A DNA stretch of 42,179 nucleotides from Desulfurobacterium indicum (lineage in GTDB: Bacteria; Aquificota; Aquificia; Desulfurobacteriales; Desulfurobacteriaceae): NCBI RefSeq assembly GCF_001968985.1, contig NZ_MOEN01000014.1, forward strand, positions 1 through 42,179, given 5' to 3'. The notes under the pieces are model-generated. The model had not been told where the DNA came from. It saw only the letters and a list, made by a program, of their open reading frames with translations, and did not search any database. Shown in pieces: positions 1 through 42,179 of the stretch (position 1 is its first letter; every line of letters starts with the position of its first letter). Made by a program: the position numbers and the translations under genes.

Positions 1-77
1 TGAGGCTAAGGAAGAACTTCAGGATATGTTCTCCAGGAGGTACTCCTAATGGTTTACACAAAATTATTGACACAACC
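1..77 (+). mobile_element. Right end of an IS256-family insertion sequence
   Basis: The last bases of a transposase gene are followed by a terminal repeat ending in GACACAACC at 77. The reverse complement of this end (GGTTGTGTCA..., with TTTTGTGTAA) matches the left end of the IS at 41716 (GGTAGTGTAC..., TTTTGTGTAA), so the two are opposite ends of the same element type. The last 45 bases (33-77) are identical to those of the relic ending at 29144. Only this end lies in the window. Confidence 0.85.
2..49 (+). CDS. IS256-family transposase, C-terminal end only (partial)
   Basis: The frame starting at base 2 reads EAKEELQDMFSRRYS and stops at TAA 47-49, just inside the terminal repeat. The same C-terminus, with substitutions, occurs in frame in the relic at 29056-29115. 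The N-terminus of what is probably the same transposase type begins at 41802. The bulk of the gene is outside the window, so its integrity cannot be judged. Confidence 0.75.
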   Translation, partial: EAKEELQDMFSRRYS

Positions 78-241
78 TTACCGTCTTGAACATTCGCAAT
101 AGTACCATCAGAGAAAGCGCCGCTTACGGTATTATAAGAGGATGGGACAACACTACAACTACAGGTAAAGACTACACAGATGCATCTTACGGAAATACTT
201 TCTACAACAACACATTGGGCGATCAATCACCAGCAAGATAA
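78..241 (+). pseudogene. 3' stump of a gene interrupted by the IS (possible beta-helix surface protein)
   Basis: Directly after the IS end, an open frame with codons starting at 80, 83 and so on runs to TAA 239-241. It encodes about 53 residues, including NIRNSTIRESAAYGIIRG and YGNTFYNNTLGDQ. The frame has no start of its own and continues into the IS, so it is read as the 3' end of an interrupted gene. The Asn/Thr-rich rungs of the type N-x-x-I-x-x-x-x-x-YGI and YGNTFYNNT resemble right-handed parallel beta-helix (pectate-lyase-like) repeats. That is a family guess from composition only. A terminator follows directly. Confidence 0.5.
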
Positions 242-251
242 CAATATTAAC

Positions 252-283
252 GAGGAAGGGATTATTTCCCTTTCCTCATTTTT
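252..283 (+). terminator. Intrinsic terminator after the IS-interrupted gene
   Basis: GAGGAAGGGA at 252-261 pairs with TCCC-TTTCCTC at 267-277 (one bulged T), followed by ATTTTT. It overlaps the last codons of the convergent radical SAM gene. Confidence 0.7.
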
Positions 284-1347
284 ACAGGAACGTAATCGCA
301 AACAGGATCTTCCTGCATGTAGTCGTTGTACTTCCAGTAAGCCCTCACTCTACAACCGTTACATATTTTAAGGTACTCACAGCTTCCACATCTTCCTTTA
401 AACTCATCAATCTTTCTCATATCCTGCATGATTTTTGATTCAAACCAAGCCTTACTAAAAGGAACATCAAAAACGTTTATGTCAGAAATTGGAAAATAAC
501 TACACGGTTTTAGCCAGCCGTGACAGTCTATCAACGCTATTGACTGACCAGCGACACAACCCTTCCCCCCACCGGTTCCAAAAACGAGATTTCTTCTTTT
601 TAAGTCAAGACCGTCTCTTTTTGCATTCTGTCTAAAAATTCGGTAGTAGTGAGGTGCACAGGTAGGCCTAACCAAAATTGTGTTGTCACCTTTTAAAATT
701 AAATCTTTCTCAAGCTCATAGTGCCAGTTTAACCAGTAATTTGCTTCTTCTGCATCAAGAAGCTCTGCGTTTGCATCTTCACCTCTTCCGACAGGAAGAA
801 CCAAAAACATGTACCATGCTCTTGCCCCAAGCTCTCTGGCTTTTTTATAAACATTTGGAATATCAAAAGCATTTCTCTTAGTAAAAGAGGAATTTATGAG
901 AAACGGAATACCATGCTTCTTCAAATACTCAACAGCATTTAAAACTCCCTCAAAAGCTCCCGGTTGTTTTCTGAAGTCATCGTGAATCTCTGCAGTAGAC
1001 CCGTCAAGAGAAAGAGAAACTATTTTTATGCCTGTTTTCTTCATCTCACGACAAACTTCATCATCAACAAGAACACCATTTGTAGCTATGCACATTCTAA
1101 AACCTTTCTCCGTCCCATAAGCTGCAATATCAAAAAGATCATCTCTCAAAAGAGGTTCTCCACCAGTAAGAACAATAGTAGGATTGGAAATAGTAGCTAT
1201 ATCATCTATCAATTTCCTGGCTTCTTCAAAGGTAAATTCACCCTGCTCCGATTCTATAGTAGAAGAAGAACGACAATGGATACAATTAAGGTTACATCTT
1301 CTCGTTACTTCCCATGCAATCCATTTAGGTAAAAACTTTTGCTCCAT
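262..1347 (-). CDS. Radical SAM/SPASM protein, AhbC/AhbD/NirJ-like (heme pathway)
   Basis: A 361-aa protein. A radical SAM cluster motif CNLNCIHC (CX3CX2C) sits about 20 residues from the start, after the [11 protein letters not shown] context typical of heme-modifying enzymes. The C-terminus carries a SPASM-type cysteine set: GCVAG, PCSYFP, then [19 protein letters not shown] and DPVCDY. The [12 protein letters not shown] block resembles the CEYRxxCGGCRARA of AhbC/AhbD (siroheme-dependent heme synthesis) and NirJ. Which step it performs cannot be told from sequence. The longer frame (to 1440) adds 31 residues with no family resemblance. The ATG at 1347 is preceded by GGGGAAG and gives the normal N-terminus. 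It is a single gene with a promoter presumably in the AT-rich 1348-1691 region. Confidence 0.75.
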
Positions 1348-1440
1348 AATCTTCCCCGAACGAAAATTTAGTTTACAAAGAATAAGTGTAGTGTAAATCT
1401 TACTATTTAAATCCCGGCTTTCAAAGAAATGCCAACACAT

Positions 1441-1691
1441 AAATTAGTGCTTCAAAAAGTCGTTAAATTTTTTATTTTTGTATTCCACTACTAAGCCTAA
1501 AAGCACTATATTAAAAATATACAGAATACAAAATTTTATTTTAAAGTTTAACGTTACACAAAAAAGAGGGTTTTAGCCATATGGTTATGCATAATAGCTA
1601 TATAAAAAGAGACAAAAATGTTACAACAGCAAATTTTTTTTGTTAAAATAAGTGCAGAATATATTCTTATTAAACCTAAAAGGAGGAAAAT
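1441..1691. other. AT-rich intergenic region between divergent genes
   Basis: No gene is supported here. It holds two perfect short palindromes close together, CCATATGG and TTATGCATAA (about 1579-1598), and a possible promoter for the downstream gene: TTGTTA near 1639 with an AT-rich ATATTC box about 17 bases later. A divergent promoter for the radical SAM gene is expected but not clear. Confidence 0.35.
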
Positions 1692-1925
1692 ATGGCACGA
1701 GGAAGAAAGCCGGGAAAGAGAACTAACAAAACTGTAAAGGTATCTCTTCCAAAAAAGACTTACTACATTCTCTACGGAATTGCTGGTAACAACGAAATGA
1801 AGCTCAACAAGCTCATTAAAACCATTATTGAAGAAAGATTGGACAATTCAACTATTTCCGATCTTTCCAAACTTCTTGAAACTGGCAAGAAAGAAAAAGA
1901 AGAAGCAAAAGAAACAGAAGAGTAA
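1692..1925 (+). CDS. Small ribbon-helix-helix-like DNA-binding protein
   Basis: A 77-aa basic protein with a strong AGGAGG ribosome-binding site 7 bases before ATG. It has three parts. A basic arm, ARGRKPGKRTNK, contains an AT-hook-like GRKPGK. The core TVKVSLPKKTYYILYGIAG then NEMKLNKLIKTIIEERL fits a ribbon-helix-helix fold (beta strand, helix, turn, helix). A charged Lys/Glu tail ends in KKEKEEAKETEE. Proteins of this fold bind DNA as dimers, usually as repressors or antitoxins. There is no toxin-like partner beside it: it is monocistronic, flanked by a perfect terminator and the convergent pabB. The function is an inference from fold; the target is unknown. Confidence 0.65.
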   Translation: MARGRKPGKRTNKTVKVSLPKKTYYILYGIAGNNEMKLNKLIKTIIEERLDNSTISDLSKLLETGKKEKEEAKETEE

Positions 1926-1965
1926 TACTGTCTTTATTATGAAAGTATGTTGCAAATACACTTTT

Positions 1966-1989
1966 AAAGTGGGCTTTAAAGCCCACTTT
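1966..1989. terminator. Perfectly palindromic terminator between convergent genes
   Basis: AAAGTGGGCTTT/AAAGCCCACTTT is a 24-bp perfect palindrome lying between the end of the RHH gene (1925) and the end of pabB (2008). It can serve both directions. The core GGGCTTTAAAGCCC recurs at 38808-38829. Confidence 0.8.
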
Positions 1990-2007
1990 CTCATGTTCAA
2001 GCATGAA

Positions 2008-3294
2008 CTACTTAAATATGTCTTCTATACCAGCAGTTGAAAGAAAAGCCCTGGCTTTATGAATCGTTTCCCTATATTCTTTTTCCGGATCAGAATCCCA
2101 AACAATACCTGCCCCAACCTGAAGAAAAGCCCTACTTTCTTTCAAAAGCAAAGTTCTTATAACAATGTTGAAATCAAGATCACCAGAAAATGAAAAATAG
2201 CCAACAGACCCTGTATAAAGGGCCCTGCGTGTAGGTTCCAACTCTTCAATAATCTCCATTGTTCTTACCTTCGGAGCTCCGGTAATAGTTCCACCAGGAA
2301 AAAGAGCCTTAACAATCTCAATCGGATGCACATCTTTTCTCACTTCAGCTTTTATATTAGAAACTATATGCATAACATGAGAGTAAACTTCTCTTACCAT
2401 AAGCTCATCAACAATAACTGTTCCATATTTCCCTATTTTTCCCATATCATTCCTTTCAAGATCCACAAGCATAATATGCTCCGCCCGCTCTTTCTCCGAC
2501 AGAAAAAGTTCACGGGAAAGAAACTGATCTTCTGTCTCATCTTTTCCTCGACGCCTGGTCCCGGCGATAGGTCTTGTTTCAATAGTTAAACCCGATTTCC
2601 TAACAAGCCTCTCCGGAGAACAGGAAACAGCCTTAAAACCATCCATATCCAGATAAAAAGCAAAAGGCGATGGATTAACACTACGAAGCTTATGATAAAA
2701 AGCTACCGGAGAGCCACGCATTATAAAATTTAATCTTTGAGAAAAATTAACCTGAAAGCTATCCCCCGAAGCTATAAAATCCTTAATCTTCGTAACTGCA
2801 GAAAAAAACTGTTCTTTCGTCATATTAAAAGATAAAAATTCAAGGTCAAAGTCACAAAAGGCACCCAAAAAAGGAACCGTTCCAAAATTAAATTTTTCAC
2901 CGAAAACACTTATTTCTTTTTTTAGATTATCAAAAACTATTGTGGTTTTCGGAAGAAAAAAAGAGATATCTGGCATACCTATATCATCTACAGCATATTC
3001 CGGTAATTTCTCTATATAACGAGCGGCATCATAAGAAAAATAGCCAAAAATACCAAAATGTGTATCAGCATAAAGCTCTTTTAATTTATCATAAAATTCC
3101 TTAAGAGAGGAAAAAGCATCATCAACAAGATTTTTAACAACAAATTTCTCCTGTTCACCTATGCAAATGAAAGAAAAATGCCCTTTCTTATCATCTACCA
3201 TGGCTGAATCAAGAAATAGTTTAACAGGATAACCTTGCCGCTTTAATGATAAAAACAAAATGTTCGGTTCCACCCAGAATGTTAGCTTCTCCAA
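2008..3294 (-). CDS. pabB: Aminodeoxychorismate synthase component I
   Basis: A 428-aa chorismate-utilising enzyme. It would convert chorismate plus ammonia (from a glutaminase partner) to 4-amino-4-deoxychorismate for folate synthesis. The chorismate-binding core in the C-terminal 260 residues shows SCSPERLV, RPIAGTRRRG, AEHIMLVDLERND, FPGGTITGAPKVRTMEIIEELEPTRR, YTGSVGYFSFSGDLDFNIVIRT and QVGAGIVWDSDPEKEYRET. The GDLDFNI.IRT and TMEIIEELEPTRR signatures favour PabB over TrpE. The PIAGT motif has Ala where E. coli PabB has its nucleophilic Lys, as in TrpE and some other PabB proteins, so an anthranilate synthase role is not fully excluded. No glutaminase (pabA) or lyase (pabC) gene lies adjacent. 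It is divergent from the ilv operon across about 100 bp. Confidence 0.85.
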   Translation of the reverse strand: MEKLTFWVEPNILFLSLKRQGYPVKLFLDSAMVDDKKGHFSFICIGEQEKFVVKNLVDDAFSSLKEFYDKLKELYADTHFGIFGYFSYDAARYIEKLPEYAVDDIGMPDISFFLPKTTIVFDNLKKEISVFGEKFNFGTVPFLGAFCDFDLEFLSFNMTKEQFFSAVTKIKDFIASGDSFQVNFSQRLNFIMRGSPVAFYHKLRSVNPSPFAFYLDMDGFKAVSCSPERLVRKSGLTIETRPIAGTRRRGKDETEDQFLSRELFLSEKERAEHIMLVDLERNDMGKIGKYGTVIVDELMVREVYSHVMHIVSNIKAEVRKDVHPIEIVKALFPGGTITGAPKVRTMEIIEELEPTRRALYTGSVGYFSFSGDLDFNIVIRTLLLKESRAFLQVGAGIVWDSDPEKEYRETIHKARAFLSTAGIEDIFK

Positions 3295-3397
3295 GGGTTA
3301 AACCTCCAATATTCTGTATAAACCTCAGAAATTTTATGATATTATTTCTTTCTATCAACTGTATAAGGTTTTGGGCGCAAATTCAGGAGGCAGAAAA

Positions 3398-5137
3398 ATG
3401 AAATTGTCAGGTGCGGAAATACTTCTTGAAGCCCTCCAGCTTGAGGGAGTTGAATACATATTTGGTTATCCAGGAGGAGCTGTCCTTGACATTTACGACA
3501 GACTCTCCTACACACCTTTAAAACACATACTTACGAGACACGAGCAGGGAGCAGCACATGCCGCGGACGGATATGCAAGGACAACCGGTAAAATCGGTGT
3601 ATGCTTTGCAACCTCCGGCCCAGGAGCAACTAATCTCGTAACAGGACTTGCCACAGCACAGATAGACTCAGTTCCTGTAGTTGCTTTCACCGGGAACGTT
3701 CCCACATTTATGATAGGAAATGATGCTTTCCAGGAAGTTGATACGGTAGGAATAACAAGACCTATAACTAAGCACAATTTCCTGGTCAAGGATGTTAATC
3801 AACTTGCAGACACTGTGAAAAAAGCCTTTTACATAGCAAAATCAGGAAGGCCTGGTGTTGTGTTGGTTGATCTTCCTAAAGACGTTATGAGAAGCGTAGC
3901 CGATTTCTTTGAACAAGAATACAAATCCCCCGTGCAGATAAGAAGCTACAAACCTGTTAAAAAAGGTCATCCAGGACAGATAAAAAGAGCTGCAAAAGCG
4001 ATAGCCTCCGCAAAAAGGCCTGTTCTTTACGTCGGCGGTGGCGTAATAAAAGCAGGTGCTTCAGATCTAATAGTTAAACTTGCCGAACTATGCACAATAC
4101 CTGTAACAACAACTCTTATGGGACTTGGAGCTATTCCAGGAACACATCCATACTTCCTGGGAATGCTCGGAATGCATGGAACTTACGCAGCTAATATGGC
4201 AGTAACAGAATGTGACCTACTTATAGCGGTAGGGGCAAGGTTTGATGACAGAGTTACCGGTAAAGTATCTGAATTCGCGCCTAATGCAAAAGTTATTCAT
4301 ATAGATGTTGATAGTGCAGAAATTGGGAAGGTAAAACCTGCTGATATTCCAATAGTTGGTGATGCAAAACTTGTCCTGGAAGAGCTTCTTCCGGAAGTTG
4401 AAAAGCAGGTTATGAAAAACAGAGAAGTCTTTCAGGAAAGAGACAGGTGGATGGATCTCATCCAGCACTGGAAAGTAAAATATCCTCTCTACTACGAACC
4501 AAGTGATGTCGTAATTAAACCTCAATTTGTCATAGAAAAGATATACGAAATCACAAAAGGCGAAGCCATAATAGCGACAGATGTTGGACAACATCAAATG
4601 TGGGCTGCACAATATTATAAATTCAAGTACCCTAAGCAACTTGTTACTTCAGGTGGACTTGGAACAATGGGGTTCGGTGTTCCAGCAGCAATAGGAGCAC
4701 AGATAGGAAATCCTGATAAAACTGTTTTCTGCATTTCCGGAGACGGAAGTTTCCAGATGAACATGCAAGAAATAGTAACTGCCGCGAATTACAATGTTCC
4801 CGTCAAAATTGCAATCCTTAACAACCAGTTTTTAGGAATGGTTCGCCAGTGGCAGGGCATTTTCTACGATAGAAATTATTCTCAAGTTGACATAGCATTC
4901 CAACCTGACTTTGTAAAACTGGCAGAAAGCATGGGTGCTGTCGGACTAAGGGCAGAAAAACCTGAAGACGTAGAGAAAGTTCTAAAAGCAGCAATGGAAA
5001 TAAATGATAGGCCGGTTGTAATAGATTTTGTTGTAAACAGAGAGGAAGATGTATTCCCTATGGTACCACCAGGTGCTGCAATTAACGAAATGATACTTCC
5101 CAACTACGGGAAAAAACTCAAAAAAGCTGTTAGTTAA
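3398..5137 (+). CDS. ilvB: Acetolactate synthase large (catalytic) subunit
   Basis: A 579-aa ThDP enzyme. It condenses pyruvate to 2-acetolactate (or pyruvate with 2-oxobutyrate), the first common step of Val/Leu/Ile synthesis. [13 protein letters not shown] carries the context of the catalytic Glu region, [15 protein letters not shown] is conserved, [16 protein letters not shown] is the family signature, and [11 protein letters not shown]...[11 protein letters not shown] is the C-terminal ThDP/Mg motif. I chose ATG 3398, preceded by AGGAGG. An upstream in-frame start at 3371 would add nine residues and has no such site. It is followed 9 bases later by the regulatory subunit, then ilvC, forming a classic ilvBNC operon. 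Confidence 0.95.
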
Positions 5138-5146
5138 GAGGTAACC

Positions 5147-5659
5147 ATGCGTGGAGATGACAGAAAACACATAATAAGCGTGCTTGTTGAAAACCACCCG
5201 GGAGCTCTTGCAAGGATAGTGGAACTTTTCAGCGCAAGAGGCTATAACATAGAAAGTCTAAACGTGGGGCAAACGGAAGATCCAACAATTTCGAGATTAA
5301 CAATGGTAGCCCAGGGGGACGAACACACAATAGAGCAAATAGTAAAACAATTAAGAAGACTTGTAGATGTTTTTAAAGTGAGAGATTTAACAGATAAGAA
5401 AAAGCTGGACAGAGAACTACTAATTGTCAGACTCAGTGCCGACACCTCAGAAAAGAAAAATGAATTGATGAGAATAGCAAGCGTTTTTGGGGCTCAAATA
5501 GTTGATATATCACAGGACACATATACTCTCGAACTGACAGGTGATGAAGACCAAATAGACGCATTCATAGAACTGATAAAACCGATGGGCATCAAAGAAA
5601 TGGCAAGGACAGGCAGAGTAGCAATGGTAAGAGCCCTTCACGGTGAAACTTTCAGCTAA
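5147..5659 (+). CDS. ilvN: Acetolactate synthase small (regulatory) subunit
   Basis: A 170-aa protein starting with an ACT domain: HIISVLVENHPGALARIVELFSARGYNIESLNVGQTED, then TISRLTMV. It has the usual C-terminal domain (ELLIVRLSADTSEKKNELMRIASVFGAQIVDIS...TLELTG, then GIKEMARTGRVAM). In the family it binds valine for feedback inhibition and stimulates the large subunit. Length is normal for the short bacterial form (IlvH type). It begins 9 bases after ilvB and 34 bases precede ilvC. Confidence 0.95.
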   Translation: MRGDDRKHIISVLVENHPGALARIVELFSARGYNIESLNVGQTEDPTISRLTMVAQGDEHTIEQIVKQLRRLVDVFKVRDLTDKKKLDRELLIVRLSADTSEKKNELMRIASVFGAQIVDISQDTYTLELTGDEDQIDAFIELIKPMGIKEMARTGRVAMVRALHGETFS

Positions 5660-5690
5660 AACTTTAAAATACCTTAAACTCAGGAGGTAA

Positions 5691-6701
<1,011 letters not shown>

Positions 6702-6706
6702 TCTCT

Positions 6707-6729
6707 GACGGGCTCTGCCCGTCTCTTTT
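6707..6729 (+). terminator. Terminator of the ilvBNC operon
   Basis: GACGGGC (6707-6713), loop TCT, GCCCGTC (6717-6723), then TCTTTT. A compact GC-rich hairpin with a T tract. Confidence 0.85.
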
Positions 6730-6780
6730 CTACCAAACGTCAATGGACATATCTTCTGTTTGAAATAAATTACTATAACT

Positions 6781-9594
6781 ATGAAAGACAAAATCATTGT
6801 TAAAGGTGCAAGACAACATAACCTTAAAAATATAGATGTAGAAATCCCCAAAAACCAGCTGGTTGTAATAACAGGATTATCCGGTTCCGGGAAATCCTCT
6901 CTTGCTTTTGACACCCTTTATGCAGAAGGGCAGAGGAGATACGTAGAATCCTTGTCTTCTTATGCAAGGCAATTCCTACAGTTAATGGAAAAACCTGATG
7001 TTGACCTGATCGAAGGACTTTCGCCTGCAATATCTATAGAGCAAAAAACCGTTTCCAAAAATCCCCGCTCCACTGTCGGAACAACAACAGAGATACATGA
7101 TTACCTCAGACTCCTTTTTGCCAGAGCAGGCACACCTTTTTGCCCCAACTGTAATATTGAAATAAGGCCTCAAACTGTAGAAGAAGTCGTTGATAAAATT
7201 CTGAAGTTTACAGGAAAACGCATACTAATCCTTTCTCCCATAATAAGAGAACAGAAAGGAGAACATAAAAATCTCCTTGAACGGCTTGAAAAGCAGGGAT
7301 TCAGAAGAGTAAGAATAGACGGTAAAATCTATACAATCGACGAAGCTTTAAATCTAAAACTTGAGAAAAAAGTAAAACATACAATTGAAGTCATAGTCGA
7401 CAGGATAAAAGTAAAACCGGAAGATAAAATCAGAATCGCTGATTCTGTAGAAATAGCAATAAACCTTTCCGACGGCCTCGTATTAATCGTAGACTACGAT
7501 TCAAAAGAAGAAGAAATTCTAAGCACCAAAGGGGCTTGCCCGATATGTGGATTCAGTTTTAAAGAGATTTCCCCGAGGCTATTTTCGTTCAACAGCCCTC
7601 TTGGAGCATGTCCATCTTGTGGAGGCATAGGTTTTTCTCAAAAAATAGATCCCGATCTTCTTATAGACTGGGATAAACCAATTATAAATGCATTTAACAT
7701 CACAGAAAGAGCAAAGTTTGAATATATAAAAGACATGGTAGCTTCAGCATGCGATTATCTTGGTATAGCCCACGATACTCCGGCTGGAGAAATAGATAAA
7801 GAGGACCTTAATTTTATACTTTATGCCGACAGAGGAATTCTTAAAGTCTATAACACCATATCATGGAGCAGAGGAAATTATAAACCCTACTATTTTGAAG
7901 GAATCATAAGACATCTTGAAAGGCGTTACATAGAAACAGAATCAAATTCACTCAGAGACTACATAGAAGAATATATGAGAGAAGTCCCCTGTAAAACATG
8001 TAAGGGGAAAAGACTAAACAGAGAAGCTCTTTCTGTAAAAATAAAAAATCTTTCAATAGCAGATGTAGAAGAAATGAGCATAAAAGAAGCTTATGAATTT
8101 TTCAATAACCTCAAATTTACAGGAAAGAAAAAAATAATAGCTGAAAGAATCCTGAAAGAGATAAAAAATCGTCTCAAGTTTCTGCTTGACGTAGGATTAG
8201 ACTATCTAACTCTTGACAGACGGACAGGAACATTATCAGGCGGTGAATCACAAAGGATAAGATTAGCAACACAAATAGGTTCAAAGTTAACAGGTGTCCT
8301 TTATGTCCTCGACGAGCCCAGTATAGGACTCCACCAGAGAGACAACGACAGGCTAATAAAAACTTTAAAAGAACTGAGAGATATAGGAAATACCGTAATT
8401 GTAGTAGAACATGATATAGATACAATAAAAAATGCCGACCACGTAATAGATATGGGACCAGGAGCCGGTATTCACGGTGGTAAAATAGTAGCAGCTGGCA
8501 CTCCAGAAGAAATTGAAAAAAACGAAAACTCAATAACGGGAAAATACCTAGCCGGAAAATTAAAAATACCCGTGCCGGAAAAAAGAAGAAAACCAAACGG
8601 GAAATCTTTAAGAATAATAGGTGCAGCAGAACATAATCTTAAAAACATAACAGTCGAGTTCCCCCTGGGACTATTTATCTGCGTAACCGGAGTATCAGGT
8701 TCTGGAAAGTCAACTTTAATAAATGATATCCTTTACACTGCCCTTTCAAGAGAACTCTATAAAAGCAAAACAGTTCCTGGTAAACATAAAAAAATAGAAG
8801 GCTTAGAAGAAATAGACAAAGTGATTAACGTCGACCAATCTCCCATAGGAAGAATCCCTCGCTCAAATCCGGCAACCTATATAGGCGTTTTTGACTTCAT
8901 AAGAGAACTTTTTGCTGCCACACCGGAAGCAAGAGCGAGAGGATACAAGAAAGGAAGATTCTCTTTTAACGTCCCAGGCGGAAGATGCGAAGCCTGTAAA
9001 GGTGACGGAATGATAAAAGTTGAAATGCATTTTTTACCTGACGTTTACGTTACCTGCGATATCTGTGGAGGCAAAAGATATAACAGAGAAACACTCGAAA
9101 TAACATACAAAGGAAAAAATATATACGATGTTCTTGAAATGAGTGTAGAAGAAGCTCTGGAATTCTTTAAACATCATGACAAAATAGTGAGAAAATTAAA
9201 AACACTATACGACGTTGGACTTTCCTACATAAAATTGGGACAGCCTGCAACAACACTATCGGGGGGCGAAGCACAGAGAGTAAAACTTGCCAAAGAACTT
9301 TCAAAAAGGTCTACGGGAAAAACACTTTACATCCTTGACGAACCTACAACCGGACTTCACATACACGACGTTAAAAAACTTATAGAAGTCCTTCAAAAAT
9401 TGGTTGACAGAGGAAATACCGTAATAGTAATAGAACACAACATGGATTTTATAAAATGTGCCGACTACATAATCGATTTAGGGCCAGAAGGGGGAGATAA
9501 AGGAGGGGAAATTGTTGCAACAGGAACACCTGAAGAAATAGCAAGAACAAACACTTATACAGGTAGATATTTGAGAGATTATCTGGTATATTAA
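6781..9594 (+). CDS. uvrA: Excinuclease ABC subunit A
   Basis: A 937-aa ABC-type ATPase that recognises DNA lesions and loads UvrB in nucleotide excision repair. It has two tandem ABC modules. Module 1 has Walker [10 protein letters not shown] near residue 32, signature LSGGESQR and [13 protein letters not shown]. Module 2 has [17 protein letters not shown] and LDEPTTGLH. Zinc-binding cysteine pairs occur as CPNCN, CPICG...CPSCGG and CEACKGDG...[26 protein letters not shown] is the family signature. The ATG at 6781 has no clear Shine-Dalgarno; an AT-rich box (TACTATAAC) lies directly upstream, so the message may be leaderless. Neighbours are unrelated to repair. Confidence 0.97.
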
Positions 9595-9634
9595 TAATAC
9601 TTAATATCATCATTAAATCACAACTGGAGAAATA

Positions 9635-11356
9635 ATGGGTAACTTTAAAGAACTCCTGGAAAACTATACTTTTTCAGAGAAAGAATTTCAGGAAGTAAAA
9701 AAACTGGAACCGCTATTTTCAAATGCTTTTGTAGAAAAACTAGGAGAAAACATAAATCAGTATGTAGCAGAACACTTCTACTCTTATTCCCAGGCAGCAA
9801 AAGCAAAAAAGATAGACAAAAAAATATTTGTAGAAACTGTAAAAAAGTTTATTTATGGATTCTTTAGCAGAGAAGAAATTTCAGGAACAATAGAATCTAT
9901 AGTTTCTGTTAATAAAAACTGGGACATTGAACAGTTAGAGTTTATCGAAGCGTATTTCTATTTTATAGAAAATCTCCTTACTAACTTGTATATAAGGACA
10001 AAAAACCAGTCTGATCTTCAAAAAAGCATAAAATCACTGACCAAACTTTTATTTATTATAGCCGTATATTTTCTTAAAAATTTTTGCATAAACAGAGATA
10101 TTTTTAGTAAATCGATTAACATAGACCCAATGACCGGATTCCTGTCACGCTACGCAATTCAAAAAATCTACTCAAAATGTTCTAAAAGTAAAAATTTATA
10201 CGCAATCTTATTCGATATAAGAAATCTATCCAATATTAATACCTACTTTGGATATGAAGTAGGAGATAGTGTAATAGTGTACTTAGCAGCATTTATAAAA
10301 AACTTTTTCATTCAGGAATTCTGTTCATGCTATCCAAACATTTTCAGACTTCAGGGAGACCAATTTATAGTATTCTTTCGAACATCGGAAAACATAAAAA
10401 CAAAAGTAAAAAATTTCCTAAGAAAATTTAAAAGTAAACCGATAAAAGTTGCTTTTAACGAAAACATTCTGCCTATTGACATTCCAGTGCTGGCAACGAT
10501 AATGAAAGTAGAGAATGAAGATATTTCTTCTCTCTTATGGACAATGGAAAACGCTATGAGAACCGTTAAAAAAGTAAAAAAAGACGGCTGTTTGATAATC
10601 GGTGCAGAACATAAAAAAAGATGCAAAAGAAAGAGAGAAAACGTAGAATTGGTAATAAACGCTATAAAAAAATATAGAATCTCTTTTGCCCTTCAAAAAA
10701 TGGTAAATTTGAAAACTGGGAATATTTTTGCATATGAAGTTTTAACAAGAATTCAAAACGAAGAAAACAATATAGTAAATGCAGAAGTATTTATTGACGA
10801 TATAAGCGTATATTCTTTAAACGAGGACCTTGATAAAATCGTCATAGAAAAAGCCTTAAACTACAAAAAAATGCAAAACATAAAAACACCTTTTTCAATA
10901 AACGTTTCCAATGCCCTATTGGAAGGAGAGATAGAATTTCTGGAAAAAATAATTAAAAAACTCAATATACCTGCTGAAGAAATAATTATAGAACTCATGG
11001 AACGACAGAATGTTGCTCTAATATCCAATCTCCATGAAAAGCTTAGTTATCTAAAAAAACTCGGTTTTAAAATTTTCATAGACGATTTCGGAGTCGATTA
11101 TTCAAATTTTCATCTAATAGAAATTCTACCGATAGATGGGATAAAAATTGACGGAAGGTTTGTAAAAAATATAGATAAAGAAATAATTGACCTGGAATTT
11201 ATAAAATTCATAGTCTCTCTTACAAAACAACTAAATATATCAGTTATTGCTGAATATGTTGAAAGAGAAGAAATCAAAAATATCCTTCTCAAAATATCAG
11301 ATTATCCAATAATGGGGCAAGGATACCTATTTGGAAAACCAGAAATTTTAATTTAA
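9635..11356 (+). CDS. EAL-domain protein with degenerate GGDEF and globin-sensor-like N-terminus (paralog 1)
   Basis: A 573-aa protein that is probably a cyclic-di-GMP phosphodiesterase. Residues 1-155 are helical and resemble a protoglobin/globin-coupled sensor (FSEKEFQEVKKLEPLF; NKNWDIEQLEFIEAY at 93-107). Where the second paralog has His93, this one has Asn93. Residues 163-325 form a GGDEF-like domain with FDIRNLSNINTYFGYEVGD, but the signature reads QGDQF (240-244) in place of GGDEF, so cyclase activity is unlikely. Residues 335-573 are EAL: EVL (E368), N423, E453, DD 483-484, K504, E540 and Q562 are all at expected places, so the phosphodiesterase looks intact. No membrane segment is evident. 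It begins 40 bp after uvrA with GGAG upstream. Confidence 0.8.
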   Translation: MGNFKELLENYTFSEKEFQEVKKLEPLFSNAFVEKLGENINQYVAEHFYSYSQAAKAKKIDKKIFVETVKKFIYGFFSREEISGTIESIVSVNKNWDIEQLEFIEAYFYFIENLLTNLYIRTKNQSDLQKSIKSLTKLLFIIAVYFLKNFCINRDIFSKSINIDPMTGFLSRYAIQKIYSKCSKSKNLYAILFDIRNLSNINTYFGYEVGDSVIVYLAAFIKNFFIQEFCSCYPNIFRLQGDQFIVFFRTSENIKTKVKNFLRKFKSKPIKVAFNENILPIDIPVLATIMKVENEDISSLLWTMENAMRTVKKVKKDGCLIIGAEHKKRCKRKRENVELVINAIKKYRISFALQKMVNLKTGNIFAYEVLTRIQNEENNIVNAEVFIDDISVYSLNEDLDKIVIEKALNYKKMQNIKTPFSINVSNALLEGEIEFLEKIIKKLNIPAEEIIIELMERQNVALISNLHEKLSYLKKLGFKIFIDDFGVDYSNFHLIEILPIDGIKIDGRFVKNIDKEIIDLEFIKFIVSLTKQLNISVIAEYVEREEIKNILLKISDYPIMGQGYLFGKPEILI

Positions 11357-11411
11357 ACAGAATACTTTCTTAACCAATTGACTAAAGCGATTAATTTAAA
11401 GTGCATTATTA

Positions 11412-11440
11412 TTGACTTTTGGAGAAATTAATGTTAAATT
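11412..11440 (+). promoter_or_regulatory. Putative sigma70-type promoter for the second EAL gene
   Basis: TTGACT (11412-11417), 17-bp spacer, TAAATT (11435-11440), located 55 bp before the chosen start codon in the 138-bp gap between the two paralogs. Seen by eye only. Confidence 0.4.
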
Positions 11441-11494
11441 TAGTTGTAAATTTGTTCAACCAATATTCGCTTTTTGAAAAGTGGGGGAAAGTTT

Positions 11495-13222
11495 ATGAAA
11501 CTTCTCAGGGAGCTTTTTCAGGTATATAACTTCAGACCAGAAGATTTTAAAGAAATTCAAGAACTTAAAAAATTTTTTAATTCTGAACAAATAGCAAAAA
11601 TAGGGAAAGAATTAAAAGCAGAAGTAATCGATAAATTTCCAGAATATAAAAACCTTCTAAAAAATAGGGGTGTCAACAATGAACTTTTCGCAGAAACAAT
11701 TAGTGATTTTTTTAATTCAATTTTTGAAGCAGAATCACTAACTGTAACAACCTCTACAATAATAAAAACACACAAAAACTGGAACATCAAAAGCCTTGAT
11801 TTTATAGAAGTTTACTTTTCGTTTTCAGAAAAAATTCTCAGTATTCTCTATGATATATCCTCAAAACATCCAGAACTTATAAAAAATATTAGAAAATTAA
11901 CAAGGCTACTTTTCATAATAGCCGTTTACTTTTTACGTTCCTCCTGTAAAACAAACGCAGAACAAACAATTACAGCAGCTGATCCTATGACAGGACTACC
12001 TTCAAGATATAATATTCAAAAAATATTTCCTGAATGTGTAAACAAAGACTCTCTATTCGCTGTTGTTTTTGACATAAGAGGATTTGCAAACATAAACACA
12101 TACTTTGGCTACGAGGTAGGAGATAGTGTAATAATTTATTTCGCTACATTTTTGAAAGAAACTTTTTTAGAGGAGTTCTGTAAAGGCTATCCTAACATTT
12201 TCAGACTTCAAGGGGACCAATTTTTCGTACTCATCAAAGGTACCCAGGAAAAAGTCGAAGAAAAAGTTAAACGTTTTTTAGAAAAAATAAAAGGAAAACC
12301 TATAAAAATCCCTCTCGAGGGAGACAGACATACCCTTGACATAATACTAATATCCGTAGGAACAAATGTAAATGTGTGCCAAGACATATCAAACCTGCTG
12401 TGGATACTGGAAAATTCTCTCAGAGAGTTTAAAAAAACACAAAAAGACGGATTCTTTTTCATTGATGAAACGATTAAAGAAAGATGCCAGAGAAGAAAAG
12501 AAAACGTAGCTCTCGTAATAAAAGCAATAAAAGAAAATAGAGTAACCTTTGCTTTTCAAAAGATTATAGACTTATACTCAGGAGATATTTTTGCGTATGA
12601 GGTCCTCGCAAGAATAAAAACAAAAGACGGAAAGCTCATACCTGCAGGTGTTTTTATAGATGACATCAGCTTTTACTCCCTTGACGGAGACCTTGACAAA
12701 ATAGTTATAGAAGAAGCTATAAAGTACAAGGCAAAAACAGGAATGAAAGAAAGGCTTTCAATAAACATTTCAAATGCTCTACTTGAAGGAAATGTAGATC
12801 TCCTTGAAAGAGTAACAAGAGAAAATGGAGTTCCTCCCAAAGAAATAATAATAGAACTTATGGAAAGACAAAACTTAACTCTAATTTCTCACCTTAAAGA
12901 AAAAATAGCTTACTTGAAAAAACTTGGATTCAAGATATTTATAGATGATTTTGGAGTTGATTATGCAAATTTCCATCTTATAGAAACCCTGGCAATAGAC
13001 GGAATAAAAATTGATGGAAGATTTGTAAGAAACATCGATAAAAAAATCCTTGACAGAGAATTTGTTGAATTTGTATTATCCGTCGCGCGCCAGCTCAAAG
13101 TGGCCGTTGTGGCAGAATACATAGAAAACCAACAAATACTCAAAATAATAAAAGACCTGGCGAAAGATTTTAACGTTCTCGGACAAGGATACTTATTTGG
13201 CAAACCGGAAGTTAAAGAATAA
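11495..13222 (+). CDS. EAL-domain protein with degenerate GGDEF and globin-sensor-like N-terminus (paralog 2)
   Basis: A 575-aa tandem paralog of the preceding gene, alike over its whole length. The N-terminal helical domain carries TIIKTHKNWNIKSLDFIEVY with His93, the spot where a globin-coupled sensor has its heme-ligating His. The heme assignment is inference. The GGDEF-like domain again reads RLQGDQF. The EAL half keeps YEVLAR, SINISNALLEG, ELMERQ, IDDFGVDYANF, DGIKIDG, AEYIE and GQGYLFGKP. ATG 11495 has a GGGGGAAAG site just upstream; a TTG at 11474 would add seven residues and is less likely. It probably has its own promoter. It appears to have arisen by tandem duplication, with the sensor domains more diverged than the EAL halves. 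Confidence 0.8.
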   Translation: MKLLRELFQVYNFRPEDFKEIQELKKFFNSEQIAKIGKELKAEVIDKFPEYKNLLKNRGVNNELFAETISDFFNSIFEAESLTVTTSTIIKTHKNWNIKSLDFIEVYFSFSEKILSILYDISSKHPELIKNIRKLTRLLFIIAVYFLRSSCKTNAEQTITAADPMTGLPSRYNIQKIFPECVNKDSLFAVVFDIRGFANINTYFGYEVGDSVIIYFATFLKETFLEEFCKGYPNIFRLQGDQFFVLIKGTQEKVEEKVKRFLEKIKGKPIKIPLEGDRHTLDIILISVGTNVNVCQDISNLLWILENSLREFKKTQKDGFFFIDETIKERCQRRKENVALVIKAIKENRVTFAFQKIIDLYSGDIFAYEVLARIKTKDGKLIPAGVFIDDISFYSLDGDLDKIVIEEAIKYKAKTGMKERLSINISNALLEGNVDLLERVTRENGVPPKEIIIELMERQNLTLISHLKEKIAYLKKLGFKIFIDDFGVDYANFHLIETLAIDGIKIDGRFVRNIDKKILDREFVEFVLSVARQLKVAVVAEYIENQQILKIIKDLAKDFNVLGQGYLFGKPEVKE

Positions 13223-13276
13223 CTTATAAACCTGATAAATGGTAAAATTTCTGCCAGCTCTTCTGGAGGTTTTCAG

Positions 13277-13864
13277 GTGAAGCTTAGAATAGATGGTAAA
13301 GAGCATAAAATCAAAATAGAAAAAAGGAAATATAAAAACCTAAAAGAAATGTTGAGAATTGTTGAATTCAAATATCTATTCCCCGAAAGAGTCATAAAAA
13401 GTATAGAAGTAGAAGGAAAAGCAATCCATCCAGAATACCTGGGAAGTCTCAACGACGTAACAGATATTAATATCATTACAGACTCAACAGTAAACTTTCT
13501 CAAAAACCATATAGAACTTTCCATAATAGCTCTGGATTCTGTAAACGGTGCAATAGAAATGATAATAGAAACCTTTGAAGCATCAGAAGATCTTGCTAAA
13601 CTTCACATTAATTATATTGCAGATTCCGTAATGAAAACAGTAGAAATACTGGAAAAGGGAAGTGTTTTCCTGCCTATAGTTGAAGGAACTGACGAAGCTA
13701 TCCTTGAAATCGAGGAAAAAATTCTCCGTTTAAATGAAATAAAAGAAGCTGACGAAATGGTAAAATTCTTAGAAAGTGACTTTATAAAGGGTGTAGAAAG
13801 GTGGAAAACATTCTTAGTAAAAATTTTATCAACCATTAATAATTCCTCTATGGAGACTCATTAA
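13277..13864 (+). CDS. Unknown protein, first gene of the prepilin peptidase operon
   Basis: A 195-aa protein I do not recognise. GTG start with GGAGG 7 bases upstream. The first ~70 residues look like a small beta/alpha domain (MKLRIDGKEHKIKIEKRKYK...VIKSIEVEGKAIHPEYLGSL..VTDINIITDS). The rest (~75-195) is strongly helical and acidic, with heptad-like stretches such as VEILEKGSVFLPIVEG and ILEIEEKILRLNEIKEADEMVKFLE. There is no signal peptide or membrane segment, so it is probably cytoplasmic. Its stop overlaps the prepilin peptidase start by one base (TAATG), implying co-transcription and coupled translation. A role linked to type IV pilus or secretion-system assembly is a context inference only. 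Confidence 0.65.
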   Translation: MKLRIDGKEHKIKIEKRKYKNLKEMLRIVEFKYLFPERVIKSIEVEGKAIHPEYLGSLNDVTDINIITDSTVNFLKNHIELSIIALDSVNGAIEMIIETFEASEDLAKLHINYIADSVMKTVEILEKGSVFLPIVEGTDEAILEIEEKILRLNEIKEADEMVKFLESDFIKGVERWKTFLVKILSTINNSSMETH

Positions 13865-14631
13865 TGAATCTATCCTTTATAACTGCTCCTTTTGGTTTCG
13901 TTTTGGGAACCATTATTGGAAGTTTTTTAAATGTCTGTATATACAGACTTCCGAGAGAAGAATCTATCATTTTTCCGGGCTCTCACTGTCCCAAATGTAA
14001 TTCTCCGATCAAATGGTATGACAACATCCCTATAATAAGCTATCTTCTACTTAAAGGGAAATGCCGCTACTGCGGTGAGAAAATCCCCCCAATTTATCCA
14101 CTTGTTGAACTTCTATCCGGCTTACTAACGGCAGGTATATTCTTCAGGTTTGGTATTTCCTTCGATTCGTTTTATTACAGCATACTTACATGGTTTTTAA
14201 TAGTAATTTCTGCAATCGATATAAAAGAACTTATGGTTCCGGTAAAACCCTGCTACATTGTCATGGTTCTTGGCATACTTTTATCGCCGTTCACCCACTC
14301 AGTCAGTCTGATTGACTCTATCTTAGGAGCCTCTCTGGGAGCAGGAATAATCCTATTTATAATAGAAAGTTACTTCATTTTTAGAAATAAAGAAGGCATG
14401 GGATACGGTGATGCAAATATCATGGCAGTAATCGGTGCATTCCTGGGATGGAAAAAAGTGTTTTTCGTCATATTCTTCGCTTCCCTGATAGGAGCAATAG
14501 TTGGTATTATATTTATAATATCAGGTAAAGATAGTGAATCACCGTTGCCTTTCGGACCATTTTTGGCAATCGGTGGTTACCTTACAATATTTTTAGGGGA
14601 TTTACTTCTTAAGTTTTACCTGGGAGGGTAA
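13864..14631 (+). CDS. pilD: Prepilin peptidase / N-methyltransferase (type IV leader peptidase)
   Basis: A 255-aa polytopic inner-membrane aspartyl protease. It cleaves prepilin leaders and methylates the new N-terminal residue. The N-terminal methylase domain has GSFLNVCIYRLPREESI and a zinc-type four-cysteine set (CPKC...CRYC, residues ~41-75). The catalytic aspartates lie in VISAIDIKELMVP and GMGYGDANIM (GxGD). Several hydrophobic segments follow. It overlaps the upstream gene by one base and abuts the downstream gene (TAAATG), so the three genes form one operon. No pilin or pilus motor gene is in the window. Confidence 0.92.
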   Translation: MNLSFITAPFGFVLGTIIGSFLNVCIYRLPREESIIFPGSHCPKCNSPIKWYDNIPIISYLLLKGKCRYCGEKIPPIYPLVELLSGLLTAGIFFRFGISFDSFYYSILTWFLIVISAIDIKELMVPVKPCYIVMVLGILLSPFTHSVSLIDSILGASLGAGIILFIIESYFIFRNKEGMGYGDANIMAVIGAFLGWKKVFFVIFFASLIGAIVGIIFIISGKDSESPLPFGPFLAIGGYLTIFLGDLLLKFYLGG

Positions 14632-15252
14632 ATGAACGAAACATACTCTATGAACACCAACTTCCAATGCGGCACAAAAACGTTCCATGTTCAAACCGAA
14701 TTCTACAAATCCTCAGGTAAAGTAGTAACCAACATATTTTTCCAGGGAAACATAGTAAAAAGAATTGAAAAACTGCCAGAAACCGAAGATATATCACAGG
14801 AAATCAAGAAACAACATGAACATATATTACAAAAGCTCCAGGAAGCTCTTGAAAAACAAAAGAAACAGACAGAAAACTGCACCAAAAGCAATCACGTCCA
14901 AAACGAAGCAAAGAGCAAAAAAGCCGCTTCTTATAGTCAAGGTGAAAGGTTTATGAAAAAACGAAGCAAACCGGGGGAAGAAGTCATCAAAAAATTAATA
15001 ACCAGAAAACCAGGGAAAGAAGTTATCAATAAACTTATAGAAAAAAGGCCGGGAGAAGAAGCACTCAAAAGACTTATGGAAAAGAAACCCGGAAAAGGGC
15101 TGCTTGACAAACTTATGGAAAAAAGACCGGGAGAAGAAGCAGTCAAAAAACTCATGGAAAAGAAACCTGGAAAGGAACTGTTTGAAAAACTCAAAGAAGA
15201 AAAACCAGGTAAGGAATTTATAGAGCACTTTATAGATCTGCTAAAACATTAA
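14632..15252 (+). CDS. Unknown protein with seven tandem 13-residue repeats
   Basis: A 206-aa protein, third gene of the pilD operon, starting directly after the pilD stop. It has three regions. Residues ~8-48 form a small beta-rich domain (NFQCGTKTFHVQTEFYKSSG, then VVTNIFFQGNIVKRIEKL), reminiscent of uncharacterised FHVQTE-type domains. Residues 49-111 are charged and likely coiled coil. Residues 112-202 are seven perfectly phased 13-aa repeats of the form (K/R)(K/R)PG(K/E)E-x-hydrophobic-x-K-L-(M/I)-E, each probably a short amphipathic helix capped by Pro-Gly. No signal peptide or membrane segment. Strongly basic. The last 23 bp overlap the convergent HAD gene. Function unknown; binding to nucleic acid or membrane, or scaffolding, is possible. 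Confidence 0.7.
   Translation: MNETYSMNTNFQCGTKTFHVQTEFYKSSGKVVTNIFFQGNIVKRIEKLPETEDISQEIKKQHEHILQKLQEALEKQKKQTENCTKSNHVQNEAKSKKAASYSQGERFMKKRSKPGEEVIKKLITRKPGKEVINKLIEKRPGEEALKRLMEKKPGKGLLDKLMEKRPGEEAVKKLMEKKPGKELFEKLKEEKPGKEFIEHFIDLLKH
14965..15237 (+). repeat. Seven tandem 39-bp units encoding 13-aa repeats
   Basis: Units start at residues 112, 125, 138, 151, 164, 177 and 190 of the host protein: SKPGEEVIKKLIT, RKPGKEVINKLIE, KRPGEEALKRLME, KKPGKGLLDKLME, KRPGEEAVKKLME, KKPGKELFEKLKE, EKPGKEFIEHFID. Units 3/5 (KRPGEEA) and 4/6 (KKPGK) alternate, suggesting duplication of a two-unit (78-bp) block. Confidence 0.9.
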
Positions 15253-15853
15253 GCAACTTATCGGGGGAAGAGACTATAAAATCCGGAGAAAAACGAAGAA
15301 GGTTAGAAAAGGAATTAAATCCCCAGGTTACAGCTAAGCAAGTAACACAGGCTTTTTTGGCAGCCACAATATCCCTTCCTTCATCACAAACATAAACAAT
15401 ATCTCCGTAATTTTCCTTTAATTTAAGCAGAATCTTATACTTTTTTTTTAGAAATGCATTCGTCTCTACAAAAAGAATCTCCCCAGATAATCCGTTCTCT
15501 TCAAGAACAGATCTTACAAACTTCCTGGAGTTGGTGGTTAATATTCCACATTTAAACCCAGAAAATGATAACTGTTTTATAACTGCTAATAAACCATTGT
15601 GAATCTTGATTTTCCTTCTCTTTTTCTCTTTTTTTAGTAAATACCTTAAAACAAACACAAGAGGCAGAAATTTATACTCTGAAACGCCATAAGATAAAGC
15701 AAATTCATCCAGAGACAGTTCTTTCACAAGTTGTCTGTCGCTATTTGATATAGATTTTACTCTAAAAACCGGAGCAACTTTATTATAAACATCAATCGCT
15801 ATGTCAAAAGTATCTGCAAGCGTGCCGTCAAAATCAAAAACAATCGTCTTCAT
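15230..15853 (-). CDS. HAD-family phosphatase (phosphoglycolate-phosphatase-like)
   Basis: A 207-aa HAD hydrolase. Motif I is DFDGTLAD at residues 6-13 (nucleophile Asp and acid/base Asp). Motif II TTNS falls near residue 107, motif III Lys in KKKYK near 136, and motif IV is represented by VCDEGRDI near 155. The four-helix cap between motifs I and II is of the phosphoglycolate phosphatase / beta-phosphoglucomutase type. The substrate cannot be called. It is the last gene of the minus-strand operon. Its start overlaps the coaBC stop by four bases (ATGA), and its 3' end overlaps the convergent repeat-protein gene by 23 bp. Confidence 0.8.
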   Translation of the reverse strand: MKTIVFDFDGTLADTFDIAIDVYNKVAPVFRVKSISNSDRQLVKELSLDEFALSYGVSEYKFLPLVFVLRYLLKKEKKRRKIKIHNGLLAVIKQLSFSGFKCGILTTNSRKFVRSVLEENGLSGEILFVETNAFLKKKYKILLKLKENYGDIVYVCDEGRDIVAAKKACVTCLAVTWGFNSFSNLLRFSPDFIVSSPDKLLNVLADL

Positions 15854-17028
15854 AATTTTTGACTTATAAGTTTTAAAATCTCCAGAGCAACTTGCCTTTT
15901 AGAACCTTTAACCCGCTCTTCAAAATTTTCCCCGATAATCATACATTCTGTTTCATCTTCTCCAAAAACCTTCCCTTTTACATCATTGGCGACAACCATG
16001 GTAAGCCTTTTAGACTTTAGCTTTTTACGAGCATTCTCAATTAAATTTTCAGTTTCGGCAGCAAAACCGACTATACACTTTGCCAGTCTTTTAGAAGCAA
16101 CCTCAGCGAGAATATCCGGTGTCCTTTCAAGCTCTAAAACAAGTTTAGAATCGCTTTTTTTTATTTTATTCTCATTTACTCTGACCGGCCTATAATCATT
16201 TATAGCTGCTGCAGAAATATAGATATCAGCTCCCTCTATATTATCCATAACTGCTTTCCTCATATCTTCCACCGTTTCAACTTCAAAATAATTAACTCCG
16301 TAAGGTTGATTCAAGCATGTTTTTCCGGAAATCAATGTTACTAAAGCCCCTGCAGCTCTGGCAATCCTGGCTAATTCATACCCCATCTTTCCGGAAGAAG
16401 GATTAGAAATAAACCTCACGGGATCAATGTACTCTCTCGTAGGACCTGCCGTAATTACGACTTTTTTATCTTTTAAAAATTTAGGAATAAAATAATCTTC
16501 AACAGCTTCAACAATTGTTTCTATCTTAGCCAGCCTTCCTTTCCCTTTTACACCGCAGGCAAGCTCACCCTCATCAGAATCTACAATTTTATAACCTCTT
16601 TTTTTGAGAAGCTCAATATTATCAACAGTCGCAGGATTTTCATACATTTTAACGTTCATAGCAGGACAAATAATACCTTTACCTATTGCAAGAGCAGAAG
16701 CAGTAACCGGATTATCTGCTATACCGTGGGCTATCTTCGCTATCGTATTTCCGGTAGCCGGTGCAACAACAAAAAGATCAACTGAAGAAGCCAAAGACGT
16801 ATGCCTTATTTCAGGATTTTCTTTTGGAACAATTTCTTTATAAACAGAATGACCTGAAAGCGTTCGAAGCACCACTTCAGAAACAAATTCAAGACCGTTC
16901 GGCGTAACCGCAGTATAAACATCAGCTCCTTTTTTCTGCAACTCCCTCAAAATCTCTATAGCTTTGTAAGCAGCTATACTTCCCGTTATTCCCAAAAGTA
17001 TCTTTTTACCTTCAAGTGTTCTTTCCAC
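15850..17028 (-). CDS. coaBC: Bifunctional phosphopantothenoylcysteine decarboxylase / phosphopantothenate-cysteine ligase
   Basis: A 392-aa two-domain enzyme of coenzyme A synthesis. The CoaC flavoprotein domain (1-~185) has GITGSIAAYKA, IRHTSLA (catalytic His region), APATGNTIAKIAHGIADN, CPAMNVKMYENPA and the ACGVKGKGRLA loop with its Cys. The CoaB ligase domain follows: VVITAGPTREYIDPVRFISN then SSGKMGYELA, ISAAAINDYRP, KIKKS and GFAAETE. The domain order and length are standard. The start lies within the upstream ClC gene (17-bp overlap), and the HAD phosphatase follows with an ATGA overlap. Confidence 0.96.
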   Translation of the reverse strand: MERTLEGKKILLGITGSIAAYKAIEILRELQKKGADVYTAVTPNGLEFVSEVVLRTLSGHSVYKEIVPKENPEIRHTSLASSVDLFVVAPATGNTIAKIAHGIADNPVTASALAIGKGIICPAMNVKMYENPATVDNIELLKKRGYKIVDSDEGELACGVKGKGRLAKIETIVEAVEDYFIPKFLKDKKVVITAGPTREYIDPVRFISNPSSGKMGYELARIARAAGALVTLISGKTCLNQPYGVNYFEVETVEDMRKAVMDNIEGADIYISAAAINDYRPVRVNENKIKKSDSKLVLELERTPDILAEVASKRLAKCIVGFAAETENLIENARKKLKSKRLTMVVANDVKGKVFGEDETECMIIGENFEERVKGSKRQVALEILKLISQKL

Positions 17029-18352
17029 GCTTAGTAACTCCTTTTATAAGTGGTTTTATATCTATCTCCTGTCCCAGGTAAAGACTAAAGCCAAAGCTTG
17101 TTGTATAACTGGTAATAACAGCTGCCGTCATAGGAATAACAACATCCGCATGACTCATTTCTGTAATCATAACAATCGCAGCAAGAGGTGTCTTCGCACC
17201 GGCAGCAAGCGCCGCTCCCATACCAGCAAGAGAAAACATCACTATTTGGTCAGGAAATAGATGCCCAAACATGTTACCGACAGCCGCTCCTATCAAAAGA
17301 TTGGGCAAAACAAGTCCACCGGGAATACCAAAACCCAACGTCAAACTTGTAACAAGGATAACACCGATAACTATTAAAATATCAATCCAAACAGGCAGAG
17401 GCATCTGTGCAAGTTTTGAAACAATGCCCATGTGAGCTGGAGCAGCCAATATTTCCGTATCATGAGTGGCAAAGTAAAGAGCTATAAGTATAGGAAGAGA
17501 AACTATTGTTCCTATTACAGGTCTTTTCATAGGTTCAAAAAACTTTGAAACACATGAACCTGTATGAAACATAAACGTATAAAGATAAATTATGAATGAT
17601 ATTGCTAACCCCATTATCACCAGATAAGGGATACTGTCAAGCGTCCAGACAGGCTCCTGAGTAAGAGCGATAAAAGCACTTTCCCCTCTAAAAAACGTAA
17701 AAGTAAGATAACTGGTAATGGCAGCAATTATCATCGGAACAAACGGAGAATAATCAAAATCATACATATTCTCAAGCTCCATAGCAAAAATAGAGCTTCC
17801 AAGAGGGGCTTTCAACAGAGCTCCCGTAAATGCACCTCCACCTATCAAACCTAAAAGGTTTTTAAACCTCTTACTGAAACCGTAGGCTTTTCCAAGCCAC
17901 TCTCCGATAGCAACCCCTATGAAAAAAGAAGGCCCTTCTCTACCTGCTATAAAACCGCCGGACAGAACAAGCGTTGAAGAAATAAATTTCAACAAAACCA
18001 GTTTAACAGGAAGAAAGTATTTTGTCTTCAAATGAACAATCGCATAACCTATACCTGGTCCACCTACAATAGGATCAATAACCAGCGTATAACCAACAAC
18101 CAGAGCCGTAATTATCGGATACAGAAAAAAAAGGGCATCATGGATAGAAATTAACCTGTTAATTTCCGTGATTAAAACATCCATAAAAGCAGCTATTGAA
18201 CCTGTAATTATCCCAACGGTGAAAGCATAAGGAATCCAGCGCCCCAAAAAGTGAGAAATGGACAAAAGATCAAACCTCAATTTAAGGTTCACCTTGGCAC
18301 AGCCTTTCAAATACTGCCACACAAGTTTCAAAAAAGCTTTATCAAATTTCAT
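17012..18352 (-). CDS. ClC-family chloride channel/antiporter without CBS domains
   Basis: A 446-aa polytopic membrane protein. The selectivity signature GREGPSFFIGVAIGEWLG contains the gating Glu expected for ClC transporters. GGAFTGALLKAPLGSSIFAMEL is the helix F-H region and FGIPGGLVLPNLLIGAAVGNMFG is the family's GxFxP-equivalent, here GIPGG. There is no cytoplasmic CBS pair, unlike the second ClC at 20707. Chloride is a family default; fluoride or nitrate is possible. It lies in the same operon as the second ClC, downstream of htpX (12 bp gap) and overlapping coaBC. Confidence 0.85.
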   Translation of the reverse strand: MKFDKAFLKLVWQYLKGCAKVNLKLRFDLLSISHFLGRWIPYAFTVGIITGSIAAFMDVLITEINRLISIHDALFFLYPIITALVVGYTLVIDPIVGGPGIGYAIVHLKTKYFLPVKLVLLKFISSTLVLSGGFIAGREGPSFFIGVAIGEWLGKAYGFSKRFKNLLGLIGGGAFTGALLKAPLGSSIFAMELENMYDFDYSPFVPMIIAAITSYLTFTFFRGESAFIALTQEPVWTLDSIPYLVIMGLAISFIIYLYTFMFHTGSCVSKFFEPMKRPVIGTIVSLPILIALYFATHDTEILAAPAHMGIVSKLAQMPLPVWIDILIVIGVILVTSLTLGFGIPGGLVLPNLLIGAAVGNMFGHLFPDQIVMFSLAGMGAALAAGAKTPLAAIVMITEMSHADVVIPMTAAVITSYTTSFGFSLYLGQEIDIKPLIKGVTKRGKNT

Positions 18353-18364
18353 TAAAATCTCCGT

Positions 18365-19264
18365 CTAAAAATCGAAAAAATTTCTCACCCTTCCAAACAG
18401 CTTTTTCGCAATCTCAAGAAGTCTTCTTATTCTTTCTTCGGTAGGAGGATGAGTAGAAAACAGAGCAGCAAGTCCATCACCTTTAAAAGGATTTACAATA
18501 AACATATGAGAAGTCGCAGGCTTTACTTCTGCTTCTACAACTCTTGGAGGAATACCTTTAGCATAAAGCTCAAGCTTTCTTAAAGCACTGGCAAGAGCTT
18601 CGGGCTTACCGGAAATTTCCGCTCCCGTTTCATCGGCAATAAATTCCCGCGACCTTGAAATAGCTAATCTGATAAGTGTAGCTGCTATCGGAGCAACAAT
18701 AATCATTAAAATAAGACCGATCGTTTCAGCCATCCCGTCTCTATCATCATCTCTTCCAAACCCAAAAAAGAGAGACCACTTAGCCATATCTGCAATCATA
18801 ACGATAGCACTTGCCATAGTAGCAGCAACAGCAGAAATAAGTGTATCTCTGTTTTTTATATGAGCAATCTCGTGAGAAAGGACACCTTCAACTTCGTCTT
18901 TATCAAGAATTTCAAGCAACTTTGTAGTTACACAAACAACTCCGTGTTCAGGATCTCTACCGGTTGCAAAAGCATTAGGAACATCCATAGGAACAATTGC
19001 AACCTTTGGCTTAGGAATGTCAGCACTTTTGGCAAGCCTTTCAACAATCTCATGAAGCTCCGGAGCCTCTTCAGGGGACACCTCCCTGGCTCCATACATA
19101 GAAAGAACAATTTTGTCAGAAAAGAACCAGCTGGCAAAATTCATACCCATAGCTATAAAAAAGGCAAAAATCATGCCGGCAGTACCGCCTACCAATTTTC
19201 CGAAAACAAGCAAAATAGCCGAAAGTAGTGCTAAAAAGAAAACTGTCTTTACTGTATTTACCAC
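18365..19264 (-). CDS. htpX: HtpX-type membrane zinc metalloprotease
   Basis: A 299-aa M48-family protease of the cytoplasmic membrane, usually involved in quality control of membrane proteins. Two N-terminal hydrophobic segments ([33 protein letters not shown]) are followed by the zinc site HEIAH, a second hydrophobic pair, and [12 protein letters not shown] supplying the third ligand. I chose GTG 19264, which has GAGAGG six bases upstream and gives the usual VNTVKT start. A TTG at 19288 would overlap mutL and add eight residues. It lies between mutL (10-bp gap) and the first ClC gene. Confidence 0.9.
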
Positions 19265-19274
19265 CTTAAACCTC

Positions 19275-20726
19275 TCACAATCTCCCAAGTTTTTTCAAAA
19301 TATCTCTCTTTTTAATTCTATAAAATATAAGCCTTCCGTGAGGACAAACCCTTTTTTCCTTACACTCCATATACAAAGCTATCAATTTTTCGAGCTCAGA
19401 TGTAGAAACAAATTCAACACCTGCTTTAACAGCATTTTTACAGGCTGACGAGGCAACACTTTCCGGTTCTTTCCCCTTCAAAACATCCTCTACATCTTCA
19501 CGTGAAATAATAGCAGGCAGAGATAAAATGATAAACTTCTTCCCGTCCCTTTTTACATTTACTCCCAATCTTTCAAGTTTTTTAACCATCAGATAATCAT
19601 CTAAGTAAATCGGCGGACTCAATCTTTTTTCCTCAAAAAATCCTTCCCTTAACTTCTCAAGAATCATCTCATAATTAACTCTTTCATGAAGAAGATGAAT
19701 ATCAAAGAAATAGTAATAATTTCCATCCTCACATATTGCAACAGTCCCATCAGTACCTATTAATTTTAACCTCCCATAATTAAAACTTGCCTCTTCCTTA
19801 ACTCCCTGAACAGTTTTAAATTGAGGCAGAAAATATAGATTCTTATTAAGGAGACTCTCAAGATTTCGCAAAACATTAGATAAATCCTTAAAAACAACCT
19901 TATCTTTCAAAGGTGAAATATTAAAATCAACCTCTGAAGGCGGAAACTCAATAAAAAGGATATACTCTTCTATATGATGTTTTCTAAGCAAAACCGCAAT
20001 CTCTTTAGAAACAACAGGACGTCTATTGACAAAGATTTTCTTTACCCTGCCGGAAGAACCGTCAAACTTAGTTTTATAAAACAGCGTTAAAAACTCTTTT
20101 TCTTTTAACTCAAATCCTTTCCCGGTAACTCTATATATTCTCTCCATTTTAGAAGAAACAGGATAAGTGACATTATCAATTTTAAAAACAACTCCTTCAT
20201 TGGCTATTGCCAGATCTTCCACGACATTTTTCATTCTCTGTTTTTCATTCCTTGAAACACTCTTTTTTCTAACTGGAACATTAAAATATAGATCCTCAAC
20301 AACAACTGTCGTGCCAGAAGAGAAAGGTATCGGTTCGTAATTTTCAACAACACCACCTTTAACAACAATAACTCCACCGATCTCTTCCAGATAATAACGG
20401 CTCTTTAAAACCAATCGGGAAAAAAGAGAAATGGCATGTAAAGCTTCACCTCTAAAACCGTAAGTCCTTAGTTTCAATAGATCTTCCGAATTCTCTATCT
20501 TACTTGTAGAAAATCTCTCAACCGCAAGAGGAAGTTCCTTAAATGGAATACCTTCCCCGTCATCAATAACTTTAAAATTGAAAGGAGAATTAATCAAAAC
20601 GGTTACGGTAGAAGCATTTGCATCCAGGCTATTTTCAACAAGTTCCTTGACAACTGATGAGGGCGAAACAGCTATCTGTCCCGCCGCTATCTTTGAAATA
20701 ACGTTCTCATTCAAGCGCCGTATCAT
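19275..20726 (-). CDS. mutL: DNA mismatch repair protein MutL (short form)
   Basis: A 483-aa GHKL ATPase coupling mismatch recognition to excision. N-terminal motifs: [31 protein letters not shown] and [12 protein letters not shown]. The VDVNVHP motif is altered to VDFNISPLK (His to Ser, ~266-274). The C-terminal endonuclease motif [12 protein letters not shown] (342-353) keeps the Asp, His, Glu and Glu of DQHAxHERxxYE. With ACKNAVKAG and CPHGR near the end, this indicates a nicking-competent MutL, as expected where no MutH exists. The linker is very short, as in other small thermophile MutL proteins. It overlaps the upstream ClC gene by 20 bp. No mutS is in the window. Confidence 0.93.
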
Positions 20727-22515
20727 GTTCTTCCGCTAACTTTTTTCTCTCCTGCTCAGCAAGGAAGTTTGCTATATCAACCCGTGTAATCATACCGAGA
20801 AGATTTTTATTCTCATAATTATCAACTACAGGAGCCCTTCCTATACCGTTACTGATAAATATATTAAGAACTTCAAGAATAGACATATCTGGCAGCACAC
20901 ATACGGGATTACGTGTCATGATATGTTCAACCGTAACCTTAGCTCTGTCGGAAATAGGCACTTTCATTATGTCTCTACCTGTAACCATACCTATAACTTT
21001 CCCATTAACAACAACAGGAATACCTGAAATCGTATATTCTGCCATTAACCTTTCTGCCTTTAAAACAGGATCGGTCGGGGAAATTGTTATAACGTTCTTA
21101 GTCATAATGTCAGCTACCCGGTAAGTTCTGAGCAACGCACCTTTAAGTTCATCCATGTGAGCCGGAGAGTCAATTCTACTTTTAACTTGAGCAGGAAACA
21201 TTGTAATATCAGTAGTAAGAAGATAAGCAACTGAAACCGCTATAAGAGAAGGAACAAGCAGATCATAACCACCTGTTATCTCAACAACAAGAATAAGTGT
21301 CGAAAGAGGAATATTTGCAGCTGCCGCAAGAGTTGCAATCATACCAACAATCATTAAAGAAGCTATATCTATATGAGAATGGGGCAAAAAGCTCAAAAAA
21401 TTAGCAACATAATAGAAAGAAGCACCTGTTAAACCGCCTATAACGATACAAGGACCGAAAATACCACCAGAGCCACCAGAACCGAGAGTCAGAGAGAGTC
21501 CCAGAATGACCATAAGAACACCGGTAATTATGTGAAGGGGAGTCAGATAAGTCGTTTTCCCCAACATTATAAGTTGGATCCATCCGTAAGCACTACCAAT
21601 GGCGAGAGGATTAAGCATTCCCAAAATACCTGTGAAAAAACCACCTATGGCAGGTTTTAACGCTGGATGAAGTTCAAGATTCACGAAAAAATGATGGATA
21701 TTAAAAAATGCATAAACAAGCAATCTGGCAACTAAAGCTGCAAGAACTCCCATAACAAAATACGTTATAAACAGAGGAACGGATAAACCTTTAAAAGGGT
21801 GAACAGGAACCTTAAACATATGATCAAAACCCGTGAAAACACCAACAATAATATATGATGTAACAGAAGCGATAAAACCAGGGATCAAAGCTTCAACTTC
21901 AAAATCACGTCTATAAAAAAGCTCACCAGACAAAAGAGCACCAGCAAGAGGAGCCTTAAAAACACCCGCGATACCTGCGCCAAGACCAACGGCAAGAGCT
22001 ATGTTTTTAGTATGATCGTCAAGTTTGAAAAGTTTACCCACAAACGAACCGACACTACCACCGATTAAAGCACTTGGACCTTCCGTTCCTGATACTCCAC
22101 CTGAACCGATTGTTATAGCAGATGTAATAAGTTTAAAAACCGCAGACTTCAATCCTAAATGAAGGCGAAAGTGAAAAGCTTTAATAGCCATTTCCGTACC
22201 TTCACCTCTCGCTTCAGGAACAAGATAGGTAATAATACCTACTATTAAACCTCCGATCGCAACAGAAAGAGGAAGAAGATAAGGCCTTTCCATAACAAAA
22301 TGGTAAACCGTACTTCCACCTTCCCCAGCCGGAAGAGGAGGGATGTAACCTACAATATTTCCCAGAAACAGCTCTGTTGAAAACTCTATAGCTCTAACAA
22401 AAACCACTATGAAAAGACCAGTTATTAAACCAATAACACCTGGAATAAAAAGATCCTGAAAATTTTCCTGATAAGAGATGGTGAAACGCCTCTTTATTGC
22501 CCCTAAATGAAGCAC
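20707..22515 (-). CDS. ClC-family chloride channel/antiporter with C-terminal CBS pair
   Basis: A 602-aa protein. The ClC core (~20-455) shows GSGGVSGTEGPSALIGGSVGSF (gating Glu in GTEGP), GLGAGIAGVFKAPLAGALLSGELF and LGSGGSGGIFGPCIVIGG. Two CBS motifs follow (~470-600): VADIMTKNVITISPTDPVLKA and VEHIMTRNPVCVLPDMS, a module that usually binds adenine nucleotides and gates transport. GTG start at 22515 with AGGAGGAG upstream. It is the first gene of a six-gene overlapping operon. The other ClC three genes downstream lacks CBS domains and differs in its signature loops, so the two are likely not redundant. Confidence 0.9.
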   Translation of the reverse strand: MLHLGAIKRRFTISYQENFQDLFIPGVIGLITGLFIVVFVRAIEFSTELFLGNIVGYIPPLPAGEGGSTVYHFVMERPYLLPLSVAIGGLIVGIITYLVPEARGEGTEMAIKAFHFRLHLGLKSAVFKLITSAITIGSGGVSGTEGPSALIGGSVGSFVGKLFKLDDHTKNIALAVGLGAGIAGVFKAPLAGALLSGELFYRRDFEVEALIPGFIASVTSYIIVGVFTGFDHMFKVPVHPFKGLSVPLFITYFVMGVLAALVARLLVYAFFNIHHFFVNLELHPALKPAIGGFFTGILGMLNPLAIGSAYGWIQLIMLGKTTYLTPLHIITGVLMVILGLSLTLGSGGSGGIFGPCIVIGGLTGASFYYVANFLSFLPHSHIDIASLMIVGMIATLAAAANIPLSTLILVVEITGGYDLLVPSLIAVSVAYLLTTDITMFPAQVKSRIDSPAHMDELKGALLRTYRVADIMTKNVITISPTDPVLKAERLMAEYTISGIPVVVNGKVIGMVTGRDIMKVPISDRAKVTVEHIMTRNPVCVLPDMSILEVLNIFISNGIGRAPVVDNYENKNLLGMITRVDIANFLAEQERKKLAEEHDTALE

Positions 22516-22682
22516 CGCACTCCTCCTAACCCCTTATTTACTTTATCCATATTAACCCAATCAATGCGCAAGAAACTATTATATACCTAAAAAGGTGATA
22601 TAGGCAAAATTTAAAAACTTGAAAAAGAAACATCGCCCCCATATTTTGATACAAAATCCCATGATTTTAAAAGAGGAGAAAC

Positions 22683-23510
22683 GTGAGAAACATTAAATTA
22701 ACTATAGAATATGACGGAACAAACTATATGGGATGGCAATTTCAAAAACACGGCAGGACAATTCAGGGAACAATAATGGAAGCTCTTGAAAGAATTCTCC
22801 ACCACAACGTTAATTTAAAAGGGGCAAGCCGAACCGATGCAGGAGTGCATGCTTTTGGTCAAGTTGCAACTTTTAAAACAAATAAAAAAATTCCTCTTTA
22901 TAAACTACAGCGAGCCCTAAATGGTTTATTACCCCATGATATAAAAGTAATATCCACAGAAGAAGTTACTCCATCATTCGACCCAAGAAGAGAAGCAAAA
23001 GGAAAAACATACATTTATAGAATATTTAACAGAAAAATCGCTTCACCTTTCGAATACAAACGCGCATGGTTTATTCCTGAAAGCCTAGATATAGAGATAT
23101 TCAAAAAAAGCCTGACATACTTTAAAGGAACTCACGATTTCACAACTTTTTCAAAATTATCAAAAGACGAAAATAGGAACCCTGTAAGAACAATTGATTC
23201 CATCACGCTACACAAAAACAACCATATAATAAAAATCGAAATAACGGGCCGCTCATTTTTAAGACACATGATAAGAATAATTGTCGCAACGGCAGTTGAG
23301 TGTGCAAAAGGAAAACTTAAACCAGAAAATATACCAGAAATGTTCAAAGCGAAAGATAGAAGAAAAGCACCGTTTCTGGCACCTGCTGAAGGTTTATATT
23401 TGATGAAAATCTACTATAAAAACTATCCTTACTCTAATGGTGAACTACCTATGAATTCTGATGATAAAATAAATGAAGTCAAAATAGAAAAGGAGCCTTA
23501 TGAGAGCTAA
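22683..23510 (+). CDS. truA: tRNA pseudouridine(38-40) synthase
   Basis: A 275-aa enzyme making pseudouridine in the anticodon stem-loop. Motifs: EYDGTNYMGWQFQ, the catalytic-Asp motif GASRTDAGVHAFGQVATF, FDPRREAKGKTYIYRI and GRSFLRHMIRIIVAT. The last ~20 residues (MNSDDKINEVKIEKEPYES) form a charged tail. GTG start with GAGGAG upstream. The gene begins a plus-strand operon and its 3' end overlaps hypF by 11 bp. Confidence 0.94.
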   Translation: MRNIKLTIEYDGTNYMGWQFQKHGRTIQGTIMEALERILHHNVNLKGASRTDAGVHAFGQVATFKTNKKIPLYKLQRALNGLLPHDIKVISTEEVTPSFDPRREAKGKTYIYRIFNRKIASPFEYKRAWFIPESLDIEIFKKSLTYFKGTHDFTTFSKLSKDENRNPVRTIDSITLHKNNHIIKIEITGRSFLRHMIRIIVATAVECAKGKLKPENIPEMFKAKDRRKAPFLAPAEGLYLMKIYYKNYPYSNGELPMNSDDKINEVKIEKEPYES

Positions 23511-25740
23511 GATATTTATAAAGGGAACAGTCCAGGGTGTCGGATTCCGCCCATTCATTTACAGACTTGCGACATCCTTAAACCTCAAAGGTTACGTCCT
23601 AAACGACACTTCCGGTGTTACGATAGAAGTTGAAGGAAATGAAAAAAACTTAATAGAATTTTTATTAAGAATAGAAAAAGAAAAACCACCTATCTCAAAG
23701 ATATACAGTCTTGAGTATAAAATTTTGGAAGACGCCGGATTCGATAATTTCGAAATAAAAAAGAGCAAAGAAAGCGGGAAAATAGAAGTTTTGATTCTTC
23801 CGGATCTTGCCACATGTGAAGACTGTATAAAAGAACTGGAAGACCCTGAAAACAGACGATACCGATACCCGTTCATAAATTGCACAAACTGCGGACCAAG
23901 ATTCACCATCATCGAAAAATTACCCTATGATAGAAAAAATACCACAATGAAAATCTTCAAAATGTGTCCCGAATGCGAAAAAGAGTATAACGACCCTACA
24001 AACCGCCGTTTCCACGCACAACCAAACGCATGCCCCGTATGTGGACCCCACGTCTGGCTAACAGATAAAAAAGGAACTACAATAGCAGAAAGAGAAAAAG
24101 CACTAAAACTAACTGTCAAATTACTTAAAGAAGGAAAAATCCTTGCAATAAAAGGTCTGGGGGGATTCCATCTCATTTGCGATGCTTCAAACGAAGAAAC
24201 AGTAAAAGAACTAAGAAAACGGAAAAACCGTGAAGAAAAACCTTTTGCCGTAATGTTTCCCAACATTGAATCAATAAAAAAGGAGGCTTATGTTTCACCT
24301 CTTGAAGAGAGAGCGCTTTTATCTATTGAAAGACCCATTGTTATCCTAAAAAAAAGCAAAAATTATTCCCTTGCTTCGTCTGTGGCACCATCAAACAGCA
24401 CGATAGGGGCATTTCTCCCATATACACCATTACACCATCTGATTTTAAACGACTTTGAAAAACCAATAATAGCAACAAGCGCAAACATTACAGATGACCC
24501 AATTGTAAAAGACAACGAAGAAGCAATCAACAGATTGACTGACATCGCAGACTTTCTGTTGTTACACAACAGACCCATCAAAAGACGTTGCGACGATTCC
24601 GTTATCAGGATTGTTGCAGAAAAACCGTCTCCTCTGAGGCGCTCAAGAGGATTCGCCCCACTACCGGTGAAGTTACCGTTTAACTTGAAAAAACCAGTGC
24701 TTGCACTGGGACCGTTTATGAAAAACACAATAGCACTGGGAATAGACAACAAAGTTTTTATATCTCAGCACATAGGAGACCTTGAAACACCACTTGCTAT
24801 AGAATTTTACGAAGAAACCGTAAAAGACTTTCTATCACTATTTAACATCAATCCCGAAATAGTTGTATGCGATAAACATCCTTTGTATTATTCAACAAAA
24901 TTTGGAGAAAAAAACTTCAAAGAAAAACTTTTAAAGGTTCAACACCATTTTACCCATCTTCTATCCTGTCTTGCTGAAAATGAAGTCGATCCTGAAGAGG
25001 AAGTAATCGGATTCTCTTTTGATGGAACAGGATACGGAGACGATGGAACAATCTGGGGAGGCGAAGTTTTCAGATTAAATTTTTTCCAATACAAAAGACT
25101 GTTTCACCTCAAACAATTTAGACTTCCGGGAGGCGAAAAAGCGGTCAAGGAACCTTACAGAGTAGCCATATCATTGTGCAAAAAAGCAGGCGTAAATCCC
25201 CCTCAAAATCTAACAGATGAAAAAGCAATAACCTTCATTATGAAAATGGTAGAAAAAGGCATAAACTCCCCATTAACTTCAAGTATGGGAAGGCTATTTG
25301 ACGGAGTTGCGGCGTTAATAGACATAAAGAAAAAAGTCTCCTACCATGCACAGGCAGCAATACTTTTAGAACAGGAAGCACTAAAATCGAAAACAAAAGA
25401 AAAATACAGATTCAGAATAAGAGAAGGCATCATTAATTGGATATCCGTTATTAAAGAAATTTTAAGCGATGTTGAAAAAGGTATCCCCACTCCTGTTATT
25501 GCAAGGAAATTTCACAACGGTATTGCTGAAATGATAGTAAACATAGCCGAAATGGAAAGAAATAAAACCGGCATATCAAAAGTGGCTTTTTCAGGCGGCG
25601 TATTCCAGAACGGACTTTTAATAGAAACTGTCTTACCTCTTCTGGAAGAGAAAAACTTCACGGTTTACACCCATCAGATAGTTCCAACAAATGATGGCGG
25701 CATATCACTGGGACAGGTCATAGCAGGAGGGATAAAATGA
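23500..25740 (+). CDS. hypF: Carbamoyltransferase HypF ([NiFe]-hydrogenase maturation)
   Basis: A 746-aa enzyme transferring the carbamoyl group to HypE, the precursor of the cyanide ligands of [NiFe] hydrogenase. Domains in order: acylphosphatase (VQGVGFRPFIYRLA, 1-90); two zinc-finger pairs (CEDCIKEL...CTNCGPRFT and CPECEKEY...CPVCGP); a YrdC-like domain (KGLGGFHLICDASNEETVKELRKRK, RRSRGFAP); and a Kae1-like C-terminal domain (HHFTHLLSCLAEN, FDGTGYGDDGTIWGGEVF, FSGGVFQNGLL, NDGGISLGQ). Length is normal. The other hyp genes and the hydrogenase are outside the window, so hypF is separated from them here. It overlaps truA and the aminotransferase. Confidence 0.96.
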   Translation: MRAKIFIKGTVQGVGFRPFIYRLATSLNLKGYVLNDTSGVTIEVEGNEKNLIEFLLRIEKEKPPISKIYSLEYKILEDAGFDNFEIKKSKESGKIEVLILPDLATCEDCIKELEDPENRRYRYPFINCTNCGPRFTIIEKLPYDRKNTTMKIFKMCPECEKEYNDPTNRRFHAQPNACPVCGPHVWLTDKKGTTIAEREKALKLTVKLLKEGKILAIKGLGGFHLICDASNEETVKELRKRKNREEKPFAVMFPNIESIKKEAYVSPLEERALLSIERPIVILKKSKNYSLASSVAPSNSTIGAFLPYTPLHHLILNDFEKPIIATSANITDDPIVKDNEEAINRLTDIADFLLLHNRPIKRRCDDSVIRIVAEKPSPLRRSRGFAPLPVKLPFNLKKPVLALGPFMKNTIALGIDNKVFISQHIGDLETPLAIEFYEETVKDFLSLFNINPEIVVCDKHPLYYSTKFGEKNFKEKLLKVQHHFTHLLSCLAENEVDPEEEVIGFSFDGTGYGDDGTIWGGEVFRLNFFQYKRLFHLKQFRLPGGEKAVKEPYRVAISLCKKAGVNPPQNLTDEKAITFIMKMVEKGINSPLTSSMGRLFDGVAALIDIKKKVSYHAQAAILLEQEALKSKTKEKYRFRIREGIINWISVIKEILSDVEKGIPTPVIARKFHNGIAEMIVNIAEMERNKTGISKVAFSGGVFQNGLLIETVLPLLEEKNFTVYTHQIVPTNDGGISLGQVIAGGIK

Positions 25741-26855
25741 AAAGATTAGAAGGCGTTTCTTCATTTATAGTTATGGATATAGTAAGAGAGGCAGGAAAGT
25801 ATGAAGACACCATACATTTTGAGGTGGGACAACCAGACCTTCAACCGCCGCCTCAAGTGTGGGAAGAAGCCGAAAAAGCAATAAAGGACGGGAAAAACAG
25901 CTACATAGAAAGTCTGGGACTACTCCAGTTAAGAAAAAAAATTTCAGAGTTCTATTACAAAAAATACGGCATTAACATTTCCCCTTCAAGAATAGCAATA
26001 ACTTCAGGAACTTCCGGTGCGTTTCTCGTCGCCTATTCAATTTTACTCGATTTTGGAGAAAAAATACTCCTGACGGACCCTTCATATCCGTGTTATAAAA
26101 ACTTTGCAAAGGTATTAGACATAAATCCCGTGTTCGTCCCCGTTGACAAAACTACAAACTACCGGCTTACACCAGAAAAACTAAACGAAAACAGCAATGT
26201 AAAAGCAGTCCACATACCTTCTCCTTCCAACCCCATAGGAAACATTTACGACAAAGAAACGCTAAAAAACCTCATAGAAACTGCCGAAGAAAAAAAGATA
26301 TGGTTTATATCAGATGAAATTTACCACGGACTTGTTTACGATAAAAAAGAACACACAGCTCTCGAATTCTCGGATAACGCCGTAGTAATAAGCGGATTTT
26401 CCAAATATTTCTGTATGCCGGGGTTCCGACTCGGATGGATAATCCTTCCAGAAAATCTCATGAGAAAAGCAGAGATAATTCTTCAAAACTTCTTCATAAG
26501 CGCACCCACAATAAGCCAATACGCAGCACTGGGAGCTTTTGATTATCAGTATCTATCAAAAGTAACGGAAATTTTCAAAGAGAGAAGAGACTATCTATTT
26601 AATGCCCTATCATCGATATTTGAAATAGATGCAAAACCGGAAGGCGCTTTTTACATATGGGCTAACATTTCAAAATACAGCAATAACTCCTTTGAATTTG
26701 CAAAAGAATTGCTCGAAAAATTACACGTAGCCGTAACGCCAGGAGTAGATTTCGGAAAAAATGGAACCGAAAAATATATAAGGTTTGCATACACGAGAAA
26801 CATAGAACATCTGTCAGAAGGCGTTGAAAGAATCAAAAATTACCTTAAATCATAA
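25737..26855 (+). CDS. Class I/II PLP-dependent aminotransferase
   Basis: A 372-aa fold-type I enzyme. FEVGQPDLQPPPQVWEE and YIESLGLLQLRKKI are the substrate-arm motifs. ITSGTSGAFLVA is the phosphate-binding loop, SDEIYHGLVY carries the PLP Asp/Tyr, SGFSKYFCMPGFRLGWI contains the Schiff-base Lys, and RFAYTR carries the carboxylate-binding Arg. It is of the aspartate/aromatic/alanine aminotransferase subgroup; the specific substrate is not decidable. The start overlaps the hypF stop by ATGA. It may serve general amino-acid synthesis, with the position next to hypF probably incidental. Confidence 0.88.
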   Translation: MKRLEGVSSFIVMDIVREAGKYEDTIHFEVGQPDLQPPPQVWEEAEKAIKDGKNSYIESLGLLQLRKKISEFYYKKYGINISPSRIAITSGTSGAFLVAYSILLDFGEKILLTDPSYPCYKNFAKVLDINPVFVPVDKTTNYRLTPEKLNENSNVKAVHIPSPSNPIGNIYDKETLKNLIETAEEKKIWFISDEIYHGLVYDKKEHTALEFSDNAVVISGFSKYFCMPGFRLGWIILPENLMRKAEIILQNFFISAPTISQYAALGAFDYQYLSKVTEIFKERRDYLFNALSSIFEIDAKPEGAFYIWANISKYSNNSFEFAKELLEKLHVAVTPGVDFGKNGTEKYIRFAYTRNIEHLSEGVERIKNYLKS

Positions 26856-26887
26856 AAAACTATATCTACACCAGCAACGGCTTTGAA

Positions 26888-26915
26888 TGACTTTCACAAG
26901 TTAAAGATGTATAAT
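26888..26915 (+). promoter_or_regulatory. Putative promoter for aspS
   Basis: TGACTT (26888-26893), 16-bp spacer, consensus TATAAT (26910-26915), 36 bp before the aspS start codon and 33 bp after the previous stop. Confidence 0.55.
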
Positions 26916-26950
26916 TTGCGCTGAAATCTCCCATCAGAGAGGTAAATAAG

Positions 26951-28741
26951 ATGCTTGACCATTTCGGAAACTTTGAAAGAACCCATTACTGCGGAGAATT
27001 AAGGAAAGAAAACATAGGAGAAGATGTCTGTCTTACCGGCTGGGTGGACTCTACGAGAGACCACGGCGGTGTTGTATTTATAGATTTAAGAGATAGAACA
27101 GGAAAGGTTCAAATTGTATTCAGCCCTGAAATAGATGAAGAACTTACAGAAAGAGCTAAAAAGATAAAAGATGAATATGTTCTGGCAGTTAAAGGAAAAG
27201 TCAGGAAAAGACCCGAAGGGACGGAAAATCCTAAAATCTCCACAGGAGAAGTTGAAGTTTACGTCGAAAAACTGAAAATACTAAACCGCTCACGTCCACT
27301 TCCGTTTCCTGTCGAAGATGAAATCAAGGTAGGTGAAGACACCAGACTTAAATACAGATTTCTGGATTTAAGAAGAAAGAAAATGCAGGAAAACATAATA
27401 TTCCGCCATAGACTCTACCAAACTGTAAGAAAAGTCTTTAATGAAGAAGGATTTATTGAAATAGAAACTCCTTTCCTTACGAAAAGTACGCCAGAAGGTG
27501 CAAGAGACTTTCTTGTGCCAAGCAGGATATATCCTGGAAAGTTTTATGCTCTTCCTCAGTCACCGCAACTCTTCAAACAGATCCTTATGATTTCAGGATT
27601 TGACAAATACTTTCAGATAGTTAAATGTTTCAGAGACGAAGATTTAAGGGCTGACAGACAACCGGAATTTACACAAATAGATTTTGAAATGTCTTTTGTT
27701 AGAGAAAAAGACGTAATGAAATTTGCTGAAAAGCTTATCAAAACAGTTTATAAAGAGCTTCTTGATATAGAAATAGAAACTCCACTTTCTGTCATGTCCT
27801 ACGACGAAGCAATGGAAAGATTTGGAACAGACAGACCAGATACAAGGTTCGGGCTTGAACTCAAAAACATCACCGACATAGCAAAAAGCTGCAACTTCAA
27901 AGTTTTTAGAATGGTAGCCGAAAATGGTGGAATCGTTAAAGCCCTGAACTTTAAAGGTGGGGCTTCTCTTTCAAGAAAAGAGATTGACGATCTTACCAAA
28001 TTTGTCGGTATTTACGGTGCGAAAGGCCTAGCATGGATTAAAGTTCAACCTGACGGACTTCAATCGCCAATTGTAAAGTTTTTCTCCGAAGGTGAAATGA
28101 ACGAAATCCTCAAAAGACTGGAAGCAGAACCGGGAGATATTCTCTTCTTCGTGGCTGATTCATATGAAGTTACAAACCACGCACTCTCAAACCTGAGATT
28201 AAAACTGGGAAAAATAGCAAACCTTATAGACGAAAGCAAGATAAATCTTCTATGGATTACCGACTTCCCGATGTTCGAATGGAATGAAGAAGAAAACCGA
28301 TGGGAAGCTCTTCACCATCCATTTACAAGCCCAAAAGAAGAGGACATCGAAAAGCTCGAAACCAATCCGGGAAGCGTAAAAGCAAGAGCTTACGATATGG
28401 TTCTTAACGGTGTTGAAATAGGAGGCGGAAGCATCCGTATACACAGACCGGACATCCAGGAAAAGGTGTTCAAGGTAATAGGACTCTCTAAAGAAGAAGC
28501 AACCGATAGATTTGGTTTCTTACTTGAAGCACTAAACTACGGTGCCCCTCCTCACGGAGGGATGGCATTTGGACTTGACAGGCTGTGCGCACTGATGAGA
28601 AACGAAGAATCAATAAGAGACGTAATAGCATTCCCTAAAACTCAAAGAGGTCAGTGTCTGCTTACGGGAGCACCTGATAGTGTTAGACCGCAACAGCTTG
28701 CAGAACTTAAAATTTCCGTGGAAGCAGAAGAGGAGGAGTAA
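26951..28741 (+). CDS. aspS: Aspartyl-tRNA synthetase, probably non-discriminating
   Basis: A 596-aa class II synthetase of bacterial type with anticodon-binding OB domain (residues 10-110), catalytic core and inserted GAD domain. Motif 2 is in FRDEDLRADRQPEFTQID, motif 3 in GGMAFGLDRL, and the ATP/aspartate region in SPQLFKQ. In the OB domain the sequence WVDSTRDHGGVVFIDLRD has His38 where tRNA-Asp-specific E. coli AspRS has Leu (RRDLG), and RPEGTEN follows. His and Gly at these places mark non-discriminating AspRS in Pseudomonas and Helicobacter. The enzyme therefore probably also makes Asp-tRNA-Asn for a GatCAB amidotransferase. It has its own promoter and a terminator overlapping the stop codon. 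Confidence 0.93.
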   Translation: MLDHFGNFERTHYCGELRKENIGEDVCLTGWVDSTRDHGGVVFIDLRDRTGKVQIVFSPEIDEELTERAKKIKDEYVLAVKGKVRKRPEGTENPKISTGEVEVYVEKLKILNRSRPLPFPVEDEIKVGEDTRLKYRFLDLRRKKMQENIIFRHRLYQTVRKVFNEEGFIEIETPFLTKSTPEGARDFLVPSRIYPGKFYALPQSPQLFKQILMISGFDKYFQIVKCFRDEDLRADRQPEFTQIDFEMSFVREKDVMKFAEKLIKTVYKELLDIEIETPLSVMSYDEAMERFGTDRPDTRFGLELKNITDIAKSCNFKVFRMVAENGGIVKALNFKGGASLSRKEIDDLTKFVGIYGAKGLAWIKVQPDGLQSPIVKFFSEGEMNEILKRLEAEPGDILFFVADSYEVTNHALSNLRLKLGKIANLIDESKINLLWITDFPMFEWNEEENRWEALHHPFTSPKEEDIEKLETNPGSVKARAYDMVLNGVEIGGGSIRIHRPDIQEKVFKVIGLSKEEATDRFGFLLEALNYGAPPHGGMAFGLDRLCALMRNEESIRDVIAFPKTQRGQCLLTGAPDSVRPQQLAELKISVEAEEEE

Positions 28742-28754
28742 TCCTCCTCTTTTT
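28729..28754 (+). terminator. aspS terminator overlapping the stop codon
   Basis: AGAGGAGGA (28729-28737), loop GTAA, TCCTCCTCT (28742-28750), then a T run. The left arm encodes the last Glu codons of AspRS. Confidence 0.85.
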
Positions 28755-28776
28755 CACATCCTACTATGTAATCTGT

Positions 28777-28915
28777 TAACTTTTCTTTGTAAGGAGTGCT
28801 TCAGAAAGTCTGGCTATCATGTCACGTTGCATTATGATTTCTGGATTCTTAAAACCATTGCAATTTATAAGATAAAAACTGGACTTCCTTTCATAAACGT
28901 AGACTTTGTAAAAAA
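28777..28915 (-). pseudogene. Decayed 3' remnant of a paralog of the carbonic-anhydrase-like gene at 29576
   Basis: On the minus strand from ~28915 to a stop at 28779-28777 the frame reads NFVFYKVYVYERKSSFYL then INCNGFKNPEIIMQRDM. It aligns with GFVFDEACVYGEKPGFYL then TNCNGLKDPEAIRQLDF of the intact gene about 0.8 kb away. DNA identity is also visible; most differences look like transitions. The 5' portion is absent, replaced by the IS256 relic that begins at 28916. So a tandem copy of the gene once existed here and was broken. Confidence 0.75.
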
Positions 28916-29144
28916 CAAAGTTCAGAATCAATTATGACAGTTGAAAGAGAAGAATTCCTTAAAGTCATGGGAGCTTTAGCGTCTGTTGGTGCAAGTTTTG
29001 AAGTTCGTTTACTTAAGAATAGGAAATATGCAAGTGTATATGGCCTAACAGGATAGTAAACGGCCTTTTAAGCCAGAAAGGAAATTCAGGATATATGTTC
29101 CAGGAGGTACTCCTAATGGTTTACACAAAATTATTGACACAACC
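28916..29144 (+). mobile_element. Internally deleted IS256-family relic
   Basis: The left part (28916 on) encodes QSSESIMTVEREEFLK, matching QTLESIMTAEREVFLK of the transposase at 41802. The right part (29056 to stop at 29115) encodes ARKEIQDICSRRYS, matching AKEELQDMFSRRYS at the window start. The middle of the gene is missing, and stops interrupt what remains. The right terminal repeat ends at 29144 with GACACAACC. The left terminal repeat is not present. Confidence 0.8.
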
Positions 29145-29278
29145 GCTCAAAGCCTCCAAGATGTATTATAACAGATTTTTTTAACATATCGGTTAACATT
29201 ATAGAAGGAAAGGCTATTGGTTCGAAGATTCTTTGCTACTGCATAATGGTGGTCTCCTTTTTGTTGCTGAAGAGTTTT

Positions 29279-29309
29279 AGATTCTTCGGGCTGCACCCTC
29301 AGGATGGGG
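29279..29309. repeat. REP-like palindromic repeat, copy 1
   Basis: AGATTCTTCGGGCTGCACCC followed by TCAGGATGGGG. It follows the pattern GAT-n-CTTC...CTCAGGATGA, a short extragenic palindromic repeat widespread in many bacterial genomes (from memory). A second copy is 170 bp downstream. Confidence 0.5.
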
Positions 29310-29458
29310 TTATATTTTTAGCTCTTTTATCACGGCTTCTATAACTTTCTGAGCATTTGCTTTTTTCGTGCATGTGTGATTCATTTTCTAAGGTTCCTGA
29401 GAGTTGTTATTTATTAATTTAGGTAATGTAGTGTTGCTTTCAACAGGTGTAAGGCGCC

Positions 29459-29507
29459 TGAAGTATCCAGATGAATGGAAGGGATACTTCACTAAAGCTC
29501 AGGATGA
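29459..29507. repeat. REP-like palindromic repeat, copy 2, with perfect inverted repeat
   Basis: TGAAGTATCC (29459-29468) and GGATACTTCA (29482-29491) form a perfect 10-bp inverted repeat with a 13-base loop. The second arm continues into CTAAAGCTCAGGATGA, the same pattern as copy 1. A related CTCAGGAT also occurs further downstream near 29551. Confidence 0.55.
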
Positions 29508-29575
29508 GAGAGTAAGATACTCAGGGCAATGGAAAAAAGACGCTCAGGATAACGGGAGGAAGGAACAGTCAGAAA

Positions 29576-30211
29576 TCACATCTGTATGTGAAGCCTGTTT
29601 ATTTTCTTCTTCAAAAGAGGTTCCGGAAGATTTTCCATAAAATCAAGTTGTCTTATAGCTTCCGGATCTTTCAAACCGTTACAGTTGGTAAGGTAAAAGC
29701 CCGGCTTTTCTCCGTAAACGCAGGCTTCGTCAAAAACAAAACCACATATTAAAAGTCCTTTTTCTTCAAAAAGCTTTTCAAACTCAGGAACGTTTTTAAT
29801 AACATCTATTTGAGCATCGATGTTAAGCTCTATGAAAGCAGTATTCAGAAGAGTTTCAGATTCATAAAGTGGTGCTATTATCTCAAAGTTTTCTTCATAA
29901 ACTTTTGAAAGAACCTTAAATTCAATTTCCGCCGCAGGAAAACTCATACTTATCAGATCTTTTACAGGCACACCATTAGTTTCTATAACACCTATTAGAG
30001 GCAAATTGTAGTTTTTAACAGCGTAATATATTGATGCAAGGTTAGTTGCTGCCTGACAACCTGCATTGGCAACCACAAAAGCACAGGAAGGAAGAGAAAA
30101 AAATCTGCATGACAAAAGCCTGGAAGAGCAAACTATGCAACACTCAAAACTTCCTATCTCACATTCATGCTCTTCGATTAATATCTTTTCTATTATGTTT
30201 ATAGCAGACAT
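29576..30211 (-). CDS. Carbonic-anhydrase-like protein lacking zinc ligands (tentative)
   Basis: A 211-aa protein, tentatively of the beta-carbonic anhydrase fold. CIVCSSRLLS (~25-34) sits where beta-CAs have CxDxR, FVVANAGC (45-52) matches FVxRNAG, and LPLIGVIETNGVPV (70-83) matches the strand carrying GHxxCG. The end (PEFEKLFEEKGLLICGFVFD) matches the usual I-x-G-x-x-x-D tail. The His-x-x-Cys zinc pair and the Asp-Arg dyad are missing, so it is unlikely to hydrate CO2 in the standard way. There are many other Cys (17, 24, 25, 28, 35, 43, 52). ATG 30211 overlaps the upstream stop (TGATG) and has AAGGAG. It is the last gene of the pyk-topA operon, and a decayed paralog lies downstream. Confidence 0.5.
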   Translation of the reverse strand: MSAINIIEKILIEEHECEIGSFECCIVCSSRLLSCRFFSLPSCAFVVANAGCQAATNLASIYYAVKNYNLPLIGVIETNGVPVKDLISMSFPAAEIEFKVLSKVYEENFEIIAPLYESETLLNTAFIELNIDAQIDVIKNVPEFEKLFEEKGLLICGFVFDEACVYGEKPGFYLTNCNGLKDPEAIRQLDFMENLPEPLLKKKINRLHIQM

Positions 30212-30681
30212 CAAATCTCCTTTACAGTAACTTCACCTGTTGCTGTATCAAGTATAGCAAATGTTGAATGATCTGAAAGATAGCCACACAGTTCACCGGG
30301 ATTTAAAACAACAATTCCTTTAATCCTATCCACAAAAATCTCGTGGGTATGACCAAAGAATAGGAAATCAACACTCCCTGGGATAACGTCCAAAAGCACA
30401 GGTTCATGCATGACAACTGCCTTTCTTCCGTCAATTTCCATAAAAAACGGTGGTTTCTTTATTTCAGGGAACTTTTTAAGCAGTCCGGCAACTTCACCGT
30501 CATTATTTCCAAAAACAACGGTTAGAGGTGCTTCTACCTTTTTAAATACCTCCATGGTAAACGGTGAAATAATGTCACCGCAGTGCACTACAAGTCCAAC
30601 ATCCATACCGTTAACAAGTTCTACAAACCTTCTGCTCTTTTCAACGTTATCGTGGCTGTCAGAAACAACTGCCACTTTCAT
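30211..30681 (-). CDS. YfcE/MJ0936-type metallophosphoesterase
   Basis: A 156-aa calcineurin-like phosphoesterase. Metal-binding motifs: DSHDN (8-12), HCGDI (~34-38), FGNND (~59-63), H in VVMHEP, and GHTHE (~108-112). The whole protein is the minimal fold, as in archaeal/bacterial phosphodiesterases that cleave bis-pNPP in vitro; the physiological substrate is unknown. The start overlaps the topA stop by four bases (ATGA), and the stop overlaps the next start by one. Confidence 0.85.
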   Translation of the reverse strand: MKVAVVSDSHDNVEKSRRFVELVNGMDVGLVVHCGDIISPFTMEVFKKVEAPLTVVFGNNDGEVAGLLKKFPEIKKPPFFMEIDGRKAVVMHEPVLLDVIPGSVDFLFFGHTHEIFVDRIKGIVVLNPGELCGYLSDHSTFAILDTATGEVTVKEI

Positions 30682-32798
30682 TTTTCACTCTCCTTCTTTG
30701 CCGGTTCTGGCGGTTTATTAGTGGTGTACTTACATTCAGGATATCTTGAGCAACCGTAGAAAACACGTCCTTTTTTACTTCTTCTTTCCACGATATTGCC
30801 TTCGCCACACTCAGGACATTTCCCGTAAGTTATTCTTTCGGTATATTTGCATTTAGGATAGTTAGAGCAGGCAATAAATCTTCCGTATCTGCCGCTTTTG
30901 ATTACAAGTTCAGCACCACACTCGGGACATTTTCTGCCAATTTTTTCCTCTTCTTTTTTCCCGCTCTCTTTATAATCACACTCGGGATAGTTAGAACAGG
31001 CAATAAATGCACCGTACCTGCCGTATATCTTCAACAGTTCAGCACCACATTTAGGACATTTACGTCCAATCGGCTCACCTTTTAATTCTTTTAAATCTTT
31101 TTTAGCTTTATCAAGAAGATCTTTAAATTCGCCAAAGTAGAACTCTTTTAAAAGTTCCTTCCACTTTTTCTGTCCCTCTTCTATTTTATCAAGCTCTTCT
31201 TCAATGTTAGCAGTGAATTTTATATCTACAATTTTAGGGAAAAGCTTTTTCAAAAGACCGTTGATAAATTCGCCAAGTTCCGTCGGCTTTAACTTCTGTT
31301 TTTCCTTTTCTACGTAACCCCTTTGAATAATATTTGAAATTATCGTCGCGTAAGTTGAAGGCCTTCCGACGCCGTCTTCCTCAAGGGCTTTTACAAGTGT
31401 TCCTTCCGTGTATCTTGGCGGTGGTTCTGTAAAGTGCTGAACACCTTTAATATCTTTCAGCTCAACCTTTTCACCCTCATTAACGGGCGGAAGCAACCTT
31501 TCATCAACATCGATTTTATAAACCTTCATGAATCCTGGAAACTTTACGGTGCTTCCAGTGGCGCGGAAAACAAGACCGTTACCTTCAACATCCATTGCAA
31601 CAGTGTTAAAGACGGCATCCTTCATCTGGGAAGCAACAAACCTGCGCCATATCAGATCGTAAAGTTTGAATTGCTCAGGCGTAAGGTAATTTTTAATACT
31701 TTCAGGCGTTCTCTCCACAGATGTGGGTCTTATTGCCTCATGGGCATCTTGGGCAGATTTTGGCGTTTTTCCTTCGTAACTCCTGGGCTTCTGCGGAAGA
31801 TAATCCTTACCAAACTCCGTTTCTATAAAGCCTCTTACCTCTTTTAACGCTTCATCTGATACTCTCGTTGAATCTGTTCTCATATATGTAATCAGACCAA
31901 CCCTTTCTTTGCCTATATCAATACCTTCATAAAGCTGCTGTGCTATTTGCATGGTAAGCTTCGCAGGAAATCCAAAACGCTTTGATGCTTCCTGCTGAAG
32001 AGTGCTCGTTATAAAAGGCGGATACGGCTTTCTCTTTCGCTCTTTTGTCTCAACAGAGGCAACAACAAAAGAGGCAGCCTGCTTTGCCTTTTCAACCAAC
32101 TTTTTAGCAGTAGCCTCATCAGGTATTGAAAACTTTGAAAGCTTTTTCCCATCAACGGCAGAAAGTTTTGCCGAAAAATCACCCTCATCTGCGCCAAATA
32201 GAGCTTCTATTGTCCAGTACTCCTTTGGTTTAAAAGCCCTTATTTCCTCTTCCCTGTCACAGATAAGCCTTAAAGCTACCGACTGAACCCTACCGGCTGA
32301 AAGAGCTTTTTTAAATCGACGAGAAAGAAGAGGCGAAATCGTGTAACCAACAATTCTGTCAAGGATTCTCCTTGCCTGCTGAGCATCAACTTTTTTCTCG
32401 TCTATTGTATCGGCATTCTTTATTGCTTCCTGAATGGCCCTTTTGGTAATTTCATGAAATCTAACTCTATAAATGCCGTCTTTTTTTATTCTTTTCAAGA
32501 TATGAGCAATGTGCCAGCTTATAGCTTCTCCTTCTCTATCAGGGTCAGTAGCAAGGTAAACCTCATCAGCCTTCTTTGCGGCCTCTTTAATCTCTTTTAC
32601 TACCTTCTGCTTACCTTTTATCATCACGTACTTAGGCTTAAAATCTTTTTCAATGTCAACACCAAACTCTTTCTCCGGAAGGTCACGAATGTGCCCCATA
32701 GATGCTTTAACAATGAAATCTTTCCCAAGATACCGTTGGATTGTTTTTGCCTTTGCTGGTGACTCAACAATGAGAAGCTTCTTTTTTGCTTTTGCCAT
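30678..32798 (-). CDS. topA: DNA topoisomerase I
   Basis: A 706-aa type IA topoisomerase that relaxes negative supercoils. TOPRIM domain: LLIVESPAKAKTIQ with the acidic DPDREGEAISWH (85-96). The active-site Tyr is in GLITYMRTDSTRVS, and VGRPSTYATIISNIIQRGYV is the conserved gate-region motif. The C-terminus has three four-cysteine zinc fingers (KCPKCGAEL..., KCPECGAEL..., KCPECGEGN...), each ending in the ACSNYPxCxY or GCSRYPECKY pattern. The start overlaps the pyk stop by one base (TAATG). No reverse gyrase is in this window. Confidence 0.97.
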   Translation of the reverse strand: MAKAKKKLLIVESPAKAKTIQRYLGKDFIVKASMGHIRDLPEKEFGVDIEKDFKPKYVMIKGKQKVVKEIKEAAKKADEVYLATDPDREGEAISWHIAHILKRIKKDGIYRVRFHEITKRAIQEAIKNADTIDEKKVDAQQARRILDRIVGYTISPLLSRRFKKALSAGRVQSVALRLICDREEEIRAFKPKEYWTIEALFGADEGDFSAKLSAVDGKKLSKFSIPDEATAKKLVEKAKQAASFVVASVETKERKRKPYPPFITSTLQQEASKRFGFPAKLTMQIAQQLYEGIDIGKERVGLITYMRTDSTRVSDEALKEVRGFIETEFGKDYLPQKPRSYEGKTPKSAQDAHEAIRPTSVERTPESIKNYLTPEQFKLYDLIWRRFVASQMKDAVFNTVAMDVEGNGLVFRATGSTVKFPGFMKVYKIDVDERLLPPVNEGEKVELKDIKGVQHFTEPPPRYTEGTLVKALEEDGVGRPSTYATIISNIIQRGYVEKEKQKLKPTELGEFINGLLKKLFPKIVDIKFTANIEEELDKIEEGQKKWKELLKEFYFGEFKDLLDKAKKDLKELKGEPIGRKCPKCGAELLKIYGRYGAFIACSNYPECDYKESGKKEEEKIGRKCPECGAELVIKSGRYGRFIACSNYPKCKYTERITYGKCPECGEGNIVERRSKKGRVFYGCSRYPECKYTTNKPPEPAKKESEK

Positions 32799-34201
32799 TA
32801 TTTTACCTCAACTACCTTAACTAAATTTGTACTACCAGGCACTCCTGCCGGTGCACCTGCTAAAACTATAATCTTATCACCCAATTTTGCAATACCTCTA
32901 TCTTTAACCGCTTGAACGGAAACATTTATCATCTTTTCAACAGAGTCAACCTGAACTGTCAAGCATGATTCAATACCCCAGATAAGCGCAAGCTTTCTGC
33001 TTGTTTTAACATCGTGAGTAACCGCAAAAACGGGAACAGATGGCCTGAATTTTGCTACCGCCAATGCTGTTGCACCAGTCCTTGTAAACGGTATGATAGC
33101 TTTTATCTGTTCATTTCGCGCAAGACTACAGGCAGCTTTGGCAAGGGAATCCTGAAGCGTGATAGGTTCAATTTCTTCATAACGCCTGTAAGGATACATT
33201 TTCTCCGCTTCCGTTATCACTTTTGACATTGTCCTTATAACTTCTACCGGATACTTACCTACAGCCGTTTCCTCTGAAAGCATAAGTGCATCAGTTCCAT
33301 CAAGAACAGCATTTGCAATATCGGTAACTTCAGCCCTTGTTGGTATCGGCATATCAACCATTGACTTTAGCATTTGCGTAGCAGTTATAACCGGTTTCCC
33401 TTTTCTATTCGCTTTCCTTATAAGCATCTTCTGTATAACGGGAACTTTCTCAATAGGCATTTCTACTCCCAGATCTCCTCTTGCGACCATGATTGCATCA
33501 GCAACATCTAAAATTTCATCTATCCTTTCTACAGCTTCAGGTTTCTCAATCTTTGCTACCACCGGTATATGAGATGCATTTAACGTATCAAGCATAGCTT
33601 TAAGCTCAAGAACATCATCTGCCTTCCTTACAAAAGAGAGGGCTATTATGTCAGCACCTGCGGAAACGGCAAATTTCACATCTTTCCTATCCTTCTCAGT
33701 AAGGGCAGGAATGGACAGAGATGTATGTGGAAGGTTAACTCCTTTATGAGAAGTCAAGGGACCTCCTACAACAACTTCACATATTACCCGTTTCCCATCA
33801 ATTTCCTTTACCTTTAATCTAAAGGCACCATCTGCCAGAAGTATAGCCTCACCGGGTTTAACTTCTTCGGGAAGACGCTCGTAATTAACAAAAACTTCAT
33901 CTTCACCATAGTTTTTATCAGAAGTTAAAACAATTATGTTACCCCTATGAAGATAAAGAGGTTCATCCTTTATTTTTCCTATCCTTATTTTAGGACCACA
34001 CAGATCAACCAGAATAGGAATAGGTTTTTTCGTATTTTCTTCAACCTTCCTAACAAGGCGAATCCTTTTCTTGTGTTCTTCGTGTGTTCCGTGAGACATA
34101 TTAAGTCTAACAACATTAAGTCCCTCTTTCACCAGTCTTTCAAGAACTCTCTCATCACTAACTGCCGGTCCTAAAGTTGCAACTATTTTTGCTCTTTTCA
34201 T
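32798..34201 (-). CDS. pyk: Pyruvate kinase
   Basis: A 467-aa glycolytic enzyme converting PEP and ADP to pyruvate and ATP. Motifs: KIVATLGPAVSD, RLNMSHGTHEEH, DLCGPKIRIG, ALSFVRKADDV, VVAKIEKPEAVERIDEI (catalytic Lys), MVARGDLGVEMP and ITATQMLKSM. The C-terminal allosteric domain is complete (PFTRTGATA, PVFAVTHD). ATG 34201 is preceded by GAGGGGG; the ATG at 34213 adds four residues without a site. It heads the operon with topA, phosphoesterase and the CA-like gene. Confidence 0.96.
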   Translation of the reverse strand: MKRAKIVATLGPAVSDERVLERLVKEGLNVVRLNMSHGTHEEHKKRIRLVRKVEENTKKPIPILVDLCGPKIRIGKIKDEPLYLHRGNIIVLTSDKNYGEDEVFVNYERLPEEVKPGEAILLADGAFRLKVKEIDGKRVICEVVVGGPLTSHKGVNLPHTSLSIPALTEKDRKDVKFAVSAGADIIALSFVRKADDVLELKAMLDTLNASHIPVVAKIEKPEAVERIDEILDVADAIMVARGDLGVEMPIEKVPVIQKMLIRKANRKGKPVITATQMLKSMVDMPIPTRAEVTDIANAVLDGTDALMLSEETAVGKYPVEVIRTMSKVITEAEKMYPYRRYEEIEPITLQDSLAKAACSLARNEQIKAIIPFTRTGATALAVAKFRPSVPVFAVTHDVKTSRKLALIWGIESCLTVQVDSVEKMINVSVQAVKDRGIAKLGDKIIVLAGAPAGVPGSTNLVKVVEVK

Positions 34202-34242
34202 AATCCCCCTCATAAAACGATGTTTTCTCTCAATCTCAAATT

Positions 34243-34271
34243 CTAATATATTTCGTTTAACCTAAAGACAA
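34243..34271 (-). promoter_or_regulatory. Putative promoter for the pyk-topA operon
   Basis: Read on the minus strand: TTGTCT (34271-34266), 17-bp spacer, TATTAG (34248-34243), 42 bp before the pyk start. Confidence 0.5.
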
Positions 34272-34296
34272 CAAAACAATTAGCAAATGGTATAAT
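34267..34296 (+). promoter_or_regulatory. Putative promoter for exbB-dapD
   Basis: TATAAT at 34291-34296, with a weak GACAAC at 34267-34272 (18-bp spacer). Its -35 box overlaps that of the divergent pyk promoter, so the two may compete or share a regulator. Confidence 0.45.
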
Positions 34297-34332
34297 TCTC
34301 ACTGAGTTTCTCACTTTCCCCGGAGGAAAAAG

Positions 34333-34956
34333 ATGAACGCCTTTACCATAATTTCAAAAAGTGGTTTTATCGGCTATGTTTTACTAATGCTGTCAATAGT
34401 TGCACTTGCCATAGTAATTGAAAAAATAATAGTGCTGAGATCATCCAAAATAGCCCCTCAGGAAGAGATCAGAACTATGGTAATGCTTCTATCTTCCGAG
34501 AAAATAGGCGACGTAATAGAATTTTGTAAAAGAAACAAATTTCTAATTTCTGAGATAATAATAGAAGCTTTCAGAAATATTGGAGAAATATCAAGGACGA
34601 ACTTCCTTAATGCTTTTGAAGTAATAGCAAGAAAAAGAATAGCAGAACTTGAAAGAGGAATGACATTACTTGCAACAATAGCAACCGTTGCACCTCTTTT
34701 GGGACTTTTAGGGACTGTTCTCGGAATGGTAAAAATTTTTGGTGTTCTTGATACAGGAACAGCAGCTATGGCAAATCCCCAACAACTTTCAGCAGGTATA
34801 GCAGAAGCACTTTTGACTACCGTATTTGGCCTGATAGTCGCCGTTCCTTCTTATGTTGCTTACAACCTTCTTCAGAGAAAACTTGATAAACTGGTGTTTG
34901 ACATAGAACAGGCAGGGGTAATAATTGCTAACAACTTAAAAGGCTTTAAACAGTAA
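34333..34956 (+). CDS. MotA/TolQ/ExbB proton-channel family protein
   Basis: A 207-aa inner-membrane protein. One hydrophobic segment near the N-terminus (GFIGYVLLMLSIVALAIVIEKIIVL), a cytoplasmic loop, and two C-terminal segments: TLLATIATVAPLLGLLGTVLGMVKIFGVLD then GIAEALLTTVFGLIVAVPSYVAYN. The LLGLLGTVxGM motif is diagnostic of TolQ/ExbB. The family pairs with ExbD/TolR and uses proton flow to power TonB or Tol. No such partner gene follows: the next gene, 10 bp on, is dapD. ExbB versus TolQ cannot be settled. RBS GGAGG at 34321. Confidence 0.88.
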   Translation: MNAFTIISKSGFIGYVLLMLSIVALAIVIEKIIVLRSSKIAPQEEIRTMVMLLSSEKIGDVIEFCKRNKFLISEIIIEAFRNIGEISRTNFLNAFEVIARKRIAELERGMTLLATIATVAPLLGLLGTVLGMVKIFGVLDTGTAAMANPQQLSAGIAEALLTTVFGLIVAVPSYVAYNLLQRKLDKLVFDIEQAGVIIANNLKGFKQ

Positions 34957-34966
34957 GGAGGTAAGC

Positions 34967-35785
34967 ATGGAAGAATTGAAAAAGATAATTGAACAAGCAT
35001 GGGAAAATAGAGAGCTTTTAAAAGATGAGAAAACGAAAGAAGCTATCAGAGAAGTTATAGCCCTTCTTGACGAAGGAAAAATACGCGTCGCTGAAAGAGA
35101 AGACGTGGGAAAATGGAAGGTAAACGATTGGATTAAGAAAGCAATCCTTCTATTTTTCCCGATATCGGAAATGAAAACAATGGAAGTTGGACCTTTTGAA
35201 TACTATGACAAAATTCCCCTTAAAAAAGATTGGGAAAAACGCGGTGTAAGGGTTGTTCCACCGGCAACGGCAAGATACGGTTCATATATAGAACCTGGTG
35301 CAATACTGATGCCATCTTACGTAAACATAGGTGCCTACGTTGGAAGCGGCACCATGGTTGATACATGGGCAACTGTAGGTTCATGTGCACAAATCGGTAA
35401 AAACGTTCACCTGTCAGGTGGCGTGGGAATCGGTGGTGTTCTTGAACCACCGGGAGCAAGACCGGTAATAATAGAAGACAACTGTTTCATAGGTTCAAGA
35501 TGTATCATCGTTGAAGGTGCAGTAATAGAAGAAGAAGCTGTCCTCGGTGCTGGTGTTGTTATAACAGCTTCAACAAAAATTATTGACGTAACGGGCGATG
35601 AACCTATCGAATATAAAGGAAGAATCCCCGCAAGAAGTGTGGTTATCCCTGGAACGAGAATCAAAAAGTTTCCTGCAGGTGAATACGGACTTCCCTGTGC
35701 TCTGATTATCGGAAAAAGAAAAGAATCTACCGATAAGAAAACTTCCCTTAACGAAGTCTTAAGAGAATTCAACCTTCCTGTATAA
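34967..35785 (+). CDS. dapD: Tetrahydrodipicolinate N-succinyltransferase
   Basis: A 272-aa left-handed beta-helix acyltransferase of the succinylase route to lysine and diaminopimelate. A helical N-terminal domain (1-~100) is followed by hexapeptide repeats (YIEPGAILMPSYVNIGAYVG, MVDTWATVGSCAQIG, VHLSGGVGIGGVLEP and onward). Length and the PPATARYGSYI and FPISEMKTM motifs are typical of DapD. AAGGAGG precedes the ATG. It lies 10 bp after the exbB-like gene, so is co-transcribed, and ends at a terminator. Confidence 0.95.
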   Translation: MEELKKIIEQAWENRELLKDEKTKEAIREVIALLDEGKIRVAEREDVGKWKVNDWIKKAILLFFPISEMKTMEVGPFEYYDKIPLKKDWEKRGVRVVPPATARYGSYIEPGAILMPSYVNIGAYVGSGTMVDTWATVGSCAQIGKNVHLSGGVGIGGVLEPPGARPVIIEDNCFIGSRCIIVEGAVIEEEAVLGAGVVITASTKIIDVTGDEPIEYKGRIPARSVVIPGTRIKKFPAGEYGLPCALIIGKRKESTDKKTSLNEVLREFNLPV

Positions 35786-35800
35786 CACACTAGCTTTTGA

Positions 35801-35826
35801 GGGAAGGGGTATTCTCCTTCCCTTTT
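35801..35826 (+). terminator. Terminator after dapD
   Basis: GGGAAGG (35801-35807) pairs with CCTTCCC (35816-35822), followed by TTTT. It lies between convergent dapD and the PEBP gene. Confidence 0.8.
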
Positions 35827-35828
35827 CA

Positions 35829-36287
35829 TTATCTCCCATAAAGGCCAACCATTTCAGCCGTTGTAATAACATGGCCGTCTATAGCTCTCAAAAGCTCAGA
35901 TCTTGTAGCTCCGGAAGGTAAACCCGTTGACTCAATATCAAGAGCAAGCAGAATAAAAAAGTACCTGTGAGGTTTTCCGGGAGGCGGGCAAGGACCGTTA
36001 TAACCTATTCTTCCAAAATCGTTAAGGCCCTGTTTTATACCATATTCAAGATTCGCAGCCGGCGGAACATCTTCCGGCAAACCCTCAAAATCTCCGGGAA
36101 TATCATAAATAACCCAATGCGTGAATGTCCCTGCCGGTGCATCCGGATCTTCCACTATGAGAGCAAAACTTTTGACTGTTTCTGGCGGATTCAAGAAAAA
36201 CAGACATGGAGAGACATCCTCTCCGTCACAGGTGTATTTTGAAGGGATAAATTCCCCGTTACCAAATGCAGGACTGACAATTTCCAT
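35829..36287 (-). CDS. YbhB/YbcL-type phosphatidylethanolamine-binding-like protein
   Basis: A 152-aa PEBP-family protein (Raf-kinase-inhibitor-like). Signature parts: FIPSKYTCDGEDVSPCL, ALIVEDPDAPAGTFTHWVIYDIP, GYNGPCPPPGKPHRYFFILLALD and the final TAEMVGLYGR. No signal peptide. The biochemical role of bacterial members is not established. GGGAGG precedes the ATG. It is downstream of the radical SAM gene by 37 bp on the same strand. Confidence 0.88.
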   Translation of the reverse strand: MEIVSPAFGNGEFIPSKYTCDGEDVSPCLFFLNPPETVKSFALIVEDPDAPAGTFTHWVIYDIPGDFEGLPEDVPPAANLEYGIKQGLNDFGRIGYNGPCPPPGKPHRYFFILLALDIESTGLPSGATRSELLRAIDGHVITTAEMVGLYGR

Positions 36288-36324
36288 GCTTACCTCCCAA
36301 CAACTTTATTTACATATTTTGTAA

Positions 36325-37323
36325 TTAAGTGACAAAATCAACCGGTCTGCCACACTTTGGGCAAACACCGTCTGAAAACTTTACAGATACCTCATAACCT
36401 ATCCTTTCAACAAGAAGAGCACCGCATTTAGGACAGAAAGTCGATTCCTTTTCTGGCTCTATTACGTTTCCCACGTAAACGTAATATAGATACTCTTTAC
36501 ATACATTATAAGCCATATTTAAAACATCCACCGGTGTAGGAAAAGTATTCATCAATTTATAAGCAGGAAAAAACCTTGATAGATGAAGCGGCGTTTCCTT
36601 ACCAAGATTTTCTGCTATCCATCTGGCAAATTTCTCAAAGTATTCCGGTGTAAACTCATCATACAAAGGCACTATTAATTTTGTAAGTTCAAGGTGCTTT
36701 CCCGCCTTTTTTATTCTTTCACAGACTTCCCAAACATTCGGATTAGGCATAGATGAAAATTTAGCGTAATACTCTTTGGTCATACCTTTTAGATCAACAT
36801 TAAAAGCATCAATCAACGGTAAAAGTTCTCTTAAAGGTTCAAGATTCACATTTCCGTTAGTTACCATTACGTTTACAAGACCTTCCTCTTTTATCATAGA
36901 GGCAGTATCCTTTACATACTCAAACCAGACTATTGGATCGTTGTAGGTGTAGGCTATACCGATTGAGTCATACCTTGAGGCGTAATCAACCGCCATTCGC
37001 GGCGGGAAAACTTCCCTATGTGTTTCCTGCCTTGAAATCTGCCAGTTCTGACATGAACGACAGTCAAGGTTGCAACCGTTAGTACCGATGGAAAATATCA
37101 CCTGGCCGGGATAAAAGTGATATAAAGGTTTTTTTTCAACAGGATCATAACCAGCAGAAGCAATTTCCCCATAGATTGTTGACACAAGCCGTCCACCTAC
37201 ATTTTTCCTTACAAGACAAAAACCGCTCTGATTTTCCGCTATAACACACTCTCTCGGACATAAGAGACACTTGACTTTATGATTATCAAGAGGTTCCCAG
37301 TAAGAAGCTACCGCTAAAGCCAT
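36325..37323 (-). CDS. AmmeMemoRadiSam-system radical SAM enzyme
   Basis: A 332-aa radical SAM protein of the PflA-like AmmeMemoRadiSam family. The N-terminal domain has CLLCPRECVIAENQSGFCLV then RKN, the hallmark CxLCPRxC...GxCxVRxN. The radical SAM cluster is CNLDCRSCQNW (CX3CX2C). A C-terminal CPKCG...CPKCGRP rubredoxin-like pair ends the protein. ATG 37323 follows AGGGGGAAAG; a frame to 37377 adds 18 residues without support. The usual partners (Memo-like and AMMECR1-like proteins) are not adjacent. The reaction is unknown to me. Confidence 0.88.
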   Translation of the reverse strand: MALAVASYWEPLDNHKVKCLLCPRECVIAENQSGFCLVRKNVGGRLVSTIYGEIASAGYDPVEKKPLYHFYPGQVIFSIGTNGCNLDCRSCQNWQISRQETHREVFPPRMAVDYASRYDSIGIAYTYNDPIVWFEYVKDTASMIKEEGLVNVMVTNGNVNLEPLRELLPLIDAFNVDLKGMTKEYYAKFSSMPNPNVWEVCERIKKAGKHLELTKLIVPLYDEFTPEYFEKFARWIAENLGKETPLHLSRFFPAYKLMNTFPTPVDVLNMAYNVCKEYLYYVYVGNVIEPEKESTFCPKCGALLVERIGYEVSVKFSDGVCPKCGRPVDFVT

Positions 37324-37455
37324 CTTTCCCCCTGATTTACAGAATTTTTCCCACTTCTTTAAATTTAAATATAACACTTTTATATCTAAAGGAGAAAATT
37401 TGAAGGTAATTGTTAAAATATAATTAACCCCACAAATTATGTTGAAGGAGGAAAC

Positions 37456-38307
37456 GTGATACTCATAACGGGGAAAAACGGTCAGCTGGCTGGAGAGTTT
37501 ATCCGAAAACTAACGGAAAAAGGGGCAGATTTTAAAGCTCTAAGTCACAAAGAACTTGATATTGGAAACCTTGATAACGTTGTAAAAACGGTAAAAGAAC
37601 TTAAGCCAGAAGTTATCATCAACTGTGCGGCCTACAACTTAGTCGATAAGGCCGAAGAAGAATACGAAATTGCCTACAAAACCAACGCAATCGGCCCTGA
37701 AAACCTTGCCATAGCAGCAAAGGAAGCGGGTAGTTTTCTCATCCATTACAGTACAGACTATGTTTTTGACGGAAAAAAAGAAGACGGTCTGTACACAGAG
37801 AACGACGAACCATCACCGGTAAATGAATACGGAAAAACAAAGCTTGAAGGTGAAAAACGGGTAACGGAAATAGGAAATAACTATTTAATTTTCAGAGTAA
37901 GCTGGGTTTACGGAAAGGGGAAACAGAATTTCATATACAAATTAACCCGCTGGGCAGAAAAGATGCCTTTTCTTAAAATTGTGTGTGACGAATTTTCAGT
38001 ACCTACATCTACTAAAACAATAGTTGACGTCACACTAAAGGCAGTCAAAGAAAGACTAACCGGCCTTTACCATTTGGTCAATTCAGGATACACCTCAAGA
38101 TTTGAATGGGCAAGATTAACGTTTAAACTTCTCAAACTGGATAAATTCATAAGACCTGTAACCTCTGACGCATTTAAACTTCCGGCCAAAAGACCGGGAT
38201 TTTCTCCCATGAGTAATGAAAGACTAAGCAAACTCCTCAACATTCAGATACCTCCATGGGAGGACGCACTTGAAAAATTCATAAAAGAGGAGGGCTTAAC
38301 TTTATGA
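37456..38307 (+). CDS. rfbD: dTDP-4-dehydrorhamnose reductase
   Basis: A 283-aa short-chain dehydrogenase/reductase of RmlD type, catalysing the last step of dTDP-L-rhamnose synthesis for cell-surface polysaccharide. NAD(P)-binding ITGKNGQLAGEF, NCAAYNLVDKAEEE, HYSTDYVFDGKK, active-site YGKTKLEGE (YxxxK) and the RVSWVYG context are all present. GTG start with GGAGG upstream. No rfbA, B or C neighbours are present. A NusG-like gene overlaps its end by ATGA. Confidence 0.9.
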   Translation: MILITGKNGQLAGEFIRKLTEKGADFKALSHKELDIGNLDNVVKTVKELKPEVIINCAAYNLVDKAEEEYEIAYKTNAIGPENLAIAAKEAGSFLIHYSTDYVFDGKKEDGLYTENDEPSPVNEYGKTKLEGEKRVTEIGNNYLIFRVSWVYGKGKQNFIYKLTRWAEKMPFLKIVCDEFSVPTSTKTIVDVTLKAVKERLTGLYHLVNSGYTSRFEWARLTFKLLKLDKFIRPVTSDAFKLPAKRPGFSPMSNERLSKLLNIQIPPWEDALEKFIKEEGLTL

Positions 38308-38805
38308 GTAGCATTATAAGCGAACCGAAATGGTACATAGTCAGCATCAAGCCGAGAAAAGAAAAGATCGTTTTTGTCCAGTTTGAAAGAGTAAACATTG
38401 AATACTTTTATCCTATCATAAAGGTCAAAAAGGGAAAACTTTTAAAAGAAGAACCACTATTTCCTGGTTACATGTTTGCAAAATTCGCAATAGCCGAGCA
38501 TTTTAACAACGTCAGATACGCAAGAGGCGTAAAAGATATCGTAAGATTTGGCAGAAACATACCGTACATAGATGAAAGCTTTATAGAAAACCTAAAAGAA
38601 AAGACAAACTCAATTATAGATTTTGGAAAAGTAGATCTAAAAGAAGGTGATGTAGTAAAAATTAAGGAAGGACCTTATCAGGGATTTAATAGGTCAGGTG
38701 CTGAAACTCAAAAAAGGTGATGAAAGAGTTATTCTCTTACTGAAAGCGGCTTCAATATCTCCTAAAATAGAAATTCCAATCTCTTTTGTGGAAAAAATAA
38801 ATTAA
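38304..38805 (+). pseudogene. NusG/RfaH-like antiterminator, frameshifted in the KOW domain
   Basis: The N-terminal NGN domain is intact (KWYIVSIKPRKEKIVFVQFE, LFPGYMFAKF, RYARGVKDIVRFG). The KOW domain starts DVVKIKEGPYQG, then the frame ends at TGA 38718-38720. Removing one T of the TTT at about 38686-38688 restores GLIGQVLKLKKGDERVILLL to a stop at 38803-38805, giving a normal ~167-aa protein. RfaH/LoaP-type specialised NusG paralogs usually act on long surface-polysaccharide operons, which fits the rfbD partner. It is either a real mutation, a sequencing error, or (less likely) +1 recoding. Confidence 0.75.
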
Positions 38806-38807
38806 AA

Positions 38808-38829
38808 AAGGGGGCTTTAAAGCCCCCTT
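38808..38829. terminator. Perfectly palindromic bidirectional terminator
   Basis: AAGGGGGCTTT/AAAGCCCCCTT lies between the convergent NusG-like gene and aconitase. It shares the core GGGCTTTAAAGCCC with the terminator at 1966-1989. Confidence 0.8.
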
Positions 38830-38853
38830 CAAAATCTCAAACTTAGCTTAGGA

Positions 38854-40806
38854 TTAGTCAACTTTTCCTTCAAACTTGTCCTTAACATACTTAAGAACAC
38901 CACCGGCCTTGATAATCTTAACCTGTCTTTCGTTCAAGCCGTGCTTTGTCGGTATTGAAATACCTTTTGTTCTGTTAATAACGGTGATGATGTTGTCTTC
39001 GCCGGGAGCAAAGTTTGAAGTATCAATCTCAAGAATGTCACCCTGATCAATCTTGTCGTAATCTTCCGGATTAACAAAAACAAGCGGAAGAATACCAAAG
39101 TTGATAAGGTTAGCCTTGTGGATCCTTGCGTAAGACTTGGCAATAACAGCTTTAATACCAAGGTACATAGGACCAATAGCAGCGTGCTCCCTTGAAGAAC
39201 CCTGGCCGTAGTTTTCACCACCAACAATAAATCCGCCGCCTTTCTCCTGTGCACGCTTGGCAAACGTTTCATCAACAACACTGTAAACGTACTGAGAAAT
39301 AGCAGGAATGTTTGAACGGAGCGGCAAGATTTTTGCACCACCAGGAATAATGTGGTCAGTTGTTATGTTATCACCAACTTTAAGGAGAACTTCACCTTCA
39401 AGCTTGTCACCAAGAGGCTCTTTATAACCTACATAGTTGATTGTTGGACCCTTCCATACTTCTACTTCATCCGGATCAGCAGCAGGTGCAAATATCATTG
39501 AATCATCAATATCAAACTTCTCAGGGAGGAATACCTTGATCTCTTCAAGGCCAAGGTCTCTTGGATCTGTCATCTCACCAGTCATAGCTATTGCAGCAGC
39601 CGTTTCCGGGGAAGCTAGATAAACCTGAGCATCCTTCGTTCCAGAACGGCCAAGGAAGTTTCTGTTAAACGTTCTTACAGAAACACCTCCAGATGGTGGT
39701 GAGAAACCCATACCAATACATGGACCACACGCACACTCAAGGAATCTAAATCCTGCTCTTAAAAGTACATCGTACATACCTTCTTTATCAATCATTCTGA
39801 GAACCTGCTTTGAACCAGGAGAAATGGCGGCAGATACCATTGGATGAACTCTATTTCCAGACTGCTCAAACATCTTTGCAACAGTCATAAGGTCTCTGTA
39901 AGAAGAGTTCGTACATGAACCGATAGCTACCTGATGAACCTTTAACCCTTCAAGCTCCTTTACCTTTTTAACCTGGTCAGGCATGTGTGGACATGCAATA
40001 AGAGGTTCAAGCTCAGAAAGATCAATATCTATAACTTCGTCATACTCAGCGTCAGGATCAGCTTCGAGTCTTCTCCACTGAGCCTCTCTTCCCTGAGCCT
40101 TCATAAATGCATAAGTCTGCTCATCACTTGGGAAGATAGAAGTTGTAGCACCAAGCTCAGCACCCATGTTTGTAATAGTGGCTCTTTCAGGAACACTAAG
40201 ATATTTAACACCTTCTCCACCGTATTCAAATACCTTACCCACACCACCTTTAACCGTAAGTCTTCTAAGAAGCTCTAAAATAACGTCTTTCGCAGAAACA
40301 AAAGGTCTGAGTTTTCCGTATAGGTTAACCCTTACAACCTTTGGCATGTTAAGGTAGAAAGGTTCTCCAGCCATCGCAAGTGCAACGTCCATACCACCGG
40401 CACCAATAGCAAGAGATCCAATACCACCAGCTGTTGGTGTGTGAGAGTCAGAACCTAAAAGCGTTTTTCCAGGAACGGCAAATCTCTCAAGATGAACCTG
40501 GTGACAGATACCGTTTCCAGCTTTTGAGAAGTAGATACCGTACTTAGCAGCCACTGTTTGAAGGAAAAGATGGTCATTAGCGTTTTCTGGACCACCAGCC
40601 TGAAGTGTGTTGTGGTCAACGTAAGAAACTGAAAGCTCCGTCTGAACCTTTGGAAGTCCCATGCCTTCAAAATGAAGGTACGCCATAGTTCCAGTTGCAT
40701 CCTGTGTTAAAGTCTGGTCAATTCTGATGGCGATTGGCTTTCCCGCCACCATCTCACCTTCTACAAGGTGAGTTTTGATTATCTTCTGCACGATGTTCAG
40801 TCCCAT
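38854..40806 (-). CDS. Aconitate hydratase
   Basis: A 650-aa aconitase of the bacterial ~650-residue group. It interconverts citrate and isocitrate in the (oxidative or reductive) TCA cycle. 4Fe-4S ligands lie in AIGSCTNSSYRDL and in CACGPCIGMG. LLGSDSHTPTAGGIGSLAIGAGGMDVALAMAG is the classic signature. The swivel domain is fused C-terminally (GSSREHAAIGPMYLGIKAVIAKSYARIHKANLINFGILPL). AAGGAGAGGAG precedes the ATG. In an autotrophic Aquificota-type host it would serve the reductive TCA cycle; that is inferred. It is monocistronic. Confidence 0.95.
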   Translation of the reverse strand: MGLNIVQKIIKTHLVEGEMVAGKPIAIRIDQTLTQDATGTMAYLHFEGMGLPKVQTELSVSYVDHNTLQAGGPENANDHLFLQTVAAKYGIYFSKAGNGICHQVHLERFAVPGKTLLGSDSHTPTAGGIGSLAIGAGGMDVALAMAGEPFYLNMPKVVRVNLYGKLRPFVSAKDVILELLRRLTVKGGVGKVFEYGGEGVKYLSVPERATITNMGAELGATTSIFPSDEQTYAFMKAQGREAQWRRLEADPDAEYDEVIDIDLSELEPLIACPHMPDQVKKVKELEGLKVHQVAIGSCTNSSYRDLMTVAKMFEQSGNRVHPMVSAAISPGSKQVLRMIDKEGMYDVLLRAGFRFLECACGPCIGMGFSPPSGGVSVRTFNRNFLGRSGTKDAQVYLASPETAAAIAMTGEMTDPRDLGLEEIKVFLPEKFDIDDSMIFAPAADPDEVEVWKGPTINYVGYKEPLGDKLEGEVLLKVGDNITTDHIIPGGAKILPLRSNIPAISQYVYSVVDETFAKRAQEKGGGFIVGGENYGQGSSREHAAIGPMYLGIKAVIAKSYARIHKANLINFGILPLVFVNPEDYDKIDQGDILEIDTSNFAPGEDNIITVINRTKGISIPTKHGLNERQVKIIKAGGVLKYVKDKFEGKVD

Positions 40807-40912
40807 CGCTCCTCTCCTTGTCTGGTATATTTTTAGAAAAGTGTTTCTATCTCAAACATCACGTCAATTATGTAAAAATTTTGTAAAAAAATCAAGGGAA
40901 AATCTATAACAT

Positions 40913-40942
40913 AAAAAAAGGGCACCCTGAGGTGCCCTTTTT
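40913..40942 (-). terminator. Terminator downstream of the VWA gene
   Basis: GGGCACC (TCA) GGGTGCCC with A/T tracts on both sides (hairpin 40920-40937). In the minus direction it follows the VWA stop at 40970 and precedes aconitase. Confidence 0.8.
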
Positions 40943-40969
40943 CACAACTATAGAATTTACAAGAGACAC

Positions 40970-41715
40970 TTAACTTATTACAACATGTACTGGAATCCTG
41001 TAAATTTCAGAACCTTCAATTTTAACAACCAGATAGAAATCGATACTTGAAGGTAAAGAAGTTCCTGCTGGCGCAGTGAACGTAACCGTGAAATTAACCT
41101 TATCAGTTGATGTAAGATCAATGCCCGTTAAAACAGACGGTGAAATTGAAGCAATAATTCCATAGGTATCACCAACCGGAACAAGCTCAACTGTTGCATC
41201 TCCAACTGTTGCATTAGCAAGAGACTCAAGAGCTTCTACTATTTCAGAACTATTACTACTCATAGTATAGACTATACCGTGAGTTGCATTTGCTATCTCT
41301 CCAGTAGCAGGCTCTGTTTGATAGATGTCATTAACTGTAACATTTCCATCCCAGTCGTAATCGTAACCTGCGAAAAGGAAACTAATACTTACACCAGTCT
41401 CATTAGCAGCTTCTAATACATCTGTAACATTAGCTGGATAAGGATATGGTGTTCCATCATATCCTGTATCAGCAGGCCTGTGAAAAGCTGCATCTGTAGA
41501 TACTACAAGAAGGTGAATTCTTCCATCTCCCCATCCTGGAATAGTAGCATTTATAGTAGCATTTTCACAAGTTCCATTACAGGTAACACCTTCACCTGTA
41601 ATCGCTTGATACATGGCTTCCAGCTGAGATTCAGGATAATCACTTCCGCTGTAAATAGTCAAATTATCCACTTTTTCTGCAAAAACCGTAAAGTTAGACG
41701 TCAAAGGCAACTCAA
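40970..41715 (-). pseudogene. VWA-domain protein resembling integrin beta, 5' end cut off by the IS
   Basis: The C-terminal ~248 residues of an interrupted gene. After the IS boundary it reads ELPLTSNFTVFAEKVDNL, then SDYPESQLEAMYQAIT, RIHLLVVSTDAAFHRPAD, NVTDVLEAANETGVSISFLF and SNSSEIVEALESLANATVG. The STDAAFH block, the preceding SxYPESQLEAMYQAI block and the final SSxIVEALxxL match the order of motifs in the VWA (I-like) domain of integrin beta chains. The MIDAS Asp-x-Ser-x-Ser is upstream and missing. A beta-rich C-terminal domain (DATVELVPVGD...VNFTVTFTAPAG) follows. Upstream of 41715 the open frame continues only by chance through the IS. Low Lys, rich in Asn-x-Thr/Ser, so likely exported. 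Confidence 0.65.
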
Positions 41716-41757
41716 GGTAGTGTACGATATTTTGTGTAAGCTTGAGAAATGGGATAA

Positions 41758-41796
41758 CCTCCTGGGGAACACCCCACAAATACCAACCCCAGGAGG
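41758..41796 (+). promoter_or_regulatory. Hairpin sequestering the transposase ribosome-binding site
   Basis: CCTCCTGGGG (41758-41767) and CCCCAGGAGG (41787-41796) form a perfect 10-bp stem with a 19-base loop. The right arm contains the AGGAGG site used by the ATG at 41802. Transcripts entering the IS from outside would fold and hide it, whereas a transcript starting inside the loop would not. Such control is known in IS10/IS50; here it is inferred. Confidence 0.65.
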
Positions 41797-41801
41797 CAAA
41801 A

Positions 41802-42179
41802 ATGGAACTACAGAAGATTTTACCAGACCTAGTTAAGGAAGTGGTAAAGCAAACCTTAGAGTCAATCATGACGGCTGAAAGAGAAGTGTTTCTTAAAGAA
41901 CATGGAGGAACAAAGAACGGCTTTTACGTTAGAAACTTAGATACTGTTATCGGTAAGCTTGAAAATCTGAGAATTCCAAGAGATAGAGAGGGAAAATTCA
42001 GAACAAAGTTGATAGAACCTTATAGAAGAAGAGATATCAATCTTGAAGACTTAATACTTGGGATGTTTGCCTCTGGTATGAGTGCAAGAGCAGTAGCCCA
42101 GGCTCTTGAAAGCGTGTTTGAACTTAAATACTCACCCTCAACCATAAGCAAAATATCGCAGGTAACCTTAGAGGAAATA
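41802..42179 (+). CDS. IS256-family (mutator) transposase, N-terminal part
   Basis: The first 126 residues of a transposase cut by the window end. SIMTAEREVFLKEHGGTKNG, then LENLRIPRDREGKFRTKLIE, PYRRRDINLEDLILGMFASG then MSARAVAQALE, and YSPSTISKIS follow the order of the IS256/mutator family N-terminus (the RVPRDRxGxFxP and LSPSTISRIT blocks). The DDE catalytic residues lie beyond the window. AGGAGG precedes the ATG but is hidden in a hairpin. Confidence 0.9.
   Translation, partial: MELQKILPDLVKEVVKQTLESIMTAEREVFLKEHGGTKNGFYVRNLDTVIGKLENLRIPRDREGKFRTKLIEPYRRRDINLEDLILGMFASGMSARAVAQALESVFELKYSPSTISKISQVTLEEI

Follow-up and report, generated by a model that had tools for sequence, protein, structure and literature searches.

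The locus

The window, by which we mean the whole 42,179-nucleotide stretch of DNA that was analysed from Desulfurobacterium indicum, a heat-loving anaerobe, carries two tandem genes which are flanked on one side by uvrA (6781-9594) and on the other by an unannotated 195-aa open reading frame followed by a prepilin peptidase gene. Both genes encode proteins with a globin-like N-terminal domain, a degenerate GGDEF domain and an EAL domain, in that order, and the two products are 50% identical when aligned from end to end. The open reading frame of copy 2 can start at 11474 or 11495; the ATG at 11495 has GGGGGAAAG upstream and yields a protein of 575 aa. The features are as follows.

9635..11356, + strand: copy 1, globin-like N-terminal domain with Asn93, degenerate GGDEF and EAL; 573 aa, ATG start
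9635..10090, + strand: globin-like sensor domain of copy 1, approximately residues 1-152, lacking a His at the proximal position (AlphaFold2, Foldseek, alignment)
9911..9913, + strand: Asn93 codon of copy 1, putative heme-ligand position (alignment)
10352..10366, + strand: QGDQF of copy 1, degenerate GGDEF motif, residues 240-244 (alignment)
10655..11353, + strand: EAL domain of copy 1, approximately residues 341-573, loop 6 DDFGVDYSNF (Pfam PF00563, 155 bits)
11495..13222, + strand: copy 2, globin-like N-terminal domain with His93, degenerate GGDEF and EAL; 575 aa
11495..11950, + strand: globin-like sensor domain of copy 2, approximately residues 1-152 (AlphaFold2, Foldseek, profile match to protoglobins)
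11771..11773, + strand: His93 codon of copy 2, putative proximal heme ligand (alignment, profile pairing)
12209..12223, + strand: QGDQF of copy 2, degenerate GGDEF motif, residues 239-243 (alignment)
12518..13219, + strand: EAL domain of copy 2, approximately residues 342-575, loop 6 DDFGVDYANF (Pfam PF00563, 166 bits)

The 195-aa open reading frame (13277-13864, + strand) yielded no Pfam or NCBIfam match. In each of the four genomes examined from the genus it adjoins the EAL gene or genes, with 58-80% identity, and is always located between them and the prepilin peptidase gene.

The GGDEF and EAL domains

An earlier note on this DNA had claimed that both proteins have lost the GGDEF motif and have kept the EAL residues, and both parts of the claim hold. 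The GGDEF domains are recognised by Pfam (47 bits for copy 1 and 50 bits for copy 2), the active cyclase motif GG(D/E)EF is missing, and alignment places QGDQF at this site in both copies, while most of the sister subfamily carries a QNDEF-type sequence there. In the EAL domains all nine catalytic and metal-binding residues are present in both copies, namely E369, R373, N424, E454, D484, D485, K505, E541 and Q564 in the numbering of copy 2. The loop 6 consensus DDFG(T/A)GYSS is matched by neither protein and, since both have DDFGVD at a place where EAL domains usually carry DDFGTG, their activity could be weak.

The degenerate GGDEF domains (residues 160-318; approximately 10112-10588 and 11972-12448) are 84-88% identical between species and they retain D193 and D241. 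Such high conservation of a domain that is no ordinary cyclase suggests a structural or allosteric role, and the two retained aspartates suggest, at the level of sequence, that it may bind a nucleotide or control dimerisation without cyclase activity. The globin-like domain, ending at about residue 152, joins the GGDEF domain, starting at about residue 160, almost directly and there is no space for a middle domain.

A divergent globin at the N-terminus

Neither window protein gave a match above threshold in residues 1-155, or any globin match, on scanning with Pfam, neither reached the curated cut-off of PF11563, and a search of the PDB with a single N-domain sequence returned only noise. Because the single-sequence PDB search and the Pfam scan gave no globin match, a family profile was required. 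Weak indications were present among the relatives: four of 13 touched Pfam Protoglobin, with a best E-value of 0.0023 and, in a PF11563 search of 22 genomes, both tandem orthologs were matched over profile positions 3-143 with E-values of 0.010 and 0.052.

In profile-profile comparisons the N-domain family matched the canonical protoglobins of the same GTDB family with a probability of 95.5% (E-value 1.6e-8), and the whole-family profile matched a wider protoglobin set with 97.1%. A profile of the copy 1 and copy 2 subfamily alone reached 69% against the protoglobins of the same GTDB family, as against 95.5% for the wider set. In control comparisons, 60 column-shuffled profiles gave at most 2.5% and a reversed profile 0.5%. 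When run over 136 genomes of the phylum, the N-domain profile retrieved its own family first and then 14 weaker places (E-values 1e-6 to 7e-5); all six of these that were checked with Pfam carried Protoglobin above cut-off (E-values 2.6e-10 to 9.9e-33), and we read the remaining weaker matches as the same protoglobins.

AlphaFold2 models, built from residues 1-163/164 with an alignment of five sequences, were all-helical with the helices in globin order (pLDDT 89.4 for copy 2 and 88.3 for copy 1). The top Foldseek matches were AfGcHK, GsGCS and HemAT for the copy 2 model, with TM scores of 0.71-0.76, and HemAT and GsGCS for the copy 1 model; the probability was 1.00 in each case and the TM scores of both copies range over 0.70-0.76. 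Despite this probability the Foldseek E-values were weak, all exceeding 0.001 with a best value of 0.015. The likeness of the N-terminal 150 or so residues to protoglobins, proposed in the earlier note, is thus borne out by the profile comparisons (95.5-97.1%), and the comparison of predicted structures with globin-coupled sensors, which had been put forward as a check, found a globin-like fold in both copies. On the evidence of profiles and models, residues 1 to about 150 of both proteins are assigned to a divergent globin-coupled-sensor globin that lies below Pfam detection. Copy 1, as modelled, has the globin fold without a proximal His and conforms to the pattern of a non-heme globin sensor.

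Position 93 and the putative heme pocket

The residues in alignment column 93, which exceeds every other column of the 150-residue domain in relative entropy, are HNHNHHHHHHHHHHHHH. His93 is present in 15 of the 17 relatives and Asn is confined to copy 1 and its ortholog, L029; His93 of copy 2 and Asn93 of copy 1, earlier said to occupy the same place, do fall within one alignment column. In the profile-profile alignments H93 falls opposite the His in I-G-x-x-H-V-x-x-G-I-P, a protoglobin motif, and this motif His aligns, in turn, with a His of the GsGCS and HemAT structures. The proximal ligand of HemAT is His123 (PMC13401364) and that of DosC is His98 (PMC5549716), which corresponds to the H93 place. 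When H93 was masked to Ala the protoglobin match persisted (93.8-96.4%) and the local register slipped by three residues, so that the exact F8 pairing rests partly on the His itself. Collectively, the alignments support H93 as the likely equivalent of the proximal, F8-type His, conserved outside the copy 1 clade.

Other pocket residues are informative about the kind of signal. Thr68, mostly kept in the family, corresponds in the alignment to the HemAT-type Thr on helix E, which is Thr95 when counted on the printed sequence. The distal Tyr B10 of O2-sensing globin-coupled sensors has no conserved counterpart in the aligned columns, copy 2 having Lys41/Ala42 there and copy 1 Asn41/Gln42. Owing to the lack of this Tyr, O2 sensing of the DosC kind would not be expected if heme is bound, and NO, CO or a redox change would be at least as likely to constitute the signal.

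Copy 1 and its ortholog share the sequence EHFY at residues 46-49 (9770-9781 in the window). Position 49, a Pro in most of the family and the second most conserved column, is replaced in copy 1, and His47 of copy 1 and L029 is absent from copy 2, which has Lys47, and from the copy 2 ortholog, L009.

Relatives, duplication and selection

Seventeen relatives sharing the N-terminal domain were found, including both copies and one sequence shortened by a contig end, and all of them fall within the same order. A scan of the genome collection detected members only in the Desulfurobacteriaceae; the other matches span GGDEF only. Two congeners carry, between uvrA and the 195-aa open reading frame with its adjoining prepilin peptidase gene, one copy bearing His93, and the tandem pair is found at this locus in the genome of the window and in one congener. 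Tandem copies at a place where two congeners hold a single His-bearing gene bear out the duplication that had been proposed. His93 is likewise found in a third paralog of this genome, a more distant one on contig C41.

Copies 1 and 2 are probably sisters in sequence trees (support 82/84), with neither alternative tree being rejected (p-AU 0.18 and 0.16), and a single His to Asn change on the copy 1 stem is obtained under any of the trees tested. With a length of 0.55 versus 0.23 for the copy 2 stem, it shows that copy 1 evolved about 2.4 times as fast after the duplication. Fifty-six columns are near-invariant, with at least 90% conservation among the other family members. Copy 1 differs at six of these, five of them mildly (L/F, F/L, L/I, L/M and A/T) with H93N as the sole radical change, and copy 2 differs mildly at one. 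Between species, the dN of the globin domain is 0.18 for copy 1, where dS is saturated, and 0.21 for copy 2, dS being high or saturated. A dN of this size at saturated dS, similar to that of copy 2, indicates that copy 1 is not decaying and, judged from these substitution patterns between species, purifying selection acts on both copies.

Proposed explanation and alternatives

The explanation that we favour, and consider fairly likely, is that the genes are tandem paralogs encoding c-di-GMP phosphodiesterases with a divergent globin-coupled-sensor globin, in which copy 2 carries a heme-ligating His93 and copy 1 has lost the ligand. It is reasonable to infer that heme binding and gas sensing persist in copy 2 and have been lost from copy 1. 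In the ancestral family and in copy 2, His93 on helix F would most likely ligate heme b, and the signal would be the binding of a small ligand (NO, CO or O2) or a change in the redox state of the iron. This signal would be relayed through the presumably dimerising G and H helices and would tune, in whichever direction the regulation may run, the hydrolysis of c-di-GMP by the EAL domain, which is catalytically complete by its residues; no cyclase activity is expected of the degenerate GGDEF domain. After duplication the ligand of copy 1 would have changed to Asn. The protein probably still adopts the globin fold but holds no His-ligated heme, and it may persist as a form of the enzyme that is constitutive, is tuned differently or acts as a partner subunit. 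An extension of this scheme, which we think quite unlikely, is that a heme-free copy 1 and a heme-bearing copy 2 form a heterodimer through their globin G and H helices, such that the gas signal from one heme sets two EAL domains; if true, this would be a natural half-heme globin-coupled sensor.

The whole family could instead constitute a non-heme, globin-like sensor of the kind described for RsbR of Bacillus, with H93 kept for a signalling contact, a metal or a hydrogen bond, and neither copy binding heme. N-terminal domains of the non-heme globin type are known from RsbR proteins (PMC9237108), and the missing Tyr B10 and a sequence too divergent for Pfam Protoglobin are consistent with such a reading. 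However, no column of the domain is more conserved than that of H93, which aligns with the proximal His of protoglobins, and T68 is largely retained as well. A non-heme globin would not need the His that 15 of 17 sequences still carry, and we regard this alternative as unlikely.

Alternatively, copy 1 may still bind heme through another residue such as His47 at the end of helix B, and the pair would then differ in ligand chemistry. His47 does distinguish copy 1 and its ortholog from copy 2 and its ortholog, and the globin domains of the two copies are equally constrained, but the neighbouring Pro49 is also replaced and a general remodelling of the B/C corner fits equally well. Moreover, no globin is known to us in which the only axial ligand lies at the end of helix B, and this proposal is very unlikely in our judgement. 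An N-terminal helical bundle unrelated to globins, and resembling them by coincidence, would agree with the lack of an above-threshold Pfam match for either window protein and with the noise returned by single-sequence PDB searches, but sequence profiles and predicted structure concur and the shuffled and reversed controls were negative. The profile, Foldseek and control results largely refute this last explanation, which we consider extremely improbable.

Under the favoured explanation, with a heme-ligating copy 2 and a ligand-less copy 1, the pair resembles natural with-heme and without-heme versions of one sensor. The occurrence of a His/Asn twin within one locus, together with single-copy His-bearing congeners that likely represent the ancestral state, amounts to a natural experiment which would allow a direct test of how a heme sensor becomes a heme-free sensor while both copies remain under selection. 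The family also adds a globin lineage, missed by current domain libraries and fused to c-di-GMP turnover, from an anaerobic vent group of the Aquificota, and such domains may lie hidden in further GGDEF-EAL proteins whose annotation lists no sensor.

Comparison with known systems

Globin-GGDEF-EAL proteins are already known: DcpG of Paenibacillus dendritiformis, as described in PMC10882959, is a globin-coupled sensor with GGDEF and EAL outputs on a single chain and is bifunctional, acting as a cyclase with NO and as a phosphodiesterase with O2. The window proteins share this domain order and differ from DcpG in their degenerate GGDEF, in having no space for a middle domain, in a globin lying below Pfam detection and in one copy being without the proximal His. 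The divergent globin, the lack of a middle domain and of a distal Tyr, and the His/Asn twin together set the window pair apart within this known kind.

The globin-coupled-sensor fold is also shared with DosC/YddV (EcGReg) and BpeGReg, with a Foldseek TM score of about 0.6 to DosC, but those proteins have a cyclase output and a middle domain, and Tyr43 of DosC, which stabilises O2, is without counterpart in either copy (PMC5549716). The GCS-HD-GYP protein of Vibrio fluvialis resembles the window proteins as a globin-gated c-di-GMP phosphodiesterase, a function that is predicted for the latter, but it has an HD-GYP output and conserved Tyr49 and His103 (PMC10882959), whereas here the output is EAL and the distal Tyr is lacking. 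The non-heme N-terminal domains of RsbR have a globin fold without heme, as is proposed for copy 1, but they serve a stressosome output that is not EAL (PMC9237108), whereas copy 1 is an EAL enzyme paired with a His-bearing tandem twin. Finally, the canonical protoglobins (PF11563) of the same genome and phylum are homologous by profile, with the proximal His aligned, at about 15% identity; they keep Tyr B10 and a G-x-Y-D loop before helix F and have a PsiE-like membrane output.

Heme supply and other protoglobins of the phylum

Heme is plausibly available to the organism because the genome encodes a ferrochelatase (E-value 5e-89) and a canonical protoglobin-PsiE protein. Relatives of AhbD sought in the genome all fell below the cut-off; one of the window genes (262-1440, - strand) encodes a radical SAM protein similar to this heme b synthase, scoring 388 bits against a curated cut-off of 500.

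Protoglobin was found above cut-off in 19 of the 22 genomes of the GTDB family, and the canonical form, fused to a PsiE-like membrane domain, occurs widely across the phylum. A protoglobin-PAS protein of 251 aa from another family of the phylum (L125) apparently carries a Glu at the place of the proximal His, reading ELSINIP versus HVDIGLP, and this may represent an independent loss of the heme ligand.
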